Below are positions 1 through 64,000 of a stretch of 64,000 bases of DNA, one piece after another. Where the stretch lies: positions 62,001 through 126,000 of the forward strand of contig JACJGO010000016.1 in assembly GCA_014163555.1 (NCBI GenBank), read 5' to 3'. Below the pieces are notes generated by a model. The model did no database searches. It was not told the origin of the DNA and saw only the letters and a list, made by a program, of their open reading frames with translations. Within the stretch, counting starts at the first letter, position 1. Each line of letters begins with the position of its first letter. The position numbers and the translations under genes are program-made. The stretch is from Flavisolibacter longurius (GTDB lineage: Bacteria; Bacteroidota; Bacteroidia; Chitinophagales; Chitinophagaceae).

Positions 1-471
1 CGGCGTCAGCTCGTAACTGAACGAAGTGTATTCACCCACATGCACCTGTTCGCCCTCAATGGTGCGCAGCAATTCGCCGTTGAGCCAAACCCGGGTTTCG
101 TAGCCGCAGGCACCAAAGGTCAGTTGCAGCAGCGACCGTTTATCGCCATTTCCGTTACCCAATTCCGGCAAGGGAAATTCCCTTTCATACCAGGCAATCA
201 CCCGGTCCCGCCAGCGTTCGCCGCCGCCAAACGTCATGTGTTCCTCGATAGAACCCGGCCAGTGAGCGGTTTGCTGATACTGGTGGCCCAGGTGCCAGCG
301 GTCACGCAGGCCTTTGTTATCAGTATCGATGGCAAAACTCCATTCGCCATCCAATAAAATAAACGAATTGGAGCGCAGTACAGCCCGCGGCAGGGGATTG
401 ACAAACTCTTCTTCAATCTGTCCTTCTTCTTTGCTCCGGGAGAGTCCATAGTTCGGGTGAAGTGTTTCCAT
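1..471 (-). CDS. Glycoside hydrolase family 2 enzyme, N-terminal part (cut by window edge)
   Basis: The reverse strand is open for exactly 157 codons from an ATG at 471 to the window edge, so only the N-terminus is visible. The sequence has the jelly-roll sugar-binding domain of GH2 enzymes (beta-galactosidase, beta-glucuronidase, beta-mannosidase): LLDGEWSFAID near residues 40-50, a WYEREFPLPE strand near 95-105, then TFGACGYETRVWLNGELL and a GEYTSFSYELT strand at the edge. The catalytic TIM barrel lies outside the window, so substrate is unknown. No signal peptide is seen (METLHPNYGL), suggesting a cytoplasmic enzyme. It is divergent from the gene at 631. Confidence 0.85.
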   Translation of the reverse strand, partial: METLHPNYGLSRSKEEGQIEEEFVNPLPRAVLRSNSFILLDGEWSFAIDTDNKGLRDRWHLGHQYQQTAHWPGSIEEHMTFGGGERWRDRVIAWYEREFPLPELGNGNGDKRSLLQLTFGACGYETRVWLNGELLRTIEGEQVHVGEYTSFSYELTP

Positions 472-522
472 ACTGGTTTGTTGTTGGCGGAAGTGCTGCG
501 AATTTTGGGCCAGCGGTTGGAA

Positions 523-560
523 AAGATATTGGGATAGTAGGATATTGGATATTTTTTGGG
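523..560 (+). repeat. Degenerate GATATTGG-type short tandem repeat
   Basis: Imperfect copies of GATATTGG/GATAGTAG repeat with about 9-bp spacing, in the gap between two divergent genes. The same word recurs at 4492 and, inverted, at 5208. Confidence 0.6.
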
Positions 561-630
561 AGGACGTTTTCCTTTGCTTTTGCCTATTGAAATAAAAGGA
601 ATGTAATCCTCTCGGCAGATATTTGCGGCT

Positions 631-1032
631 ATGATAAAAAAAGAGGAGTACAGGCTGGGAAATTACCTGATGCACAAAACCGGTGTTCGTATACTGACGG
701 TGCGGTGCAACCTGGAGCATTTTGCCCTGATGGCAAAAGGCGGTGAAAAAGATTTGTTCCCGGTGGTGCTTTCGGCATCCATCCTGGAAAAATGCGGATT
801 TACCGAGAATAAAAAATACCCCCTTCTTCCCGAAAGCCGGGAGTTTATCCTGGTACTACCGGTGATGGGTACCGGTGATATGGAAATAAGGGCTTATATC
901 AAAAACAACAAAGAATGTTTTGGCCGGGTGATGATGAACGGCGTGCCGGTAAGCAACAACTTCTATCACCTGCACCAGTTGCAGAACGTATATTTTTCGC
1001 TTACGGGTGCGGAGTTGGCGATTAAGGATTAG
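631..1032 (+). CDS. Small protein of a phage/accessory-associated Bacteroidota family
   Basis: This 133-residue soluble protein has no signal peptide or membrane segment. Its architecture, EYRLGNYLMHKTG at the start, PVVLSASILEKCGF in the middle and HLHQLQNVYFSLTGAEL at the end, matches my recollection of a family common in Bacteroidota genomes and prophages (N-terminal RIGNxV, central LTxExLxKxGF, C-terminal HQLQNLYFALTGEEL). Function is unknown. The ATG is the only good start in frame. It converges with the helicase gene at 1159 across an inverted repeat. Confidence 0.75.
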   Translation: MIKKEEYRLGNYLMHKTGVRILTVRCNLEHFALMAKGGEKDLFPVVLSASILEKCGFTENKKYPLLPESREFILVLPVMGTGDMEIRAYIKNNKECFGRVMMNGVPVSNNFYHLHQLQNVYFSLTGAELAIKD

Positions 1033-1037
1033 GTGTT

Positions 1038-1157
1038 GAGTTGTGAGTGGTCAGTGGTGAGTAGCCAGTTTCGAATAATAAATAATCAGTAATAAATAAT
1101 AGGTAGCGAGTGGTGAGTAAGAAATGACCCCAACTCACCACTGACCACTCACCACTC
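1038..1157. repeat. Inverted GTGAGTGGTCAGTGG repeat between convergent genes
   Basis: Left arm 1038-1062 and right arm 1133-1157 are reverse complements at 24 of 25 positions. Each arm is built of GTGAGTGG/GTCAGTGG words about 7 bp long. The spacer 1063-1132 holds more partial copies. The element lies 5 bases after the stop at 1032 and abuts the stop of the helicase at 1159. It could act as a bidirectional hairpin, but it has no T-run. Confidence 0.7.
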
Positions 1158-1158
1158 A

Positions 1159-2487
1159 TCATTTCGCTACCGCGATCTTGATCTTCTTGCCCTTCAGTTT
1201 TTCTTCCTTGATCAGTTGCAGAAAATGACTCACCCTGGGCTTTCTGACAGCGGCAAAGGCAAAAAAGTCTTTGACTTCAATAATACCGATATCTTCTTTT
1301 TTCAATTGCCCTTTGTTGGTGAAAAAGCCAACGATATCAACTTTGTTCACCTTGTCTTTTTTACCGGCAGCAATAAACAGCGTGGTCCATTTGGGTTTTT
1401 CGGGAAGGGTTAGCGGTGAAACCAATTCCAGTTCCGTAACCGGTGTTTTTAAATAAGCGGGCAGCTTTTCTTCTTGATTTAAGATCAATACTGCTGTTCC
1501 GGTTGCGTCCATGCGGGCCGTGCGGCCATTGCGGTGAGTAAAAACTTCTTCGGTAGCCGGCAGGTGATAGTGCACGATGTAGCGGATGTGGGCAATGTCC
1601 AGTCCACGGGAGGCCAGATCAGTAGTTACCAAAAAATTAGAGCTGCCGTTCCTGAATTTTGCCAGCGCCACTTCCCGTTCCCGCTGTTCCATGGCGCCAT
1701 GGTAAAATGTATTGACGATCCCTTTTTCAGTCAGCAGGTTGCTCACTCTTTCTACCGATTCGCGGTGATTGCAAAAAATAATGGTGGGCCTTGCCCCAAT
1801 ATGGCAAAGCAGGTTAAAGAGCGTATCGATCTTGTCCTTTTCCGGCGAATGAAGTGTATGCAGCGTTAAGCTTTCTTTGGGGGTTTCGCCTTCCGGCAAA
1901 TAATCCAGCCGCAGGGCATCGGATGCCTGGAGAAAATCAGGAATCTCCACCGCTTCGGTAGCGGAGGTAAGTACCTTTTTCTGCACCGCCGGCAGCGCTG
2001 CAACGATCTCCTCTATCTCCTCTACAAAACCGGCTTCCAGCGATTTATCAAATTCATCCAGCACCAGGTAACGAATGCTTTGGGTGGTGATGTTGCCGCG
2101 ACGGATATGATCGGCCAGGCGTCCCGGCGTACCAATGATAACAGCCGGCGGTTGCACCAGGTTGTTTTCTTCAATCTCCCGCTTATGTCCGCCGTAGCAA
2201 GGGGTGACTTTCAGCCCGGTGCCCATGGATTTGAAAACTGTCTCAATCTGAAGGGCCAGTTCTCGTGTGGGTACAATAATAAGGGCCTGTGTGTCTTTTT
2301 GTGAAAGGTCAAGATGATTGATCACCGGCAGTAAAAATGCCAGGGTTTTGCCCGACCCGGTTGGTGCCAGCAATACGAGGTTGTTGTGCGCCGGAAATGC
2401 TGCAAGCGTTGCTTCCTGTATCGCGTTCAGGGCGTCGATACGCAGGTTGTTCAGGACTGTTTCTGTAGAAAAATTCTTTTGCTGCAT
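1159..2487 (-). CDS. DEAD-box ATP-dependent RNA helicase, DbpA-like
   Basis: This 442-residue helicase probably works in ribosome assembly or RNA remodelling. Motifs run in order: APTGSGKT (I), PTRELALQ (Ia), GTPGRL (Ib), DEFD (II, in place of DEAD), SAT (III), TDLASRGLDI (V) and HRNGRTAR (VI, usually HRIGRTGR). The last ~75 residues (WTTLFIAAGKKDKVNKVDI, VGFF, IGIIEVKDFFAFAAV) match the RRM-like RNA-binding domain of DbpA, which binds 23S rRNA hairpin 92. I chose the ATG at 2487 (MQQKNFSTETVL), ten codons inside the longest frame, because the extra residues are non-conserved. DbpA identity is likely; the true substrate is inferred. Confidence 0.9.
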   Translation of the reverse strand: MQQKNFSTETVLNNLRIDALNAIQEATLAAFPAHNNLVLLAPTGSGKTLAFLLPVINHLDLSQKDTQALIIVPTRELALQIETVFKSMGTGLKVTPCYGGHKREIEENNLVQPPAVIIGTPGRLADHIRRGNITTQSIRYLVLDEFDKSLEAGFVEEIEEIVAALPAVQKKVLTSATEAVEIPDFLQASDALRLDYLPEGETPKESLTLHTLHSPEKDKIDTLFNLLCHIGARPTIIFCNHRESVERVSNLLTEKGIVNTFYHGAMEQREREVALAKFRNGSSNFLVTTDLASRGLDIAHIRYIVHYHLPATEEVFTHRNGRTARMDATGTAVLILNQEEKLPAYLKTPVTELELVSPLTLPEKPKWTTLFIAAGKKDKVNKVDIVGFFTNKGQLKKEDIGIIEVKDFFAFAAVRKPRVSHFLQLIKEEKLKGKKIKIAVAK

Positions 2488-2613
2488 TGGTAAAAATACA
2501 ACAACTGCTGTGAGCAAAGGAATGCTTTCGGTTTGTCACAGTTTGATACCACTCATCACAGGATGGTTTTTCAACGGGATAAAAATTTATCTTCCCCTCC
2601 TTAATTTTTTTCT

Positions 2614-4485
2614 ATGCTTCGATTCGTTTCCGTTATTCTCCTGCTGACTGCTTTCTCTTCGTCAGCGCAGGAACTCTACAAACCCCGTGATGTAAAAAAA
2701 GCTTTTGCCAACGGCACACGTTCTGATGACGGAAGACCCGGCAAGGCCTATTGGCAGAATAAAGGCCGGTACACGATCAACATCAAGGCAACGCCTCCTA
2801 ACCGTATTATTTACGGTACCGAGGAAATCACTTATATCAACAACAGTCCAACTGAATTGAAGCAATTGCTGTTGAAATTATTCATGAACATGCACAAGCC
2901 CGGCGCCCCGCGGGCCGGTGGTGCGGCTTCCGAAAATCTAACCATGGGTGTTGTGATTGACTCCCTCCTGGTTGGCGGCAAAAAGGTGCGAATCAATCCT
3001 AACGCATTTACCAATCTTCTGGTATCGTTGCCAACACCGCTTCGTTCCAACGATTCGGTCAAGCTTTCCATTGCCTGGCATTACGAGCTCTCATTGGAGC
3101 AGGGCCGCGAAGGGGTGATCGACAGCACCACATTTTTCCTTGCGTATTTCTATCCCCGCATTGCTGTGTATGATGATTACCGCGGATGGGATGCCACACC
3201 GCATACCGGCCCGCTGGAGTTCTACAATGATTTTAATGATTATACGCTGAACGTGCAGGTGCCCAAAAATTACCTGGTATGGGCCACCGGTACATTGACC
3301 AACCCTACAGCTATATTAAAGCAAGAAGCGGCCAGTCGCTACCAGCAATCGTTGACGTCAGATAAGGTGGTGAAGATCGTGTCACCGCAGGACCTGGCGG
3401 CAAAATCCGTTACCGCCGAAAATAATTTCAACACCTGGCAGTTCACCTCCGCCAACATTCCCGATGTAGCCGTGGGCCTGAGCGATCATTATGTGTGGGA
3501 CGGCAGCAGCCTGGTGGTTGATCAAAAAACCGGTCGCCGTGCTTCCATGCAGGCAGCCTATAACGACACAGCAAAGGACTTTCACCACATGGTACGGTTC
3601 GGCAAAGAATCACTGGCCTGGTTGTCCAACAACTGGCCGGGGATTCCGTATCCGTATGAAAAATCGGTTGTGTTTCAGGGTTATGCCGGAATGGAATATC
3701 CCATGATGGCCAACGATGAAACCTACGAAGACACTACCTTTTCAAAGTTTGTAGCCATGCACGAACTGGCGCATACCTACATGCCCTTTTACATGGGCAC
3801 CAACGAAACCCGTTATGGCTTTATGGACGAAGGCTGGGTAACAGCATTTGAATACCTTTTCAATACCGAAACCATGGGAAAGGAAAAAGGTGAAGAACTG
3901 TTTAAGCAGTTCCGGGTGCGCAACTGGACCACCGACCCTGCTCAGGAGCAGGATATGCCCATCATCACCGCCGGCAGCAATTTAAGCGGCGCAGGACTGG
4001 GCAACAATATTTACGGCAAACCGGCGCTGGCTTACCTGGCCCTGAAAGAACTGCTGGGTGATGCTCTTTTCAAAAAAGCCCTGCACGAATACATGGCCCG
4101 CTGGAATGGCAAGCACCCCATTCCCTGGGATTTTTTCAACACGTTCAACAGCGCCACCGGTCAAAACCTCAACTGGTTTTGGAACAGTTGGTTTTTCTCT
4201 CCCAATTATATTGACCTGGCGGTGCAGGAAGTGAAAACTACTACCGGTACCACAACGCTTACCGTACAAAATGTTGGCGGCATGCCGGTTCCGTTTGATG
4301 CCGTAGTGACCTATGCCGATGGCACAACAGAACGTTTTCATCAAACACCGGCCGTATGGAAAAAAAGCGGCAAGGCGGCCGTTCTGCCCTTGAAGACAAA
4401 AAAGCCTGTAACCTCCGTGAAGCTGGAAGGCGGCATTTTTATGGATGCGGCACCGGAAGATAATGAGTGGCGAAAGGGGGCTTGA
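2614..4485 (+). CDS. M1 family zinc aminopeptidase, exported
   Basis: A 623-residue precursor with a Sec signal peptide (MLRFVSVILLLTAFSSSAQ) and an M1 aminopeptidase body. The zinc site is HELAH at residues 383-387 with the third ligand Glu at 406 (FMDEGW). The substrate-recognition GxMEN motif appears as GYAGMEYP near 356-363. An N-terminal beta-sheet domain occupies about 50-270, and the C-terminal ~110 residues look like the beta-sandwich found in secreted Bacteroidota M1 enzymes. It probably acts in the periplasm or outside the cell on peptides. It is monocistronic by spacing. Confidence 0.93.
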   Translation: MLRFVSVILLLTAFSSSAQELYKPRDVKKAFANGTRSDDGRPGKAYWQNKGRYTINIKATPPNRIIYGTEEITYINNSPTELKQLLLKLFMNMHKPGAPRAGGAASENLTMGVVIDSLLVGGKKVRINPNAFTNLLVSLPTPLRSNDSVKLSIAWHYELSLEQGREGVIDSTTFFLAYFYPRIAVYDDYRGWDATPHTGPLEFYNDFNDYTLNVQVPKNYLVWATGTLTNPTAILKQEAASRYQQSLTSDKVVKIVSPQDLAAKSVTAENNFNTWQFTSANIPDVAVGLSDHYVWDGSSLVVDQKTGRRASMQAAYNDTAKDFHHMVRFGKESLAWLSNNWPGIPYPYEKSVVFQGYAGMEYPMMANDETYEDTTFSKFVAMHELAHTYMPFYMGTNETRYGFMDEGWVTAFEYLFNTETMGKEKGEELFKQFRVRNWTTDPAQEQDMPIITAGSNLSGAGLGNNIYGKPALAYLALKELLGDALFKKALHEYMARWNGKHPIPWDFFNTFNSATGQNLNWFWNSWFFSPNYIDLAVQEVKTTTGTTTLTVQNVGGMPVPFDAVVTYADGTTERFHQTPAVWKKSGKAAVLPLKTKKPVTSVKLEGGIFMDAAPEDNEWRKGA

Positions 4486-4491
4486 TGCGTT

Positions 4492-4523
4492 TGATATTGG
4501 GATATTAGGATATTGGGATACTG
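4492..4523 (+). repeat. Degenerate GATATTGG-type short tandem repeat
   Basis: Three imperfect 9-bp units (GATATTGG, GATATTAG, GATATTGG) start seven bases after the M1 peptidase stop, reading in that gene's sense direction. An inverted partner sits at 5208-5242. Confidence 0.7.
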
Positions 4524-4641
4524 TCAGAGGCAACGTGTTTTTTAAATTGGCAGAATACCGGGATCAAACTCCTGAAGAAAACAATTCGTTTTACATGCAC
4601 AAACCATTGTTTTGTATCCACTAAATAAATTTCATCGTATC

Positions 4642-4677
4642 AATACAAAAGGCCTTCACCAGAAGGCCTTTTGTATT
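4642..4677. terminator. Rho-independent-type terminator without an adjacent gene
   Basis: A perfect 15-bp stem (AATACAAAAGGCCTT and its complement) with loop CACCAG. It is 157 bases beyond the M1 peptidase stop, so it may end a long 3' UTR or a small RNA; the A/T arms would allow use from both strands. Confidence 0.7.
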
Positions 4678-4762
4678 TCTATTCGGGTAAAGCAAGAATG
4701 ATCCCTTCAACCTGCGGGTTATTGTTTTAAAGTATGGACAAAAACAATTACATTGTAAGAGA

Positions 4763-4999
4763 ATGATTGACGCGGAATATATCATTGCTTTTATTATTAC
4801 GATACTGATAGGAATCGGCGTGATTGCCCACAACAATAGAAACGTGAAGTATCCATTGATCTTATCAGTTTTAGGTACCGCTTATATGCTTTTTCATACG
4901 ATACTTTACCCGGTGTCAAACAGCATGTTCTTCGCTTTTATAGGGGTTGTTTTTATTATTCAACATTTAAAGAAGAGTAGGGGCCAAAGCGAGGTTTGA
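4763..4999 (+). CDS. Small integral membrane protein, unknown
   Basis: A 78-residue protein that is almost entirely membrane: hydrophobic segments near residues 5-22, 31-48 and 52-68, then a basic tail (HLKKSRGQ). An ATG preceded by AAGAGA is a reasonable start. I do not recognise a family. It sits alone in a segment bracketed by inverted copies of the GATATTGG repeat. Composition and codon use are more A/T-rich than its neighbours, so acquisition with that segment is possible but unproven. A spurious reading frame cannot be excluded. Confidence 0.5.
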   Translation: MIDAEYIIAFIITILIGIGVIAHNNRNVKYPLILSVLGTAYMLFHTILYPVSNSMFFAFIGVVFIIQHLKKSRGQSEV

Positions 5000-5207
5000 A
5001 GGTTTTTCGTATCGTTCTTCCTTTTATAAAGGTTTTTCAAGTTTAATTTCCTTGTTTCCTTTCTGGTGTTGTATTTCCACCAACAGTACTATACTTCGGT
5101 GGAAGGTTGCCAGCAAGCCATTGACTACAGGCCCAAACATCAGTTCGTGTATAAACGAGCAATGATTGTTGGTACATGGAAAGCCTTAATCAACTCTTTC
5201 AGTAAAA

Positions 5208-5242
5208 CCAATATCCCAATATCTAATATCTCAATATCCACT
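5208..5242 (-). repeat. Degenerate GATATTGG-type short tandem repeat
   Basis: Units of AATATCC/AATATCT spaced by about 9 bp end two bases before the stop of the permease gene. Read on the minus strand this is the same word as at 4492 and lies in sense orientation behind the permease gene. Confidence 0.7.
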
Positions 5243-5244
5243 TT

Positions 5245-6417
5245 CTAACTCGTCGTAGCACTCGGATCCGTCTCTTCCGTGTTGGCCAGTTTTTCTTCCT
5301 GTTCCTTCTTTTTTTCCATGCGCCGAAAAATCCGGTTCCAGCGTTTTTGCCAGACCAGTCCAATGTGTTCCGACGGTACTTCAGTGCCCAGCAAACTCCC
5401 CCAGGGTTGCAGACCATCTACCCGGTCAAACACAATTTTGAGCACACCAATAATGGGAATGGAGAGGAACATGCCTGATACACCCCACAAGGCGCCGCCC
5501 AGCAATACGCCAATAATGGAGATAAGCGCATTTACCTGCACCTTGCTCGATACAATCCGCGGCATAAGGATATTGTTATCGAAAAACTGGATGACGAGGT
5601 AGGCCCCAACCACAGCCAGTTGACCGGTAAAGCCATCGCGGCTGATGGTGACCATCAGGAGGGGAAGGGCAATAGCAATCAGTCCGCCGATGTAGGGAAT
5701 CAGATTTAAGATACCGCCAATCACCCCAATCACAATCGCCGAAGGCACACCAATCAGCAATAATGCTATGCTGTTGAGTACACAAACAATCACGGTTTCG
5801 AGCATCAGTCCCTGCATAAAACTTTGCACAGCGGTCTTGGTCTGGCTTAAAATTTCGGCAACCCGCAAGGAATGTTTTTCAGAGAAAACCATAAAAAGAA
5901 ATTCCAGGATCAGGGGTTTGTAATAGAGGAGCAGAAATACATAGGTTGGAATCAGAAGCACTACGGAAATAAATGTGAGCACCGGACCAACAGTGCTTTG
6001 CAGCATATCGCCGCCACCGTCGGCCAGGCTGGCATTAATGGCCGATACCTGCTTTTCTATATTAAAACCAAATTTCGCTTTTGTCCAATCCTGCAACTGC
6101 ACCAGCATCACCGAAAACTTTTGTTTGATGAGGGGCAGGCTGTCGAGAAACACACTGACCTGGGTAGACAGGAAATAAAACAACCCGGCAATCACCAGCG
6201 TAGCAGCCAGCAGCGTAAGCAGGATGGCCGGCACTTTGGGCATGAAGGTTTCGAGCTTTGTATACAACGGGTTGAGTAAAATAGCGGTCAGGATAGCAAA
6301 GACCACGGGAATGAGAATACCACCCAGTACATACAAAATGTAGATGGCGGCAATCAAGCCTACAAGAATAGCGGGTATCTTGATATAAATGGGATACTCT
6401 TTTTCTGTTTCTGTCAT
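5245..6417 (-). CDS. AI-2E family transporter (permease)
   Basis: A 390-residue polytopic membrane protein of the AI-2E/YdiK/PerM family. Hydrophobic helices occur at about residues 10-45 and 60-85. A soluble, charged stretch follows near 90-145, and then further helices that include the conserved run of GVIGGILNLIPYIGGLI and the later GALWGVSGMFLSIPIIG. Family members have been linked to export of signalling molecules or ions; the substrate here cannot be told. The ATG at 6417 (MTETEKEYPIYIKIP) fits the family N-terminus better than the upstream one. The C-terminal ~50 residues are charged and presumably cytoplasmic. Confidence 0.9.
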   Translation of the reverse strand: MTETEKEYPIYIKIPAILVGLIAAIYILYVLGGILIPVVFAILTAILLNPLYTKLETFMPKVPAILLTLLAATLVIAGLFYFLSTQVSVFLDSLPLIKQKFSVMLVQLQDWTKAKFGFNIEKQVSAINASLADGGGDMLQSTVGPVLTFISVVLLIPTYVFLLLYYKPLILEFLFMVFSEKHSLRVAEILSQTKTAVQSFMQGLMLETVIVCVLNSIALLLIGVPSAIVIGVIGGILNLIPYIGGLIAIALPLLMVTISRDGFTGQLAVVGAYLVIQFFDNNILMPRIVSSKVQVNALISIIGVLLGGALWGVSGMFLSIPIIGVLKIVFDRVDGLQPWGSLLGTEVPSEHIGLVWQKRWNRIFRRMEKKKEQEEKLANTEETDPSATTS

Positions 6418-6621
6418 GGAAGAGGGTTGGAAAGACTGTAGTACAAAACAAGTACCACCATTTTTTCCATCTCTGCCAGCGGGTCCGGAATGATTTATTC
6501 TGACAGACCACAACTGGACAGAACTGCACTTCTTTCTGCCAAAACGATCCCTTTTTCAGCATGGATTGTTCTTTGCGGCCAAAAAAGCGTTACTCCTTTT
6601 TTCAATCTAAAAACAAAAAAC

Positions 6622-7020
6622 ATGTACTACAATCAGTCATGTGCCGCAAAAGGCAAAGGGTACGGAAGCGGGCAACGGCCCATGCTTATCCGCAGTATGC
6701 AGCGTGCTGCTGTCAACATTTACAAAACAGAAACCAGCTACGAGATGCTGGTGTTTGCGCCGGGTCGCATCAAAGAACATTTTCGTGTTGATGTGAATGG
6801 TGCAGAACTCAAAATTTCCTACACGCCACCGGAAGGTTTTCCCCGCCCGGATTGGGTGCTGCGGGAGTACAGCCGCGGTGGTTTTACACGGGTTTTTAAC
6901 CTGGATGAAACCATCGATGCCACCAACATTTCGGCCCGGTACGAAGACGGCGTGTTGTATGTAACGCTTCCGCTGCTTCCCGGCAAAAGCGTAACCAAAA
7001 AACAAGTGGTGGTTAGCTGA
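6622..7020 (+). CDS. Small heat-shock protein, Hsp20/alpha-crystallin family
   Basis: A 132-residue protein whose residues ~30-130 form an alpha-crystallin domain: NIYKTETSYEMLVFAPG, then FRVDVNGAELKISY, then REYSRGGFTRVFNLDETID, then ISARYEDGVLYVTLPL. The last is the typical A-x-x-x-n-GVL motif. These proteins hold unfolding clients without ATP. I chose the ATG at 6622 because the upstream in-frame residues are unrelated to the family. A terminator follows directly. No CIRCE-type operator was seen upstream. Confidence 0.9.
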   Translation: MYYNQSCAAKGKGYGSGQRPMLIRSMQRAAVNIYKTETSYEMLVFAPGRIKEHFRVDVNGAELKISYTPPEGFPRPDWVLREYSRGGFTRVFNLDETIDATNISARYEDGVLYVTLPLLPGKSVTKKQVVVS

Positions 7021-7042
7021 GCGATCTGTTAAGACGAACACA

Positions 7043-7070
7043 AGAAGCGGCGACTTTTGTTGCCGCTTCT
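7043..7070 (+). terminator. Rho-independent-type terminator
   Basis: Stem AGAAGCGGC / GCCGCTTCT with a 10-base loop, followed by CTTTTT, 22 bases after the Hsp20 stop. Confidence 0.8.
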
Positions 7071-7247
7071 CTTTTTAACAATGCCGCAAAATTTGATGGC
7101 CTTATTTTTTGTGTGGTGGTGTAGGCAAACAATTCACAGCCAGACAAACTAAACTTTCGTTACACAATGAAGTCTAGGTTTTCGTTTTACTGGTTGTCAT
7201 TGAATGCTTCGCGTCATCAACCTATTTAACAAGAAACACAGAACGCT

Positions 7248-7916
7248 ATGAAAAAACTTTTTTTACCCATCCTCATCGCCTTTTTATTACCGGTTTCGTA
7301 TTCGTGCAGTACACTACGCAATTATGTTTTGACAGAGCAAGACGCCGTAACGGCCTTGCGGCAGATGCTGGAGATCGGCGCCAAAAGCGATCTGCAGGGC
7401 GCCTTTAGCAAAGACGCTGTGATGGCAACCATCTTCCCGGAATCCGTTCGCAAAACATTGAACACTTTGCAACAACTGGGACTGACCAACGAGATTGACC
7501 GCTTTACCACTACCATGAGTACCGCAGCGGAACAAACGGCTACCCGCTCGGTTCCCATTTTGGTACAGGGCATCGGCAGCATGTCGATCACCGACGGTAT
7601 CCGCATTGTAAGAGGGGGTGGTACGGCTGCTACGAATTACCTGCGTACGTCCATTGGTGCGGACCTGCGCAAAGAGATTCGTCCTGTTATGGAACAGGCC
7701 CTGAAAGAATACAACCTGGTAGAGCAGTGGAACAACATCATCAAGCCGGCAAGAGCATTGGTTGGCGACCGCCTGAACCTTGACTTGCCCACACTAATGG
7801 CTGGTTTGGTAAGCGAAAAAATGTTCCAGAAACTGGAAGAAAAAGAGCGTGAAATTCGTACCACGGCAGCGGCAAGAACAACACCGTTGCTGCAACGGGT
7901 ATTTGCCGGAAACTAA
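7248..7916 (+). CDS. DUF4197 family lipoprotein
   Basis: A 222-residue lipoprotein precursor: signal peptide MKKLFLPILIAFLLPVSYSC with lipid-modified Cys20. The body is mostly helical and matches DUF4197: TEQDAVTALRQMLEIGA near 30-45, then IFPESVRKTLNTLQQLG, SITDGIRIVRGGGTAATNYLR and IRPVMEQALKEYNLVEQWN. Function is unknown. No Asp follows Cys at +2 (STLR), and in Bacteroidota surface export depends on a different signal, so the leaflet cannot be decided. It is a single gene with its own terminator. Confidence 0.88.
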   Translation: MKKLFLPILIAFLLPVSYSCSTLRNYVLTEQDAVTALRQMLEIGAKSDLQGAFSKDAVMATIFPESVRKTLNTLQQLGLTNEIDRFTTTMSTAAEQTATRSVPILVQGIGSMSITDGIRIVRGGGTAATNYLRTSIGADLRKEIRPVMEQALKEYNLVEQWNNIIKPARALVGDRLNLDLPTLMAGLVSEKMFQKLEEKEREIRTTAAARTTPLLQRVFAGN

Positions 7917-7959
7917 TACCGGTAAACCACATCTGGTGCGATAGAAATATCAATTTTTT

Positions 7960-7986
7960 AATGACCTTCTGCACAGGAAGGTCATT
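7960..7986 (+). terminator. Rho-independent-type terminator
   Basis: Stem AATGACCTTC / GAAGGTCATT, loop TGCACAG, then a T-run; 43 bases after the DUF4197 gene. Confidence 0.8.
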
Positions 7987-8203
7987 TTTTATTTTCATTC
8001 AAAATCAAGCATTGCAAAAGGTGAATGTAATAATCGAACAAAGGGTAGTTACTCTTCACCTTTCCACATAAACTATATGGAAACGAAATTTGCTGAAGGC
8101 TTGCCGGTATCCCTGCAAACCGGCAAAAACGTAATGTGTGCTGATGCTTCCAATAGCTTCCAATTAATCCCGGAAGTATATTTACATCATATAACAACCG
8201 ATC

Positions 8204-8707
8204 ATGAACGAGAATGCATTCTTTGATGCCTGCCGCAATGGAGATATTGCTTTTGCCAAACAATACCTGGAACAAAATCCGGACGCGGTGAACAATAAGG
8301 ATCCCAAAGGATTTACCCCCCTGATCCTGGCAGCCTACAATGAGCAGCCGGCCATCGTTGACCTTCTTATTGCAAACGGTGCAGACCTGAACCAGCAGGA
8401 TGCAGCGGGCAATACGGCATTAATGGGCATTGCATTCAAAGGGTATAAAGAAATTGCCAAAAAGCTGATTGATGCCGGCGCTGATGTGAATGTTCGTAAC
8501 AGCAACGGTGCGCCTGCATTAACATTTGCAGCTACATTCGGCCACCTGCAAATAGCCGAATGGATGCTGCAAAACGGCGCCGATATGACCTTGCGTGACA
8601 GTCGTGGCAAATCGCCCATAGACCATGCCGTTACACAGGGTAATGAAGCCATGATCGAACTATTTCAGCGCTTTGTGCCTTCCACCGGCAGCGAGAACAA
8701 CGCATAA
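8204..8707 (+). CDS. Ankyrin repeat protein
   Basis: A 167-residue soluble protein made of about four ankyrin repeats with the usual G-x-TPL-x-x-A cores: GFTPLILAAYNEQPAIVDLLIANGAD, then GNTALMGIAFKG, GAPALTFAATFG and GKSPIDHAVTQG. There is no export signal, so it should act in the cytoplasm by binding another protein; in some bacteria such proteins are immunity partners of effectors or accompany catalase. No partner gene is adjacent. The ATG at 8204 gives a clean first repeat. Confidence 0.92.
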   Translation: MNENAFFDACRNGDIAFAKQYLEQNPDAVNNKDPKGFTPLILAAYNEQPAIVDLLIANGADLNQQDAAGNTALMGIAFKGYKEIAKKLIDAGADVNVRNSNGAPALTFAATFGHLQIAEWMLQNGADMTLRDSRGKSPIDHAVTQGNEAMIELFQRFVPSTGSENNA

Positions 8708-8855
8708 AAAAACAGTTTACCATTTTCTTTTCGATTCCCGCCCTTCCTTTTCACTTCTTTAACAGGGTTCGGCTACTTGGCACCTAAAGTGGCACAGTTT
8801 TGTCATTATACTACCTCACAATGAAACCCTGTTTACTCATTGAAAAATTTGACTT

Positions 8856-9377
8856 ATGAAAAAGATATTCTTCGCTGTCGGAACGGTTGTTATCATGGCT
8901 TCTTGTAGTCAGAACAATCCAAGAACAGAAACAGATACATTAACGCTGCGTCCGGCTGATACAGCAGGTCTGGCCCAGTTCCAGGCTTGGAAGGCGCAAA
9001 ACGAGCTGGCTACGGCGCAGGCTTTGCAGGCGCAACAAATGGAAGCCCAGCAGCCTGTACGGGAAGTGGTAAGGGAACGGGTGGTTTATGTAAACGAGCC
9101 TCGTAGCACGGCCCGTCGATCAAGCAGTACAGCCCGCCGTTCGTCCTCGGGTAGCAATGGGACTTATAGCTCAGGCAATACCAGTACCGCCCAACAGAAA
9201 AAAGGCTGGAGTAAAGCTGCCAAGGGTGCTGCCATTGGTGGTGCCGGTGGTGCTGTGGTAGGTGCGGTAGTAAATAAAAGAAACCGTGCTGTTGGTGCCG
9301 TGATTGGTGGTGTAGTTGGTGGTGCCGTGGGTTACGGTATAGGTCGCTCACAGGATAAAAAAGATGGCAGGTACTAG
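8856..9377 (+). CDS. Lipoprotein with glycine-zipper C-terminus
   Basis: A 173-residue lipoprotein precursor: MKKIFFAVGTVVIMASC, Cys17 as lipidation site. Residues ~20-70 are Ala/Gln-rich, ~80-115 are Arg/Ser/Thr-rich low complexity, and ~120-165 form a glycine zipper (GAAIGGAGGAVVGAVVN, GAVIGGVVGGAVGYGIG), the pattern of YMGG/Gly-zipper_2 envelope proteins. It ends in a polar tail, KDGRY. Probably embedded in or spanning an envelope membrane; role unknown. Confidence 0.85.
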   Translation: MKKIFFAVGTVVIMASCSQNNPRTETDTLTLRPADTAGLAQFQAWKAQNELATAQALQAQQMEAQQPVREVVRERVVYVNEPRSTARRSSSTARRSSSGSNGTYSSGNTSTAQQKKGWSKAAKGAAIGGAGGAVVGAVVNKRNRAVGAVIGGVVGGAVGYGIGRSQDKKDGRY

Positions 9378-9410
9378 GTCAATTGGCAATGGACAATTGC
9401 CAATACGCAA
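9378..9410 (+). repeat. Degenerate GGCAATT-type repeat, hairpin-forming
   Basis: Begins at the base after the stop codon. Contains ATTGGCAAT and, four bases on, its complement ATTGCCAAT, then CAATACGCAA. Same word family as at 15844, 43109, 51217 and 59238. Confidence 0.65.
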
Positions 9411-9460
9411 ATAGAACCTTCTTAACAGAAATGTAGTCTCTCTCGATTAAGCAGAAACAG

Positions 9461-9485
9461 AAGCGGAATGAACCTCATTCCGCTT
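9461..9485. terminator. Bidirectional terminator between convergent genes
   Basis: An 11-bp stem AAGCGGAATGA / TCATTCCGCTT with a three-base loop, followed by a T-run. It overlaps the stop codon of the minus-strand EcsC gene at 9475. Confidence 0.8.
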
Positions 9486-10212
9486 TTTTTATTTGTGCCG
9501 GAAAGAGCCGCATGCGGTAGGCGTTCATAGCTGTCTGCCCCAATTGGTTGATGAGCCTGTAATTGACCACCACACCTACCACCGCGCCAATGCCCGGGAT
9601 CAGTTGTGCCATTTTTGCAAGGTCAATATAATCGCGGTATTCCTGCTGAAAGGGGCGCCAGTTGAACTGGTGAATGTCATCGGGAAGCGCCATTTTTTGT
9701 ACATCCCAATTGTGCATTTGCAGGTATACATTCCGCCGGTGTTCCTGGCTGCTGAAAGCAAGCTGAAAAATATGTAGAATGTACACCCGCTCTTTGTAAT
9801 CTTTTACATCAAAGCCATACAAGGCCGCCATATCAAACAGCATTTTTAATTTGATGCTCAGCAAAATGGGAAAATCCGCAAGGCCCAGCAGCAAACCACC
9901 TGCCCCGGTAATGCCACCTTCTGCCGCCGCCGTGTGCCGGTAATTTTTTATTAGTCGCTCCACCAATTCTTCGGTTTGCTGGAGCGACTGAACCGGCACT
10001 GGTTTTTTTGTGGTGAATTTGGCGCCAAACAGCACACCGCGGATCATTTGCTTTAAGGCTACCGTAATGGCATTGTGCACTTTTTCGGGGATATAGCTGT
10101 TGATTTTTGTCTGTACGTTTTTGGAAAGCTTGTTCAGCAGCGAAGGCTTTCGCTGCATTTTTTTCTGCCAGGTGGTGAGTTCCTCAAATGCCGTTTGCTC
10201 GTATTGCTGCAT
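9475..10212 (-). CDS. EcsC family protein
   Basis: A 245-residue protein with EcsC features: an N-terminal helical part, then AAAEGGITGAGGLLLGLADFPILLSIKLKMLFDMAALYGFD in the middle, which carries the Gly-rich hydrophobic hairpin, and LIPGIGAVVGVVVNYRLINQLGQTAMNAYRMRLF near the C-terminus. EcsC is the poorly understood third protein of the Bacillus Ecs transporter locus; here no ABC transporter gene is adjacent, so it acts alone or elsewhere. Likely membrane-associated. Confidence 0.88.
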   Translation of the reverse strand: MQQYEQTAFEELTTWQKKMQRKPSLLNKLSKNVQTKINSYIPEKVHNAITVALKQMIRGVLFGAKFTTKKPVPVQSLQQTEELVERLIKNYRHTAAAEGGITGAGGLLLGLADFPILLSIKLKMLFDMAALYGFDVKDYKERVYILHIFQLAFSSQEHRRNVYLQMHNWDVQKMALPDDIHQFNWRPFQQEYRDYIDLAKMAQLIPGIGAVVGVVVNYRLINQLGQTAMNAYRMRLFPAQIKKAE

Positions 10213-10360
10213 GGTGCCTGATTAAAAGATTGAAAACGCTGACGTTTCAAAAAACCATTCCAGCTTACAATTTACAGCAGTTCACCCAACACAAGAATGC
10301 AAAGACCATCTATGCAGGCAATGCTTATTTTTCTTACATTCAAAAAACATTCTCCTCCTT

Positions 10361-11791
10361 ATGCGCTACTTATTTTTACTGACGGTTTGCCTGGCCGTAT
10401 CCGCATCATCGTTCGCACAGGCCGATTCATCTTACCGCTACAAAGAGGCGCTGCGCCTGATTGATGCCTGGCTGGAAGGCCAGCGTGATTTTGATAAGCT
10501 GCCGGGAATTTCCGTGGCGATTTTAAAAGACCAGGAAATCATCTACAAAAAAGGCTTTGGTGTAACGGACCTGCAGAAAAAAGCGCCGGCCAACTCGCAA
10601 ACGGTGTACAGCATTTGTTCCATTTCCAAGCTGTTTACCGCCATCGCCATTATGAAGTTGTGGGAAGAAGGCAAGCTCCGGCTGGATGATTCCATCGCAG
10701 CGCTGCTGCCTTCGTACAACTTAAAGCAGCAGTATGCAGAAAGCACACCGATCACCATCCGCTCCCTGCTCACGCATTCTTCCGGATTGCCCCGCGAAGC
10801 GGAGTACCCTTACTGGAGCAATAATTTTACCTTTCCCACGGCACAGCAGGTAGCCGAAAAGCTGGGCACCCAGCAAACACTTTATCCGGCATCTACTTAC
10901 TGGCAATATAGTAATCTTGGCATTACCTTGCTTGGTGAAGTAGTGGCAAAAATTTCCGGTCAGCCGTATGAAAAATACTTGGAAGAAAACATTCTGAAAC
11001 CACTGCGCCTGGCTGATACGCGTACATATATGCCCAAAGAGTTGTGGGGCTCAAAGCTGGCAACCGGTTACAGCGCCATTCACCGCGATGGCAGCCGACA
11101 GGCACAACCCCTTTTTAATGCAGCCGGCATTACTGCTGCCGCAGGTTTCTCGTCTACGGTAGAAGACCTGGCCCGTTTTGCTGCCTGGCAGTTTCGCCTG
11201 ATGCAAAACGGCGGCAAAGAAATTATTAAAGCGTCTACGCTCCGCGAAATGCACCGCGTCAACTGGCTCGATCCCGATTGGAAACTGGGCTGGGGGCTTG
11301 GCTTTTCCGTTTTCCAGGAAGGCGGAAATACGTATGTGGGTCACGGCGGGTCCTGTCCCGGTTATGTGTCGCTGCTGGAGATGGATCCCAAAGAAAAGCT
11401 GGCAGTAGCGGTAATGATCAATGGACAAGGCGTGCCTACCGACAAATACGCCACGGGCATTTTTTCCATTTTACAAAAGGCAAAAGCCGGCAATGCAAAA
11501 ATGGATTCGCTGGACCTGGAGCCCTATGCCGGCTATTATGATTCCTACGCCTGGCGGGGTGAAACAGTGGTGCTTCCCTGGCAGGGTGGACTGGCCATGT
11601 TCTCACTGCCCTCCACCAATCCGGCCACAGGCCTTACCGTTTTTAAGCCGGTAGGGAAGAACCTTTTCAGGCGTGTACGCAGCGATGGTTCACTGGGTGA
11701 AGAACTCCGGTTTGAACGGGACGCTTCCGGAAAGGTTTTACGCCTGTGGCGCCACAGCAATCCATCGCACCGCATGATTAAACAATTATAG
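10361..11791 (+). CDS. Serine hydrolase, beta-lactamase/penicillin-binding class C family
   Basis: A 476-residue exported enzyme: signal peptide MRYLFLLTVCLAVSASSFAQ, then a class C beta-lactamase-like fold. Catalytic SxxK is S87-I-S-K90, the second motif YxN is YSN in STYWQYSNLG near 180, and the third motif is HGG (GHGGSCPGY, near 330). Residues after ~375 form a beta-rich C-terminal domain like that in Bacteroidota esterase/D-aminopeptidase relatives. These enzymes hydrolyse D-Ala peptides, esters or unknown amides; beta-lactam resistance should not be assumed. It has its own terminator. Confidence 0.9.
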   Translation: MRYLFLLTVCLAVSASSFAQADSSYRYKEALRLIDAWLEGQRDFDKLPGISVAILKDQEIIYKKGFGVTDLQKKAPANSQTVYSICSISKLFTAIAIMKLWEEGKLRLDDSIAALLPSYNLKQQYAESTPITIRSLLTHSSGLPREAEYPYWSNNFTFPTAQQVAEKLGTQQTLYPASTYWQYSNLGITLLGEVVAKISGQPYEKYLEENILKPLRLADTRTYMPKELWGSKLATGYSAIHRDGSRQAQPLFNAAGITAAAGFSSTVEDLARFAAWQFRLMQNGGKEIIKASTLREMHRVNWLDPDWKLGWGLGFSVFQEGGNTYVGHGGSCPGYVSLLEMDPKEKLAVAVMINGQGVPTDKYATGIFSILQKAKAGNAKMDSLDLEPYAGYYDSYAWRGETVVLPWQGGLAMFSLPSTNPATGLTVFKPVGKNLFRRVRSDGSLGEELRFERDASGKVLRLWRHSNPSHRMIKQL

Positions 11792-11825
11792 CGTAATGGC
11801 TAAATGAAAGACATTGGTTCATAAC

Positions 11826-11860
11826 AAAAATTCCCTTCTGTTCTGTAGAAGGGAATTTTT
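11826..11860. terminator. Rho-independent-type terminator
   Basis: A 14-bp stem AAAAATTCCCTTCT / AGAAGGGAATTTTT with loop GTTCTGT, 35 bases after the serine hydrolase stop; symmetrical enough to serve both convergent genes. Confidence 0.82.
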
Positions 11861-11894
11861 TTATAAGTAGAATGAAACACGAAGCATGTATCGA

Positions 11895-11928
11895 AATCAA
11901 TTGCGCATTGCCTATTGCCAATTGCTCC
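11895..11928 (-). repeat. Degenerate GGCAATT-type repeat
   Basis: On the minus strand it reads GCAATTGGCAATAGGCAATG and lies in sense orientation just behind the AIM24 gene stop at 11935. Confidence 0.65.
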
Positions 11929-11934
11929 TTGAAC

Positions 11935-12741
11935 CTACCGTCCGTCACCATCCAGGAAATTGCCCAGCGGTCCCAGGAGGCTGCCTTCTTCTTTGCGGTT
12001 GACCGTACCGTAGGAAAGAATGCGGCTGGCCAAGCGGCTCACCGGCAAGGATTGAATCCATACTTTACCCGGGCCACGCAGCACGGCAAAGAACAAACCT
12101 TCTCCACCGAAGATGGTATTCTTGATGCCGCCCACAAACTGGATGTCGTAATCTACGGATGACTGAAATGCTACAATACAACCCGTATCGATCTTTAGAA
12201 TCTCTCCCGGCCGCAGTTCCCGCTCCAGCACAAAACCACCGGCGTGGCAAAACGCCAAGCCATCGCCTTCTAGCTTTTGCATGATAAAACCTTCGCCGCC
12301 AAAAAGCCCTGTGCCCAGCCGGCGCTGGAATTCGATGCCGATGCTGACACCTTTGGCTGCGCAGAGAAAGGAATCCTTCTGGCAGATGATCTTGTGCCCC
12401 AGCGTAGCCAGGTTCAGCGGAATGATTTTGCCGGCATAAGGCGCCGCGAAATAGACTTTCTTTTTTCCGTGGGCGGCATTGGAAAATGCTGTCATAAACA
12501 GGCTTTCACCGGTGAGAATTCGTTTGCCTGCCGACATCAGCTTTCCTAAAAAACCACCCGACTGCTGGCGGCTGCCGTCACCAAAAATGGTTTGCATCTG
12601 GATGCCTTCGTCCATCATCATAAAGGCGCCGCTTTCGGCAATGGCGGTTTCTTCGGGGTCCAGCTCAATCTCCACGCACTGCATTTCTTCGCCGTAAATG
12701 CGGTAGTCAATTTCGTGGGAGGTTCTATTGTGAAAACTCAT
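11935..12741 (-). CDS. AIM24 / TIGR00266 family protein
   Basis: A 268-residue protein of the AIM24 (DUF124, TIGR00266) family, a beta-rich fold related to tryptophan RNA-binding attenuator-like barrels. Recognisable parts are [31 protein letters not shown] near 12-40, [11 protein letters not shown] near 75-85, [17 protein letters not shown] and [26 protein letters not shown]. The eukaryotic homologue supports mitochondrial inner-membrane organisation; the bacterial role is not known. The ATG at 12741 ([17 protein letters not shown]) fits the family start. Divergent from the M16 protease gene. Confidence 0.9.
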
Positions 12742-12869
12742 TGTAAAAATTTTTGCGGAAGGTAATAAAACGGCCGGAGGCAAAGCCCTTCCGGAATTAA
12801 AAAATGGTTAGCGGCGGCCTGTCGTATCTGCATTTGCACTAATTTGTTGCATCCAAAAACAAATCACAC

Positions 12870-15755
12870 ATGAAGAAGATCGTAACCGGATTGCTTTCTG
12901 CCACCCTGTTGGCCTCTGTTGCCTTTGGCCAGGCAAAACTGGTGGAGAAAGTCACGAAAAAGGGCACCGAACTGGTGATCCCGTATGAAAAATATGTGTT
13001 GCCTAACGGCCTTACCGTGATCATTCACGAAGACCGCAGTGATCCCGTGGTGCATGTAGATGTTACCTACCATGTAGGCTCGGCCCGTGAAGAGATCGGC
13101 AAATCGGGCTTTGCCCATTTTTTTGAGCACATGATGTTCCAGGGTAGTGACAACGTGGGCGATGAACAGCATTTCAAGATTGTTACCGATGCCGGTGGCA
13201 CGTTAAACGGGACCACCAACCGTGACCGCACCAATTATTTTGAAACCGTACCGGCCAACCAATTGGAGAAAGCCCTGTGGCTGGAAGCCGACCGCATGGG
13301 TTTTTTGCTGGATGCGGTGACGCAGAAAAAATTTGAAGTGCAACGGGCCACGGTGAAGAACGAACGCGGACAGAACTACGACAATCGTCCCTACGGTTTG
13401 CAAAGCGAATACATGGCCAAGAACCTGTATCCTTACGGTCATCCATATTCGTGGTTGACGATTGGTTACTTGGAAGACCTGAACCGCAGCGACGTGAATG
13501 ACCTGAAGAATTTTTTCCTGCGCTGGTATGGTCCTAACAATGCCACGCTGACCATTGGCGGCGATGTAAATACACCGGAAGTATTGAAGCTGGTGCAGAA
13601 ATATTTTGGTTCGATTCCCAGCGGCCCGAAAGTGGCACCCATGAAGCCGGCGCCGGCCATGGTGGACAAGGACCGCTATGTAAGTTATGTTGACAATTAT
13701 GCCCGTGCGTCGCAATTGCGCATTACGTATCCCACCGTAGAAGATTACCATCCCGACGGGCCAGCGCTTTCGTTGCTGGCCCAGGTGCTGGGTGGTGGTT
13801 TTGGCGGCGGCCGTGGGGGTGGTGGCAGTGCCAACCGCAACTCTGTTTTTTATCAAACCATGATCAAGCCCCAAAAGGCCCTGCAGGCCAGCGCCAGCAG
13901 CCAGGCTTCGGAACTGGCGGGTGAGTTTACCATTACGGTAACCCCGTATCCCGAAAGCAGTCTTGCTGATATGGAAAAGCTGGTGGCCCAGGCTTTTGCC
14001 GAATTTGAAAAGCGTGGTGTAACCGCCGAAGACGTGGAAAAATTCAAGACCGGTTTTGAAGCCCGTACCCTGAACAGTCTTGCCAGCGTTTCCGGAAAAG
14101 TATCCACCCTGGCTGCGTTTGAAACGTTTACCGGCAATCCGAATATGCTGAAAAAGTTGCTGGACCGGTACAGCAAGCTGACGAAAGAAGACGTGATGCG
14201 GGTGTACAACCAGTACATCAAAAACAAGCCGCGGGTGGTGCTGAGCACACTGGCCAAAGGACAGGAAGCCCTCGTGGCCGCACCGGATAACTATACCGTC
14301 GACACTACCCATTACAAGGCCCCGGATTATGGCTACGCCGGATTGAAATACAATAAGGCAAAGGATAATTTTGATCGCAGCAAAACCCCCGGCAATGGTC
14401 CCAATCCTACGGTAAAAGTGCCCGCCTTCTGGCGCAAGGATCTGCCCAGCGGCATCAAGATGATCGGAACGCAAAACACCGAGATCCCGGTGGTGACGGT
14501 TTCGATATCCATCTCCGGCGGTCACCTCCTGCAGGCGGGTGATCTTTCAAAAGCAGGCTTGGCTTCTTTCTTTGCCCGCATGATGAACGAAGACACAAAG
14601 AACTATACGGCGGAACAGTTTTCCGAAGAGCTGCAAAAACTGGGAAGTTCCATCAGTGTAAGCAGCAGTACCGACGCCATTACGGTTAACGTGCAAACGT
14701 TGAAGAAGAACATTGACAAAACAATGGCCCTGGTGGAAGAACGCCTTTTTAACCCGAAGTTCTCTGAAGAAAGCTTCAAGCGTTTGCATCGTCAGTCGAT
14801 GGAAAGTTTCAAGCAGGCCAAATCGCAACCCGCTTCGGTGGCCAGCGCTGTATTTGCCAAATTAAATTACGGTCCCAATCATATCCTGGGCATTGGTGAA
14901 GGCGGCACCGAAAAAACGGTTGCCAACATTACGCTGCAAGACATCCAGAATTATTACAACAACTACATGACCTCGATGGGAACAAAAGTGGTGGTTGTAG
15001 GCGATGTGACACAGGCGGAAATTCTTCCTAAACTCTCTTTCCTGGACAAACTGCCCAAAAAGAAAGTGGTACTGCCCAAAGTTGATCCCACACCAGCTGT
15101 AGAAAAAACAACCGTGTATATGGTGGATATTCCGAAAGCTGCACAATCGGAATTCCGTGTAGGATATGCAACGGGATTGAAGTACGATGCCACCGGCGAC
15201 TACTACAAATCGTACCTGATGAACTTCCCGATGGGAGGCAGCTTTAACAGCCGCATCAATCTTAACCTGCGCGAAGACAAAGGCTGGACCTATGGGGCCC
15301 GGAGCAATTTTACCGGTGATGAATACAGCGGTGAATTTGCCTTCAGTTCCGGTATTAAAGCCGGCGCAACCGACAGTGCGCTGATTGAAGTGATGAAGGA
15401 GATTAAAAATTATACAGCCAACGGGCCTTCTGATGAAGAGCTGGATTTTATGAAAAATGCCATTGGTCAACGCGATGCTTTAGCGTATGAAACCGGTGTG
15501 CAGAAAGCGGCCTTTATCCGCCGCATTCTGGATTACAACCTGCCGGCAAATTATGTAGAGCAGCAGGCCAAAATCTTGCGCACCCTGACCAAAGAACAGG
15601 TAAAAGCAGTGGCGCAGCGATACCTGCACCCGGACAAAATGAACATTTTGCTGGTAGGTGATAAGAAAAAAATTCTGGACGGCGTGAAAAAGCTGGGCTA
15701 TGATATTGTGGAACTGGATGTGGACGGCAACCTGGCGAACAAACAGGTTTTCTAA
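12870..15755 (+). CDS. M16 family zinc protease, two-domain, exported
   Basis: A 961-residue precursor with signal peptide MKKIVTGLLSATLLASVAFGQ. The inverted zinc motif HFFEH lies at residues 83-87, with the third ligand Glu expected in the following helix near 160 (TVKNERGQ). Pitrilysin-type repeat domains pair an active N-terminal half (to ~480) with a C-terminal half starting near 510 (KVPAFWRKDLPSGIKMIGTQNTEIP) that has no HxxEH and closes the chamber. A glycine-rich loop (GGGFGGGRGGGGS) near 308-321 is an insertion. Probably degrades peptides in the periplasm. A strong terminator follows. Confidence 0.94.
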   Translation: MKKIVTGLLSATLLASVAFGQAKLVEKVTKKGTELVIPYEKYVLPNGLTVIIHEDRSDPVVHVDVTYHVGSAREEIGKSGFAHFFEHMMFQGSDNVGDEQHFKIVTDAGGTLNGTTNRDRTNYFETVPANQLEKALWLEADRMGFLLDAVTQKKFEVQRATVKNERGQNYDNRPYGLQSEYMAKNLYPYGHPYSWLTIGYLEDLNRSDVNDLKNFFLRWYGPNNATLTIGGDVNTPEVLKLVQKYFGSIPSGPKVAPMKPAPAMVDKDRYVSYVDNYARASQLRITYPTVEDYHPDGPALSLLAQVLGGGFGGGRGGGGSANRNSVFYQTMIKPQKALQASASSQASELAGEFTITVTPYPESSLADMEKLVAQAFAEFEKRGVTAEDVEKFKTGFEARTLNSLASVSGKVSTLAAFETFTGNPNMLKKLLDRYSKLTKEDVMRVYNQYIKNKPRVVLSTLAKGQEALVAAPDNYTVDTTHYKAPDYGYAGLKYNKAKDNFDRSKTPGNGPNPTVKVPAFWRKDLPSGIKMIGTQNTEIPVVTVSISISGGHLLQAGDLSKAGLASFFARMMNEDTKNYTAEQFSEELQKLGSSISVSSSTDAITVNVQTLKKNIDKTMALVEERLFNPKFSEESFKRLHRQSMESFKQAKSQPASVASAVFAKLNYGPNHILGIGEGGTEKTVANITLQDIQNYYNNYMTSMGTKVVVVGDVTQAEILPKLSFLDKLPKKKVVLPKVDPTPAVEKTTVYMVDIPKAAQSEFRVGYATGLKYDATGDYYKSYLMNFPMGGSFNSRINLNLREDKGWTYGARSNFTGDEYSGEFAFSSGIKAGATDSALIEVMKEIKNYTANGPSDEELDFMKNAIGQRDALAYETGVQKAAFIRRILDYNLPANYVEQQAKILRTLTKEQVKAVAQRYLHPDKMNILLVGDKKKILDGVKKLGYDIVELDVDGNLANKQVF

Positions 15756-15776
15756 TCTAAACTGGAAGCAAATAAT

Positions 15777-15808
15777 AAAGAGGCCCTGCTGCAAGGCAGG
15801 GCCTCTTT
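15777..15808 (+). terminator. Rho-independent-type terminator
   Basis: A 13-bp G/C-rich stem AAAGAGGCCCTGC / GCAGGGCCTCTTT, loop TGCAAG, then Ts; 21 bases after the M16 stop. Confidence 0.88.
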
Positions 15809-15843
15809 TTATTGCCTTTGGCAGCAAATGTGCAGGATTGCTT

Positions 15844-15875
15844 TAATGGGCAATGAACAATAGGCAATATGCAAG
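15844..15875 (+). repeat. Degenerate GGCAATT-type repeat
   Basis: GGGCAATGAACAATAGGCAA pattern behind the terminator of the M16 gene, in sense orientation. Confidence 0.6.
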
Positions 15876-15951
15876 TGTGGAGATGAATCTTGCACTGTTT
15901 TTAATAAAGCAGATTTGGTGGGACAAATGTAAACTGTACAATAAGTAGCAT

Positions 15952-16203
15952 ATGAGTTTAGGTGATGACCTGTTGAAAAAGATCAATAAAAAGTTTGAGC
16001 CTTCTGCCAACATTCCGATGCGGTACCGGAGCTACGACCTGGTGCTGATTACGGATAAAGAAGGCAATGCCGTGCAGTTATTTATGGGCAAGGCAAACGA
16101 GGCTGGCGTCATTAAAGGCGACCGGTATGCACGAACCCTTAAATATGATCGCGAAGGCCGGCTCATCAAAGACCATTGGGAGCGCAAAGGCCGGTCTAGC
16201 TGA
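15952..16203 (+). CDS. Small conserved-looking protein, unknown
   Basis: An 83-residue soluble, basic protein: N-terminal helix MSLGDDLLKKINKKFEP, then YDLVLITDKEGNAVQLFMGKANEAGVIKGDRYARTLKYDREG with alternating polar and hydrophobic residues, ending DHWERKGRSS. I do not recognise a named domain, but its composition and codon use match the neighbours and the frame is fully open, so I take it as real. A possible two-gene unit with the tiny membrane gene 12 bases downstream. Confidence 0.7.
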   Translation: MSLGDDLLKKINKKFEPSANIPMRYRSYDLVLITDKEGNAVQLFMGKANEAGVIKGDRYARTLKYDREGRLIKDHWERKGRSS

Positions 16204-16215
16204 CACCGATGAGCT

Positions 16216-16377
16216 ATGAATGGCACCTTTTGTGTACAGTGTAAGAAAAGAATAGATATGTTAGTTCCCTTTATAGCCTTATTGATTGTGTTGATTTTGG
16301 TGATACGGTTCCTGGTACTGGCAAATAAAAAGAAAAACCAGGGTAGTGATTTGGGCGACAGCAGGGCAGGAGCGTAG
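16216..16377 (+). CDS. Tiny single-pass membrane protein, possibly with a CxxC head
   Basis: A 53-codon frame below usual annotation size. From the ATG at 16216 it begins MNGTFCVQCKKRID, a CxxC knuckle, then a strongly hydrophobic segment (MLVPFIALLIVLILVIRFLVL) and a basic, polar tail (ANKKKNQGSD). A second in-frame ATG at 16258 would give the membrane segment alone (39 residues). The segment/positive-tail layout is what a real small inner-membrane protein would show, but there is no strong ribosome site. Confidence 0.4.
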   Translation: MNGTFCVQCKKRIDMLVPFIALLIVLILVIRFLVLANKKKNQGSDLGDSRAGA

Positions 16378-16410
16378 AGATGTGAGAGGTGAAAGGTCAA
16401 ACGTGAAACT
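16378..16410 (+). repeat. Degenerate ACGTGAA-type repeat
   Basis: GTGAGAGGTGAAAGGTCAAACGTGAAAC pattern directly after the small membrane gene stop; the same word family as at 32639, 43905 and 44020. Confidence 0.55.
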
Positions 16411-16457
16411 GCAGCGTTGCTATACCTTCTATCTTCTTTACGATAGTTCGTTGGTCT

Positions 16458-16497
16458 ATCAACTTGTGAACAAGTGAACCCGTGAACCTGTAAACTT
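16458..16497 (-). repeat. Degenerate GTTCACAG-type repeat
   Basis: Minus strand reads TTACAGGTTCACGGGTTCAC and on, with 8-9 bp period, in sense orientation behind the gene ending at 16528. The same word occurs at 32676-32712. Confidence 0.65.
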
Positions 16498-16527
16498 TCT
16501 CCTATTTAACGTTTCCCCTCCCGCTCC

Positions 16528-18822
16528 TCATTTTTTAAACCGGTAGTGCAGGGCAATTGTCAGCAGCAGGCTAATACCCAGGAACGTCAACCACGTTGGT
16601 GTTTCCTTGGTTTCCTGCGGGTAGGATGATGCGTACAATACTTCTTCAGGAACCCTTTCTTCTTTTGCGGCCGTAAGGTCCCAATCGGTGTGGGTTTTCC
16701 CGGTCAGGTATCCCAGCATTTCCAGTTCGTTTTGCCGGCGTTCCTTTAAGGCTTTTACATAACGTTTTCCCTCTTTACAATCCAGGTCACCTGTGGCAGG
16801 ATGCGTAACAATGTAGCGTGCATGAAAGTTATCAGTATTGGGCGTTACCTGAAAGACAAGATCCTGCGGGAAGGAAGTACGGTTATACCGGACATGCAAA
16901 CGCGTAAAAAAGACATCCTCAACTGACGCATCGGACTGGCTTGTTTCTGCAGGATTCATCCACCATACGCCGGCCTGCACAAGATCATGCTGCGATGGTG
17001 CTTCGGCCACGCAGGGATCACACTTCAGAAAATTTTTTGGGCTGACATCCCAGGCATATTCCAGCATGGCCACCGACTTTCCTTCCCGCTGCCATTGGTG
17101 CTGGAATAGATTGGTGTAAAAGCTGCTGAAATTGTTCTTTACAAACAGCGGAATGTTTTTCCCGGTGGGTACTTCCACAGTGCGATAGTTGATGCATTCA
17201 ATCCGTCCCTTTTTGGAAAAACCATACACGATCATGTCCTGGTCGCCATCAGCATTGGCCATACCCAGCCGGATGGGAAGCATAAATTTGGGCGAGGTGA
17301 ACCGGATCTGGATCGGCCGAAGGAAATCACCGCCAAGGCGTTTCATTTCGGTCTCGTTCACTTTTACCACAAAAAATTTCAGGTTGCTCCGGATATAGGG
17401 TTCTAAAACATCTTCAGCGCCTTTTGGAATCTTGTAGCCATTCTCATCGAGCCAAAGTTTTAATCCACTGGATTCTTTTGCACTCAGGATCAGGATATCG
17501 TATTCACCTACCAGGTATTTGGCCTCAATGGTTACTTTTCGCCGGGCTTCTTCTTTCTGTGCGGTGGGTGCAGCGGTCTGCGCTTTCAGTTCGACGGCAC
17601 TGTCCATTATAAGGTATTCCCGGGTCTCACAGGGATTCTCATCATAATACTCTACCAGTCGTGGCTGGCTGTACTCATTCAGTTTTTTGAATATGGATTG
17701 CTCCACAACTTTGATGTCATTTTTTTGCAGCACTACCGGCACAGGCACCACCATGGCAAAATCTTTCAGTGCTCCTTTAAAATCATTGTACATCGTAATG
17801 ACGTTTTTGTCGCCATCCCGAACTAGGATCACCTGTGAGGTTTTGTTTTTTAATGTGCCATCGGCTTTGCTTACATAAAAGCCGCAAAAGGCCAGGGCTT
17901 CGTAGGTAAGTAAACTAACCAGCAGGACCGTTGCCGCAAGTTTTTTTGACAACGGATGGGAAAAGGCGATTAGAAAAGGAGAGCGGCGTGGTGAACTATT
18001 CTCCCACTGAAAACGCTCGGCTTTAAAAAAGCGGTCAAGAAGGGGCACCAAAGGTGCAACCGCCACCAGCACCCAAATAACGGTGTTGTACTGCCATTTG
18101 AAAACCGATAAATAAAAAGCAACAGCAGCAATCAGTACCGCCCAGACTATCCTGGCAAATGGGTGGTCAGGTGCTGTCTTGGGGTCGGAAATCATAAAGA
18201 ACGAAAACAGCAAGAGGCTGCCGGTGCTGATAGCATGGATAAAATGATCGGTTGGCCAGCCCAGGTAGCCCACCTGCCGCCAGTACAGCAGGCCTATATA
18301 CGTGAGTAAAAAAGCAAGGCTCACATCCAGCTTTTGCACACGGGTAACCACAATGGTGCCCAGTGTGGCGACAAAGAAAAAGATAACGGTATTGCTCCCC
18401 CATTGTGCCGGCGATAGCCAGGCACCGTCTGTAAGCAGCAGCGTAGCAACAATGCCAAAGGCCGAAGGATTGAAAATGTGTTTTTGCCGGTAACGGAAAA
18501 CAGATTTGGAAGCCACCGTCAGGAAGGCGGCCAGCAGGCTGACTGTCCAGGCATTTGTTTTCAGCAGTAGGCAAAGACTCATGGCGCTGATCAGTACACT
18601 AAAGCCCCAACGGTTAAAACCCGCTTTGCCCAAAAAGGGAAGTAGTCTTTTCTGGCGGACTGATTCTGTTCCATAGCTAAAGACGAGACAACCAAAAATG
18701 GAAAGGGCATAATGCAGCCAGTCGGCATGCCAGTGAAGATAGATAAGACCATAAAGCAGGAAGATAGCCTGAAAGATCACCTGAAAATACCGTGGGTCCG
18801 GCGTCGTGGATTGTGTTTGCAT
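16528..18822 (-). CDS. RnfD/NqrB-like membrane domain fused to DUF2330
   Basis: A 764-residue fusion. Residues ~10-270 carry about ten membrane helices and resemble the RnfD/NqrB/UnbU family: HIFNPSAFGIVATLLL near 113-130, then LLFSFFMISDPKTAPDHP near 205-222, the position of the family's DPxTxP motif, and YNTVIWVLVAVAPLVPLLDRFF. From ~305 the chain matches DUF2330: FCGFYVSKADGTLKNKTSQVILVRDGDKNVITMYNDF, FAMVVPVPVVLQ and YSQPRLVEYYDENPC, with a C-terminal membrane anchor (TWLTFLGISLLLTIALHYRFKK). No other Rnf/Nqr subunit gene is present, so an electron-transport role is only suggested. DUF2330 has no known function. Confidence 0.85.
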   Translation of the reverse strand: MQTQSTTPDPRYFQVIFQAIFLLYGLIYLHWHADWLHYALSIFGCLVFSYGTESVRQKRLLPFLGKAGFNRWGFSVLISAMSLCLLLKTNAWTVSLLAAFLTVASKSVFRYRQKHIFNPSAFGIVATLLLTDGAWLSPAQWGSNTVIFFFVATLGTIVVTRVQKLDVSLAFLLTYIGLLYWRQVGYLGWPTDHFIHAISTGSLLLFSFFMISDPKTAPDHPFARIVWAVLIAAVAFYLSVFKWQYNTVIWVLVAVAPLVPLLDRFFKAERFQWENSSPRRSPFLIAFSHPLSKKLAATVLLVSLLTYEALAFCGFYVSKADGTLKNKTSQVILVRDGDKNVITMYNDFKGALKDFAMVVPVPVVLQKNDIKVVEQSIFKKLNEYSQPRLVEYYDENPCETREYLIMDSAVELKAQTAAPTAQKEEARRKVTIEAKYLVGEYDILILSAKESSGLKLWLDENGYKIPKGAEDVLEPYIRSNLKFFVVKVNETEMKRLGGDFLRPIQIRFTSPKFMLPIRLGMANADGDQDMIVYGFSKKGRIECINYRTVEVPTGKNIPLFVKNNFSSFYTNLFQHQWQREGKSVAMLEYAWDVSPKNFLKCDPCVAEAPSQHDLVQAGVWWMNPAETSQSDASVEDVFFTRLHVRYNRTSFPQDLVFQVTPNTDNFHARYIVTHPATGDLDCKEGKRYVKALKERRQNELEMLGYLTGKTHTDWDLTAAKEERVPEEVLYASSYPQETKETPTWLTFLGISLLLTIALHYRFKK

Positions 18823-18994
18823 GGCAGGTCAGTTTTTCCTAGGATGGCTGGACGGCAACAATTACACAGAAAAAGCAAAATTTTTTTTAACGGAATTAAA
18901 TACAGATGTAATGGTATTGCCTGTCTCCCTCAAAGCCTTTCCTTTCCAACCTCCGTGCGAATATTTGTTTGCGCAGCAAACCCTGAAACAAAAA

Positions 18995-19014
18995 GGACAC
19001 GCCACGGCGTGTCC
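18995..19014. repeat. Single 20-bp palindrome (GGACACGCC/GGCGTGTCC)
   Basis: GGACACGCC-AC-GGCGTGTCC followed by CTAC, in the gap before the DUF1801 gene. It has the look of a REP-type palindrome; no T-run follows on either strand. Confidence 0.6.
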
Positions 19015-19037
19015 CTACAAATATTCTTTAGGTGTTG

Positions 19038-19493
19038 TCAGCGTTTGATGACGCTTTCGTACACCGCGATCCATTCTTCCAGTGTAACTTTTTGCATCAG
19101 TTCACCGATCAGCGCAAAAGGAATCTGTTCGGGTTTTTTAAACCGGATGCAGCTTTTGCCCATGTCCAGTTTTGTTTTGCTGTGTTTGGGATATTCTTCC
19201 TGGAACCATTGCAGCAGGTTAGGCATGGCCGTTAGTCCCATGTGGTAAAGTGCGATGAAATTTTTTTGCGAAGCAACACTCACAAAAGGCAAGGGTTGTT
19301 TGGGATCGCAATGATAACCGGCAGGGTACCGGCTGTGCGGTACGGCATAACCCAACATGCCATAGCCCATGCCTTCGCTGAACCCTTTGGGAAGGTTGTT
19401 TACAATGGTGTCACGCAGTTGGCTGACGGCCGCCCTGCGATCGGCGGGAAGCGAATCGAGGTACTCCTGCGCCGAAGTAGCTGTTGACGTCAT
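19038..19493 (-). CDS. DUF1801 (YdhG/YjhX-like) domain protein
   Basis: A 151-residue soluble protein with the DUF1801 pattern: EYLDSLPADRRAAVSQLRDTIVNNLPKGFSEGMGYGMLGYAV at 10-50, then PFVSVASQKNFIALYHMGL and KLDMGKSCIRFKKPEQIPFALIGELM. The fold is the YdhG-like alpha/beta type. Function is unknown; homologues have been described in stress and metal contexts without firm proof. Single gene. Confidence 0.88.
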   Translation of the reverse strand: MTSTATSAQEYLDSLPADRRAAVSQLRDTIVNNLPKGFSEGMGYGMLGYAVPHSRYPAGYHCDPKQPLPFVSVASQKNFIALYHMGLTAMPNLLQWFQEEYPKHSKTKLDMGKSCIRFKKPEQIPFALIGELMQKVTLEEWIAVYESVIKR

Positions 19494-19580
19494 AAGCAGG
19501 ATTTACGCAAAAGAAAAAGTCAAAAGAAGAGAAGAAAATCCCGACAGGATTCGCCTTTTTCCTTTTAACTCTTGAATTTA

Positions 19581-20054
19581 TTAGTAGCGTCTGTCTTTAT
19601 CGCCGCTGTTATAGCCGCCGCCATAACCGCCACCGCCGCCTTTATTGCCGCCGTAGCCTCCGCCACCGCCTTTGTTATAGCCGCCACCGCCGCCATAACC
19701 ACCGCGGCTTCCGCCACCACCACCATAACCACTGCCACCGCCGCCACGGTTGCCACCATAGCCGCCGCTGCTGCCTCCACCGCGGTAACCACCGCCGCCG
19801 CCTGAGCCACCGCGATTTTCCTCGGCTTTTTTCACAACCAGTTGTTTTTTACCAAAGGCAATGTCTTTTAGGTGTTCAATGGCATCCAGGGCATCCTGTT
19901 CATTTTGCATTTCTACAAAACCAAACCCGCGGCTTTTGCCGGTTTCTTTATCCAGCGTCACTTTAGCGGAAATTAGGGGACCAAATTTTTCAAAAATCTC
20001 CACCAATTCATCGTCATACAAATCATAGGGAAGACCAGCAACAAAAAGTTTCAT
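19581..20054 (-). CDS. Glycine-rich RNA-binding protein with one RRM
   Basis: A 157-residue protein. Residues 1-78 form one RRM: RNP2 is KLFVAGLP and RNP1 is KSRGFGFVEM. The remainder is a low-complexity Gly/Tyr/Ser/Asn/Arg tail of RGG and GYGGG repeats, ending DKDRRY. Such proteins are known from cyanobacteria, Bacteroidota and plants as cold-induced RNA chaperones, and the tail is the type that drives phase separation. I chose the ATG at 20054; the in-frame TTG two codons upstream is not needed. A long 5' gap (to 20578) would allow a cold-shock-type leader. Confidence 0.93.
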   Translation of the reverse strand: MKLFVAGLPYDLYDDELVEIFEKFGPLISAKVTLDKETGKSRGFGFVEMQNEQDALDAIEHLKDIAFGKKQLVVKKAEENRGGSGGGGGYRGGGSSGGYGGNRGGGGSGYGGGGGSRGGYGGGGGYNKGGGGGYGGNKGGGGGYGGGYNSGDKDRRY

Positions 20055-20578
20055 AATCAAAATTGAACTTTAAAAGTACAAAACTTATCCAACGGTAAAA
20101 GTTTAAGAACGGCTTTTAACGGAATTGACGGAAAATTTACAGGCCGGTTTGTTTTCGATCAAAAGAAATCAATAATACTCGTCAACAACAGGATCCGTTC
20201 CTTTTTGCCGGATCGTGGTGGTGGTCCCGGTCGTTCTCCTATGCAGAAACCGGCGTAAAAACAGGGTATCACCTCTGATTACCTGGGAAATGAGGATTAC
20301 CGGCCCCAAGAAAATGCCTGGACATACACTGTAGGGTAAAACAGGCTACTCCAACCGCTTCTAAATTTCTGGTGGTTGTTAGCTATAAATATATAAGCAG
20401 CACTGGCACTGACGAAAGCTACACAAGCTGCGGTGCAAAAACCCAAGTCTCCAAATGATCTGCCTCAAACGATTCTGTTGTTTAAGTTTTTATCCTTTCT
20501 TTCGATAGTGTTTTAAACTGGCAACCATCCTCATCACCCCGGCTTGTGAATTGCATAGCTCTGGGCAAATAGTTTGTT
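20055..20578. other. Gene-free gap between RRM gene and beta-barrel gene
   Basis: Roughly 520 bases with no convincing reading frame. It holds a hairpin GATCCG / CGGATC at 20192-20214 and otherwise unique sequence. It should contain the promoters of both divergent genes, but no clear TAnnTTTG box stood out. Confidence 0.5.
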
Positions 20579-21307
20579 CTGAAAACGAAAGCATCGCAAA
20601 GAGGTCTTGTACTGCTCTTTTTCTGGTTTGTTTTGGCGGCACCGGCAACGGCGCAGGATCTGCCGGTTCAGGGGCAGAAGCGTATTTATTTTCCTTACCC
20701 CATGGACCGTGGCTGGCAGCATTCCATAGGCTTTACAGCTACCACCATGAACCGGGATATAACGGAAGAAGCCCACTTCCGTATTCCGGCTATCGATTGG
20801 AACGTGCTGCGGAGAATTGGTGCCAAATTTTATCTCAATGGCCGTGTGAATGCACAGGTTCTGCAAAACCTGGTGGCACTGGGCCCTCGCTGGGCAACGC
20901 CGCTGAGTGATCGCATTTCACTGGCGCTGGGCAACGATGTGGCCTACTGGTTTGGCCGCATCAACATTGCCGGCATCCGCACCCGCGGACACGGGGTGCA
21001 GAATTATCCCAATCTTTCTCTAGGCTATCGCTTCAATAAGCGCATCCTGCTAACCCTCCGCGCCGAATCGATCATGAACCTGAACGTACGTACGTACGCC
21101 GGTGAAACGGAAGTAGAATCCACGTACAAGCTTTTCAGCGGATCGGCGTACAGTGTATTTTTGGAGCAGCCCTTTGCCGGCAGCAAAAGCATGACCCTGG
21201 GCTTCCGGGCTATGTACACCAATTACCTCTGGCAAACCTGGACGCTTTTCGAGAATTACGATCGCAACCTGTTTTTTCCACAAGTAATTGTAGGGCTGAT
21301 CTTATGA
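20579..21307 (+). CDS. Exported beta-barrel protein, probable CTG start
   Basis: There is no ATG before the mature part of this 242-residue protein, yet the open frame from a CTG at 20579 encodes a complete signal peptide: (M)KTKASQRG, hydrophobic LVLLFFWFVLAA, then PATAQ as cleavage site. The upstream stop is at 20570. The mature chain alternates polar and hydrophobic residues in strand-sized blocks (HSIGFTATTMNRD, RISLALGNDVAYWFG, SMTLGFRAMYTNYLW) and ends with FFPQVIVGLIL, typical of an outer-membrane barrel. It overlaps the next gene by ATGA. No family recognised. Confidence 0.7.
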   Translation: MKTKASQRGLVLLFFWFVLAAPATAQDLPVQGQKRIYFPYPMDRGWQHSIGFTATTMNRDITEEAHFRIPAIDWNVLRRIGAKFYLNGRVNAQVLQNLVALGPRWATPLSDRISLALGNDVAYWFGRINIAGIRTRGHGVQNYPNLSLGYRFNKRILLTLRAESIMNLNVRTYAGETEVESTYKLFSGSAYSVFLEQPFAGSKSMTLGFRAMYTNYLWQTWTLFENYDRNLFFPQVIVGLIL

Positions 21308-22575
21308 AACAGATGGTATGCTTTCTCCTCCTTTGTCTATTTCTTTTTTCCTGCCGGAGAGATTTTAGTGCTCCTGTTCCGAATGCGGATTGGGACTTGT
21401 TTTTTTCTTCTGCCACGAGGCCGCTGGGTTCATCTGCATTCCAGAAAATGGATGGGGTATATGCGGTGGAAGAAGGTTCCGGCGAATTTGGGCCCCTTGC
21501 ACCGGCAAAATGGAGCTACACCGTTACCGGGCAGGATACCACCTTTCATCTTTCTTTTTTCTTTGGCGACGATGCCGCTTACATGATCTGTGAAGGACGG
21601 CGCCTGGACAGCAGCATTTTGCTGAACGGGTACTGGCGGCGCCTGGTGGGTACGCAAACCGGGAAGGTGCAATTGACCATCCCAAAAGACAGCGGCGCTA
21701 CTTTCCTGCTTCGTCCTGAACAAACGGTCCCTGACAGTACGATTTACATTACCGGGGCTTATGGCAGTGGCAATGCAACGCCGGACCTGCCGCTGCGCTT
21801 CCGGTTTACACGGCCTATTGTGCGGGCATCAATGTTTGAAATTTTAGCGCATCGGGGCGGTGGCCGTACGGCAGATCTGCTGCCCGCTTCTGAAAACTCT
21901 GTGGAAATGCTGCGCCTTGCTTCCCGCTTGGGTGCTACCGGTGTGGAGATCGATGTGCAACTGACCAAAGATGGAGTGCCTGTGCTTTTTCATGATGCCA
22001 CGTTGAACGAAAGAGTGGTGCAAAAAAGCGGGCTGCTGGGACCTGTAAAAGACTACACATTCGACCAGCTTTCTACCCTTGTACGCCTCACCAATGGCGA
22101 ACGCATTCCCACCCTGCGGCAGGCCCTGGAAACTATCGTGTACCAAACCCCGCTGGACTTCGTATGGATCGATACCAAGTATAACGGCGATATGCAGGTG
22201 CTGCGTGACCTGCAGGCGGAGTACCGGCAAAAAGCAGCCCTCATCAACCGGCAGATCGAGATTGTGATTGGTATTCCGGATAAGGATGTAATGGCCAATT
22301 TTAAAAAACTGCCTTCATACCAATCCATTCCTTCACTGGTAGAATATTCCGAAGCAGAAGTAGATGCGGTGAATGCCCGCATCTGGGCACCGCAGTGGAC
22401 ACTGGGCCTGCAGGATGCCGAAGTGGACCGGCAGCAGTCGCAAGGGCGGCGGGTATTTACCTGGACGATGGACATTCAGAAAAATATTTCGCAATATATC
22501 AACGAAGGAAAGTTCAACGGCATTCTGTCAAACTATCCTTCGCTGATTGCTTATACCTACTATGCTCGACAATAA
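21304..22575 (+). CDS. Glycerophosphodiester phosphodiesterase-family lipoprotein (copy 1)
   Basis: A 423-residue lipoprotein: MKQMVCFLLLCLFLFSC, lipidation at Cys17. Residues ~25-175 are an unidentified beta-rich domain. Residues ~180-420 are a GDPD TIM barrel: HRGGG at 183 (catalytic His), ATGVEIDVQLTKDGVPVLFHD at ~211-231 (metal-binding Glu/Asp and second His), then RIPTLRQALE and late WTMD and FNGILSNYP. GDPDs cleave glycerophosphodiesters to an alcohol and glycerol-3-phosphate. It overlaps both neighbouring genes, so it is in an operon with two barrels and a phosphoesterase. A paralogue lies at 24247. Confidence 0.9.
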   Translation: MKQMVCFLLLCLFLFSCRRDFSAPVPNADWDLFFSSATRPLGSSAFQKMDGVYAVEEGSGEFGPLAPAKWSYTVTGQDTTFHLSFFFGDDAAYMICEGRRLDSSILLNGYWRRLVGTQTGKVQLTIPKDSGATFLLRPEQTVPDSTIYITGAYGSGNATPDLPLRFRFTRPIVRASMFEILAHRGGGRTADLLPASENSVEMLRLASRLGATGVEIDVQLTKDGVPVLFHDATLNERVVQKSGLLGPVKDYTFDQLSTLVRLTNGERIPTLRQALETIVYQTPLDFVWIDTKYNGDMQVLRDLQAEYRQKAALINRQIEIVIGIPDKDVMANFKKLPSYQSIPSLVEYSEAEVDAVNARIWAPQWTLGLQDAEVDRQQSQGRRVFTWTMDIQKNISQYINEGKFNGILSNYPSLIAYTYYARQ

Positions 22576-23176
22576 AATATTTATCGTTTTGATGCTTTGC
22601 CTGTTGCTGGGAAGCAAAGCGTTTGGTCAGGAGCCGGAGTTTAGTTCGCAACCAACGAAGCGGGCACAATATGCCTGGGTGGTCTATGGCGGCGCCGGGC
22701 CCGGCTATTATGTTTCCAACAGCGGAGCGCCGGAATATCTTTCCCGGAAAATCTCCAACCTTAGTCATGTTGCCACCTTTCGCCTGATGTGGCATCCCGA
22801 TCATTTGTTAAAAGTAGGCGTTGAAACTGGCCATCTTACATTCTACACATACAGCTTTCGCGACTCTGTTCAGAGGGAAGGCATCGTAAAATTGAAGGCC
22901 ATACCGGTATTGGTGGTATGGAATATGGCCGTTACCAAGAGGTTAAATTTATTTGCAGGTTCCGGTGTTTATTTTTTACGTACTAATTTAGATTACCGGG
23001 GCAACACAACATCGAAGAAACTAAGTATCGGTTGGATGGCAGCGGCCTCTTACATATACCCGCTGTCGGCCAACGTAGGATTGGGATCAGAGTTAAAATG
23101 GATGAACGCTTCCGAAACATCGAATGGCATTCTTTCCCTGCAGCTACAGCTTGTATGGAAATTTTTAAACTGGTAA
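22562..23176 (+). CDS. Exported outer-membrane beta-barrel-like protein
   Basis: A 204-residue precursor starting 14 bases inside the previous gene, MLDNKIFIVLMLCLLLGSKAFGQ signal peptide. Amphipathic strands follow: WVVYGGAGPGYYVSNS, HVATFRLMWHPDHLLKVGVETGHLTFYTY, LKAIPVLVVWNMAV, RLNLFAGSGVYFLR, ending LSLQLQLVWKFLNW with a C-terminal aromatic residue as in outer-membrane barrels. No named family recognised. Its place between a GDPD lipoprotein and a phosphoesterase suggests a role in the same envelope process. Confidence 0.8.
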   Translation: MLDNKIFIVLMLCLLLGSKAFGQEPEFSSQPTKRAQYAWVVYGGAGPGYYVSNSGAPEYLSRKISNLSHVATFRLMWHPDHLLKVGVETGHLTFYTYSFRDSVQREGIVKLKAIPVLVVWNMAVTKRLNLFAGSGVYFLRTNLDYRGNTTSKKLSIGWMAAASYIYPLSANVGLGSELKWMNASETSNGILSLQLQLVWKFLNW

Positions 23177-23193
23177 ACTGACCTCTATCCTAT

Positions 23194-24150
23194 ATGTGTA
23201 AATTCATCCTGTTCCTTGCCATCACCAGCCTGCATTTATTTGCCAACAGCCAAACGCCTTTTAGCGGCGATACGACCTTGCTGGCCTTTGCCTCCGACAC
23301 ACAAAAGCCCATGTGGGTGGAAACGCTTTTCCTGAAAAGCAACAACAACCGGCAGGCAACCAAAAAGATCTTCAACGAGTTTGAACAGGTAAAGCCCAGA
23401 GCTCTTTTCCTCCTGGGCGATGTGGTGAATCTTGGCTATAGCGACAAACAGTGGAAGGATGTGGGTGGTTATATTAATAACCTGCGTAAGCATGGGATTG
23501 CCGTGCATGCCGCGCTGGGTAACCACGAAGTCATGGGGCAGGCCAGAAAAGGCGAAGAGAAATTTCAAACCTATTTCCCGGAACATGTACGCACCGGTTA
23601 TGTAAAAGTGGTGGATTCAGTGGCCGTGGTGCTGCTAAACTCCAACTTTGGCAAGCTGACCGCTGCCGAGAACAAAGCGCAGGTAGATTGGTACCAGCAA
23701 ACGCTGGATGGCCTTGACAATGATCCCTCGGTACTGTATATAATTTCCGGTTGTCATCATTCTCCATTTACCAATAGCAAGATTGTCGGCTGCTCAAAAG
23801 ACGTAGAACAAAAATTTGTAGAACCTTTCCTTGCCTCTGAAAAAAGCCGGCTGTTTCTTTCGGGTCACTCCCACAACTTCGAGCACTACCAGGTAAAAGG
23901 GAAAGATTTTATGGTGATTGGCGGCGGCGGCGGACTGCACCAGCCTCTGAAAACCGGTGCCGATTGTTTGCCCGATGTAGCAGCCGATTACAAGCCAGAG
24001 TTTCATTACCTGACCGTAAAGCGCTGTGCCCAGGGCTTGCAGATAAAATCCTACGAACTGCGGAAAGATTTTACGGCGTTTGAAGAAGGACGGCACATGA
24101 TTTTGCTGGATGAAAAGCGGACCCTTTCCACGTACGCAACAGTCAACTAA
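23194..24150 (+). CDS. Metallophosphoesterase, calcineurin-like, exported (copy 1)
   Basis: A 318-residue precursor with signal peptide MCKFILFLAITSLHLFANSQ. The calcineurin-like motifs are in order: FASDTQ (usual D-x-H start altered to DTQ), LLGDVVNLG (GD), GNHEVMG (GNHE), SGCHHSP (H) and SGHSHNFEHY (GHxH). It belongs to the purple-acid-phosphatase-like group and should bind two metals. The final ~60 residues are an extra strand-rich tail (KSYELRKDFTAFEEG). Last gene of the first module; a terminator follows. Confidence 0.9.
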   Translation: MCKFILFLAITSLHLFANSQTPFSGDTTLLAFASDTQKPMWVETLFLKSNNNRQATKKIFNEFEQVKPRALFLLGDVVNLGYSDKQWKDVGGYINNLRKHGIAVHAALGNHEVMGQARKGEEKFQTYFPEHVRTGYVKVVDSVAVVLLNSNFGKLTAAENKAQVDWYQQTLDGLDNDPSVLYIISGCHHSPFTNSKIVGCSKDVEQKFVEPFLASEKSRLFLSGHSHNFEHYQVKGKDFMVIGGGGGLHQPLKTGADCLPDVAADYKPEFHYLTVKRCAQGLQIKSYELRKDFTAFEEGRHMILLDEKRTLSTYATVN

Positions 24151-24170
24151 TCGTTATAAAAGCAATGAAT

Positions 24171-24202
24171 AAAAAAAGAGCAACTTTAGTTGCTCTTTTT
24201 TT
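24171..24202. terminator. Rho-independent-type terminator
   Basis: A 14-bp stem AAAAAAAGAGCAAC / GTTGCTCTTTTTTT with loop TTTA, 20 bases after phosphoesterase copy 1. It separates the two modules. Confidence 0.85.
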
Positions 24203-24246
24203 ATTGGCAAGCCCTGCGGTCTGTTTATTGCTTAGGTTCCTTCATT

Positions 24247-25530
24247 ATGATTTTTCCGAAGCCCGTTCTGCCGTACTTATATGCTCTGTTTTCCGTGTGC
24301 TTTTTTTTGTCCTGCCAGGCGATTACCGATGCACCGGTACCCAACCTTTATTGGGATCGATTTGAAATGGCAGCAGCACAACCGCTTCCACCCGAATCCT
24401 GCCAAAAACTGGAAGGCATTTACCAGATACAGGTAGCCGATGATGATTTTGGTGATTCGGCGGTGATCAAATGGAGCTACGATATCAATGGTGCCGATAC
24501 CAGCCATTATCTTTCTATTTTTTGCGAGGAAGCCGTACGCTATTTTATCCTGCAGGGCAAAACCTCCGGCGATTCGGTTTTGCTCAACGGTTACTGGCGC
24601 AATGTAGAAAACACCAAAACCGGGAAAGCCCGGTTTGTGATCCCCAACCAGCGAACAATCTTTTTACCAGCGGATTCCGCAGCGCCACCTGCTCCCATTT
24701 TAGTTCGGGGCCAATACGGTATGTTTGACAGCGACCCGGAGAAAGAGATCAACTTGCAGTACGGACGGCCTTTAAAAAGTGATACATCCTTTCTGGTAAT
24801 CGGACACCGGGGTGGCGGCCGCAACAACGATCTTTTGCCGGCCTCGGAAAATTCGCTGGAAATGATTCACCTGGCCTCACGGTTTGGCGCAACCGGAATT
24901 GAGATTGATGTACAACTGACCAAAGACAGTGTGCCGGTGCTGTACCATGATACCCGGCTGAATGACCGCCTGACAAAAGGGCCCGGCATCCGCGGTGAGC
25001 TTTCGGAATACACTTACGAGGAGCTGACCCGGGAAGTGACCTTAAAACGAGGTGGACGCATTCCAACATTACAGGATGCCTTGCACACGGTAGTGTATAA
25101 CACACCGCTTCGGTTTGTCTGGCTCGATTGCAAAGGAGAGTCTACGCTCCGGCGCATACGAACCCTGCAGGAAAGTTTCCGGCAAAAAGCAAAAGCGGCC
25201 GGCCGTAATGTGGAGATCGTTATTGGCATACCCGATGAAACCCAGTACGCCTTTTTTCGCCGGCTGCAACAATACACAGCCATCCCTTCGCTTTGTGAAC
25301 TGGACCAGGAAAAAGCAAAAAGTATGGGAGCAGAGATCTGGGCCACTACCTGGATCAAAGGATTGCAATCAGACGAGGTGGCCAGCGCCCATCGGAAAGG
25401 TATGCGGGCCTTTGTCTTTACCATGGATGTTCCGCTTGCCATTACGGAATTTATGCAGGACGGAACCTTTGATGGTATCGTCACCAACCGTCCTTCGGCC
25501 GTGGCTTTTCACCACTACAGTCGTCCCTGA
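24247..25530 (+). CDS. Glycerophosphodiester phosphodiesterase-family lipoprotein (copy 2)
   Basis: A 427-residue paralogue of the gene at 21304. Lipobox FFLSC, Cys23. The shared N-terminal domain includes QKLEGIYQIQVADDDFGDSAVIKWSY, matching copy 1 (QKMDGVYAVEEGSGEFGPLAPAKWSY). The GDPD barrel keeps HRGGG (His187), ATGIEIDVQLTKDSVPVLYHD and GGRIPTLQDAL. Overall similarity to copy 1 is moderate, so the duplication is not recent. I chose the ATG at 24247; upstream frame is in the terminator. Confidence 0.9.
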   Translation: MIFPKPVLPYLYALFSVCFFLSCQAITDAPVPNLYWDRFEMAAAQPLPPESCQKLEGIYQIQVADDDFGDSAVIKWSYDINGADTSHYLSIFCEEAVRYFILQGKTSGDSVLLNGYWRNVENTKTGKARFVIPNQRTIFLPADSAAPPAPILVRGQYGMFDSDPEKEINLQYGRPLKSDTSFLVIGHRGGGRNNDLLPASENSLEMIHLASRFGATGIEIDVQLTKDSVPVLYHDTRLNDRLTKGPGIRGELSEYTYEELTREVTLKRGGRIPTLQDALHTVVYNTPLRFVWLDCKGESTLRRIRTLQESFRQKAKAAGRNVEIVIGIPDETQYAFFRRLQQYTAIPSLCELDQEKAKSMGAEIWATTWIKGLQSDEVASAHRKGMRAFVFTMDVPLAITEFMQDGTFDGIVTNRPSAVAFHHYSRP

Positions 25531-25581
25531 TAAAATGGTTGGTACAGTATTTACCGTACTGGAAAAAAACAGGCAAGCAGC

Positions 25582-26472
25582 GTGATTGACGAACAACCCA
25601 TTGCACAGGAAGTCCACACCACATCGGAAAATATTCTGGCCTTTGCCTCAGATACCCAGGCGCCTATGCTGGTGGAAACCATTCTGCTGAAACCGCACCG
25701 AAACCGCAAGGCAACCGAGTTGCTGTTTGCTGATGTATTGGTGCGCCAGCCTGCGGCTTTTTTCCTGCTGGGCGATGTGGTAAACCTTGGCTACAGCAAC
25801 CGGCAATGGCGACCGATTGACCGCTACCTGCAAGCCTTGCGGGAAGGCAAAGTTCCGGTACATGCCATTCTTGGTAATCACGAAGTGATGGGACGGCCAC
25901 GGGAAGGTATGCGCAAGTTCCAGGAACGTTTTCAGGATCACCAGTCTACCGGCTATGTGGTAAAATATGATACGGTTGCAATAATGCTGGTGAACTCCAA
26001 CTTTAGAGCCATGACTCCTGACGAAATAAAAAAACAGGATGCCTGGTATGAAAAAACGCTGGAAGAATTGGATGCCGATGCGGAAATACATGCCGTGATC
26101 ATTGGATGCCATCATTCGCCGTTCACCAACAGCCGTATTGTAAAACCTTCCAAAGAGGTAGAACTGAAATTTGTGCCCCCTTTTCTTTCTTCACGCAAAG
26201 CCTTGCTTTTTCTTTCGGGGCATTGCCATGCCTTTGAACACTACAAGGTAAAGGGGAAAGATTTTTTGGTGATCGGCGGTGGGGGTGGCTTGCGGCAACC
26301 GCTGCGGCAAGGGTTGGGTACGCTGGCTGATCTTTCACCGGAATATAAACCCATGTTCCACTATATAACGGTCATGGGCATGGGGGAAAGCCTGGCGGTT
26401 ACATCGTACCATATCAAAAAGGATTTTAGCGGCTTTGAAGAAGGCATCCGGCTGGATGTCAAAAAGGGGTAG
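25582..26472 (+). CDS. Metallophosphoesterase, calcineurin-like (copy 2), GTG start
   Basis: A 296-residue paralogue of the gene at 23194 with the same motifs: FASDTQ, LLGDVVNLG, GNHEVMG, GCHHSP, SGHCHAFEHY. Unlike copy 1 there is no ATG and no signal peptide: the frame from the upstream stop at 25531 reads NGWYSIYRTGKKQASSV before the chosen GTG. The protein may be cytoplasmic, or its export signal was lost. It follows copy 2 of the GDPD lipoprotein by 51 bases. Confidence 0.8.
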   Translation: MIDEQPIAQEVHTTSENILAFASDTQAPMLVETILLKPHRNRKATELLFADVLVRQPAAFFLLGDVVNLGYSNRQWRPIDRYLQALREGKVPVHAILGNHEVMGRPREGMRKFQERFQDHQSTGYVVKYDTVAIMLVNSNFRAMTPDEIKKQDAWYEKTLEELDADAEIHAVIIGCHHSPFTNSRIVKPSKEVELKFVPPFLSSRKALLFLSGHCHAFEHYKVKGKDFLVIGGGGGLRQPLRQGLGTLADLSPEYKPMFHYITVMGMGESLAVTSYHIKKDFSGFEEGIRLDVKKG

Positions 26473-26528
26473 GTAAAGCCGAGACAATGAAAGATTCCTC
26501 CCGGGAGCTTACCTTTCAGTTTTAACCA

Positions 26529-27041
26529 ATGCGCATGAACAATGACGTCATTCTTGCCGAATGGCAACAAACCACGGATCGCCTGTCGACTCTGATTCTA
26601 TCCTTTTCACCGGAAATATTTTTTCTGCAGTCCAGCCCTGCCAGATGGTCGGCGGCGCAACAGGCGGAGCACCTGCTAAAGGTGGATATGACCACGTACC
26701 AGGCACTAAAGAGCGAAACGGTCCCCACCAATCGTCCGCCGGATCAGAAAATTCCGTTGATCAGGGAGGCGATGGAAAGTGACACAAAACGCATTGCCCC
26801 GGAGAGGGTGCAACCCTCGGCAACAAAGTTGGAGCCGCAGGCGATTGCAGCCCAAATTATTGCGCTACGGCAGAAGTTGGCAGGATTGATTCGTGAACTG
26901 GACCTTTCGGAAGCCTGCCGGGTATACAAACATCCTTCGCTTGGTACCCTGACAAGGCGGGAGTGGGTGTATTTCAATATTCATCATGCGGGGCGGCATA
27001 TCCGGCAAATGGAAGAATTGAAAGAGGCACCGGCAAGCTGA
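26529..27041 (+). CDS. DinB-like four-helix protein
   Basis: A 170-residue protein of the DinB/YfiT-like four-helix fold. It has PARWSAAQQAEHLLKVD in helix 2, where the first metal-ligand His is expected, and a C-terminal LTRREWVYFNIHHAGRHIRQMEEL, with the HxxxH pair. Family members use a mycothiol or bacillithiol cofactor or act as nickel-dependent transferases; no substrate can be given here. Single gene. Confidence 0.85.
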   Translation: MRMNNDVILAEWQQTTDRLSTLILSFSPEIFFLQSSPARWSAAQQAEHLLKVDMTTYQALKSETVPTNRPPDQKIPLIREAMESDTKRIAPERVQPSATKLEPQAIAAQIIALRQKLAGLIRELDLSEACRVYKHPSLGTLTRREWVYFNIHHAGRHIRQMEELKEAPAS

Positions 27042-27107
27042 GTGGATACCAAGCTTCAAAACATTTAGGAAAGCCTGAGCATGAATAACAGAATGCGATC
27101 TTCAAAT

Positions 27108-27254
27108 GTTGCCCCGCCATTTATGGCGGGGATAAAATACTCAACAAATAAAACTTTACATCGGCTTTAGCCGAATTTTGCGGCGGTTCGGCTAAAGCCA
27201 CTACCTTCTCAGCAAACTTCTTATTAAAAACCCCGCCATAAATGGCGGGGCAAC
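27108..27254. repeat. Nested palindromic element (REP-doublet-like), copy 1
   Basis: Outer arms 27108-27131 and 27231-27254 are perfect 24-base reverse complements, and each is itself palindromic around CCGCCATTTATGGCGG. Inside are a second inverted pair, GGCTTTAGCCGAA at 27163-27175 and TTCGGCTAAAGCC at 27187-27199. The whole can fold as one long hairpin or several. It sits between convergent genes and has no T-run. A related element is at 40725. Confidence 0.85.
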
Positions 27255-27294
27255 TGCATGATTGAAAGACGACCAAGCATGAATATTTATCACA

Positions 27295-29673
27295 CTACTG
27301 CTTCAACGTCGTCTCAAACAATTTCAAAATCCTTTTGTATTCATCCGTCCAACTGCTGGGTTCCACAAAACCATGATCTTCCAGGGGGTACACAGCCAGT
27401 TCCCAGTTCTCTTTGCCCAATTCAATCAGGCGTTGCGTTAGCCGCACAATGTCCTGGAAATGCACATTCACATCAATCATTCCGTGGCACATCAGCAGGT
27501 GACCTTTGAATCCTTCAGCATAATAAATGGGTGAGCTTCGCCGGTAGGCCAGGCTGTCGTTGAATGGTTCGTTTAGAATATTGGCTGTATATCCATGATT
27601 ATAATGCGCCCAATCAGTTACCGAACGCAGGGCTGCACCCGATTTGAATACATCTGGTTGTGTAAAGAGTCCCATCAGCGTAATAAAACCGCCATACGAT
27701 CCGCCATAGATGCCGATGTTCTTTGGATTCACACCATGCTTTTCTACCAAGTATTTTACACCGTCCACCTGGTCGCTCAGGTCTTTTCCGCCCATGTGGC
27801 GGTAAATACCCGTACGCCAGTCGCGGCCATAACCTGCGCTGCCGCGGTAATCAATATCCAGCACCGTATAACCGTTATCGGCCAGCAGGTTATGAAACAT
27901 ATATTCCCGTTGGTAAGAACTCCACCATTTGTGCACGTTTTGCAGGTAGCCGGCACCGTGAACAAATACAACCGCGGGTTTAGACGGGTGGGCATTGACC
28001 GGCTTATACAACCGGGCATACACCGTAGCGCCGTCCCCTGCCGTAAATGTAACAATCTCCGGGTCCCGCCAGGGGTAGGACTTGAATTCCGCTGATTGTG
28101 CCTGGTTGGTAATTTGCTGCGCGGTAGCACCAGGCTTTACTTCCAGTAAAAACAATTCCCAGGGTTTGTTGGAATAGGAATACCGAACGGCCATCCACTT
28201 TTCATCCGGCGAAAGGGTAAAGTCGTTGTTGCCCGTTTGCGCTGTCAGCCGTTCCATTTTACCACCATTTACAGAAAGGCGGTAGGCTTGCACATCACCG
28301 GGATGATTGTCATTCGCATTGAAAAAAACAGTCTTTCTGTCTTTTGAAAGCTGGATGTTGGAAACTTCAAACTTGCCATTCGTCAGTTGGACCGTTTCGC
28401 CTGTGGAAACATTGGTTTTGTAGAGTTGCGAGTAGCCTGTTTTTTCGCTTTGGTACAGGATGGTATTGTTGTCGAGCCAGAAAATGCGGGCCGGAAAATC
28501 ACTTACACCCGGACCGGCAATCCAGGCCTCATCCCGCTGGCGGTCGATGGATTTATAGGTGCCGGTAGCAGGATCCAGCAGCACAAGCCACCGGTCTTTG
28601 TTGTCGGTAGAACGAATGTCCACAACCGCCGCCGTTCCGGCATCGTTCCACTCCACGCTGCGGAAGGTGACTGTTCTGTTGGCAGCTTTTTTTGTGGCTG
28701 TATCCTTTTTGGAATAATCTTTTACATAATCGGGTGGATCGGTAATACCAGTCAGCGCCGAAACTTTCACCGCCATTACTGTGTCTTTCTCCCGGTCAAA
28801 AATGAATAATTCGGTAGAAGACGCCGGTGCCCCTACTTTGGTTCTGCCATTGATATCGGTGGTAAAGCCGGTTTCGGTAACATAATTGGGAATGATGGTG
28901 TTCTTGCCACCAGCAGCGGGCTTAGAAAGGCGATAAGCCACAAAGCGTCCGTCGGCTGAAATGGAAGGCGCAAAAATGTTTTTGTCTTCCAGGTAAATTG
29001 TGCGCAGCTCTTTTGGTCGCAGGCGTTTGTTGATGGCTTCCGTGGTATCGCGTTTTTCCTTGCGTTCCCGCACCACTTCTGAAAGGGCAATGGCATCCTG
29101 CTGCAGCCATTTTTCCTGCGTGTTTTGTGCAGCCTCACGCTGTGCATTGCCGCGCTGAAAGTTGGTAAGCTGCATTGTCAGTCCGGTGGCAATGTCCCAG
29201 GCAAAAAGATTCTGTGACCTGTTATATACAACCTTTGTATCGTTCTGGATAAATTGGGGAGAGGATTCGTTTTCGATGGTTTGTGTAATGCGGCGTTCCC
29301 GTCCTGTTTTGGCATCTGCATAAAACACATCACCATCTCTCGTGAATGCATAACCGCTTTTCGCCTTGTTGTAAACAATGCTGTTTTGCGAAGGTGTATT
29401 GCGCCGCATGTCGTAGCCTGCTTTTTTGGGCGTACGATCAGTTGGCGTAATGTAATAAAGTGAGTCGGCTTCGGCACCGGTCGGGTTCCAGTTAAAAAAA
29501 AGGGTGCGGCCATCAGCACTCCAGTAAATATTAGATGGGGATGTGCCGATCCATTTCTGGTCACGCATAATTTTTTCAACCGTCAGCGGCGCTAGGTTTT
29601 GGGCAAAGCCAGCCTGTGTGCACAGGAAAAAAAGCACGGAAAAAGCAGTCTTCTTCATTCGTCGTGTATTCAT
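27295..29673 (-). CDS. S9 family prolyl oligopeptidase/dipeptidyl peptidase, exported
   Basis: A 792-residue precursor; the ATG at 29673 gives MNTRRMKKTAFSVLFFLCTQAGFAQ, a good signal peptide (a second in-frame ATG at 29658 is possible). The N-terminal ~500 residues are beta-propeller repeats with WSADGRTLFF- and FTLSPDEKWMAV-type blades. The C-terminal hydrolase has nucleophile GGSYGG near 657, Asp in DVNVHFQD near 734 and His in EDHGF near 766. It probably trims peptides in the periplasm or outside the cell. Single gene. Confidence 0.93.
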   Translation of the reverse strand: MNTRRMKKTAFSVLFFLCTQAGFAQNLAPLTVEKIMRDQKWIGTSPSNIYWSADGRTLFFNWNPTGAEADSLYYITPTDRTPKKAGYDMRRNTPSQNSIVYNKAKSGYAFTRDGDVFYADAKTGRERRITQTIENESSPQFIQNDTKVVYNRSQNLFAWDIATGLTMQLTNFQRGNAQREAAQNTQEKWLQQDAIALSEVVRERKEKRDTTEAINKRLRPKELRTIYLEDKNIFAPSISADGRFVAYRLSKPAAGGKNTIIPNYVTETGFTTDINGRTKVGAPASSTELFIFDREKDTVMAVKVSALTGITDPPDYVKDYSKKDTATKKAANRTVTFRSVEWNDAGTAAVVDIRSTDNKDRWLVLLDPATGTYKSIDRQRDEAWIAGPGVSDFPARIFWLDNNTILYQSEKTGYSQLYKTNVSTGETVQLTNGKFEVSNIQLSKDRKTVFFNANDNHPGDVQAYRLSVNGGKMERLTAQTGNNDFTLSPDEKWMAVRYSYSNKPWELFLLEVKPGATAQQITNQAQSAEFKSYPWRDPEIVTFTAGDGATVYARLYKPVNAHPSKPAVVFVHGAGYLQNVHKWWSSYQREYMFHNLLADNGYTVLDIDYRGSAGYGRDWRTGIYRHMGGKDLSDQVDGVKYLVEKHGVNPKNIGIYGGSYGGFITLMGLFTQPDVFKSGAALRSVTDWAHYNHGYTANILNEPFNDSLAYRRSSPIYYAEGFKGHLLMCHGMIDVNVHFQDIVRLTQRLIELGKENWELAVYPLEDHGFVEPSSWTDEYKRILKLFETTLKQ

Positions 29674-29847
29674 GAAAAATTGTTGTGATTTGAAGCCATT
29701 AAAAATAGGGAATGTGCAGATGTGAACATCCGGCAATGCCTAAATTGATTTTAATGATAATATGATGATTGATAACGCGGTAGTGTTGACAGTTCCGATT
29801 CCATTTGCGGTTTCGGCGTACATTCGGAACTTAAATTTTTTTACCGC

Positions 29848-31398
29848 ATGAGAAGAACACTCATCTTATTTCTCCTTTTCGTTACGGCACAAACCCTTAC
29901 CGCGCAGAACAAAGATGTTGCGGTGGTGCAACAGATCGTACAGGAAGCCACACAAAACTCGCAATTAAAAACGCTTGGCCACCAGTTGATGGATGGCATT
30001 GGTCCCCGCCTGGTAGGCACACCCAAAATGCAGCAGGCCCACGACTGGGCGGTGGCTACCTATCAAACCTGGGGCATCCCGGCCCGCAATGAAAAATGGG
30101 GCGAATGGCGCGGTTGGGACCGTGGCATTACGCATATCGATATGGTGTCGCCCTGGGTAAAAACACTGGAAGGCATGCAACTGGCCTGGAGCCCCCCTAC
30201 CAAAGGAAAAACAGTGACGGGTGAAACGGTCCTGCTTCCTGATGTTGCCGACTCTGCGGCTTTCCTCGCCTGGCTGCCGGCTGTAAAAGGAAAGTTTGTG
30301 CTGGTATCCATGCAGCAATTAACCGGCCGCCCGGATTACAACTGGGAAGAATTTGCCACCAAGGAATCATTGGAGCGGATGAAAAAAGACAGAACAGCCC
30401 ATGCGGATGCCTGGCGCAAAAAAATGCAGCGCATTGGCCTCACGGGTCGTGCACTGCACCTGGCCTTGGAAGGCGCCGGTGCCGCTGGAATTGTACAAAG
30501 CAACTGGAGCAGCGGCTTTGGGGTGAACAAGATCTTTGGCGCTTCTACAAAAAAGATCCCGACCGTTGATATTTCCCTGGAAGATTATGGCCTGCTGTAC
30601 CGCCTCACCGAATCCGGCAAATCACCAAAGATTAGTGTGCGGGCCGAATCCAAGGAATTGGGTGTTGTGCCTACGTTTAATACCGTTGCCGAAATCAGGG
30701 GAACCGAAAAGCCTGAGGAGTACGTGATGCTGTCGGCGCATTTTGATTCCTGGGATGGTGCTACTGGTGCCACCGACAATGCTACCGGCACGCTGGTGAT
30801 GATGGAAGCTATGCGCATTCTGAAAAAAGTTTATCCCAACCCCAAGCGTACCATCCTGGTAGGTCACTGGGGCAGCGAAGAGCAGGGACTGAATGGTTCC
30901 AGAGCGTTTGTAGAAGACAACCCGAAAATAATCGAAGGCCTGCAGGCGCTTTTCAACCAGGACAACGGAACCGGCCGCGTGGTAAATCTTTCCGGCCAGG
31001 GTTTCCTCCATGCCTACGAATATCTGAACCGTTGGCTTGCGAAAGTGCCGGACTCCATCCGTACGCATATCCAAACGTCTTTCCCCGGTTCACCCGGCGC
31101 TGGCGGGTCTGACTTTGCCTCTTTTGTGGCTGCCGGTGCACCCGGATTTTCACTCAGCTCCCTGAGCTGGTCGTACGGCAATTATACCTGGCATACCAAC
31201 CGCGATACGTATGACAAGATCGTGTGGGATGATGTTCGCAACAACGCCATCTTAACAGCGATTCTTGCCTACATGGCCAGCGAAGACCCGCAAAAAACAC
31301 CTCGGGATAAGAGTGTGTTGCCGGTCAATCCCAGGACGGGTGAAAAAGGAGCCTGGCCCGTTCCGCGGAAAGCAACCCGCAAAGGCGGACTGGATTAA
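29848..31398 (+). CDS. M28 family metallopeptidase with PA insert, exported
   Basis: A 516-residue precursor with signal peptide MRRTLILFLLFVTAQTLTAQ. A PA-type insert spans about 120-250. The M28 zinc site is clear: HFD with His298, Asp310 in ATDNATG and Glu344 in GSEEQG, followed by FNQDNGTGR and a late His in NYTWHTNRDTYD. M28 enzymes are di-zinc aminopeptidases or carboxypeptidases. The chain ends in a proline/basic tail (KGAWPVPRKATRKGGLD). It has its own terminator. Confidence 0.93.
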   Translation: MRRTLILFLLFVTAQTLTAQNKDVAVVQQIVQEATQNSQLKTLGHQLMDGIGPRLVGTPKMQQAHDWAVATYQTWGIPARNEKWGEWRGWDRGITHIDMVSPWVKTLEGMQLAWSPPTKGKTVTGETVLLPDVADSAAFLAWLPAVKGKFVLVSMQQLTGRPDYNWEEFATKESLERMKKDRTAHADAWRKKMQRIGLTGRALHLALEGAGAAGIVQSNWSSGFGVNKIFGASTKKIPTVDISLEDYGLLYRLTESGKSPKISVRAESKELGVVPTFNTVAEIRGTEKPEEYVMLSAHFDSWDGATGATDNATGTLVMMEAMRILKKVYPNPKRTILVGHWGSEEQGLNGSRAFVEDNPKIIEGLQALFNQDNGTGRVVNLSGQGFLHAYEYLNRWLAKVPDSIRTHIQTSFPGSPGAGGSDFASFVAAGAPGFSLSSLSWSYGNYTWHTNRDTYDKIVWDDVRNNAILTAILAYMASEDPQKTPRDKSVLPVNPRTGEKGAWPVPRKATRKGGLD

Positions 31399-31417
31399 TC
31401 TTTTACAGCTATAGTGG

Positions 31418-31453
31418 AATGGAGAAGCAGAATGGTTATTTTGCTTCTCCATT
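31418..31453 (+). terminator. Rho-independent-type terminator
   Basis: A 12-bp stem AATGGAGAAGCA / TGCTTCTCCATT, 12-base loop, then a long T-run; it lies between the M28 stop and the SDR start at 31465, which rules out any earlier start for the SDR. Confidence 0.85.
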
Positions 31454-31464
31454 TTTTTTGTGTT

Positions 31465-32232
31465 ATGCTGAACTTTGACTTTAGAGGAAAAACGGTTTTG
31501 ATCACCGGCGGATCGCGGGGCATTGGAAAGGCCTGCGCCCAATTGTTTGCCGAAGCGGGTGCCACGGTGTTGATCACCTATAAAATGGGAAAAGAAGCGG
31601 CGGAGACAACGATAAGCGAATTAACTAGTGGCGGCTACCATGCCGCTTATGCCTTGGATATGAGCGATGCCGTTAAGATCGAACAGGTGTTTGGAGAAAT
31701 GGTAGTACAAACCAATCGCATTGATATTGTGGTCAACAACGCCGGCATTTTTACAGAGCACAAAATCCTGGAAACATCCTATCAACAGTGGCAGGAAGCC
31801 TGGCAGGAAACGCTGGCGACGAATTTATCAGGCGTGAGCAATCTTTGCTTTTTTGCCGCAAGGCATATGGCCGAAAAAGGTGGCGGAAAGATCATCAACA
31901 TTTCGTCCCGCGGGGCGTTTCGCGGTGAGCCCGATCACCCGGCCTACGGTGCTTCCAAAGCAGGATTAAATGCCCTGAGCCAGTCATTGGCGATTGCCCT
32001 CGCACCGCACAACATTACGGTGGGTGTAATTGCTCCTGGCTTTGTGGAAACTGATATGGCTAAAGATTACCTGGCCGGTGAAGAAGGAGAAAAGATCAGA
32101 CAGCAAAGTCCCCTGAACCGTGTTGCGCAGCCCGAAGAAGTCGCAAGAGCCGTTGCGGTTTTTGCCAGCAAAGGGCTGGAATTTATGACCGGTGGCATCT
32201 GGGATATCAACGGGGCATCGTACCTGCGCTAG
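31465..32232 (+). CDS. Short-chain dehydrogenase/reductase
   Basis: A 255-residue classical SDR. Cofactor motif TGGSRGIG near residues 13-20, NNAG near 92, catalytic Ser/Tyr/Lys in NISSRGAFRGEPDHPAYGASKAG (Tyr and Lys four apart), and a late GGIWDINGASYLR end typical of the FabG-like group. It reduces or oxidises a hydroxyl/keto group with NAD(P)H; substrate unknown. The VOC gene starts 13 bases after its stop, suggesting a joint transcript. Confidence 0.9.
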   Translation: MLNFDFRGKTVLITGGSRGIGKACAQLFAEAGATVLITYKMGKEAAETTISELTSGGYHAAYALDMSDAVKIEQVFGEMVVQTNRIDIVVNNAGIFTEHKILETSYQQWQEAWQETLATNLSGVSNLCFFAARHMAEKGGGKIINISSRGAFRGEPDHPAYGASKAGLNALSQSLAIALAPHNITVGVIAPGFVETDMAKDYLAGEEGEKIRQQSPLNRVAQPEEVARAVAVFASKGLEFMTGGIWDINGASYLR

Positions 32233-32245
32233 CTAAATTCTTTGT

Positions 32246-32638
32246 ATGAATATACGCCGCATCAAAGAAACCTGCATTTACGTGACGGATCTGGAACGTA
32301 CCAAAGTGTTTTACACGGAAATCATTGACTTGCCGCTGCTTTCCCTTGTGCAGGGCCGCCATGTATTTTTCCGTGCCGGCGATTCGGTGCTGCTTTGTTT
32401 TATTGCGGCCGTTACCGAAGCGGAAAAAGAACTGCCGCCGCACGGCGCTAGGGGTTCGGTTCATTTTGCCTTTGAAGTAGAAGGAAAAGAATACGATGCA
32501 GCCTTGCAAAAACTAAAAGCAGCCGGTGTGGTGATACTGCACGATCATGTATGGAAGAGGGGCTTGCGATCCTTTTATTTTCACGATCCTGACGGCAACC
32601 TGCTGGAAGTGATTGAAGAAGGTTTGTGGGAAACGTGA
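32246..32638 (+). CDS. VOC (glyoxalase/bleomycin resistance) family protein
   Basis: A 130-residue protein with two beta-alpha-beta-beta-beta modules. The usual metal sites are His in SVHFAFEVEG and Glu in YFHDPDGNLLEVIEE; the first His is replaced by Ile in CIYVTDL, so the metal site may be incomplete. It is cotranscribed with the SDR by spacing. Substrate cannot be told. Confidence 0.85.
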   Translation: MNIRRIKETCIYVTDLERTKVFYTEIIDLPLLSLVQGRHVFFRAGDSVLLCFIAAVTEAEKELPPHGARGSVHFAFEVEGKEYDAALQKLKAAGVVILHDHVWKRGLRSFYFHDPDGNLLEVIEEGLWET

Positions 32639-32714
32639 ACGTCAAACGGCAGATGTCAAACGTGAGACAGGACAGTTCACAAGTTCACAGGTTCACGAGT
32701 TCACGAGTTGAAAG
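32639..32714 (+). repeat. Compound ACGTGAA- and GTTCACAG-type repeat
   Basis: Immediately after the VOC stop come ACGTCAAACGGCAG- and AACGTGAGACAG words, then five GTTCACAAG/GTTCACAGG/GTTCACGAG units with 8-9 bp period, all in sense orientation. Confidence 0.7.
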
Positions 32715-32759
32715 ACATAACAGGCCTTCGTAAAGAGAACTGAAAGTAAAATGATGGTA

Positions 32760-32800
32760 CAGTTTCATGTCTCACGTCTGCCGTCTCACGTCCCGCATCC
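32760..32800 (-). repeat. Degenerate ACGTGAA-type repeat running into a gene end
   Basis: Minus strand reads GACGTGAGACGGCAGACGTG and AGACATGAAAC. It begins inside the last eight codons of the TMEM220-like gene and inverts the block at 32639. Confidence 0.7.
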
Positions 32801-33152
32801 ATATCATATTTGCTGCCAGGGCAATGATCAGGAGCAGCAGTCCAAAAAACTCTCTTGTTTCTTCAATCCAGGGTTTGGTGGCCTTCATGCTTTGAACGAT
32901 GTTTTCCGCATCATGTTTGTTTACCCAGCTAAGGACTCCGTTCTTGTCCAGAAAAAGATAAACGGCATAGAGGCTGTACACAACCAGTCCGATTATGTAC
33001 AGTGACCGGTTATATACCTTTTGCGTGGCACGGAAACAAAGAAAGGCGCCAAACAGGTAAAGCGGGATCCAGATATACGGATCAGGATCGTTGTACTGCA
33101 GTGCTGCCGACAGTACGAATAAGATTACAAAAAACCAGTTCAGGGCCTTCAT
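32772..33152 (-). CDS. TMEM220-like small membrane protein
   Basis: A 126-residue polytopic protein with four hydrophobic segments. The start MKALNWFFVILFVLSAALQYNDPDPYIWIPLYLFGAFLCF carries the F-x-L-x-A-x-x-QYNDPDP-x-x-W signature of TMEM220, a eukaryotic and bacterial family of unknown role. The final residues, MRDVRRQT, are encoded by repeat DNA (see 32760), so the natural C-terminus has been remodelled. Confidence 0.85.
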   Translation of the reverse strand: MKALNWFFVILFVLSAALQYNDPDPYIWIPLYLFGAFLCFRATQKVYNRSLYIIGLVVYSLYAVYLFLDKNGVLSWVNKHDAENIVQSMKATKPWIEETREFFGLLLLIIALAANMIWMRDVRRQT

Positions 33153-33340
33153 TGCTGGAGTTTTATTTTATAGAAAGCGGGCTTGAAGATATTTATTGCG
33201 GCCTGTAAAATAACAGTGTGGGTCGTTTGTTTTTTTGATCGATAAATTATTATGCAGCGCTTCTTCCATATTTTGTGCAACGGTTGCCAGAAACTGCCTA
33301 TTTTGCAAGAATATCATTTCGAAATATATACTCATAGCAC

Positions 33341-33901
33341 ATGGCATTATTGGAAAAACACTTGTTTGTTGATGACTCTACGATACCCGGCGCCGGCAAA
33401 GGACTTTTTACAAAAATTGAAATTGAAAAAGGTACCCGCATTGTGGAGTACAAGGGCCGTCGCACCATCTGGAAAGAAGTAAAGAACGACAGCGACAACT
33501 ACTATATCTACACCATCAACCGCAACAACGTTATTGATGCACAAAAAACACTTTCGGCCCTGGCCCGTTATGCCAACGATGCCCGTGGCTTTGTAAAGGT
33601 GAAAGGCCTCAACAACAATTGTGTGTATGTCAATGACGGCAACCGGGCTTTTATTGAATCGGTAAAGGACATCCCTGCCGGCGCCGAGATTTTTGTGGAT
33701 TATACACAAGACTACTGGAAAGTGCTGAAAGAAAACCTGCGTGCCGAAAAGCAGCGAGAAAAAGAAGAAGCGAGGAAACAGGCTGTTGCCAAAAAGCTGG
33801 ATTCGAAAAAAGCAACGGGTAAAAAGACGGCCGCAAAAAAAGTTACAAAAACGACCGTCAAAAAGAAGAGCGGTGCAAAAAAGAAAGCAACTTCAAAATA
33901 A
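33341..33901 (+). CDS. SET-domain protein with Lys/Ala-rich histone-H1-like tail
   Basis: A 186-residue protein. Residues ~5-125 resemble a SET lysine methyltransferase domain: IPGAGKGLFTKIEIEKGTRIVEYKG (the GRG-type start), then ALARYANDARG where RFINHSCxPN is usual, and AGAEIFVDYTQDYW (GEEITYDY in others). The Asn-His pair is reduced to Asn-Asp, so activity is uncertain. From ~130 the chain is basic and repetitive (KKATGKKTAAKKVTKTTVKKK), like a histone H1 tail, suggesting DNA binding. Single gene with its own terminator. Confidence 0.85.
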   Translation: MALLEKHLFVDDSTIPGAGKGLFTKIEIEKGTRIVEYKGRRTIWKEVKNDSDNYYIYTINRNNVIDAQKTLSALARYANDARGFVKVKGLNNNCVYVNDGNRAFIESVKDIPAGAEIFVDYTQDYWKVLKENLRAEKQREKEEARKQAVAKKLDSKKATGKKTAAKKVTKTTVKKKSGAKKKATSK

Positions 33902-33928
33902 AAAGCTACGTTAAAAACAATTTTGTCG

Positions 33929-33958
33929 AACGGCCCTGCAGTTAACTGCAGGGCCGTT
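33929..33958. terminator. Terminator-like 30-bp palindrome
   Basis: Perfect palindrome AACGGCCCTGCAGTT / AACTGCAGGGCCGTT, then TGGTTTTA; 28 bases after the SET gene. Confidence 0.75.
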
Positions 33959-34161
33959 TGGTTTTACTTATAGATACATCCGGAATGTTGCTGCATAAGG
34001 GTTTGCGCCTTCTGAAAGTTCTTAAATACGTTCTCTCTGCGCTTTCAACCAAATGATTCTGTCTGCCTCTCCGCCTCTCCATGGGAAAAAACTTCTGTCC
34101 TTTTTTCTATCTTACCCAACCTTTTTCTGTGTGAAGAAGTATATGTAACCAAAACCATTTT

Positions 34162-35949
34162 ATGAGAAAACTGTACAGTATTCTTACCCTGTTTTTAATC
34201 TCCCTGCTTTCGCTGCAATGCCAAAAAGAAGTCTCCTTTTTTGGCGCAACTGATAACCCTGATGCACTGCCTTCACCGGCTCCCGTTACCTCTGTTGTGC
34301 AAGGCAATGTGCTGTATGAAAGCGGGCAGCCCGCAGCCGGTGTTACTGTACAAGTGGGCAGTAAAACCGCCACTACCAATGCAAAAGGTTATTTCCGCAT
34401 CGCCGAAGCGGCACTGGATAAAAAAGCCTCGCTGGTAACCGCTACAAAAACAGGTTATCACAAAGCTTACCGCATCTTCAGCGCCAACACCGGCACCAAC
34501 CAAGTATTGATAAAGCTGATGCGGAAATCGCTGACAGGAACTGTATCTGCCACCACCGGCGGTGAGGTAGCCTTAAACAATGGCTCTAAAGTTTCCCTGC
34601 CGGCCAATGGTATTGTCAACGCAGCCACTAACGCAGCGTACACCGGCACAGTGAATGTTTATACAACCTATATCGATCCGACATCCTCGGAGATCAACCA
34701 GATCATCCCGGGTTCTTTTTTAGCTGATGACAAGAACGGAAAGCGGGTGCTGCTGGCTTCTTACGGCATGATTGCCGTAGAACTGGAATCCGCTTCAGGT
34801 GAAAGGCTGCAAATCAAATCCGGCTCGAAAGCAACGCTGACCACTGCCATTCCTTCCAGTATTCAAAGCAGTGCGCCGGCAACCATTGCCTTGTGGAGCG
34901 TAGATGAAAAAACCGGCATCTGGAAAGAAGAAGGCACCGCCACCCGCAATGGTAACGTATATGTTGGTGAGGTTAGCCATTTTTCGTTCTGGAACTGCGA
35001 TGTGAGCCAGGATGCTGCCATTCTTTCGCTGACGCTGAAAAGCAGCGGTGGCAAACCGTTGGTCAATATGCCGGTTCGTATTCGGCGCACCGTGGGTGAA
35101 GGCGTAAGTTACGGCTATGGCTACACGGATTCGCTGGGACAGGTAAGCGGCTATGTACCCGGCAATGCGCCCCTGGTGCTGGAAGTGCTGGACGATTGCG
35201 AAACACCTTTCTATTCGCAAAACATCAGTCCTCTTACACAGTCTACCAATCTTGGAACAATAACCGTTTCTAACCCGGGAAGTTCGGTGGTTACGCTTCA
35301 GGGCAAATTGCTGAATTGCAGCAATGCACCGGTCACCAATGGCGTTGCCATTGTTACCTATGGGTACAAAGTGCGCTATGTGTCGGTGGATGGCAATGGT
35401 GATTTTCAAACCACCTTTACCCGTTGCAGCGGCAGTGCTGCGGTGGTGGATATTGTTGGCATCGACAACACAACACAACAGCAAAGCAACACTACCACTG
35501 TACCGGTGGCCTTGCCGCTGACCAATGCAGGGAATATTTCAGCCTGCGGTACATCGGCCGTACAGTTTATCAACTATACGCTGGATGGGGTGAACTACAG
35601 CGTTTCCAGTGCAACTGCCCAAGATTCGCTAACAGCGTTTACCATTGATTCCACACAGGGTTCCGGGCCAAAAATGACATATTTCGACGGGTTCTCTATT
35701 GGTGGCACCAATCGGATAACATTCAGGTTCTCACACACAGCCCTGGCTGCCGGGACCTACCCGATCAACAGCCTGGAAGTCCAGAACTACCGGAGCCTGA
35801 CCATCGTTCAGCCCTTTAACACGGTGGTGACCAACTTCCCGCAGTCGGCCGGACAGTTTTACGAGGGAAGCTTTACGGGTAGTTTCAGAGATGCCAGCAA
35901 TGCGGCGCATACCCTGAGCGGTACGTTCAAACTGCGACGAAGCTTCTAA
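34162..35949 (+). CDS. Large lipoprotein with carboxypeptidase-regulatory-like domain
   Basis: A 595-residue lipoprotein: MRKLYSILTLFLISLLSLQC, Cys20. Residues ~45-120 form a carboxypeptidase-regulatory-like Greek-key domain (VVQGNVLYESGQPAAGVTVQVGSKTATTNAKGYFRI). More beta-sandwich units follow (YTGTVNVYTTYIDPTSSEINQIIPG; VNMPVRIRRTVGEGVSYGYG). It is likely a surface-exposed binding or structural protein. The ECF sigma gene begins ~38 bases downstream on the same strand, so it may be in the sigma operon or a product of it. Exact function unknown. Confidence 0.85.
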   Translation: MRKLYSILTLFLISLLSLQCQKEVSFFGATDNPDALPSPAPVTSVVQGNVLYESGQPAAGVTVQVGSKTATTNAKGYFRIAEAALDKKASLVTATKTGYHKAYRIFSANTGTNQVLIKLMRKSLTGTVSATTGGEVALNNGSKVSLPANGIVNAATNAAYTGTVNVYTTYIDPTSSEINQIIPGSFLADDKNGKRVLLASYGMIAVELESASGERLQIKSGSKATLTTAIPSSIQSSAPATIALWSVDEKTGIWKEEGTATRNGNVYVGEVSHFSFWNCDVSQDAAILSLTLKSSGGKPLVNMPVRIRRTVGEGVSYGYGYTDSLGQVSGYVPGNAPLVLEVLDDCETPFYSQNISPLTQSTNLGTITVSNPGSSVVTLQGKLLNCSNAPVTNGVAIVTYGYKVRYVSVDGNGDFQTTFTRCSGSAAVVDIVGIDNTTQQQSNTTTVPVALPLTNAGNISACGTSAVQFINYTLDGVNYSVSSATAQDSLTAFTIDSTQGSGPKMTYFDGFSIGGTNRITFRFSHTALAAGTYPINSLEVQNYRSLTIVQPFNTVVTNFPQSAGQFYEGSFTGSFRDASNAAHTLSGTFKLRRSF

Positions 35950-35987
35950 CACCTTTGTGGTGCCAACCATTAAAAACTGTTGTCATT

Positions 35988-36533
35988 TTGTTGAGTGAAG
36001 CGGAACAACGGAAGCTGATTGACGGTTGCCAAAAGGGCAGCCGGGGAGCGCAGGAGGCTTTGTACAAAGCTTACTATTCGTCTATGGTGCGTATTTGTCT
36101 TTACTATACAAAGTCTTCTGATGATGCGGTGGATGTTCTGAACAACGGTTTTCTGAAAGTGTTTCAAAATATCAAGCGGTACGAGCCGGGACAGGGAAGC
36201 CTGTACACCTGGATTCGTACCCTTGTTGTACATAGCTGTCTGGATTTTATCCGGAAAAAATCAAAGGAAGAAAAACATTGCGAACTGAATGGAGTGGAGG
36301 TGACGGTACCGGCAGATGTGGTGAGCAAAATGAAAGCATCGGACCTGCTGGATCTGGTGCGAAGCCTGCCTCCCGCAACAGCCGCCGTGTTTAATCTTTA
36401 TGCCATAGAAGGGTATAGTCATAAAGAGATCGCCGATGTGCTGCAAATCAGCACAGGCACCAGCAAATGGCATCTGAGCGAAGCCCGCAAACAATTACAG
36501 CAAAAAATAAAGGAGACCTGCTCCTATGAGTGA
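35988..36533 (+). CDS. ECF RNA polymerase sigma factor
   Basis: A sigma70-family ECF protein of about 181 residues. Region 2 is YKAYYSSMVRICLYYTKSSDDAVDVLNNGFLKVFQNIKRYEPGQGSLYTWIRTLVVHSCLDFIRKK; region 4 is LPPATAAVFNLYAIEGYSHKEIADVLQISTGTSKWHLSEARKQLQQKI, a helix-turn-helix. No ATG opens the frame: the plausible starts are TTG at 35988 or 35991 (LLSEAEQRKLI). It overlaps the membrane partner gene at 36526 by eight bases, the classic sigma/anti-sigma arrangement. Confidence 0.88.
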   Translation: MLSEAEQRKLIDGCQKGSRGAQEALYKAYYSSMVRICLYYTKSSDDAVDVLNNGFLKVFQNIKRYEPGQGSLYTWIRTLVVHSCLDFIRKKSKEEKHCELNGVEVTVPADVVSKMKASDLLDLVRSLPPATAAVFNLYAIEGYSHKEIADVLQISTGTSKWHLSEARKQLQQKIKETCSYE

Positions 36534-37902
36534 AAATCTACCATATCACGATGAGCAATGGGATGACCTGCCGCTGCCAAACGAGGAAGAAGCGTGGCAA
36601 AAGATGCAGCATTTGCTGGAGGAGAAAGAAAGGCGTCGCCGGTTCCTTCCACTTTGGTTCTGGCGCTATGGCTTGCTGGGAATCCTGGTTGCCGGCCTGG
36701 CGACAGGTGGCTACTTTTTTCTTGCTAAAAATGGAAAGACCCCAACAGAAACTACTTCCACAAATGCCGCTGTTCCGCCGGAGAGGAAAGACCAGCAAAA
36801 ACCTACGCAGCGGGAACCTGAAAAAAATAAAGTTTCACTTCCTGGTGATAAAGGCACATCTGCAGCAAACAAAACTCCCCATGAAAACAGCCATCAGCCC
36901 CTGGCGATAAACAGGGGCAATCCTGGTCTTGAAAAACAACGGTCGCCGAAAGCGTCGACAGATAAGGTAGATGGTTCTTTCAACAGTTATTCCTCGCAGA
37001 AAAAGAATAATGTTTGGGTGGATGTAGCTAGAGTTGTAGAACAAAAGAAGCATGAAAGAGAAAAGACGTTTGATCAGACTTCGCAGGATTCTATTTCGGA
37101 GGAAAAAGCGCAGGTGAGTCAGCCGCAACCCCAAGCGCAAACTGCGGATACGCCATCTGCAGACAGCACGGCCACAAGAGACAGTACAGAACCGGTTATC
37201 GAAACACCGGTTGATAGCAGTGAAACCCAAAAGCAGGCTCCCAAAAAGAAAAGCCTAATTGTATTCAGTGCCGGAGTGGGTTTGCAGCAGGCCATTGCGT
37301 TTGGCGGGCAGCAAACGTCAAACTATACCCTCGCAGGAAAACAGAACAAGTTCTCGGATCACCTTCCTTCGGTTTACCTGCGGCTGCAAAAAGGCCGGTG
37401 GTTTTTACAGGGTGAGATGCATTACCAGGTACCGCAGCCGGTAAAGCCGTTTTCGTTCAGCCAGGTTAGTTCGTATGACGGGGCCAGCAACACCATAAAT
37501 ACTGAACGGTTGTCGGTGCAAAAACTGTATTATCACCAAGTTCCTGTCAGCATCAATTACACTATTGTTCCGCAATGGTCTTTGGGGGCCGGCGTTGTTT
37601 ACAACCGCTTTGCCGGTGCGGTTACCGGGCAGGAAACACAGCACAAAAATGTTGTTACCGGCACCGAAAGCATGACCAGGCAGGTTGTTCCTGTAAAGGG
37701 CTACAAAGATTCCTTTCTTTATAAATCGACAACAGGTTTCCTGTTGCAAACCGATTACCACTGGGGTCGTTTTTCCCTTGGCTTGCGCTATACGGCCAGT
37801 TTGCAGCCCTTTATTAAATATACCCAACCCGATGGCGCTGTGTTGAACGAAAAAAACCAGGTCCTGCAGGCCATTTTGCGGTTTCGGCTTTTTGAACGAT
37901 AG
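36526..37902 (+). CDS. Membrane protein with anti-sigma-like head and beta-barrel-like tail
   Basis: A 458-residue protein translationally overlapping the sigma gene. Residues 1-40 are acidic and cytoplasmic (DEQWDDLPLPNEEEAWQKM), followed by one membrane helix (LWFWRYGLLGILVAGLATGGYFFLA, ~42-66). Residues ~70-235 are a Thr/Lys/Pro/Gln-rich linker, and ~240-458 alternate as amphipathic strands (LIVFSAGVGLQQAIAFGG, WFLQGEMHYQVP, FSLGLRYTASLQPF, ILRFRLFER) typical of outer-membrane barrels. An inner-membrane anchor plus a barrel-like tail is an odd combination; the head is probably the sigma partner. Confidence 0.78.
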   Translation: MSENLPYHDEQWDDLPLPNEEEAWQKMQHLLEEKERRRRFLPLWFWRYGLLGILVAGLATGGYFFLAKNGKTPTETTSTNAAVPPERKDQQKPTQREPEKNKVSLPGDKGTSAANKTPHENSHQPLAINRGNPGLEKQRSPKASTDKVDGSFNSYSSQKKNNVWVDVARVVEQKKHEREKTFDQTSQDSISEEKAQVSQPQPQAQTADTPSADSTATRDSTEPVIETPVDSSETQKQAPKKKSLIVFSAGVGLQQAIAFGGQQTSNYTLAGKQNKFSDHLPSVYLRLQKGRWFLQGEMHYQVPQPVKPFSFSQVSSYDGASNTINTERLSVQKLYYHQVPVSINYTIVPQWSLGAGVVYNRFAGAVTGQETQHKNVVTGTESMTRQVVPVKGYKDSFLYKSTTGFLLQTDYHWGRFSLGLRYTASLQPFIKYTQPDGAVLNEKNQVLQAILRFRLFER

Positions 37903-37923
37903 CAATTTTCGCTTATCGGGTTA

Positions 37924-37958
37924 AAACAAACGGTCTTTCGTAGAAGGACCGTTTGTTT
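37924..37958. terminator. Terminator between convergent genes
   Basis: A 12-bp stem AAACAAACGGTC / GACCGTTTGTTT with 11-base loop, 22 bases after the membrane partner gene and before mutL's 3' end. Confidence 0.78.
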
Positions 37959-38003
37959 ATAAAGATGTTTTTGTTTTTGAAATGCTTTCTTGTGTAAGAT
38001 TCG

Positions 38004-39833
38004 TTACAGAAACATTCTTTCCAACTGGTTTTTCTGGAACTCTACGTACGTGGGCCGGCCCGATGCAGTGGCATTGGGTTGCCGGCAGGCGAAAAGGTCT
38101 TCCACCAGTTGCGTCATTTCTTTTTCCGTCAGAACCGTTCCTGTTTTTACGGCCTGCTGCCAGGCCACGGTGCGCAGCAGCACCTCCCGGCGGGGAAGTT
38201 TCAGCTCACTGCTGAAATGTTTGTAATGTTCGAGAATATTTTCCAGCGCCCCTTTTTCATTGCCGGTTAACACATCGGCCGGTGTTCCCTGGATCACAAA
38301 GGTGCTCTGGCCAAACGGCTCGATGGTATAGCCTAGCTTTTGCAGGTCGGGAAGAAGCTCTGTCAGCAGCACCGCATCCTGCGGCGTCAGTTCCACCGAT
38401 ACCGGGAAAAGGCTTTGCTGGGTGGCCACCGGACGACCGAGAGTGGCGGCTTCCAGCCGTTCGTACACGATGCGTTCATGTGCCGCCTGCTGGTGAATCA
38501 GGTAAAACTTTTCGGCGGTTGGCAAAAGAATGTATGTATTGAAAATTTGGGTAGGCGTTGTCGTGAGTGCGGCCTGGTGCGTGGTGAGTTGCACGGGTTC
38601 TTCCATGGGAACTTCCTGCATCTGCATCAACTGTTTGGTGAGCGACACAAAACCAGAAGAGCTCTCCTTGCTCCCTGCTGACCACTCACCACTCACTACT
38701 TTGTGCGCCTGGTTGGCTTCGGTAAACGTCCGGAAGATGGTGGAAGCCTGCGTGGCCGCCTGCTCCCGTTCGGTGAATGGCTTTTGCACGGCATCCAATC
38801 CCTGGATAGACGCATCAAGGTTAAAGTCCAGTGTTGGCGTAATACTGAACTGCGCCAGCGAATGTTTCACCGCCGCCTGCACAAAGGCATACACAATCTT
38901 TTCATCCTCGAACTTGATTTCCTGCTTGGTCGGGTGCACGTTGACATCGATCTGCGTGGGATCCAGGTCAATGAAAAGCACATAGGCTGGAAACGAATCC
39001 AGCGGGATCAGGTCTTGGTAAGCCTGCATAATGGCATGGTGCAGGTACCCGCTTTTGATAAAGCGGTTGTTGACAAAAAAATACTGGTCGCCCCGCGTTT
39101 TTTTGGCCGTTTCGGGCTTGCCGATAAAGCCATACACGTTCAGGTAATCGGTGTTTTCTTTTACCGATACCAGCTTGGCGCTGTAATTATTGCCCAGCAG
39201 TTGCACAATGCGTTGCTTCAGGCTACCGCCTTCGAGGTAAAACAGTTGCTGGCCGTTGCTGGTAAGCGAAAAAAAGATGTTGGGAAATGCCAGCGCCACC
39301 CGGATGAATTCATCAATCACGTGGCGCATTTCGGCCGCATTGCTTTTTAAAAAATTGCGGCGGGCCGGCACATTGAAGAAAAGATTCTTCATGCTGATGC
39401 TGGTGCCGACCGGCGCCGCCACCGGCGTTTGTTTTTTAACCACGCTGTTTTCAATCTCGATGCAGGTACCCACTTCGTCTTCGGCCCGGCGGGACCGTAA
39501 TTCCACCTGGGCCACGGCGGCAATAGAAGCCAGGGCCTCACCCCGGAAACCCATGGTGCGGATATGAAACAGGTCATCGATGTTTTTGATCTTGGAAGTG
39601 GCGTGCCGCTCAAAGCACATGCGGGCATCGGTTTCGCTCATTCCGGCACCGTTATCAATGACCTGGATCAGCGCCTTGCCGGCATCGGCAAGGAACAACC
39701 TGATTTCGGTAGCACCCGCATCCACTGCGTTTTCCAACAATTCCTTTACAGCACTTGCCGGACGCTGGATCACCTCGCCGGCAGCGATCTGGTTGGCAAT
39801 ATTATCCGGAAGCAATACAATTCTATCAGCCAC
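38004..39833 (-). CDS. mutL: DNA mismatch repair protein MutL
   Basis: A 609-residue MutL. The N-terminal GHKL ATPase is complete: NQIAAGEV, LLENAVDAGAT, DNGAGM, HATSKI and GFRGEALASIAAV, up to ~330. A variable linker (~335-410) contains a repeat-derived stretch. The C-terminal dimerisation domain starts near QIFNTYILLPTAEKFYLI. The endonuclease motif DQHAxxExxxxE is HQQAAHERIVYE, and the later cysteine motif is TASGRP, so metal ligands are missing. The only start matching family alignments is a GTG at 39833 (VADRIVLLPD). MutL couples mismatch recognition by MutS to strand removal. Confidence 0.95.
   Translation of the reverse strand: MADRIVLLPDNIANQIAAGEVIQRPASAVKELLENAVDAGATEIRLFLADAGKALIQVIDNGAGMSETDARMCFERHATSKIKNIDDLFHIRTMGFRGEALASIAAVAQVELRSRRAEDEVGTCIEIENSVVKKQTPVAAPVGTSISMKNLFFNVPARRNFLKSNAAEMRHVIDEFIRVALAFPNIFFSLTSNGQQLFYLEGGSLKQRIVQLLGNNYSAKLVSVKENTDYLNVYGFIGKPETAKKTRGDQYFFVNNRFIKSGYLHHAIMQAYQDLIPLDSFPAYVLFIDLDPTQIDVNVHPTKQEIKFEDEKIVYAFVQAAVKHSLAQFSITPTLDFNLDASIQGLDAVQKPFTEREQAATQASTIFRTFTEANQAHKVVSGEWSAGSKESSSGFVSLTKQLMQMQEVPMEEPVQLTTHQAALTTTPTQIFNTYILLPTAEKFYLIHQQAAHERIVYERLEAATLGRPVATQQSLFPVSVELTPQDAVLLTELLPDLQKLGYTIEPFGQSTFVIQGTPADVLTGNEKGALENILEHYKHFSSELKLPRREVLLRTVAWQQAVKTGTVLTEKEMTQLVEDLFACRQPNATASGRPTYVEFQKNQLERMFL
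38676..38704 (-). repeat. GTGAGTGG-type repeat inside the mutL linker
   Basis: Minus strand reads GTAGTGAGTGGTGAGTGGTC, the same word that forms the inverted repeat at 1038-1157. It keeps the reading frame and encodes part of VVSGEWSAG in the MutL linker. Confidence 0.6.
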
Positions 39834-39981
39834 AATAAAAATTCCCTTAGGTCTCAAAAATACAGGATGGGCCCGGATTCCGGAAGAATAGGGGAGAATC
39901 CGTAGCGGCAAAAACTTTTTCCACAATTGTTTTTATATTTTGAAAGCAGCCATTAACTTGCCTTTCCAATCCAATAAAACA

Positions 39982-40587
39982 ATGAAAAACCTTGTGCTGA
40001 ATGCTGCACTGTTGCTATTGCTATGGTGCACGGGATGTAAAAAAGATGTTCTCTCCGAAAATTTATCAACACCGGTCCAACCACCTCTCCCTTCCGGATT
40101 TGTTCAGTATGTGATTCCTAAAGGAGCCCATTATGCCAATGGCAACGATTACCGGGAAGTGGAAACTGCCACTTTAAAATTTACCGTTCGTTTTGATTCT
40201 TCTGCGGTTTATAAAACGGTGGATCCGCAAAACCAGTGGGACATTAACAAACTCTATGGCTTTTCCGATAATGGGGCGGCCCACCATCTTTACAGTGCCC
40301 GCATTGGCTGGCGTTGGAGCGAAGGAGCCCTCCGGCTTTTTGGGTATATCTATAACAACAGTGCACGACAGGAAAAAGAGATCGCTGTTGTTCCCATTGG
40401 GAAAGAAGTGCTTTGCTCTATTGCCGTTACCAAAGGCGCTTATGTTTTTACGGTGGGCGAACAATCCCAAACCTTACCGCGGTTAAGCACAACACCGCTG
40501 GCAAAAGGCTATCGCCTCTATCCTTATTTTGGGGGTGATGAACCGGCGCCGCATGAGGTGCGGATCTGGATACGGGAGGAGAAGTAG
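39982..40587 (+). CDS. Small lipoprotein, unknown
   Basis: A 201-residue lipoprotein precursor: MKNLVLNAALLLLLWCTGC, Cys19. The mature part is beta-rich and mostly polar (YVIPKGAHYANGNDYREVETATLKFTVRFDSSAVYKT, IGWRWSEGALRLFGYIYNN, YRLYPYFGGDEPAPHEVRIWIREEK), compatible with a small sandwich or jelly-roll fold (concanavalin-like), but I recognise no family. The ATG at 39982 is preferred over one 14 codons upstream because it directly opens the signal peptide. Divergent from mutL. Confidence 0.8.
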   Translation: MKNLVLNAALLLLLWCTGCKKDVLSENLSTPVQPPLPSGFVQYVIPKGAHYANGNDYREVETATLKFTVRFDSSAVYKTVDPQNQWDINKLYGFSDNGAAHHLYSARIGWRWSEGALRLFGYIYNNSARQEKEIAVVPIGKEVLCSIAVTKGAYVFTVGEQSQTLPRLSTTPLAKGYRLYPYFGGDEPAPHEVRIWIREEK

Positions 40588-40588
40588 A

Positions 40589-40635
40589 GGTGTTGAAGGG
40601 TTGAAAGGTTGATAAGTTGAAGCGTTGATAGGTAG
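40589..40635 (+). repeat. Degenerate GTTGAAAG-type repeat
   Basis: GTTGAAGG, GTTGAAAG, GTTGATAA, GTTGAAGC, GTTGATAG with 8-9 bp period start just after the lipoprotein stop, in sense orientation. Confidence 0.7.
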
Positions 40636-40724
40636 AATCGTGAATCGTTAAAATGGAATATTTCTTCATTCCACAGCGGTAAAGAGAGAAAATGGCAAAT
40701 TGTTGTAGGTCTTCCGCCTAAACC

Positions 40725-40866
40725 CCAGCCTACAGGCTAGGAACATAAACGTACGTGAAGCTATTTGTTATAGGCTTTAGCCTATCTCGCTGGTACAGGC
40801 AGATAGGCTAAAGCCTATTGTTTTTTTACTGCTAGAAGCATTTTATTCTTCAGCCTGAAGGTTGGA
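40725..40866. repeat. Nested palindromic element (REP-doublet-like), copy 2
   Basis: A perfect 18-base inverted pair at 40770-40787 and 40801-40818 with the palindromic core TAGGCTTTAGCCTA, flanked by palindromes AGCCTACAGGCT (40728-40739) and CTTCAGCCTGAAG (40848-40860). It shares the GGCTTTAGCC/GGCTAAAGCC core with the element at 27108. It sits in the 547-base gap before rpiB, which otherwise has no gene. Confidence 0.8.
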
Positions 40867-41110
40867 GTTAGCAGTGAAGGCAGTATGAACACTAGATACC
40901 ATTTCCACTTATAGATAGAAGTACGTTGAAAGTGTTAACATATGAAGAAATGGTGTCGTCAATTCTCATCCCTGTAAAAAAAGAAGGGTACTCATGTCAT
41001 CCGGCGCTGGTAAAAAACTAATACGCCGTACATGCAATTCTACAAATCACTTCAATTTTGAACCCGTTGAATTTTGACGTTCGCTTATCCTTCGCCAGCC
41101 TGCATTCCCC

Positions 41111-41118
41111 TACATTTG
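41111..41118 (+). promoter_or_regulatory. -7 box (TACATTTG) of rpiB
   Basis: Matches the Bacteroidota TAnnTTTG -7 consensus, 17 bases before the rpiB ATG. No clear -33 box; the leader would be short. Confidence 0.5.
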
Positions 41119-41134
41119 TACAAATTCGCTTGTA

Positions 41135-41590
41135 ATGGATGTTTCTTTTAATCGATCGAAGCCAATTGCAATTGGCGCCGATCATGCAGGTTTTGACTAC
41201 AAAACACAGATCATAACGTTTTTGGAAGAAAAGGGATTTTCCGTCAAAGATTTGGGTACCTATTCTTCCGATTCTACCGACTATCCGGACTTTGCCCACC
41301 CCGTGGCATCTGCCGTAGAACGTGGCGAGGCTTCATTTGGCATTCTTGTTTGCGGCAGTGCCAATGGCGTGGCCATTACCGCCAACAAGCACCAGAACAT
41401 CCGGGCTGCTATCTGCTGGCTGCAGGAGATTGCCCAACTGGCCCGCCAGCATAACAACGCCAATGTTATTTGCCTGCCCGCCCGTTTTGTTTCAGTAGCG
41501 GAAGCCAACGCCATGGTGGATACATTTCTCTCTACCGAATTTGAAGGCGGTCGCCATGCAACCAGGGTTGGTAAAATTGCCTGCGTATAA
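41135..41590 (+). CDS. rpiB: Ribose-5-phosphate isomerase B
   Basis: A 151-residue protein of the RpiB/LacAB family, interconverting ribose-5-phosphate and ribulose-5-phosphate in the pentose phosphate pathway. IGADHAGFDYK near 14-24 holds the substrate Asp-His. LGTYSSDSTDYPDFA follows, and VCGSANGVAITANKHQNIRAAIC holds the active-site Cys (near 74) and the anion-binding loop; then ARQHNNANVICLPARFVS. Length is typical. The ATG at 41135 follows a -7 box. Single gene. Confidence 0.95.
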   Translation: MDVSFNRSKPIAIGADHAGFDYKTQIITFLEEKGFSVKDLGTYSSDSTDYPDFAHPVASAVERGEASFGILVCGSANGVAITANKHQNIRAAICWLQEIAQLARQHNNANVICLPARFVSVAEANAMVDTFLSTEFEGGRHATRVGKIACV

Positions 41591-41646
41591 AAACATTCTA
41601 ACCGTAATTAACACGCTATCTCAACAACAAATCTCAAATTCACCGC

Positions 41647-43107
41647 ATGAAAAAAATGTTCGTTCTGCTGCTGTTTGGCAGCACTTTACAGGGTTTTGCG
41701 CAAAAAATAGCGAAGCCTGACCCGTATGCAAAGACCATCACCGTGGCCGATGCAAAAAAGCATTTGTACATCCTGGCGGCGCCTGAAATGGAAGGCCGCG
41801 AAACCGGTACCGAAGGCCAGCGCAAAGCCGCCGCCTACATTGAAAATTATTTCAAAGAAATCGGACTCGAACCCGGCACCGCTGAAGGGTACCAGCAGTA
41901 TTACAAACTTTTCCAGGATAGCCTGCTGAACACCTCCCTAGAAGTAAATGGAAAAACATTTGAACTGGACAAAGACTTTTCCACAAGCCCCAACAACATT
42001 ACCGCTACGCACAAACTGAGCGAAGTGGTGGTACTGGGTACCAAGGCTACTGACTCGCTGGCAACAACAGACCTGACCGGTAAAATGGTTATGGTTGTTG
42101 GACAGGGTAACATGGCGTTTTACAACAGCTTGTCCAAAAAAGCTCCTGCCGTTGTATTGGTAGTAAGCCCGAATTTTCCGGCTAACCGGCCCACCAACCG
42201 CAGGGGACGCCAGGGAATCTATTCTTTCCGCAGTTCGGTACTGCCGCAGCAGTTTTCTATTTCCGAAAACGTAGCAAAGGCTATTGCGGGTCCGGCTTAC
42301 GATGCAGTGAAAGCATCCGGGAACGGCATACAAAAGGCCAAGGCCGAGGTGATGCTGGATGTGAAAAAGCAATCCGGCTTTTTACCGGCTACCAATGTAG
42401 TGGGTGTTATTCCCGGTACAGACCTGAAAGACGAATATGTTGTGATCAGTGCACACTACGATCACGTGGGAATCATTGATGGAAAGATCCACTATGGCGC
42501 CGATGACGATGGCTCCGGTACCGTAGGCATCATGGAAATTGCCGAAGCATTCATGAAAGCTAAAAAAGAAGGCAAGGGTCCACGCCGTTCGATTGTGATC
42601 CTGGCCGTAAGTGGTGAAGAAAAGGGATTACTGGGTTCAGAATACTACAGCAATCATCCGCTGTTCCCAATGGAAAAAACAACCGTAAACCTGAACATCG
42701 ATATGATCGGCCGCAGCGATCCCGATCGCAAAGCCGGTGATTCGACCAACTATGTATATGTTGTGGGAGATGATAAGGTAAGCTCTGACCTGAAGACCAT
42801 CAGTGAAGGCCAGAACAAAAAGTACACAAAAATGGAACTGGATTATAAATACAACGATCCGAATGATCCGAACCGTATTTACTACCGCAGCGACCATTAC
42901 AACTTTGCCAAGAACGGCGTTCCCATTATTTTCTATTACGATGGCATGCTGCGTCCGGATTACCACAAGCCAACCGACACCCCGGATAAAATCAACTACG
43001 AGCTGTTGCGCAAAAGAGCCCAACTGGTATTTTACACCGCCTGGGAAATGGCCAATCGCAACGAGATGCTGAAGCGTGACCTGCCTTTACCGACCGCCGG
43101 CAGATAA
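41647..43107 (+). CDS. M28 family metallopeptidase (second), exported
   Basis: A 486-residue precursor with signal peptide MKKMFVLLLFGSTLQGFAQ, a PA-like insert (~140-230), and the di-zinc site HYD (SAHYDHVG), ADDDGSG, GEEKGLLGS and NIDMIGRSD. The late His is in YRSDHYNFAKNGVP. It differs from the M28 protein at 29848, which lacks the Asp-Asp-Asp form. Likely an extracytoplasmic aminopeptidase. The gene starts 56 bases after rpiB and could be read with it. Confidence 0.93.
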   Translation: MKKMFVLLLFGSTLQGFAQKIAKPDPYAKTITVADAKKHLYILAAPEMEGRETGTEGQRKAAAYIENYFKEIGLEPGTAEGYQQYYKLFQDSLLNTSLEVNGKTFELDKDFSTSPNNITATHKLSEVVVLGTKATDSLATTDLTGKMVMVVGQGNMAFYNSLSKKAPAVVLVVSPNFPANRPTNRRGRQGIYSFRSSVLPQQFSISENVAKAIAGPAYDAVKASGNGIQKAKAEVMLDVKKQSGFLPATNVVGVIPGTDLKDEYVVISAHYDHVGIIDGKIHYGADDDGSGTVGIMEIAEAFMKAKKEGKGPRRSIVILAVSGEEKGLLGSEYYSNHPLFPMEKTTVNLNIDMIGRSDPDRKAGDSTNYVYVVGDDKVSSDLKTISEGQNKKYTKMELDYKYNDPNDPNRIYYRSDHYNFAKNGVPIIFYYDGMLRPDYHKPTDTPDKINYELLRKRAQLVFYTAWEMANRNEMLKRDLPLPTAGR

Positions 43108-43108
43108 T

Positions 43109-43144
43109 GCCAGTAGGCAATTGGCACTGAGCAACAGGCAAATG
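43109..43144 (+). repeat. Degenerate GGCAATT-type repeat
   Basis: Begins one base after the M28 stop: CCAGTAGGCAATTGGCACTG then AGCAACAGGCAAATG, in sense orientation. Confidence 0.6.
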
Positions 43145-43184
43145 TTGTCATAACCAAGGCAGCCTCTCGATAAAAACTATATGC

Positions 43185-43214
43185 AAAAAAGCGATCCCTC
43201 GGGATCGCTTTTTT
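43185..43214. terminator. Rho-independent-type terminator
   Basis: A 14-bp stem AAAAAAGCGATCCC / GGGATCGCTTTTTT with a two-base loop, 77 bases after the M28 gene. Confidence 0.82.
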
Positions 43215-43295
43215 TATGGCCCAGGCAGCAGAAACATGAAACGGCTTGTCTATTAGGTATCTGGTTGTATGTTTTGGTTTAATCCTTATCCGGAT

Positions 43296-43334
43296 AAAGC
43301 CCCGTTCAATGGCAAGCATGAAGCGGGGTTTTTT
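43296..43334 (+). terminator. Second terminator, possibly of a small RNA
   Basis: Stem CCCCG-TTC / GAA-G-CGGGG with one bulged base, followed by TTTTTTA. It lies ~80 bases after the previous terminator with no gene between, which hints at a short transcript or a tandem terminator. Confidence 0.5.
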
Positions 43335-43344
43335 ATTGAAGCCG

Positions 43345-43352
43345 TATCTTTG
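43345..43352 (+). promoter_or_regulatory. -7 box (TATCTTTG) of the Uma2 gene
   Basis: Perfect TAnnTTTG match nine bases before the ATG at 43361; implies a near-leaderless mRNA. Confidence 0.5.
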
Positions 43353-43360
43353 AAAGAATC

Positions 43361-43900
43361 ATGTCAGGTGCCATTAAAATATTGCCGCATTACACGTATG
43401 CCGACTATATTCAGTGGGAAGGCAAGTGGGAAATTATTGGCGGTATTCCATATGCCATGAGTCCTGCCCCTACACCCAAACATCAGATTATCGGAGCTAA
43501 TTTGTTGGCAGAGTTCAGGTTTGCACTGAAAAAATGTAAGCAATATAAGGTTTCGCAACCAGTTGATTATATTCTTAGCGACGATACCATTTTACAACCG
43601 GATATGTTGATTATCTGCGGAGAAATTCATAAGAAATTTCTTGATTTTCCACCTGCCTTAGTTGTTGAAATCCTTTCGCCCTCTACCGCATTAAAAGACC
43701 GCCACACCAAATCTTCTTTGTACGCCGGGCAAAAGATTACTTACTACATTATCATCTCGCCGGATACAGACGAAGCAGAAGTTTATGAATGGGAAGAAGG
43801 AAATTATAATCTCAAACAAAAAGGCGGCTCCTTTTCCTACACTTTTACATTTCCCGAAGGCTGCAGCGCTGCTATCGACTTTTCTGAAATCTGGCAATGA
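43361..43900 (+). CDS. Uma2 family restriction-endonuclease-like protein
   Basis: A 179-residue protein of the Uma2 (DUF820) family with a PD-(D/E)xK nuclease-like fold: YADYIQWEGKWEIIGGIPYAMSPAPTPKHQIIGANLL (~14-50), then the core LQPDMLIICG and PALVVEILSPSTALKDRHTKSSLYA (Asp, Glu and Lys-like positions). Members are plentiful in cyanobacteria and Bacteroidota; their targets are not known. Single gene. Confidence 0.88.
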   Translation: MSGAIKILPHYTYADYIQWEGKWEIIGGIPYAMSPAPTPKHQIIGANLLAEFRFALKKCKQYKVSQPVDYILSDDTILQPDMLIICGEIHKKFLDFPPALVVEILSPSTALKDRHTKSSLYAGQKITYYIIISPDTDEAEVYEWEEGNYNLKQKGGSFSYTFTFPEGCSAAIDFSEIWQ

Positions 43901-43904
43901 ATTA

Positions 43905-43935
43905 CGTGAAACGTGAAACGTGAGACGTGAAATGG
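43905..43935 (+). repeat. Degenerate ACGTGAA-type repeat
   Basis: ACGTGAAACGTGAAACGTGA and more, with about 7-8 bp period, starts four bases after the Uma2 stop. Nearly perfect complement of 44020-44050. Confidence 0.75.
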
Positions 43936-43968
43936 CAAACAGCAAAACTTTACATACTTTCTATCAGC

Positions 43969-44007
43969 AATAAAAAACAGCCACAATTCATGTGGCTGTT
44001 TTTTATT
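43969..44007. terminator. Bidirectional terminator between convergent genes
   Basis: A 17-bp stem AATAAAAAACAGCCACA / TGTGGCTGTTTTTTATT with loop ATTCA, lying inside the outer inverted ACGTGAA repeat. Confidence 0.85.
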
Positions 44008-44019
44008 ATTCGGTTCATC

Positions 44020-44050
44020 AGTTTCACGTCTCACGTTTGACGTTTCACAT
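44020..44050 (-). repeat. Degenerate ACGTGAA-type repeat
   Basis: Minus strand ATGTGAAACGTCAAACGTGA and on, four bases after the 3' end of the deoxyhypusine-synthase-like gene, in its sense direction. Confidence 0.75.
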
Positions 44051-44054
44051 TTTG

Positions 44055-45029
44055 CTACCATCCTAATATATAGGCAAACACCAGCGGTGCTACAATGGTT
44101 GCATCGCTTTCAATGATGTATTTCGGGGTATTGATATCGAGCTTGCCCCACGTGATTTTTTCATTGGGATGTGCACCGGAATACGAACCGTAAGAGGTCG
44201 TGGAATCAGAGATCTGGCAGAAATAACTCCAGAACGGAATTTCATGCATTTCCAAATCCTGGTACATCATCGGCACTACGCAAATAGGGAAGTCGCCGGC
44301 AATACCGCCACCAATCTGGAAGAACCCAATGCCTTTTCCGGCACTGTTATCCTTGTAGTAATTCGCCAGCCATACCATGTATTCAATTCCGCTTTTCATC
44401 GTGCTGGCTTTGATCTCACCCTTATACACATACGAAGCAAAGATGTTGCCCATGGTGCTGTCTTCCCAGCCGCCTACCACAATTGGAAGGTTCTTTTCTG
44501 CGGCAGCAATCATCCAGCTGTTTTTTGGATCGATCTGGTAGTCGTCTTTCATTACACCGCTGTTCAGCAACTGGTACATAAACTCATGCGGAAAGTAACG
44601 TTCGCCTTTGTCATCGGCATCCTTCCAGATCTTGTGAATATGCTTTTGAATTTTGCGGAAAGCTTCTTCTTCCGGAATGCAGGTATCAGTAACCCGATTC
44701 AGACCTCTTTCCAGAAGGTCCCATTCCTGTTGTGGGGTTAGGTCTCTCCAGTTGGGTATGCGTTCGTAGTGGTTGTGGGCCACCAGGTTCATGATGTCTT
44801 CTTCGAGGTTGGCGCCGGTGCAGGAGATAGCCTGAATTTTATCCTGCCGGATCATTTCGGCCAGTGAAATGCCCAACTCTGCCGTACTCATGGCACCTGC
44901 CAGTGTCACCAACATTTTTCCGCCTTCTGCCAAATGCTGTTCATATCCCTTGGCAGCATCCACCAGTGCCGCTGCATTAAAGTGGCGGTAGTGATGCTGT
45001 ATAAATTGCGAAACAGGTCCTTTGTTCAT
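44055..45029 (-). CDS. Deoxyhypusine synthase-like protein
   Basis: A 324-residue NAD-dependent spermidine-handling fold: GGKMLVTLAGAMSTAELGISLAEMIRQDKIQAISCTGANLEEDIMNL near 38-85, then GWEDSTMGNIFASYVYKGEIK and STMKSGIEYMVWLANYY, then GIGFFQIGGGIAGDFPICVVP and a final DINTPKYIIESDATIVAPLVFAYIL. True deoxyhypusine synthase modifies archaeal/eukaryotic IF5A; bacterial relatives are often homospermidine-synthase-type enzymes or uncharacterised. The start is ATG at 45029 after a TTG two codons upstream. It is the only gene on this strand here. Confidence 0.88.
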   Translation of the reverse strand: MNKGPVSQFIQHHYRHFNAAALVDAAKGYEQHLAEGGKMLVTLAGAMSTAELGISLAEMIRQDKIQAISCTGANLEEDIMNLVAHNHYERIPNWRDLTPQQEWDLLERGLNRVTDTCIPEEEAFRKIQKHIHKIWKDADDKGERYFPHEFMYQLLNSGVMKDDYQIDPKNSWMIAAAEKNLPIVVGGWEDSTMGNIFASYVYKGEIKASTMKSGIEYMVWLANYYKDNSAGKGIGFFQIGGGIAGDFPICVVPMMYQDLEMHEIPFWSYFCQISDSTTSYGSYSGAHPNEKITWGKLDINTPKYIIESDATIVAPLVFAYILGW

Positions 45030-45061
45030 TGCCAATAGATTTTAGGCGGCAAAGGTAGGCC

Positions 45062-45098
45062 AAAAAAAATCCCGCTTTGTGTAGAAACACGCTGCGGG
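45062..45098 (-). terminator. Terminator of the PepSY-like gene
   Basis: Stem CCCGC / GCGGG with an inner GTGT / ACAC; on the minus strand it is followed by a run of eight Ts, placed behind the gene ending at 45273. Confidence 0.65.
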
Positions 45099-45272
45099 AA
45101 AGTTTACACACCAAAACTAACATCGTGAAAAGAGAATGGTGAATCGTGCCGGGCTTAGATCAGATGTGATAACAGAAGTTACGGCTTCGGTTATGCAGTG
45201 CGGGTTGGTTTCGGTTTGGGTTGAAAGGTTTGGTTTCTGGTTAATGGTTTTGCACGACTCACCAATCGCTGC

Positions 45273-45713
45273 TCACGACTTGCGGCTCTTTTTGAAGGTT
45301 GACCAGCTATTGCCGAATGATTTCAGTGTGACTTTGGAATCGCCGTCTTCTACGGTAACATAATACGATGTACCGCTTTCGTCGGACAATTCGAATAACT
45401 CGGAGATCCAATGTTCTTCATATGCAGTTTTCAGGTTGTTCTGTAAGGTTACAGGCAGTTGCACGGGAGAGATGTTGCGGGTTACCGCCATCAGTTTGGC
45501 CTCGCCACTATAAAAAGCGGTAACATACTGACCGTTCAGCGTAAAGTCGGCTTTGTAAACACCGTTAGATTCTTTCCATTCTATATCGGCGGCATTTTTA
45601 AAAGCGTGATGAAAAGCGTTGGTAACGGCGGTGGATACCTGTATATCCTGTGCATCGGCTTTCAGCGTACCAAATGAAAGCAGCGCGGTTAAGGCGAAGA
45701 GTATAAATTTCAT
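45273..45713 (-). CDS. PepSY-like exported protein (DUF2874 type)
   Basis: A 146-residue precursor: signal peptide MKFILFALTALLSFGTLKADAQ, then one PepSY-like beta-sheet unit (AFHHAFKNAADIEWKESNGVYKADFTLNGQYVTAFYSGEAKLMAVTRNI). A second unit follows: LPVTLQNNLKTAYEEHWISELFELSDESGTSYYVTVEDGDSKVTLKSF. These small periplasmic domains are common in Bacteroidota and may inhibit proteases or bind ligands; no role is proven. The last codons and stop run into repeat-like DNA (GTCGTGAGCAGCG). Confidence 0.85.
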   Translation of the reverse strand: MKFILFALTALLSFGTLKADAQDIQVSTAVTNAFHHAFKNAADIEWKESNGVYKADFTLNGQYVTAFYSGEAKLMAVTRNISPVQLPVTLQNNLKTAYEEHWISELFELSDESGTSYYVTVEDGDSKVTLKSFGNSWSTFKKSRKS

Positions 45714-45889
45714 AACAAAGGTTTTTGGTTTATAACTGTTTTGTTTTCGTTGTTCTTTCACTGTGACGAAACAAAAGTAGAATGCGTTACAGCCCTTCCC
45801 AAGTGATTTGTGACGACTGGAAAGCACTGTTAAGCGCCTTAACAATGGTTGCAAAATTGTTAAGGCGTATGAATTGTATATTTAAGGGG

Positions 45890-46486
45890 ATGAACTATCT
45901 CGCCCATGCGTATCTATCGTTTAATGAGCCACATCTGCTGGTGGGAAATATGATCTCTGATTTTGTAAAAGGAGGGCAGAAATTGGGATATGCGGCAAGT
46001 GTGCAAAAAGGAATCATGCTGCACCGGGCCATTGATGAATTTACCGATACGCATCCTGCCACGGCAACAGCAAAAGAATTTTTCAGGCCCTGGTATCGCT
46101 TATACAGCGGCCCGATAACCGACATCCTGTACGATCATTTCCTGGCCAATGACGAAACAATTTTTACCGAAGCTTCCCTTTCCCATTTTACAAAAGGCGT
46201 TTATCAAACATTGGAAGAAGAAACGGTGCATCTGCCCTCGCACTTTCTGCCGGTGCTTACCTATATGAAAGCGGAGAACTGGTTGTATCATTACCGGACA
46301 ACGGAAGGCATACAGAAAAGTTTAAGAGGGCTGGCAAGGCGAGCCCGCTACTTCAGCGACAGTACCAAAGCCTACGAGTTGTTTCTTTTGCACTACGATG
46401 CCCTGAAAGCCTGTTATACGGCCTTTTTCCCCGACGTTAAAGAAATGGCAAAACAGGCGCTGGAGCAGGGGCGTACTGAATTTTAA
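45890..46486 (+). CDS. Acyl carrier protein phosphodiesterase (AcpH/DUF479)
   Basis: A 198-residue protein matching AcpH: MNYLAHAYLSFNEPHLLVGNMISDFVKG, then HRAIDEFTDTHPATATAKEFFRPWYRLYSGPITDILYDHFLANDE. Its Asp/His residues resemble an HD-type metal site. AcpH removes the 4'-phosphopantetheine arm from acyl carrier protein. The ATG at 45890 is well placed behind AAGGGG. Single gene. Confidence 0.9.
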   Translation: MNYLAHAYLSFNEPHLLVGNMISDFVKGGQKLGYAASVQKGIMLHRAIDEFTDTHPATATAKEFFRPWYRLYSGPITDILYDHFLANDETIFTEASLSHFTKGVYQTLEEETVHLPSHFLPVLTYMKAENWLYHYRTTEGIQKSLRGLARRARYFSDSTKAYELFLLHYDALKACYTAFFPDVKEMAKQALEQGRTEF

Positions 46487-46510
46487 GCCCGCTAAAACGG
46501 CTCAGATGAT

Positions 46511-46518
46511 TAGATTTG
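46511..46518 (+). promoter_or_regulatory. -7 box (TAGATTTG) of the DUF2911 gene
   Basis: TAnnTTTG match 20 bases before the ATG at 46538. Confidence 0.5.
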
Positions 46519-46537
46519 CTACATAAAATCCACTCGC

Positions 46538-47137
46538 ATGAATAAACTTCTTCTTTGTTTTTTCCTGGTAGCTGCCCATGCCGGTTGGGCACAATCTTCA
46601 ACCAATACTGCAACCTCAATACAGCCTGTGCCGGCTATCAAGATGCCGCAACTGGACAAATCGCCAATGGACATGGCCTATTATCCTGCTAATTATCCTG
46701 TGCTGCGTATCCAGGACAAAGCCAATGAGCCCCTGGTGGCCCGGGTGATTTACAGCCGTCCGCAGAAAGAAGGCAGGGCCATTTTTGGCGGCCTGGTGCA
46801 GTACGGCGAAGTCTGGCGCTTTGGTGCCAACGAGGCAACCGAAATTCAACTGTACCGCGATGTAAAGATCAATAACAAAAAAATACCCAAGGGCCGCTAC
46901 ACGCTGTATGCTATACCGACAGAAAAGGAGTGGACAGTTATTTTCAACAAAGACACCGACATCTGGGGTTCTTTCAAATACGATGAGAAAAAAGACGTAC
47001 TGCGGGTAAGCGTTCCGGTGCAAAAATTGACCGAGCCTTTTGATATGTTCAGCATTGCTTTTACGAAAGTTACCTCCGGTGCCGATATGATGATTGCCTG
47101 GGATGATGCCTTTGTCAACCTGCCGTTCCGGTTTTAA
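46538..47137 (+). CDS. DUF2911 family exported protein
   Basis: A 199-residue precursor with signal peptide MNKLLLCFFLVAAHAGWAQ. The body has the DUF2911 signature: PLVARVIYSRPQKEGRAIFGGLVQYGEVWRFGANEATEIQLYRDVKINNKKIPKGRYTLYAIP near 65-128, then IFNKDTDIWGSFKYDEKKDVLRVSVPV. This beta-sandwich family is common in Bacteroidota envelopes; function unknown. A terminator follows. Confidence 0.93.
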   Translation: MNKLLLCFFLVAAHAGWAQSSTNTATSIQPVPAIKMPQLDKSPMDMAYYPANYPVLRIQDKANEPLVARVIYSRPQKEGRAIFGGLVQYGEVWRFGANEATEIQLYRDVKINNKKIPKGRYTLYAIPTEKEWTVIFNKDTDIWGSFKYDEKKDVLRVSVPVQKLTEPFDMFSIAFTKVTSGADMMIAWDDAFVNLPFRF

Positions 47138-47158
47138 TACAAAAAAATTCTTTTAAAG

Positions 47159-47183
47159 AAAGTCCTGCTGCTGGCAGGACTTT
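47159..47183 (+). terminator. Rho-independent-type terminator
   Basis: Stem AAAGTCCTGC / GCAGGACTTT, loop TGCTG, then Ts; 21 bases after the DUF2911 gene. Confidence 0.83.
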
Positions 47184-47235
47184 TTTATAGGTGCAAACTG
47201 CTACTCCGACAAATATGTCACCCTTTATCCTGCAG

Positions 47236-47243
47236 TAATTTTG
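47236..47243 (+). promoter_or_regulatory. -7 box (TAATTTTG) of the glutathione peroxidase gene
   Basis: TAnnTTTG match 19 bases before the ATG at 47262. Confidence 0.5.
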
Positions 47244-47261
47244 TTATCAGAATCCTGATGT

Positions 47262-47855
47262 ATGGCAATGACAGTGCGACAACGAATTATGAAGCTGGCT
47301 TACCCGCTGATCCTTTTGTTCCGGCAGATCAGCACCAAAGAAAAAGTGGCCTTAAATGAAAAGAAAGCGGCGCCCCCGGTTTCCTTTCATTTGCTATCGG
47401 CTACTATCAACAATGGCCAGGATCTGCCTTTTGAAAAGCTGAAAGGAAAAAAGGTGTTGCTGGTGAATACAGCCAGCGATTGTGGCTATACCGCACAATA
47501 TGCCGAGCTGCAGCAACTTTACCGGCATGCAAAAGAAGATGTGGAGATCATTGCCTTCCCGGCCAATGATTTTAATGACCAGGAGCGGGGAAGTGATAAA
47601 GACATCGCCCAGTTTTGCGCTGTCAATTTTGGCGTTAGTTTTCCTTTGACAAAAAAAGCAGTTGTAGTAAAGACACCTGGGCAGCACCCGGTTTATCAGT
47701 GGCTCACCGATCCCAAACAGAATGGTTGGAACGACAGGGCACCGGCCTGGAATTTTACCAAGTACCTAGTGAACGAAGAGGGGATGCTGACACATTATTT
47801 CGATCCTGGAGTTTCGCCGGTCAGTACCCAGGTTTTAAAAGCCATCCAGGAATAA
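47262..47855 (+). CDS. Glutathione peroxidase family protein
   Basis: A 197-residue thioredoxin-fold peroxidase. NTASDCGYTAQYAELQ holds the peroxidatic Cys74; FPANDFNDQERG replaces the usual FPCNQF..QEPG motif, and APAWNFTKYLV supplies the Trp-Asn pair (163-164). There is an N-terminal hydrophobic stretch (LAYPLILLFRQIS), possibly a membrane anchor. Such enzymes reduce peroxides, often with thioredoxin. The alpha/beta hydrolase gene follows within 40 bases, so the two may be cotranscribed. Confidence 0.9.
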   Translation: MAMTVRQRIMKLAYPLILLFRQISTKEKVALNEKKAAPPVSFHLLSATINNGQDLPFEKLKGKKVLLVNTASDCGYTAQYAELQQLYRHAKEDVEIIAFPANDFNDQERGSDKDIAQFCAVNFGVSFPLTKKAVVVKTPGQHPVYQWLTDPKQNGWNDRAPAWNFTKYLVNEEGMLTHYFDPGVSPVSTQVLKAIQE

Positions 47856-47891
47856 CAATTGACGAAAACCACTTTGGTGCACAGTATAAGC

Positions 47892-48551
47892 ATGCATGTA
47901 TATTTTATCAGCGGATTGGGTGCCGACCGGCAGGCATTTGAAAAATTAAAGCTGCCATCTCTATATACCATTCATTATCTTGACTGGATAAAAAACAGAA
48001 AGGGTGAAAGTTTGAACAGCTATGCTAAACGCCTTGCTGAGCTGATCGATACCTCGCAACCTTTTGCTGTAGTCGGTTTATCCATGGGCGGTATGATCGC
48101 ATCGGCCATGACACAGTTTTTAAAGCCCCAAAAAACTATCCTGATTTCCAGTGTTGGCTGCAGAGAAGAATTTCCGCCACTTTTAAAGTTGGCACGTCTA
48201 ACACAAATTCACCGGTTGATTCCTGCGTTTGTCTTTAACAAACCCAATGCTATTGCCTATTTTCTCTTTGGCGCAAAAACCAGAAACGAAAAACGGATCA
48301 TGCAATATATTATCGGTAATTCGGACCCGGATTTTGTAAAATGGAGCATCGGTGCTATTCTGAGCTGGAACAATAAAATCAGGCCGAAAGAGATTATTCA
48401 TATCCATGGCGATAAAGATGCAATTCTTCCGATCCGGTACACCCGGCCGGATGTGGTAATCAAAAACGGTTCGCATTTTATGGTTTGGACCAAGGCAAAA
48501 ACGGTATCGGCCGCCCTGGAAAGAACACTGACAATACAGGCGATTGATTAA
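47892..48551 (+). CDS. Alpha/beta hydrolase
   Basis: A 219-residue hydrolase starting MHVYFISGLGADRQAFEKLKLP. The oxyanion and nucleophile region is FAVVGLSMGGMIASAM (Ser in GLSMGG), and the Asp/His end is HIHGDKDAILPIRYT and NGSHFMVWTKA. The substrate cannot be told. I chose the ATG at 47892, inside the longest frame, because the upstream residues are not family-like. It follows glutathione peroxidase with a short gap. Confidence 0.85.
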   Translation: MHVYFISGLGADRQAFEKLKLPSLYTIHYLDWIKNRKGESLNSYAKRLAELIDTSQPFAVVGLSMGGMIASAMTQFLKPQKTILISSVGCREEFPPLLKLARLTQIHRLIPAFVFNKPNAIAYFLFGAKTRNEKRIMQYIIGNSDPDFVKWSIGAILSWNNKIRPKEIIHIHGDKDAILPIRYTRPDVVIKNGSHFMVWTKAKTVSAALERTLTIQAID

Positions 48552-48635
48552 TCCGCAGAAACGTTTCTCCTGCTCTTTTAACCTTTGTTCAGAAGTTTGT
48601 TTCGTGTTTGGCGTATGATTCTCCGTAGGCTTTGC

Positions 48636-48664
48636 CTGTGGCCAATTGCCCGTTGTTTATTGAG
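48636..48664 (-). repeat. Degenerate GGCAATT-type repeat fragment
   Basis: GGCCAATTGCCCGTTGTTTATTGA pattern between the hydrolase gene and psd; only partly fits the word family. Confidence 0.4.
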
Positions 48665-48688
48665 TTCTTTCATTCCCCTTTTCTTTCC

Positions 48689-48696
48689 TACTTTTG
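48689..48696 (+). promoter_or_regulatory. -7 box (TACTTTTG) of psd
   Basis: TAnnTTTG match 13 bases before the ATG at 48709. Confidence 0.5.
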
Positions 48697-48708
48697 CCCT
48701 TTCCAATT

Positions 48709-49365
48709 ATGAAAATTCACAAAGAAGGATATCAGACGATTGGCATTGTTGCCATTATAGCCGCAGCAATTGTGATTGCTTCCATGGTATTTATTGTACC
48801 ATCATCGCCAATTATTGGCTGGCTGATCAACCTTGCGGCGTTTGTTATTTTTATTTTTATTGTTTCTTTTTTCCGCATCCCCAAACGGACACATGCTGAC
48901 GGGGAAGACCTGATTGTGGCACCCTGCGACGGAACGGTAGTGGTGATAGAAGAAGTTGAAGCCGATGAATATTTTAAAGACCGCCGTTTACAGCTTTCTA
49001 TTTTCATGAGTCCGCTCAATGTGCATGTCAACCGCAACCCGGTGAGTGGCGAGGTGATGTACAGCGAGTATCACAAAGGCAAATACCTGGTCGCCTGGCA
49101 TCCGAAATCATCTACGGAAAACGAACGCCATTCGGTTGTGTACAAACAGGGCGAAAAAGAAATGTTGGTAAAACAAATTGCCGGCGCTCTGGCCAAACGC
49201 ATCGTCAACTACCTGAAGCCGGGTGATAAAGTGGCCATGGGTGAAGAGATGGGTTTTATCAAATTTGGTTCGCGGGTTGACCTGCTGCTGCCCATCGGAA
49301 CACAGATTGATGTAAAGATGAACCAGAAGGTAAAAGGCGGTGTAACCATTTTGGGAAAATGGTAG
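48709..49365 (+). CDS. psd: Phosphatidylserine decarboxylase proenzyme
   Basis: A 218-residue short-form Psd. It has an N-terminal membrane segment (IIAAAIVIASMVFIVPSSPIIGWLINLAAFVIFIFIVSFF). Then come PCDGTVVVIEE (conserved Asp) and QLSIFMSPLNVHVNRNPVSGEV, the His-containing MxxxNVHxNR motif. Near the C-terminus MGFIKFGSRVDLLLP carries the FGS site of autocatalytic cleavage to give the pyruvoyl alpha chain. It makes phosphatidylethanolamine at the inner membrane. The ATG at 48709 (MKIHKEGYQ) is the family start. Confidence 0.95.
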   Translation: MKIHKEGYQTIGIVAIIAAAIVIASMVFIVPSSPIIGWLINLAAFVIFIFIVSFFRIPKRTHADGEDLIVAPCDGTVVVIEEVEADEYFKDRRLQLSIFMSPLNVHVNRNPVSGEVMYSEYHKGKYLVAWHPKSSTENERHSVVYKQGEKEMLVKQIAGALAKRIVNYLKPGDKVAMGEEMGFIKFGSRVDLLLPIGTQIDVKMNQKVKGGVTILGKW

Positions 49366-49715
49366 GTAGATTGAATAAATTTCTCTACCTTGAACGGCCA
49401 AAATACGGTTATAGAATACATCGTTTTGATTGCTCTTTTGGTTCTTGTTGTTGAATAACAAAAACTGTAAAAAAGAGTATTTCTATAAATCGCTTGTCAT
49501 GCGGACGTCTACTTTTGCTTGCTATTGAATGGGTCCCGCTTCTCGCGGGACTTTTTTTGGCCTCCCCCTTCCCCTCCGGTGGAGGGGCTCAGGACCAATA
49601 CACTTTTTCTTTGCAGTCAGCTTTTATTATTTGTGTTGGATACGGATAACAAAAGATTCTCACCAATAAATTAGGGTCTTCGATCTAGCCCTCCCCGGAT
49701 GGGCCGGTGGTATTT
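49366..49715. other. 350-base gap with terminator and hairpins
   Basis: No gene seen. It holds the terminator at 49533, a hairpin CCCCTCC / GGAGGGG at 49571-49587, and a C/G-rich tail (CCCTCCCCGGATGGG) near 49690. A transcript from an unknown promoter could end at 49533. Confidence 0.5.
49533..49551 (+). terminator. Rho-independent-type terminator, far from psd
   Basis: Stem GTCCCGC / GCGGGAC with loop TTCTC, then seven Ts; 168 bases after the psd stop. Confidence 0.75.
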
Positions 49716-50411
49716 TTATAAGAATTCTTTCAGCTCCCGCAAATGATAGATGGTGTATGTGGGTTGAATGTCCTGCTCTTTTCGGTTGTAATTAACATGC
49801 ACGGCATCCATCCCGATATTCAGGGCGCCGGCAACATCCACATCCAGGGCATCGCCGATCATTAGACTTTCTTCTACCGTGGCGCCGGTTTTCTGCAGGG
49901 CGTATTCAAAAATTTCTTTTTGCGGTTTGAGGCTGTTGCTGCATTCCGATGTCACTACAACATTGAAAAAAGGGGAGAGTCCGGAGTTTTTTAATTTGTT
50001 GTGCTGCACTTCTTCAAACCCGTTGGTGATGAGGTGAAGCCCGTAACCTTTTTGCTCAAGATAACGCAGCACCTCAATCGTATCGGGGAATAAGAGGTTG
50101 CGGGAGGGCAGCAGTTGAAGGAACAATTCATTCATCTGCATGGCCAGTTCTTCATCATCCACATTAAAATCAAGCAGGCAAAGCCACATACGTTTCAGCC
50201 GCAATTCATCCTGCCGGATGCGGCCGTTGCGGTATTCGGCCCACAGCCGCTCGTTATGCGCAAGATAGGTTTGGTGAAAGCGGTCAAAGTCATGAATGCC
50301 TTTTTCAGGAAGGTTGAAATCAACATGCAGTTGTTGCATGGTAATGCGGGCATTTTCATCAAAATCCCACAGCGTATGGTCAAGGTCGAAGAACAGGTGT
50401 TTGTATTTCAT
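49716..50411 (-). CDS. YjjG-type HAD nucleotidase
   Basis: A 231-residue HAD hydrolase. Motif I is FFDLDHTLWDFD (nucleophile Asp in DLDHT), a helical cap follows, motif II is LITNGF, motif III Lys in SLKPQKEIFEYAL and motif IV IGDALDVDVAGALNIGMDAV. The combination with MKYKHLFFDLDHTLWDF and NGFEEVQHNKLKNSGLSPFF matches YjjG, which removes phosphate from non-canonical pyrimidine nucleotides. Single gene, divergent from the SDR. Confidence 0.9.
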   Translation of the reverse strand: MKYKHLFFDLDHTLWDFDENARITMQQLHVDFNLPEKGIHDFDRFHQTYLAHNERLWAEYRNGRIRQDELRLKRMWLCLLDFNVDDEELAMQMNELFLQLLPSRNLLFPDTIEVLRYLEQKGYGLHLITNGFEEVQHNKLKNSGLSPFFNVVVTSECSNSLKPQKEIFEYALQKTGATVEESLMIGDALDVDVAGALNIGMDAVHVNYNRKEQDIQPTYTIYHLRELKEFL

Positions 50412-50513
50412 GCGTCAAAGTGGGGTCCAAACGTCAAAAGTAAACGGAGCCGGATGGATAAAGATTCCTATTTTGAATTTTTCCTTTCGATTTTTGTTGT
50501 AAACACTTACCAA

Positions 50514-51215
50514 ATGAATGCCGTAATTACCGGAGCCTCGCGTGGAATTGGAAAAACATTGGCGCAGATCTTTGCCCTGCATGGCTATAATCTTTTTCTC
50601 TGTTCCAAAACAGAATCCAATCTGCTGGAAACAATTGAAGAACTTAAGACCACTTTCCCTTCCGTTAGCATCGATGGCAAAGCGGCAGACCTAGGCCATA
50701 AAACCGGTGCAAAGCTGTTTGGCGAATGGGTGCTGAAAAATGCCGACTCGATCGATGTCCTGATCAATAACACCGGCACCTTTATTCAAGGCAATGTTTC
50801 CGATGAACCGGATGGTGCACTGGAAACTATGCTGGAAGTAAATCTCTACAGTGCATATCACACTACGCGGACCTTGTTGCCCAGAATGAAAGCGCAAAAG
50901 AGCGGACACATCTTCACCATTTGTTCCATAGCCAGTTTAGCAGCTTATCCAGGTGGCGGTGCGTACAGCATCAGCAAGTATGCCTTGCTGGGATTCACCC
51001 GTAACCTTCGGGCTGAACTGAAAGAGCACGGCATTAAGGTAACAGCGGTAATTCCCGGCGCAGTGTACACCGATAGCTGGAAAGGCAGTGGCGTGGCGGA
51101 AACACGTATCATGGAAACCGAAGACCTTGCTAAAATGATGTTTGCCGCTACACAACTTTCGCCCCAAGCAGTTGTGGAAGATATTGTACTGCGTCCACAG
51201 TTGGGAGACCTGTAA
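50514..51215 (+). CDS. Short-chain dehydrogenase/reductase
   Basis: A 233-residue classical SDR: TGASRGIG near 6-13, NNTG in place of NNAG, Ser in CSIASLAAYPGGGAYSISKYALLG with YxxxK, and PGAVYTDSW near the end. Substrate unknown. The start is the ATG at 50514 (MNAVITGASRGIG). It lies 102 bases from the divergent YjjG gene. Confidence 0.9.
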   Translation: MNAVITGASRGIGKTLAQIFALHGYNLFLCSKTESNLLETIEELKTTFPSVSIDGKAADLGHKTGAKLFGEWVLKNADSIDVLINNTGTFIQGNVSDEPDGALETMLEVNLYSAYHTTRTLLPRMKAQKSGHIFTICSIASLAAYPGGGAYSISKYALLGFTRNLRAELKEHGIKVTAVIPGAVYTDSWKGSGVAETRIMETEDLAKMMFAATQLSPQAVVEDIVLRPQLGDL

Positions 51216-51216
51216 G

Positions 51217-51247
51217 CTAACAGGCAATAAGCAATAGACAATTGGCG
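51217..51247 (+). repeat. Degenerate GGCAATT-type repeat
   Basis: AACAGGCAATAAGCAATAGA then CAATTGGCG directly after the SDR stop, in sense orientation. Confidence 0.65.
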
Positions 51248-51287
51248 AAAAAGTTTTCAGGTATCTATCGGCAGTTTAAACGTATTT

Positions 51288-51321
51288 ATTGCTTCTTGCA
51301 AATCGCCCATTGCCAATTGAA
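51288..51321 (-). repeat. Degenerate GGCAATT-type repeat, inverted partner
   Basis: TTATTGCTTCTTGCAAATCG then CCCATTGCCAATTGAA: the same words inverted relative to 51217, 40 bases away. Confidence 0.6.
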
Positions 51322-51360
51322 CTTGGGCTGCTTTTTGCAACACTCTAAAAAACTAATCGT

Positions 51361-51585
51361 ATGGGTAGTAACAATAAACCAGGTGCAAACCAACAGAATC
51401 ATCCGCACCGCGAAGGACAAATGAACAACACAACGCCGCAAACCCAAGGTACTGGACAGCGGGTAAGTGAAAACAAATCCCGGGGGCTGGGCGAAATGAT
51501 GGACGAAAGTGAAGAGCAGAAAGCAGGCCGTGCCCACGAGCAGAAGGATGAAAGCGATGTACAGCAAGAGCAAAGACAACCTTAA
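51361..51585 (+). CDS. Small disordered hydrophilic protein, unknown
   Basis: A 74-residue protein with no hydrophobic core: rich in Gln, Asn, Glu, Lys, Gly and Arg (MGSNNKPGANQQNHPHREGQ start, SEEQKAGRAHEQKDESDVQ end). I recognise no family; the composition resembles short stress- or desiccation-associated disordered proteins. ATG, frame and the terminator at 51610 support a real gene. Confidence 0.6.
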   Translation: MGSNNKPGANQQNHPHREGQMNNTTPQTQGTGQRVSENKSRGLGEMMDESEEQKAGRAHEQKDESDVQQEQRQP

Positions 51586-51609
51586 GTAAAAACAATTGTT
51601 TCAAGTATG

Positions 51610-51627
51610 AGGCCTCTTTGGAGGCCT
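51610..51627 (+). terminator. Terminator of the small disordered-protein gene
   Basis: Stem AGGCCTC / GAGGCCT with loop TTTG, then TCTTTATTT. Confidence 0.65.
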
Positions 51628-51636
51628 TCTTTATTT

Positions 51637-52476
51637 ATGATACCATCACAAAAAGAGAAAACAGTTTTGATAACCGGTGCCACCGATGGACTGGGAAAAG
51701 AAGTGGCCAAACGGGCGGCAGCCGCAGGCGCTACCGTGTTGCTGCATGGCAGAAACAGGGAGAAGGGGGCAAGCGTCAGGGAGGAGATTATAACTGTAAC
51801 CGGCAATGAGGCCATTCATTACTACAATGCCGATTTTTCATCCCTGCAGGAAGTAAAACAATTGAGCGAAGACATATTGTCCAACCATTCGTCCCTGCAT
51901 GTGCTCATTAACAATGCCGCTATTGGTGGCGGACCAAAAGGGGAAGCGACCCGGGAGCTTAGTAAGGATGGGTATGAATTGCGCCTTGCCGTAAATCATC
52001 TTTCGCATTTCCTGCTGACGCAAAACCTGCTTCCGCTTTTAAAAGCGTCGGCACCGGCACGGATCGTAAATGTTTCCTCCATCGGGCAATCGCCGTTGAA
52101 CTTCGATGATCTTCAACTGGAAAAGCGCTATCAAAGTTTTGATGCGTATTGCAAGAGCAAGCTGGCGCAGATTCTCTACGGATTTAGTTTGGCAGAAAAG
52201 CTGAAAGACACAGGCGTAACCGTAAATAGCCTGCACCCCGCAACGCTGATGGATACCAACATGGTTCACCGTTATTTTGGGAAGGTTTCTGCTACGGTTG
52301 CAGAAGGTGCTGACGCTGTGGTGCAGCTTGCGTTTGCAGAAGAGACAGCCAGTATTACCGGGGCGTATTTCAACCAGTTGACCGAAGCAAGAGCCAATAC
52401 GCAGGCTTATGATGAGGAGGCAAGAAAAAAGCTTTGGCAGGCGAGTGAGGCCCTGACCAAATCTTATCTGGTATAA
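51637..52476 (+). CDS. Short-chain dehydrogenase, retinol-dehydrogenase-like
   Basis: A 279-residue SDR with TGATDGLG near 14-21, NNAAIGG near 90, then RLAVNHLSHFLLTQNLLPLL, VSSIGQ and SFDAYCKSKLAQILY (YxxxK). This order matches the retinol dehydrogenase/WWOX-like group. The ATG at 51637 follows the terminator at 51610. Converges with the gene at 52490 with only 13 bases between. Confidence 0.9.
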   Translation: MIPSQKEKTVLITGATDGLGKEVAKRAAAAGATVLLHGRNREKGASVREEIITVTGNEAIHYYNADFSSLQEVKQLSEDILSNHSSLHVLINNAAIGGGPKGEATRELSKDGYELRLAVNHLSHFLLTQNLLPLLKASAPARIVNVSSIGQSPLNFDDLQLEKRYQSFDAYCKSKLAQILYGFSLAEKLKDTGVTVNSLHPATLMDTNMVHRYFGKVSATVAEGADAVVQLAFAEETASITGAYFNQLTEARANTQAYDEEARKKLWQASEALTKSYLV

Positions 52477-52489
52477 GAATGTCGTTTGT

Positions 52490-53155
52490 TTACTGCTGCT
52501 TTACACCACGCATTTCATCCAGCTTTCGGCGCTCCGCTTCAATGGTGCTTTGCTGGCTGACTTGCGATTCTTTATTCTTGCGCAGGTCCTCCTGCAGCTT
52601 GGCAATTTTTTCTGTCATTTCCCTTTCATCTTTTTGCAGGTCGGCCAGTTTTTTCTCTGCTTTTTTCACGGTTTCTTCCTGCGCTTTTATATCCAGGGTG
52701 TGTTTGTAGGTGGCTGTTTGGGAGGTAAAGCCGTTTAAGAATTTTTGTGCAGCGGAAAAAGTCGTTGCATCGCTCATATCCGTGATAAAGTTCTCGCCGC
52801 CCTTGCTGGTCAGCAGGTACATAACCGACTGGTTGTCCTTTTTACTACCCCGACGATCCACTTTAAAATAAAGATCGACTAGTTGCGGGTTTTCACCCTG
52901 CAGCGCAACGCCTTTGAAGGCATAAAAGCCATTCACTTTGTTTTGCTTCCAGAACAATGATCCGGAAGATTCGGGCTCAAAACCAATTTCTTTTAGTTTG
53001 GTAAGAATAGTGCCTTCGGCCACTTCCTGGCTGTACGGAAGGTAAAGCATCAGGCCTTGCTTGTTAGCCTTGTCAAATTTTACAGAGGTGCTAACCGATT
53101 GTGCAAAAGCAGAAGTGCAGGCAAAAAGCAGCAGGATTGGAAGGACGGCTTTCAT
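52490..53155 (-). CDS. Exported coiled-coil protein, unknown
   Basis: A 221-residue precursor: signal peptide MKAVLPILLLFACTSAFAQ, then a compact beta/alpha part (FDKANKQGLMLYLPYSQEVAEGTILTKLKEIGFEPESSG, and later LYFKVDRRGSKKDNQSVMYLLTS) and a coiled coil from ~155 (EETVKKAEKKLADLQKDEREMTEKIAKLQEDLRKNKESQVSQQSTIEAERRKLDEM). I do not recognise a family. Periplasmic or surface location is likely. Confidence 0.78.
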   Translation of the reverse strand: MKAVLPILLLFACTSAFAQSVSTSVKFDKANKQGLMLYLPYSQEVAEGTILTKLKEIGFEPESSGSLFWKQNKVNGFYAFKGVALQGENPQLVDLYFKVDRRGSKKDNQSVMYLLTSKGGENFITDMSDATTFSAAQKFLNGFTSQTATYKHTLDIKAQEETVKKAEKKLADLQKDEREMTEKIAKLQEDLRKNKESQVSQQSTIEAERRKLDEMRGVKQQ

Positions 53156-53250
53156 GTTTCAATTTTGAAGTAAATATAGTAGGTCTCCGGATTCATTTTC
53201 TTAACAAGGCGCTAAATGGACAAGCGGTGCTGGCAGCGTATCTTTAAAGG

Positions 53251-54462
53251 ATGAAGAGGAGTGGTTCGGCGGATCTGCCACTGCATACAGGTTATGTGCC
53301 GCAATGGTTGTATGAGCGCATGTCCAAACTGGGTTTTGCCATTACTGAGGCCATTCTGGCGGAGTATGGACACAAGGCTTTTCTTTCCCGCATGAGCGAT
53401 CCGTTCTGGTTTCAAAGTTTTGGCGCCGTGATGGGTATGGACTGGCATTCTTCCGGCATGACGACAGCCGTGATGGGCGCACTCAAACGAGCCATCAATC
53501 CACATGCAAAAGAGTTGGGCCTTTATATCTGCGGGGGTAAGGGAAAAGCCTCCAAAGATGCACCGAAAGAGTTGCTGCTGGTTGGTGAACAAACGGGCCT
53601 GAATGGCAACGAACTGGTGCGATTGAGCAAGCTGAGTGCAAAGGTGGACAACACGGCCGTACAGGATGGCTTTCAGTTATACATTCACAATTTTATCGTA
53701 AGCAAAGACGGCGACTGGAGTGTGGTGCAGCAGGGCATGCGGGAAGGCGATGCCATGGCCCGCCGCTATCACTGGCACTCGCAGCATGTGCGGTCGTTTG
53801 TAGAAGAGCCGCACAGTGCCGTATGCGGTCAGAATCTTGGTCCGATCTTAAACCTCACGGCAGCAGAAGCGGCCACTACCCGCAAAGGCATCCTGGATTT
53901 GACGACAGAAAAGCCGGAGCTGATGATGCAGGAGATTCAGCACCTGGTGATGCCTTCGCATCATGGTGTGCATAGTAAAGATGTAGACCTGAAGCGTCTG
54001 GGAACTGTGCTTTGGCTGGCGCACGACAAACAGCCAAAAGATTTTGAAGACCTGCTGCTGTTGGAAGGGGTGGGCCCCCGCACGGTGCAATCGCTGACTC
54101 TGGTGAGTGAAGTGATACACGGCACACCCTCACGATTTAAAGATCCTGCCCGTTTTTCGTTTGCACATGGCGGTAAGGACGGGCATCCGTTTCCGGTGCC
54201 GACCAAAACTTACGATGAAGTGATTGAAACTCTGCAAAACGCTGTTTGCAAAGCAAAGATGGGTCAAACCGATAAAGCGCAGGCCCTGCAAAAGCTGTAC
54301 GAGCTGGCGGTCAAACATGAAAAGGATTTTATGCCCACCGACAACCTGCAAAAGCTGATTGAAAAAGAGATCGAAGAAAGCTGGCAGTATGGCGGTAAAA
54401 CCATTTTTGGCGATGCCAAACCACCGAAGCGGTCAAAAGGCGTGCAGTTGCGGTTGTTCTAA
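53251..54462 (+). CDS. DUF763 family protein
   Basis: A 403-residue DUF763 protein: MKRSGSADLPLHTGYVPQWLYERMSKLG opens with the family signature. FQSFGAVMGMDWHSSGMTTAVMGALKRAINPHAKELGLYICGGKGKASKDAP, QGMREGDAMARRYHW and SHHGVH follow, and LLLLEGVGPRTVQSLTLVSEVIHG has a helix-hairpin-helix look, suggesting nucleic-acid contact. Function is unknown. It overlaps the convergent PPIase gene by four bases. Confidence 0.9.
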   Translation: MKRSGSADLPLHTGYVPQWLYERMSKLGFAITEAILAEYGHKAFLSRMSDPFWFQSFGAVMGMDWHSSGMTTAVMGALKRAINPHAKELGLYICGGKGKASKDAPKELLLVGEQTGLNGNELVRLSKLSAKVDNTAVQDGFQLYIHNFIVSKDGDWSVVQQGMREGDAMARRYHWHSQHVRSFVEEPHSAVCGQNLGPILNLTAAEAATTRKGILDLTTEKPELMMQEIQHLVMPSHHGVHSKDVDLKRLGTVLWLAHDKQPKDFEDLLLLEGVGPRTVQSLTLVSEVIHGTPSRFKDPARFSFAHGGKDGHPFPVPTKTYDEVIETLQNAVCKAKMGQTDKAQALQKLYELAVKHEKDFMPTDNLQKLIEKEIEESWQYGGKTIFGDAKPPKRSKGVQLRLF

Positions 54463-56378
54463 TTTTTCAATTTTTGTGCTACTTCCTGCCAAACCTTTTC
54501 GTTTACTGAAACCGGGTATTTCTTTTTCAGGTTCTCCACCCATTGCTTTTCCAGTTCTGCCTGGTAGTCGTTGATAAGGAGTCCTTTCGCCTGCTCAAAG
54601 CTCCGTGGTTCGGGAGCCGTATAACGTTTGAGTATATACGCAAATGTTGCCGATTGGTCGGTGCTGTTCACAACCGGTGCGGTCAGTGTGCCCGGCGTTA
54701 ATTTTTGTTTGTCACCACCCGGAAGCTGGTCCAGTTCAAAACGGCTGGAATCTGCAGTAATCTGCTCCGAAAAATTTTGGAGAAGTGATGACCAATCCGA
54801 TGGCTTTTGACGCAGTGCCTTGTAAAATTCTTTTGCCGCCGTTTCGCTGGCGGCATAAAAGATCACCGCATCGGCACTTTCTTTCCAGTGATAATTTTGC
54901 TGGTGCTGCTGAAAATAAGCAGCCAGCGCAGCGCTGTCGGTTTGCGCCGGCGTCCACACCTGGCGTTGCATGATCTCGAAAAAAAGATTGCCATCCGCAA
55001 ACTCAGCGATCTGCCGGCGAAAATCTTCATTGAAGCTTTCCAGGTGATCCTGGTAGTAGTTCAGCGCAACTCCCTCCACAAATTCATCCCATAGCAGCGG
55101 GTAGGACCTGGCCCCGCTGCCGTCGGCCTTAAAGCGATTGGGCTGAACAAAGGCCATCCAGTCGCTAACGGTTGCTTTATGTTCACCCATCTGCAGCACC
55201 GCTGTTTCCGGTTGCAGGGTAACCTTCATCCCGGGTGTCTTGTAGGTAAATACGCTGTCGGTATAAGCCCATAGTTCGGCACTATTTCCAACCAGCTTTT
55301 TATAACTGGTTTGATGTAAAACTTTTTTCGCCAGTTCCTTTTTGGCAAACTCACTGCGGTCGCTTTCCTGGATGCGGTTGTACAAAGCCGTTTCCAATTC
55401 CGGTGTTTTTGTCCCCGGGACAGGGGAAAGTTGAATACGTTTTACGATGTGGTAACCATGTGCCGTTTCAAACGGTTTGCTAACGGCACCGTCCTTTAAT
55501 GCCAGCACGGCTTTCTCAAAGGCCGTGTCGTATTCGCCCACGCCAAATTCAGCTATCACCCCACCGGAGGCAGCTGAAACCATATCATTGCTGAAAGCCG
55601 CTGCCAGCTTACCAAAATCTTCGCCGGTCAGCAGGCGCCTGTACATCGAATCGGCCCTGCGTTTTAAGCCGACCTTTGTGGCTTCGTTGCTGTTCGGCGG
55701 TACGGCCAGAAGAATCTGTGCTGCTTTCACCCGGCCCATGGCCTTGCGGCTTTCCAGCACTTTGAAAACATGATAGCCGGCCCTTGATTGGTAAACCGGC
55801 GAAACTTTTCCTACCGCAGTGTTGTAAGCAAGGTTTTCCAATTCATAGGGCAGCGAAAACGCGGTAATCCATCCCATGTCGCCACCATTGGTTTTGGCAT
55901 TGGGATCATCGGAGTAGGTTTTGGAAACGGCCGCAAAATCACCCCTGCGCAATGCTTTTTCCACGGCTTCTTTTTTCTTCGCTGCAGCAGTACTGTCTTC
56001 TCCCAATTTAATAAAGATGTGGGCTACCCGCAGGTCTTTTTGGCTGCGGGTAAACGCTTCCTCCGTCATCCGGCTGATGCTTTCTTTATCGGTCAGATAG
56101 GCCGGCATGATCTGCTGGCGCAGGCTGGCCATATCCGCTGCCAGTTGCGGCAGCGTGTCGTAGCGGAGGGCTTTGGCTTCTTTTATTTTCAGCCGGGAAG
56201 CAATGTAGAGGTCAAGGTATTCTTTCAGCGCCTTATCGGTTACAGGGCCCTGGTTATTTTTCTGAAAGGCAGCCAGAAATTCCGGTGCGGAAACAGCTTC
56301 ATTCCCGTAGGTGAACAATGTTTGGGCCGGTGCCGAGAAAGCAGCCGCCAGTGAAAGTGCAGTTAGCAGTTTTTTCAT
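54459..56378 (-). CDS. Exported peptidyl-prolyl isomerase with two parvulin domains
   Basis: A 639-residue precursor: signal peptide MKKLLTALSLAAAFSAPAQ, a SurA/PpiD-like helical region (~25-115), then two parvulin domains. The first is DLRVAHIFIKLGEDSTAA ... GGDMGWITAFSLPYELENLAYN ... SRAGYHVFKVLESR (~115-215), the second VKAAQILLAVPP ... GVIAEFGVGEYDTAFEKAVLALKDGAVSKPFETAHGYHIVKRI (~220-325). It probably helps fold outer-membrane proteins in the periplasm. The C-terminal half is helical and less conserved. Confidence 0.93.
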   Translation of the reverse strand: MKKLLTALSLAAAFSAPAQTLFTYGNEAVSAPEFLAAFQKNNQGPVTDKALKEYLDLYIASRLKIKEAKALRYDTLPQLAADMASLRQQIMPAYLTDKESISRMTEEAFTRSQKDLRVAHIFIKLGEDSTAAAKKKEAVEKALRRGDFAAVSKTYSDDPNAKTNGGDMGWITAFSLPYELENLAYNTAVGKVSPVYQSRAGYHVFKVLESRKAMGRVKAAQILLAVPPNSNEATKVGLKRRADSMYRRLLTGEDFGKLAAAFSNDMVSAASGGVIAEFGVGEYDTAFEKAVLALKDGAVSKPFETAHGYHIVKRIQLSPVPGTKTPELETALYNRIQESDRSEFAKKELAKKVLHQTSYKKLVGNSAELWAYTDSVFTYKTPGMKVTLQPETAVLQMGEHKATVSDWMAFVQPNRFKADGSGARSYPLLWDEFVEGVALNYYQDHLESFNEDFRRQIAEFADGNLFFEIMQRQVWTPAQTDSAALAAYFQQHQQNYHWKESADAVIFYAASETAAKEFYKALRQKPSDWSSLLQNFSEQITADSSRFELDQLPGGDKQKLTPGTLTAPVVNSTDQSATFAYILKRYTAPEPRSFEQAKGLLINDYQAELEKQWVENLKKKYPVSVNEKVWQEVAQKLKN

Positions 56379-56424
56379 GTGATATTCTTTTGTCCGGACA
56401 AGCCGGAGCGGAAAAAAGTTTTGA

Positions 56425-57873
56425 TTACCGGTTTGACGTTTGCTGTTTGCCGTTTGCCGTCTTTACCCGGTGCTCCAGGATCTCGTCCAGTTGTTTTTCG
56501 TTGATCTTTTTGGCAATGATGCGTTTTTCTTTATCCAGCAGGTACAAAGTAGGAAAACTTTGCACATCATACAATTGCGAGTAGGAGGGAATGTTGGCTG
56601 CAACCCTTGCTTTTTCTGCCTCACGGGAATAGTACACGTTCACCCAATCTTTCATGCCCGACTTCTGCATAAACTCGTACCAGTCGGTTTTTTTGCCCTC
56701 GGTTTCCTTGGCCAGCGCATACACTTTTACACCCATGCCTTTCCACCTGGCGTGGTACATGCTGTCCATTTTTGGAACCGTTTCCTTACAATGACCGCAG
56801 GTAGGATCGTAGATCAGCACCACGGTATAAGGCGAAGTAAGATTAAACAGTTTTTGGGTTTTACCGGCCGAATCGGGCAGCTCGATATCCGATGCCACGG
56901 TGCCGGTAATATTGGCCATCAGGCTGTAAGCCCGGTCGGTAATGAGCTTGCGGCCCTGTGCGGTAAGCCAGTTGTAATTTTTCTGCGCAAAATATTTTTC
57001 AAACAGGTGTACGAACACCGCGTCTTCCCACATGTATTTCTGGTTCAGGTAGCGGTTTACAAATTTCAGCAGGAAGAACTTTTGCATTTCGGCATTGGCC
57101 GATGCAAAGCCCATGATATGATCGATCTCCCGGATCACAGAATCGGGTGAAGGGAAAACCAGTTGTTCGAAATAACGGTCCACACGGTTTTCAAAAAACG
57201 GTGTGCGGCTCAGGCGTTCGTCCCAGAAATTAATGTCGTCCCAGAAATGATTTTTTACGTAGCGATAGGCATAGAGCGAATCCCGCTTTTGTGCTTCGGG
57301 GTTGTGCGGCACTTCCGGCTCTTTCAGGGCTTTGAGCAGGGTTGACAGCAGCCCGTTGGGGTCTTTGCTGATAATGCCTGCCTGGTAGGCCTTGATTTTT
57401 TGCGTCAGCGAATCGATCTGCGCCGTCAGGCGTACGGAGTCGGCAGCATTGCTACCGGCCCGCTTGCGAAAAAGTTCTTCCTGAGCCCTCCTGTTTGTGC
57501 CCATAAAAGCCTGGTAGTCCTTGAACAACTTATTCTCGGTAGAGCCGGTGAAGGTGATGTTTTCGATATTGGCCGTATCGGCTACCACGGAAAATTTTTG
57601 TTCAGCGCCCACCAGCATTTCAAACTTATTGGAGCGATCCGGGTAGCCAACCAAGTAGATACCGCCACCCAGTTTCTTTGGTCCTCTAAACACACCTGTG
57701 CTGGTGGCATCCAGCTTTACCGAATCGATAATGGGCATTGTTTTGCCATTGTAATAGCCCAGATAGATGTATTGGTTTTTAAACGGCTTGAGGGTCACTT
57801 TTATCTCGTACCCGGCCTGTGCAAAGGTGGTGGTGCTCAGGAAGAGAGCTACAATAGCGGCTGTATATTTCAT
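56425..57873 (-). CDS. TlpA-like thiol-disulfide protein with DUF4369-type N-domain
   Basis: A 482-residue precursor: signal peptide MKYTAAIVALFLSTTTFAQ; a DUF4369-like domain at ~22-110 (YEIKVTLKPFKNQYIYLGYYNGKTMPIIDSVKLDATSTGVF); a long helical middle; then a thioredoxin/TlpA domain from ~325 with active site CGHC in YDPTCGHCKETVPKMDSMY. Such proteins reduce or isomerise disulfides in the envelope. The C-terminal tail, KTANGKQQTSNR, is encoded by repeat-type DNA. The start is the ATG at 57873. Confidence 0.9.
   Translation of the reverse strand: MKYTAAIVALFLSTTTFAQAGYEIKVTLKPFKNQYIYLGYYNGKTMPIIDSVKLDATSTGVFRGPKKLGGGIYLVGYPDRSNKFEMLVGAEQKFSVVADTANIENITFTGSTENKLFKDYQAFMGTNRRAQEELFRKRAGSNAADSVRLTAQIDSLTQKIKAYQAGIISKDPNGLLSTLLKALKEPEVPHNPEAQKRDSLYAYRYVKNHFWDDINFWDERLSRTPFFENRVDRYFEQLVFPSPDSVIREIDHIMGFASANAEMQKFFLLKFVNRYLNQKYMWEDAVFVHLFEKYFAQKNYNWLTAQGRKLITDRAYSLMANITGTVASDIELPDSAGKTQKLFNLTSPYTVVLIYDPTCGHCKETVPKMDSMYHARWKGMGVKVYALAKETEGKKTDWYEFMQKSGMKDWVNVYYSREAEKARVAANIPSYSQLYDVQSFPTLYLLDKEKRIIAKKINEKQLDEILEHRVKTANGKQQTSNR
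56430..56462 (-). repeat. Degenerate GGCAAACG-type repeat overlapping a gene end
   Basis: Minus strand reads GACGGCAAACGGCAAACAGC then AAACGTCAAACC with a 7-8 bp period; it supplies the last residues of the TlpA-like protein. Confidence 0.6.
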
Positions 57874-57940
57874 AGAAAAAACTGAATAGCCGTAAAAGTA
57901 ATTTTTAATGGGAAAGATGGGGTTAAAAAGATGCAAAACA

Positions 57941-57972
57941 AATAGCCAATGAGCAATTGACAACAGGCAAGG
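57941..57972. repeat. Degenerate GGCAATT-type repeat
   Basis: AATAGCCAATGAGCAATTGA then CAACAGGCAAGG; inverted partner at 58399. The pair flanks the four-helix-bundle gene. Confidence 0.6.
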
Positions 57973-57987
57973 CTAAAAACCTGACTG

Positions 57988-58353
57988 TCAATATAACTCC
58001 GGATGTTGGATCATGTGACCTAAAAGTCGCCCAATCTCTTCAGATTGTTGAAGCAGTATAGAATGCTGATCATGTGAAATGTAAGAACAGGAAAGGCTAA
58101 AGTCAAGCCACACGCCAGTTTCTGAATTTTCCATGTCCGCATCGGAAACTTTTGAGACGAAATGAGATGGGTATTGTTTTTTACGGTATGCTTCAGCCAA
58201 GCATGCACATATACTTCGCGACGAACGTCGGACCTGATCTGTTAAAGAATATTTTTCTTCGGTAGGAAACTGTTTTGTCAATGCAAATATTTCCATTGCC
58301 AGATGGAAGGCCTTTTGATAAACTTTAGTTTGTTTAAAATTCTTTACACTCAT
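57988..58353 (-). CDS. Four-helix-bundle protein of the 23S intervening-sequence family
   Basis: A 121-residue helical protein: FKQTKVYQKAFHLAMEIFALTKQFPTEEKYSLTDQVRRSSRSICACLAEAYRKKQYPSHFVSKVSDADMENSETGVWLDFSLSCSYI. This is the TIGR02436/IVP pattern (LxxQxRRSsxSIxxNIAEG), here with CACLAEAY in place of SIAANIAEG. Relatives occur in 23S rRNA intervening sequences and as stand-alone genes in Bacteroidota, and resemble the Avd protein of diversity-generating retroelements. No rRNA or reverse transcriptase is nearby. It is bracketed by inverted repeats. Confidence 0.88.
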   Translation of the reverse strand: MSVKNFKQTKVYQKAFHLAMEIFALTKQFPTEEKYSLTDQVRRSSRSICACLAEAYRKKQYPSHFVSKVSDADMENSETGVWLDFSLSCSYISHDQHSILLQQSEEIGRLLGHMIQHPELY

Positions 58354-58398
58354 AAGTTTAAATTTTGGTGATTTAATTTAGGTATAAAACCGTTTATA

Positions 58399-58445
58399 CA
58401 TTGCCGATTGCCAGTTGTCTATTGCATATTGCCCATTGCCTATCT
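58399..58445. repeat. Degenerate GGCAATT-type repeat, inverted partner
   Basis: ATTGCCGATTGCCAGTTGTC, then TATTGCATATTGCCCATTGCC, i.e. five ATTGC units in about 47 bases. Its TTG triplets sit where -33 elements would be for the promoter at 58441. Confidence 0.7.
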
Positions 58446-58448
58446 TTG
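58441..58448 (+). promoter_or_regulatory. -7 box (TATCTTTG) of the beta-barrel gene
   Basis: Perfect TAnnTTTG match ~60 bases before the ATG at 58511, with TTG triplets upstream provided by the repeat. Confidence 0.6.
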
Positions 58449-58510
58449 CCCCGCGTTTAACCTTTCATTAACCTGAGAGAAAAATACATTTGTTTCTTTT
58501 AACCATATTT

Positions 58511-59236
58511 ATGAGAAGGATTTTATTCAGTGCGTTGCTACTTTGCTTTGGACTTGTTGCTTTTGCCCAAACGGATACGTCCCGAAATGCCCGGCTGCTG
58601 AGTCCAATGTCCGTACCGTCCAACGATCATTTTTTGATCCAGTTTGGGGGTGCTACCTGGCAGAATAAACCCGACTCAGTAAATACGGGCGGCTTTTCCC
58701 GCACCTTCAATATGTATGTGATGCTGGATTTCCCCTTTAAGACCAACCCGCATTTCAGCGTGGCCCTGGGCCCCGGTCTTGGCACCGATCATATCTTTCT
58801 CGACAAACAAATTGCAGATATCAAAGGAACCACCACCAGCATCCGGTTTACCCGGCTGGCCGATTCGGCTTATTTCGACAAGTTTAAAGTGAGCACGGCT
58901 TTCCTGGAGATCCCGGTGGAACTGCGCTTTACCGCCAATCCTGAAGCCAGTGGCAAAAGCTTTAAAATTGCGCTTGGCGCCAAAGTGGGTACCATGCTGG
59001 CCGCCTGGACCAAAGGCAAAGAGCTGATGAACAAAGGCGGAAATACCGTTAATGATTATATCTCCAAAGAAAAAAGCAAGCGTTATTTCAATACTACCCG
59101 CATTGCGGCTACCGCACGGATCGGTTATGGTCATTTTACGCTGTTTGGCAGCTATGCCTTGACACCGGTATTTAAAGAAGGCGTTGGCCCCAAAATGAAT
59201 ACGCTCAGCTTTGGATTAACATTGAGCGGACTGTAG
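58511..59236 (+). CDS. Outer-membrane beta-barrel (porin family-like) protein
   Basis: A 241-residue precursor: signal peptide MRRILFSALLLCFGLVAFAQ, then strands NDHFLIQFGGATWQ, RTFNMYVMLDFPF, HFSVALGPGLGTDHIFLD, KVSTAFLEIPVELRFTA, FKIALGAKVGTMLAAWT and a closing HFTLFGSYALTPVFKEGVGPKMNTLSFGLTLSGL. The layout matches the PorT-like / OmpA-barrel-type 'outer membrane beta-barrel' domain in Bacteroidota. Substrate unknown. ATG at 58511 is preferred to a TTG seven codons upstream. Confidence 0.85.
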   Translation: MRRILFSALLLCFGLVAFAQTDTSRNARLLSPMSVPSNDHFLIQFGGATWQNKPDSVNTGGFSRTFNMYVMLDFPFKTNPHFSVALGPGLGTDHIFLDKQIADIKGTTTSIRFTRLADSAYFDKFKVSTAFLEIPVELRFTANPEASGKSFKIALGAKVGTMLAAWTKGKELMNKGGNTVNDYISKEKSKRYFNTTRIAATARIGYGHFTLFGSYALTPVFKEGVGPKMNTLSFGLTLSGL

Positions 59237-59237
59237 T

Positions 59238-59280
59238 TCAATATGCAATATGCAATTGGCAACGGGCAATTGGCGATAAC
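59238..59280 (+). repeat. Degenerate GGCAATT-type repeat
   Basis: CAATATGCAATATGCAATTG, then GCAACGGGCAATTGGCGA, starts just after the barrel gene, sense orientation. Confidence 0.7.
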
Positions 59281-59317
59281 ATTTATTTTTTTACGAAAGG
59301 TGAATATGTTGGCAACG

Positions 59318-59345
59318 CTACTCACTGCTGACCTTTCACCAATCA
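59318..59345. repeat. Degenerate GTGAGTG-type repeat fragment
   Basis: CTACTCACTGCTGACCTTTC then ACCAATCAC; resembles the TCACCACTGACCACTCACC word at 1133, close to the terminator at 59347. Confidence 0.45.
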
Positions 59346-59346
59346 C

Positions 59347-59383
59347 AAAAAAGCGATGCACTGTAAAGTGGCATCGCTTTTTT
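59347..59383 (+). terminator. Terminator between barrel gene and hflX
   Basis: A 13-bp stem AAAAAAGCGATGC / GCATCGCTTTTTT with an 11-base loop. It ends 24 bases before the hflX start. Confidence 0.85.
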
Positions 59384-59407
59384 ACTTTCACTCTTAAATG
59401 ATGATGC

Positions 59408-60598
59408 ATGCTGGATAAAAGCAAAAAAATACGGGCCGAAGAAAGAGCCGTGCTGGTAGGCGTGGTCCAAAAAGAACAACGGGAAGAAGAAGTGCAGGAA
59501 TACCTGGATGAGCTGGCCTTTCTGGCCGAAACCGCCGGGGCGGTAACGGTTAAAAAGTTCATTCAGAAGCTGGCGCATCCCGACAGCCGCACCTACGTGG
59601 GTAAAGGAAAGCTGCAGGAGATTGCAGCCTATATCCAAGCGAAAGAGATCGACCTCCTCATTTTTGATGATGAGCTCACCGGTGCCCAGATTTCCAACAT
59701 TGAAAAAGAAGTCAAGGTCAAAACCATTGACCGCTCTGACCTGATCCTCGACATATTTGCCCGCCGGGCCAAAACCGCCCAGGCCAAGGCCCAGGTGGAA
59801 CTGGCGCAATACCAGTACATTCTTCCCCGCCTTCGCGGTATGTGGAAACACCTGGAACGCCTGGGTGGTGGTATTGGTACGCGGGGTCCGGGTGAAACGG
59901 AGATCGAAACCGACAGACGGATTGTGCGGGATAAGATTTCGCTCCTGCGCAAGCGGCTGCAGGAGATCGACAAACAAGCTTTTACCCAGCGGAAGGAAAG
60001 GGGAGAGTTTATCAGGGTGGCCCTGGTAGGGTACACCAATGTGGGGAAAAGCACTATTATGAACCTCTTGAGCAAAAGCGAGGTGCTGGCCGAGAACAAG
60101 CTGTTTGCCACGCTGGATACCACCACAAGAAAGATTGTTTATGAAACTACGCCCTTCCTGCTGAGCGATACTGTAGGGTTCATTCGAAAGCTTCCGCACC
60201 ACCTGGTAGAAAGTTTTAAAAGTACGCTGGACGAAGTGCGGGAAGCCGATATCCTCCTGCATGTCGTGGACATTTCGCATCCGGCTTACGAAGACCAGTT
60301 GGGAGTGGTGAACAAAACCTTACAGGAAATGGGCGCCCACGATAAACCCACACTGACCATCTTCAACAAAATGGACCTGTACATCAAGCAGACCTTTGAT
60401 GAATGGCTGGCGGAGAAAACAAAGGAGCAGATTCTCGACGACATGAAAGCCCGCTGGCAGGAGCAAACCGGTGGCAACGCCATTTTTGTTTCGGCGCTGG
60501 AGCGCATGCATATCGATGAATTGCGCAAAGCCATCCTGGACAAGGTGCGGGAACTGTACCGAGTGCGTTATCCGTATAAAACGGAGTTTTTCTATTAA
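59408..60598 (+). CDS. hflX: GTPase HflX
   Basis: A 396-residue HflX. The N-terminal domain (residues 1-195) includes EYLDELAFLAETAGAVTVKKFIQKLAHPDSRTYVGKGKLQEI and the glycine-rich signature near RLGGGIGTRGPGETEIETDRR. The G domain begins VALVGYTNVGKSTIMNLL (G1), then DTTTRK (G2), DTVGFIRKLPHHLVESFKSTL (G3), NKMD (G4) and VSALE (G5). HflX binds ribosomes and rescues stalled or heat-damaged 70S particles. The start is the ATG at 59408 behind the terminator. Rieske gene follows on the same strand. Confidence 0.95.
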   Translation: MLDKSKKIRAEERAVLVGVVQKEQREEEVQEYLDELAFLAETAGAVTVKKFIQKLAHPDSRTYVGKGKLQEIAAYIQAKEIDLLIFDDELTGAQISNIEKEVKVKTIDRSDLILDIFARRAKTAQAKAQVELAQYQYILPRLRGMWKHLERLGGGIGTRGPGETEIETDRRIVRDKISLLRKRLQEIDKQAFTQRKERGEFIRVALVGYTNVGKSTIMNLLSKSEVLAENKLFATLDTTTRKIVYETTPFLLSDTVGFIRKLPHHLVESFKSTLDEVREADILLHVVDISHPAYEDQLGVVNKTLQEMGAHDKPTLTIFNKMDLYIKQTFDEWLAEKTKEQILDDMKARWQEQTGGNAIFVSALERMHIDELRKAILDKVRELYRVRYPYKTEFFY

Positions 60599-60642
60599 CC
60601 GCGGATGGGCGGGATTTTGAACCGATTTGCAGGATTGTTTTG

Positions 60643-60996
60643 ATGGCGGAAAAATACAACTGGGTTAAAGTAGCGGAAAGTTTGGCAGAGGTTCCGTTTG
60701 GAACCAACTACCTGGCCGAGGTAATGGCTGGCGATAAGAAAGTTTGCATCGGCAAGTACAAAGAAGACTATTTTGCCTTTGCCCCTAAATGCCCGCATGC
60801 CAGCGGTTATTTTGTGGATGGATTCATTGATGCCCTGGGCAATGTGGTTTGTCCGCTGCACCGTTATAAGTTTTGCATGAAGAATGGCCGCAACGTCAGT
60901 GGCGAAGGCTATTACCTGAAACACTGGCCGGTGGAAGTAAGGGAAGACGGTGTTTATGTAGGGCTGGAAGCGAAATCCTTTTTCGGCTTGTTTTGA
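60643..60996 (+). CDS. Rieske [2Fe-2S] ferredoxin-like protein
   Basis: A 117-residue single-domain Rieske protein. Cluster ligands are Cys50/His52 in CPHASGYF and Cys70/His73 in CPLHRYKFCMKNG, the standard CxH...CxxH arrangement. It has no membrane helix or export signal, so it is a soluble electron carrier, perhaps for an oxygenase. Electron partners are not adjacent. The ATG at 60643 is preferred to a TTG one codon before. Follows hflX by 44 bases. Confidence 0.93.
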   Translation: MAEKYNWVKVAESLAEVPFGTNYLAEVMAGDKKVCIGKYKEDYFAFAPKCPHASGYFVDGFIDALGNVVCPLHRYKFCMKNGRNVSGEGYYLKHWPVEVREDGVYVGLEAKSFFGLF

Positions 60997-61046
60997 GCCG
61001 GGATCATTTTTTTATAGATTTTTATTGATAAATAGGACTTTGCCCC

Positions 61047-61076
61047 TTTGCTGAGAATTGAAAAGCCCTATTTTTG
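61047..61076 (+). promoter_or_regulatory. Promoter of the tRNA-Asn cluster
   Basis: TTTG at 61047-61050, an 18-base spacer, then TATTTTTG at 61069-61076, close to the Bacteroidota -33/-7 consensus. The start site would be near 61083, just before the first tRNA unit. Confidence 0.65.
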
Positions 61077-61095
61077 CCGTCCCAAAACGGGAAAT

Positions 61096-61184
61096 TCCTC
61101 CTTAGTCCCGCATGTGCGGGATTGGTTAGAGTCCCGGACGTCCGGGATTAATCAGAGGGTCGTTGGTTCAAGTCTTGAGAGGAA
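61096..61184 (+). pseudogene. tRNA-Asn-like remnant carrying two palindromes
   Basis: Begins TCCTCCTTAG and later has TAATCAGAGGGTCGTTGGTT like the intact tRNA-Asn copies, but the D-arm is replaced by TCCCGCATGTGCGGGA (61106-61121) and the anticodon arm by TCCCGGACGTCCGGGA (61132-61147), so the anticodon is gone. The 3' end is changed to CTTGAGAGGAA. The new end still pairs with the 5' end: TTCCTC (61095-61100) with GAGGAA (61179-61184). It cannot be a normal tRNA but might fold as a tRNA-like RNA. Confidence 0.7.
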
Positions 61185-61212
61185 ACAAACGTTCTTGGGT
61201 ATAAAATAATTT

Positions 61213-61286
61213 TCCTCCTTAGCTCAGTTGGTTAGAGCATCTGACTGTTAATCAGAGGGTCGTTGGTTCAAGTCCAACAGGGGGAG
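61213..61286 (+). tRNA. tRNA-Asn (GTT), copy A
   Basis: A complete 74-base cloverleaf: acceptor TCCTCCT / AGGGGGA, anticodon stem TCTGA / TCAGA with loop CTGTTAA giving anticodon GTT at 34-36, T-arm GTTGG-TTCAAGT-CCAAC, discriminator G. CCA is not encoded. Identical in sequence to copy B. Confidence 0.95.
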
Positions 61287-61319
61287 CTCAAAAGCTCTTG
61301 GTTCGATAAAACATAATTT

Positions 61320-61393
61320 TCCTCCTTAGCTCAGTTGGTTAGAGCATCTGACTGTTAATCAGAGGGTCGTTGGTTCAAGTCCAACAGGGGGAG
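61320..61393 (+). tRNA. tRNA-Asn (GTT), copy B, attachment-site candidate
   Basis: Identical 74-base tRNA-Asn; the spacers before copies A and B also resemble each other, so the region arose by tandem duplication. Its 3' half is the end of the recombinase reading frame on the other strand, the classic position of an integration site. The terminator is at 61405. Confidence 0.95.
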
Positions 61394-62909
61394 CCTCACT
61401 AGACAAGCCGGCATTTTTGCCGGTTTTTTTGTTTTTCGCTCCTTTGGAACCCTTGCCAGACCTGCACAGTAGCGGAATGAGAGGGTTTTCTTTTATGGTT
61501 CGATAGGTTTTATTTTCAAAAATCAGTTTTTCGGGAAACATCGAACCAATCAGCTGTTGCTTTACGGGTAAAGTGCCCTCCCGGTATAGCTCGTCCAGCT
61601 TTTTAAAGAACCGCCTGCCATAGGCAAGCATCTCATCCAGGTCATCAGCGTCCTGAGAAAGGTTTCTTAGCCTGCTTTCCAGCTGATTAACCAGCGGCTC
61701 ATACCGGCTTTTGATTTCTTTGTAATCTGATGGCTCCAGGGTGCCATCCAGGAGCAGTTGCTGTGCATTGGTAAGCCTTTCCCTATTTTTCTGCAGTTCA
61801 GCCCTTAGCTTTTGCGCCTCCTGCTCTGCAGTGTGCCCGCCGCTTTGGTAAAGTGAAGCTGCAAAATGCTCCAGCACCTTCAAACAAGCGCCATTGAAGG
61901 TTATCTCCCGCAGCTTTTCTGCGAACAACTTATTCGCCTCCTCTGCTTTAAAGCGTTCACCACATTTAGCGGTGCAGTGATAATAAAAGTACTTTCCTCC
62001 GTTTCCCTTCGAGCTGCTGCCGGTAAGCTTACTCCCGCACCTGGGGCAGATCAGGTGACCTCGGAGCGGAAACTCCTCCCTTGCGTTTTGTTTGGTGGGC
62101 CAGGCCCTTCTTCTTCCTGCCATCACTGCCTGCACGTCCTCGAAGAGTTCTTCGCTGATGATAGGCTCATGCCGGCCCTTTACCACTTGCTCGGGTTCAT
62201 CTTTATAGGCAGGCAAATAAATTCTTCCGCAATAAAATGGATTGCGGATAAGAAGGTAATAATTGGCTTTGGCGCAGCTAAGCCCTCTTTTCATCGCCTC
62301 CTGCCGCACGGCTTCTGCACTCGAGATACCGCTGGAGAGTTCTTCAAAGATCCACCGCACAAGAGGAGCCTTTTCGGATTGAACCACCACCGGCTGGTTT
62401 TTTTCATTCCGTGCATTTTTATAGCCAGTGGGAGCGCTGCCCACCCACCGGCCTTCTTTTTTTGCTCTGCGCATGCCGGCAACCGTATTAAGGGCTCTTC
62501 TGTCGTTTTCTACTTCGGGGGCAGCGAGGTAAAACGCCAGCATAATCTTGTTCTCTGGAATATTAAGGTCAAGGGGCTGCTCAATGGCTTGTGGCTCTAC
62601 ACCCAGCCTGTTAAGGTGACTGATCATACCATAAGCGTCAGCTGCATTGCGGGAAAAGCGGTCCCACTTTAAAAACAGTAGCAGGTCCGCAAGCTTTCTT
62701 TCCTTTTTTAGTCGTTGCAGTAGCCTGGTAAACTCCGGCCGCTCAAAGGTCTTGGCGGAAAAGTCTTCTCGATAGAAGCCTACTACCTGGATGTTTTGCA
62801 GTTCGCAGTAGTTGCGTAGGCGTTCTTCCTGGTGCTGTAAGCTAAAGCCTTTGTCAGCTTGCTCGTCTGTGCTCACCCGTACATAAATGATTGCTCGTTT
62901 CTGTGCCAT
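61359..62909 (-). CDS. Large serine recombinase of an integrated element
   Basis: A 516-residue serine integrase. The resolvase catalytic domain has the nucleophile in YVRVSTDEQ (Ser13), then DLLLFLKWDRFSRNAADAYG and ENKIMLAFYLAAPEVENDRRAL. A recombinase domain follows at ~150-260 (WVGSAPTGYKNAR, RNPFYCGRIY). The zinc ribbon is CPRCGSKL ... YHCTAKC (~295-330). A coiled coil lies near 355-430. The C-terminal tail (EAPPVGLEPTTL) is coded by the complement of tRNA-Asn, so the gene reads into the attachment site. Strand exchange between attP and the tRNA site is inferred. Confidence 0.92.
   Translation of the reverse strand: MAQKRAIIYVRVSTDEQADKGFSLQHQEERLRNYCELQNIQVVGFYREDFSAKTFERPEFTRLLQRLKKERKLADLLLFLKWDRFSRNAADAYGMISHLNRLGVEPQAIEQPLDLNIPENKIMLAFYLAAPEVENDRRALNTVAGMRRAKKEGRWVGSAPTGYKNARNEKNQPVVVQSEKAPLVRWIFEELSSGISSAEAVRQEAMKRGLSCAKANYYLLIRNPFYCGRIYLPAYKDEPEQVVKGRHEPIISEELFEDVQAVMAGRRRAWPTKQNAREEFPLRGHLICPRCGSKLTGSSSKGNGGKYFYYHCTAKCGERFKAEEANKLFAEKLREITFNGACLKVLEHFAASLYQSGGHTAEQEAQKLRAELQKNRERLTNAQQLLLDGTLEPSDYKEIKSRYEPLVNQLESRLRNLSQDADDLDEMLAYGRRFFKKLDELYREGTLPVKQQLIGSMFPEKLIFENKTYRTIKENPLIPLLCRSGKGSKGAKNKKTGKNAGLSSEAPPVGLEPTTL
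61405..61430 (+). terminator. Terminator of the tRNA-Asn cluster
   Basis: Stem CCGGCA / TGCCGG with flanking A-T pairs, loop TTTT, followed by a T-run. It is also coding sequence of the recombinase C-terminus on the other strand. Confidence 0.75.
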
Positions 62910-63135
62910 GTGCTTGTGTGTTTAGCGGTATTACTTTTGCCCTGTGTCGTAAGCTGCTCATATAAAAATCATAGTAGATTTTGGAGAGCTTAAACAGGAA
63001 GTTTCTCATCTGGATAAGGTCTTCAACACTGTATCCATAGGCTTCTGCTTCAAAGAGTTTTCTGCACTGCTCTAGGGAAAGCTGCTCAGCGGATACGTTT
63101 TTTGCTCCATTTAGGTTGATGACTTTGGCTTTCAT
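62854..63135 (-). CDS. Small protein overlapping the recombinase start (possible directionality or control factor)
   Basis: A 93-residue protein, MKAKVINLNGAKNVSAEQLSLEQCRKLFEAEAYGYSVEDLIQMRNFLFKLSKIYYDFY, then a basic tail. It has a helical core, no export signal and no family I recognise. It overlaps the first 56 bases of the recombinase gene, so the two are translationally coupled. Regulators and recombination directionality factors of serine integrases are often small proteins next to int, but this is only a positional guess. The ATG at 63135 fits the promoter at 63150. Confidence 0.6.
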   Translation of the reverse strand: MKAKVINLNGAKNVSAEQLSLEQCRKLFEAEAYGYSVEDLIQMRNFLFKLSKIYYDFYMSSLRHRAKVIPLNTQAHGTETSNHLCTGEHRRAS

Positions 63136-63149
63136 AGGTGTGTACAAGG

Positions 63150-63180
63150 CTAATATAATTGATAATCAATCGTTTACAAA
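63150..63180 (-). promoter_or_regulatory. Promoter with palindromic operator-like spacer
   Basis: On the minus strand, TTTG (63180-63177), a 19-base spacer, then TATATTAG (63157-63150). The spacer holds the perfect 13-bp palindrome ATTGATAATCAAT (63158-63170). A repressor bound there would block polymerase. Likely the promoter of the small-protein/recombinase operon. Confidence 0.6.
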
Positions 63181-63219
63181 ATAAAAGAAGAAAGTTTCAG
63201 TGGACTAGGGAGGGGCAGT

Positions 63220-63228
63220 TGTGGAAAA
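63220..63228 (-). promoter_or_regulatory. DnaA box-like site (TTTTCCACA)
   Basis: TGTGGAAAA on the plus strand; complement TTTTCCACA fits the TTWTNCACA DnaA consensus. Confidence 0.5.
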
Positions 63229-63328
63229 CGAGTGGTTCATAGCGGTATTTTTATTGCTAAAAGTATTAGCATTCCTGAGGAAGAGCAAGTAATTTTGTTC
63301 ACAGGCGCGGTGGTAGCGTGCAGTCAGG

Positions 63329-63405
63329 ATAAGAGTTCAATAAGAAAAGCATAAGAACAGGATAAGACTTCCATAAGAGCTCCCTAAGAGTTGAATGAGG
63401 TTACC
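63329..63405 (+). repeat. Phased 11-bp ATAAGA iteron-like array
   Basis: ATAAGA starts at 63329, 63340, 63351, 63362 and 63373, CTAAGA at 63384 and ATGAGG at 63395, exactly 11 bases apart, with variable 5-base spacers. All sites therefore face the same side of the DNA helix. The array is 47 bases upstream of the gene at 63452. Confidence 0.85.
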
Positions 63406-63430
63406 ATTAAAAATACATGCAGCACCCCAT

Positions 63431-63439
63431 TGTGGATAA
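63431..63439 (-). promoter_or_regulatory. DnaA box (TTATCCACA)
   Basis: TGTGGATAA on the plus strand, a perfect match to the strongest DnaA box, between the iteron array and the gene at 63452. Confidence 0.6.
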
Positions 63440-63451
63440 ATAATGTAAGCA

Positions 63452-63910
63452 ATGATGAAAGAAGAAAACCTGCGCTTCAGGCAACGGAAAAAGGAACGAG
63501 AAAGGGTTTATAGCCAACAAGAAGTGGATGTGCTGCTCAAAGAAAAGCAGCATCAGCTAGACGTGCAGTATTCTGTACTCAAAGAAGTGTATGAAAGCTA
63601 CCAGCGCTTCAGCGTGGAACACGAAGAGCTAAAAGAAAAGTTGGCCAGGTATGAGGCTCCAGATGATGGCTATAGAAAAGACTGGACCTGGGTCGCCAAG
63701 ATTGTCTTTGTACTCGAAAAAGCAGGAAGAGCCATGCGTTCCGCTGAAATCATTGAGGTGCTGGAAAAGCGGGAAGCGCATCTCAGGGAACACAGCTCAA
63801 AACAGCAGTACTTTTCTGCCTTTATTCATATGGCACTAAAGGCAGAACGGATCAAACGAGAAAAGCGAAAAGGGGAAAGAGGCTTCTACTATCACATAAG
63901 GCAAATCTAA
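63452..63910 (+). CDS. Coiled-coil/winged-helix-like DNA-binding protein, unknown
   Basis: A 152-residue basic protein. Residues ~15-70 form a coiled coil (YSQQEVDVLLKEKQHQLDVQYSVLKEVYESYQRFSVEHEELKEKLARY). Residues ~80-150 look like a winged helix: WTWVAKIVFVLEKAGRAMRSAEIIEVLEKREAHLREHSSKQQYFSAFIHMALKAERIKREKRKGERGFYYHIR (HARE-HTH-like). A dimer that binds DNA is likely, and its position behind the phased repeats and DnaA box makes autoregulation or a replication/maintenance role plausible. I do not recognise a Rep family. Two ATGs (63452, 63455) are possible. Confidence 0.7.
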   Translation: MMKEENLRFRQRKKERERVYSQQEVDVLLKEKQHQLDVQYSVLKEVYESYQRFSVEHEELKEKLARYEAPDDGYRKDWTWVAKIVFVLEKAGRAMRSAEIIEVLEKREAHLREHSSKQQYFSAFIHMALKAERIKREKRKGERGFYYHIRQI

Positions 63911-64000
63911 TTGTAAGGTTTAAAACTCAGTTTTTATAAACTTCTTAGGTACATGTATTTATTTGATGTGTCCTAGGATGAATTTTTTTATTACTGTTCT

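What the first reader, a model, noticed from the sequence alone, without database searches (positions are those of the whole stretch)
63220..63910. Iteron-like origin: DnaA boxes, helically phased ATAAGA repeats and a DNA-binding-like gene
Five ATAAGA plus CTAAGA and ATGAGG recur at exactly 11-base steps (63329-63400), so all face one side of the helix. Two DnaA-box matches (63220, 63431) bracket them, with A/T-rich DNA between, and a coiled-coil/winged-helix-like gene starts 13 bases later. This is the layout of plasmid or ICE origins, but the protein does not resemble a known Rep, so a new replication or partition system in the integrated element is possible.
Basis: partly seen in the sequence, partly recalled or inferred. 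Interest (0 to 1): 0.75.

Follow-up and report, generated by a model that had tools for sequence, protein, structure and literature searches.

The report
Phased operator array of integrative elements
A row of DNA repeats spaced exactly 11 bases apart, next to a small DNA-binding protein gene, is a conserved part of a family of chromosomal mobile elements that often carry anti-phage genes, and it looks more like a control switch for those elements than an origin of replication.

Summary
In detail: six T(A/T)AGA units stand exactly 11 bp apart at 63329-63389, followed by a degenerate seventh, a perfect DnaA box (63431-63439) and a 152-aa gene modelled as long helix plus winged helix. The array goes with that gene: T(A/T)AGA distances upstream of 33 homologues peak at 11, 22, 33, 44 and 55 bp (17 of 33 have a phased pair). 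The gene sits in mobile elements: 20 of 34 homologue loci have a large serine recombinase nearby, in 10 of the first 19 ending in or across a tRNA gene, with restriction-modification, BREX, AbiE, Lamassu-like or toxin cargo in those examined. Against an origin: 7 loci have a further array before the integrase operon, one before a cargo operon; arrays often follow or overlap promoter-like TAnnTTTG boxes; two family members matched no plasmid or phage record. Best reading: a winged-helix regulator coats phased operators to control itself, the integrase and some cargo. A DnaA-type box conserved in the five closest relatives keeps a replication role open. Binding, oligomerisation and regulation are inferred, not shown.

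The parts
61320..61395 (+). tRNA-Asn; left attachment site, its 3' end GGGGGAGC is shared with the inferred right end
   Evidence: ARAGORN; a relative has the tRNA pair without the element (L080); right junction at G000:C27 about 5538
61359..62909 (-). large serine recombinase (integrase), 516 aa; reading frame ends inside the tRNA gene
   Evidence: Pfam Resolvase 8.6e-29, Recombinase 2.6e-14, Zn_ribbon_recom 1.7e-7; PHROG integrase 5.2e-84
62854..63135 (-). small ORF (93 aa) overlapping the integrase start; recurrent companion of the integrase, function unknown
   Evidence: ORF list; small-ORF clusters 2, 6 and 11 next to the integrase
63158..63170 (.). palindrome ATTGATAATCAAT in front of the integrase operon, candidate operator
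   Evidence: read in the sequence; same or near-identical motif upstream of the integrase operon in L004, L005, L051, L054, L071; by eye, no statistics
63219..63228 (+). DnaA-box-like TTGTGGAAAA, one mismatch
   Evidence: read; not an exact match
63255..63271 (.). palindrome TGCTAA-AAGTA-TTAGCA, candidate operator
   Evidence: half-sites invariant in the alignment of the five closest relatives, A5
63290..63297 (+). TAATTTTG, Bacteroidota-type -7 promoter element (TAnnTTTG, consensus recalled)
   Evidence: TA(A/T)TTTTGTTCACA in 5 of 5; TAnnTTTG 6.7-fold enriched upstream of homologues
63329..63405 (+). phased array: seven 11-bp units, core T(A/T)AGA (the last one ATGAGG)
63431..63439 (-). DnaA box TTATCCACA between array and gene
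   Evidence: TTGTGGA(T/A)AA at this place in 5 of 5 closest relatives, exact box in 4 of them
63452..63910 (+). gene for a 152-aa protein: long helix (22-65) plus winged helix (75-148); proposed to bind the array
   Evidence: AlphaFold2 mean pLDDT 80.9; generic winged-helix matches in the PDB, best E 0.019, none at E <= 0.001

Best explanation
The array is an operator, and the adjacent gene encodes the regulator that binds it. The family belongs to integrative serine-recombinase elements of Chitinophagaceae and relatives, often sited at tRNA genes. Each winged-helix domain would occupy one 11-bp unit, on nearly one face of the DNA, and the N-terminal helix would link subunits into a cooperative filament. 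The array lies just downstream of, or over, the candidate promoter of the protein's own gene; in compact elements this stretch is shared with the divergent integrase operon, and in seven loci a further array stands before the integrase operon, in one of them a third before a cargo operon. Occupancy would set the protein's own level, integrase supply (integration or excision) and some cargo, most simply as an autorepressor. Shown here: conservation, exact spacing, positions, gene neighbourhoods. Inferred: binding, oligomerisation, sign of regulation.
For: Exact 11-bp phasing (pair distances 11 x30, 22 x22, 33 x14, 44 x10, 55 x7; 10 x0, 12 x2 over 33 upstream regions; 17 of 33 have a phased pair). 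A matrix made only from units upstream of the winged-helix genes (74 units, 17 loci) finds arrays before the integrase operon in L060, L062, L065, L066, L067 and L130 within 800 bp and in L063 at 782 bp. Of 229 control upstream windows 3 reach the same score of 13: one is the cargo operon of L053, two share one run in L003. TAnnTTTG upstream of homologues is 6.7-fold over background, in 23 of 33 loci; at -148 to -165 in six close relatives and at -50 to -62, within a repeat, in L053, L059, L061, L063, L068. Winged-helix model. Precedent for oligomeric winged-helix regulators on direct repeats: BldC (passages), RdfS (passages).
Against: No binding or expression data. 16 of 33 homologues show no phased pair (mostly distant ones, but also L060, L062, L066-L068). 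In 5 loci where other genes also lie between integrase and winged-helix gene (L005, L054, L055, L056, L071) no integrase-side array was seen; I count them as compact because those genes read in the integrase direction, but the one intervening gene of L066 does too. An operator reading does not explain the conserved DnaA-type box. In the close clade the array lies downstream of the candidate promoter, an unusual place for cooperative repression. The motif was chosen after seeing the sequences. In L062 and L063 the integrase-side array is 620 and 780 bp from the operon. 10 of 33 upstream regions have no TAnnTTTG.
Confidence: 0.6

Rival explanations
1. One reading: array plus DnaA box is a replication origin of the excised circle and the winged-helix protein is a minimal initiator.
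For: DnaA-type box between array and gene in 5 of 5 closest relatives, exact in 4; exact TTATNCACA in the 400 bp upstream of homologues 8 in 13,061 bp against 16 in 418,449 bp elsewhere, 16-fold (five of the eight boxes are in one clade). The small elements L005 and L050 show no other replication gene by inspection. An array match without the gene in G064 (C130) has an exact TTATCCACA about 30 bp after it. SCCmec, an element with a recombinase of this type, encodes a primase-helicase pair (PMC7581432, search listing only).
Against: Arrays recur before integrase operons in 7 loci and before one cargo operon, and no exact DnaA box was noticed in the printed integrase-side stretches (by eye); tblastn of two family members finds nothing in 72,556 plasmid and 50,697 phage records; no Rep similarity; exact DnaA boxes upstream in only 7 of 33 homologues.
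Confidence: 0.15
2. The protein is a recombination directionality factor: it forms a filament on the array, near the integrase gene, and drives excision, with regulation as a by-product.
For: RdfS is a winged-helix directionality factor that oligomerises and also activates promoters (passages); the gene is a frequent companion of the integrase and in L069 lies on one strand with it.
Against: In the window the array is about 1.9 kb from the attachment site; serine integrases generally need no accessory DNA array (recalled); the small ORF overlapping the integrase start is an equally good directionality candidate; one array precedes a cargo operon.
Confidence: 0.13
3. Centromere-like partition site (parC/tubC type) with a winged-helix adaptor.
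For: ParR and TubR systems use direct repeats of about this length (recalled); TubR appears at rank 49, E 0.11, in the viral fold search.
Against: No partition NTPase recognised beside the gene in the 24 neighbourhoods printed (by inspection only); several arrays per element near operon starts; the elements are integrated.
Confidence: 0.05

Closest known systems
BldC (Streptomyces)
   Same: Winged-helix regulator on variable-length arrays of direct repeats, one subunit per repeat, head to tail (passages of PMC5859096).
   Different: BldC repeats are 9 bp; it is MerR-like, 68 residues, without a coiled coil (abstract), and a developmental regulator; no sequence-family match here.
RdfS of ICEMlSym(R7A)
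   Same: Oligomeric winged-helix protein with an extra N-terminal helix, encoded by an integrative element, acting on excision and on promoters (passages of PMC11963761).
   Different: Binds attP next to a putative arm site of the integrase IntS, and is described among factors of tyrosine recombinases; no 11-bp array appears in the passages read.
SCC cassettes with Ccr serine recombinases
   Same: Integrated cassettes mobilised by large serine recombinases; the window recombinase's best NCBIfam match is CcrB (5.7e-39, but 134 bits against a cut-off of 900).
   Different: Target is a tRNA gene here, not rlmH (recalled); no cassette primase-helicase genes recognised in the stretches read; the array plus winged-helix module is not a known SCC part (recalled).
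Iteron origins of plasmids and ICEs
   Same: Phased direct repeats, a nearby DnaA box and a gene for a DNA-binding protein.
   Different: Repeats are only 11 bp and recur before other operons, the protein is no known Rep, and two family members were not found on plasmids.

Membership tests
Iteron-type replication origin with Rep initiator | tandem direct repeats at helical spacing beside the gene | tested here: met
Iteron-type replication origin with Rep initiator | DnaA box in the origin | tested here: inconclusive
   DnaA-type box in 5 of 5 closest relatives, exact in 4; exact box upstream in 7 of 33 homologues
Iteron-type replication origin with Rep initiator | initiator of a known Rep family | tested here: not met
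   no Pfam, PHROG or NCBIfam match below E 0.01 for the window protein, no PDB sequence match at E <= 0.1 for the profile
Iteron-type replication origin with Rep initiator | found on autonomously replicating DNA | tested here: not met
   two family members, tblastn, no match in plasmids or phages; viral contigs, no confirmed relative. Limited: two queries and the collections named
Iteron-type replication origin with Rep initiator | supports autonomous replication | not testable with these tools
   needs a plasmid assay
Head-to-tail winged-helix regulators (BldC/RdfS type) | winged-helix fold | tested here: met
   AlphaFold model and fold search
Head-to-tail winged-helix regulators (BldC/RdfS type) | direct-repeat operators at its own and other promoters | tested here: inconclusive
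   positions fit; no promoter or binding was measured
Head-to-tail winged-helix regulators (BldC/RdfS type) | sequence relation to MerR/Xis-like domains | tested here: not met
   no such Pfam match
Head-to-tail winged-helix regulators (BldC/RdfS type) | cooperative head-to-tail oligomer on DNA | not testable with these tools
   needs EMSA, footprinting or a structure
Large serine recombinase integrative element | resolvase, recombinase and zinc-ribbon domains | tested here: met
Large serine recombinase integrative element | defined integration site with empty-site counterpart | tested here: met
   tRNA-Asn 3' end; empty site in G014; right junction at G000:C27 by 98% match over 51 bp; C7 and C27 are not joined in the assembly
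Partition site (parC/tubC) with adaptor | partner NTPase gene | tested here: inconclusive
   none recognised by inspection of neighbourhoods; not searched by profile

The most novel reading that the evidence does not exclude
A single winged-helix protein and exact 11-bp phased arrays form an element-wide switch for tRNA-integrated defence islands that is read out by the host's DnaA: in the close clade the conserved DnaA-type box beside the array lets DnaA, as replication origin factor or as transcription factor, decide when the element is expressed, excised or copied. That would be a replication-coupled control system for defence cargo, possibly including a minimal origin with an initiator of a new kind.
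Probability: 0.15. Interest if true: 0.8.

Novelty: new variant of a known kind. Interest (0 to 1): 0.5.

Why it matters
It gives a readable sequence signature (exact 11-bp phased T(A/T)AGA units plus a coiled-coil winged-helix gene) for a family of serine-recombinase elements that carry anti-phage systems in Bacteroidota, often at tRNA genes, and a testable idea of how such elements keep integrase and some cargo under one control. If the DnaA box is functional, it would tie the behaviour of such islands to the host replication cycle.

Tried and rejected
Known family: Pfam, PHROGs and NCBIfam give no significant match for the window protein; the profile gives no PDB sequence match at E <= 0.1. 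A weak YabA match of the L053 protein (6.8e-4, far below its cut-off) lies in the coiled coil and was not taken as homology. Known RNA: two sub-threshold Rfam matches (E 0.65, 0.95) outside the array, rejected. Plasmid or phage relatives: none for two queries. Viral contigs: 32 pattern matches, none confirmed. Right end by tRNA repeat: no long direct repeat downstream in the window's element; found instead through the empty site.

Array without gene: of 13 pattern matches in 16 genomes (4 for the reversed control pattern), 12 lie in arrays already known and one in G064 (C130:9119) has no winged-helix homologue, serine recombinase or tRNA in the 19 kb fetched, but an exact TTATCCACA at 9176. 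I take it as chance because a few matches are also seen with the control pattern; it is the one result that would fit an array-plus-DnaA-box unit without the gene. An array-like run in L003 left of its tRNA was also taken as chance.

Rows dropped: L052 (a copy of L051 near a contig end with broken frames) and the 3' half in L051 were left out, hence 33 of 34 loci. L059 (truncated recombinase) and L069 (same-strand layout) were left out of the compact/separate sorting.

Errors of mine: one search failed on wrong coordinates, recomputed and rerun in other sets; one search used a wrong stretch of L049 and was redone. I also first gave the integrase-side arrays as 7 of 7; that rests on my sorting, so it is now told as 7 of 12 with the sorting stated, and the confidence went from 0.62 to 0.60.

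Full report
What is there. The window is stretch 62001-126000 of contig C7 in its genome; the named relatives found by protein search are Flavisolibacter nicotianae. At 63329-63405 lie seven 11-bp units: ATAAGA five times, CTAAGA, ATGAGG; six of them form an unbroken exact 11-bp T(A/T)AGA chain, the only chain longer than one unit in the window. None of 1000 dinucleotide shuffles equals the count of 6 or the 14 phased pairs. A perfect DnaA box, TTATCCACA, follows at 63431-63439 and a 152-aa gene at 63452-63910.

The gene product. AlphaFold2 with four sequences (window, L003, L004, L005) gives mean pLDDT 80.9, pTM 0.48, a long helix 22-65 and a winged helix 75-148. Foldseek against the PDB finds generic winged helices (Fur, forkhead, TFE, RTP), best E 0.019, none at E <= 0.001; against viral models the best is E 0.0017, also none at E <= 0.001. 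No family library names it.

Family and array. The protein was found in 8 of 148 relatives (single sequence), 20 of 294 family genomes, 10 of 396 order genomes (stricter cut-off) and 2 of 395 phylum genomes, both of the window's genus. The groups overlap and only a capped number of candidates per genome was scored, so these are lower bounds. I used 34 loci of 3.6 to 16 kb. In the 260 bp upstream of 33 of them, distances between T(A/T)AGA motifs are 11 (30 times), 22 (22), 33 (14), 44 (10), 55 (7), against 10 (0), 12 (2), 21 (2), 32 (4), 43 (5). 17 of 33 have at least one phased pair; 16 have none, mainly distant homologues. The spacing is 11 rather than 10.5, so sites drift slowly round the helix; this suggests neighbour contact between bound units rather than helix phasing alone (inference).

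The elements. A large serine recombinase occurs within range in 19 of 34 loci and in a twentieth after fetching more of contig C71 (L053/L130). In 10 of the 19 its reading frame ends in or runs through a tRNA gene (L002 Asn, L003, L049 and L050 Ser, L005 and L063 Ala, L055 and L069 Val, L060 Met, L071 Gln); in L054 a tRNA-Arg lies 384 bp away, in L066 a tRNA-Ala 276 bp away with a 34-bp copy of its 3' end inside the frame; in 7 (L004, L051, L056, L059, L062, L065, L067) no tRNA was found in the fetched stretch. The window's element starts at the 3' end of tRNA-Asn. A relative, G014, has the same tRNA pair without the element (L080). The sequence that follows the tRNA there is found in the window's genome at C27:5539-5589 (98% over 51 bp), preceded by GGGGGAGC. 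If C7 and C27 belong together, the element holds at least 14.9 kb plus 5.5 kb, with an unknown gap. Pfam on 11 of its proteins gives a LuxR-type response regulator, DUF5977 and DUF6443 proteins, a pretoxin-HINT protein with an HNH nuclease toxin domain and a tyrosine recombinase near the right end; 6 have no match. No rep, par, mob or tra gene was recognised. Cargo elsewhere: 19 proteins that I picked as likely defence genes all match PADLOC models at E <= 1e-5, one of them only a WYL regulator; among the rest are BrxA/B/C (L049), type I restriction or modification subunits (L005, L050, L053, L054), AbiE (L056, L060), type IIG with SNF2 helicase (L055, L063), SNF2 helicases (L066) and LmuB (L067). 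This is a selected set, not a rate.

Position of the arrays. In L002, L003, L004, L049, L050 and L051 the winged-helix gene and the small ORF-integrase pair diverge from one intergenic stretch that holds the array. In 12 loci other genes lie between: L005, L053/L130, L054, L055, L056, L060, L062, L063, L065, L066, L067, L071. A matrix built only from units upstream of the winged-helix genes (74 units, 17 loci) finds a run of score 13 or more upstream of the integrase operon, on its strand, in 7 of these 12: six within 800 bp (13.7 to 22.7) and L063 at 782 bp (18.6). In the other five (L005, L054, L055, L056, L071) no integrase-side array was seen; there the intervening genes read in the integrase direction and may form one operon with it, so that the gene-side array is shared; but the single intervening gene of L066 also reads that way. 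Shuffled sequence gives 4.3 runs of score 13 or more in 431 kb, both strands, against 32 observed. Of 229 control upstream windows 3 reach 13: one is the cargo operon of L053, which holds a run of 22.3 (sequence); the other two share one run in L003 outside its element.

Promoter context. TAnnTTTG, the Bacteroidota -7 element (recalled), occurs 24 times in 8,580 bp upstream of homologues (23 of 33 loci) against 351 in 845,860 strand-bp elsewhere. In six close relatives it lies at -148 to -165, before the array; in L053, L059, L061, L063 and L068 at -50 to -62, within a repeat; elsewhere at other distances or absent (10 loci). In the five closest relatives the palindrome TGCTAA-N5-TTAGCA, the -7 element with GTTCACA, and TTGTGGA(T/A)AA are conserved around the array. 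L005 and L050, next in similarity, lack the box at that place.

DnaA box. Exact TTATNCACA occurs 8 times in 13,061 bp upstream of homologues (7 loci) against 16 in 418,449 bp elsewhere (binomial p 3.4e-7, not corrected for relatedness: five of the eight boxes are in the close clade). This is the best argument for a replication role, and the operator model does not explain it. A gene-less array match in G064 with a DnaA box about 30 bp after it points the same way, but single matches also occur with the control pattern.

Interpretation. The data fit an operator array for an element-encoded winged-helix regulator better than an origin. BldC and RdfS show that small winged-helix proteins can polymerise along direct repeats and control promoters, RdfS also excision (passages read). 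Whether the protein represses or activates, and whether it also acts in excision, cannot be told from sequence. I put 0.60 on the regulator, 0.15 on origin and initiator, 0.13 on directionality factor, 0.05 on partition.

Literature. Searches for serine recombinases with tRNA targets and defence in Bacteroidota, in Chitinophagaceae (no paper), for 11-bp direct repeats with winged helix and integrase (no paper) and for serine integrase with winged helix and direct repeats listed no paper whose title or abstract start describes this module; this covers only the open-licence library, and one search listed 8 of 22 papers.

Noticed in passing
61118-61183: A decayed third copy of tRNA-Asn sequence just before the two intact tRNA-Asn genes, suggesting repeated insertions at this site (self-match).
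   Followed up: no
L113:4212-5294 (G000:C27): A tyrosine recombinase gene within about 250 bp of the inferred right end of the window's element, at the opposite end from the serine recombinase.
   Followed up: no
L113:1006-2499: Pretoxin-HINT protein with a C-terminal HNH/EndoVII nuclease toxin domain and unknown small genes beside it; polymorphic-toxin cargo.
   Followed up: partly
L148:9119-9184 (G064:C130): Three exact 11-bp T(A/T)AGA units followed by an exact TTATCCACA about 30 bp on, with no winged-helix homologue or serine recombinase in 19 kb; probably chance.
   Followed up: partly
L051 (G003): An IS21-type insertion splits a homologue of the winged-helix gene; a second copy of the region near the contig end (L052) has broken frames (IS type by inspection).
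   Followed up: no
L064 (G159): A homologue with a seven-unit array lies beside excisionase-like HTH genes and a relaxase-like gene, with no serine recombinase seen nearby: the module may also occur in a mobilisable element (names by inspection).
   Followed up: partly
L060, L062, L063, L065, L066, L067, L130, integrase side: A conserved non-coding stretch (around GTGTGCCAATTGTAGTAC) follows the integrase-side array in these elements; function unknown.
   Followed up: no
L069 (G157): Here the winged-helix gene, small ORF and integrase lie on one strand, with no clear phased array.
   Followed up: no
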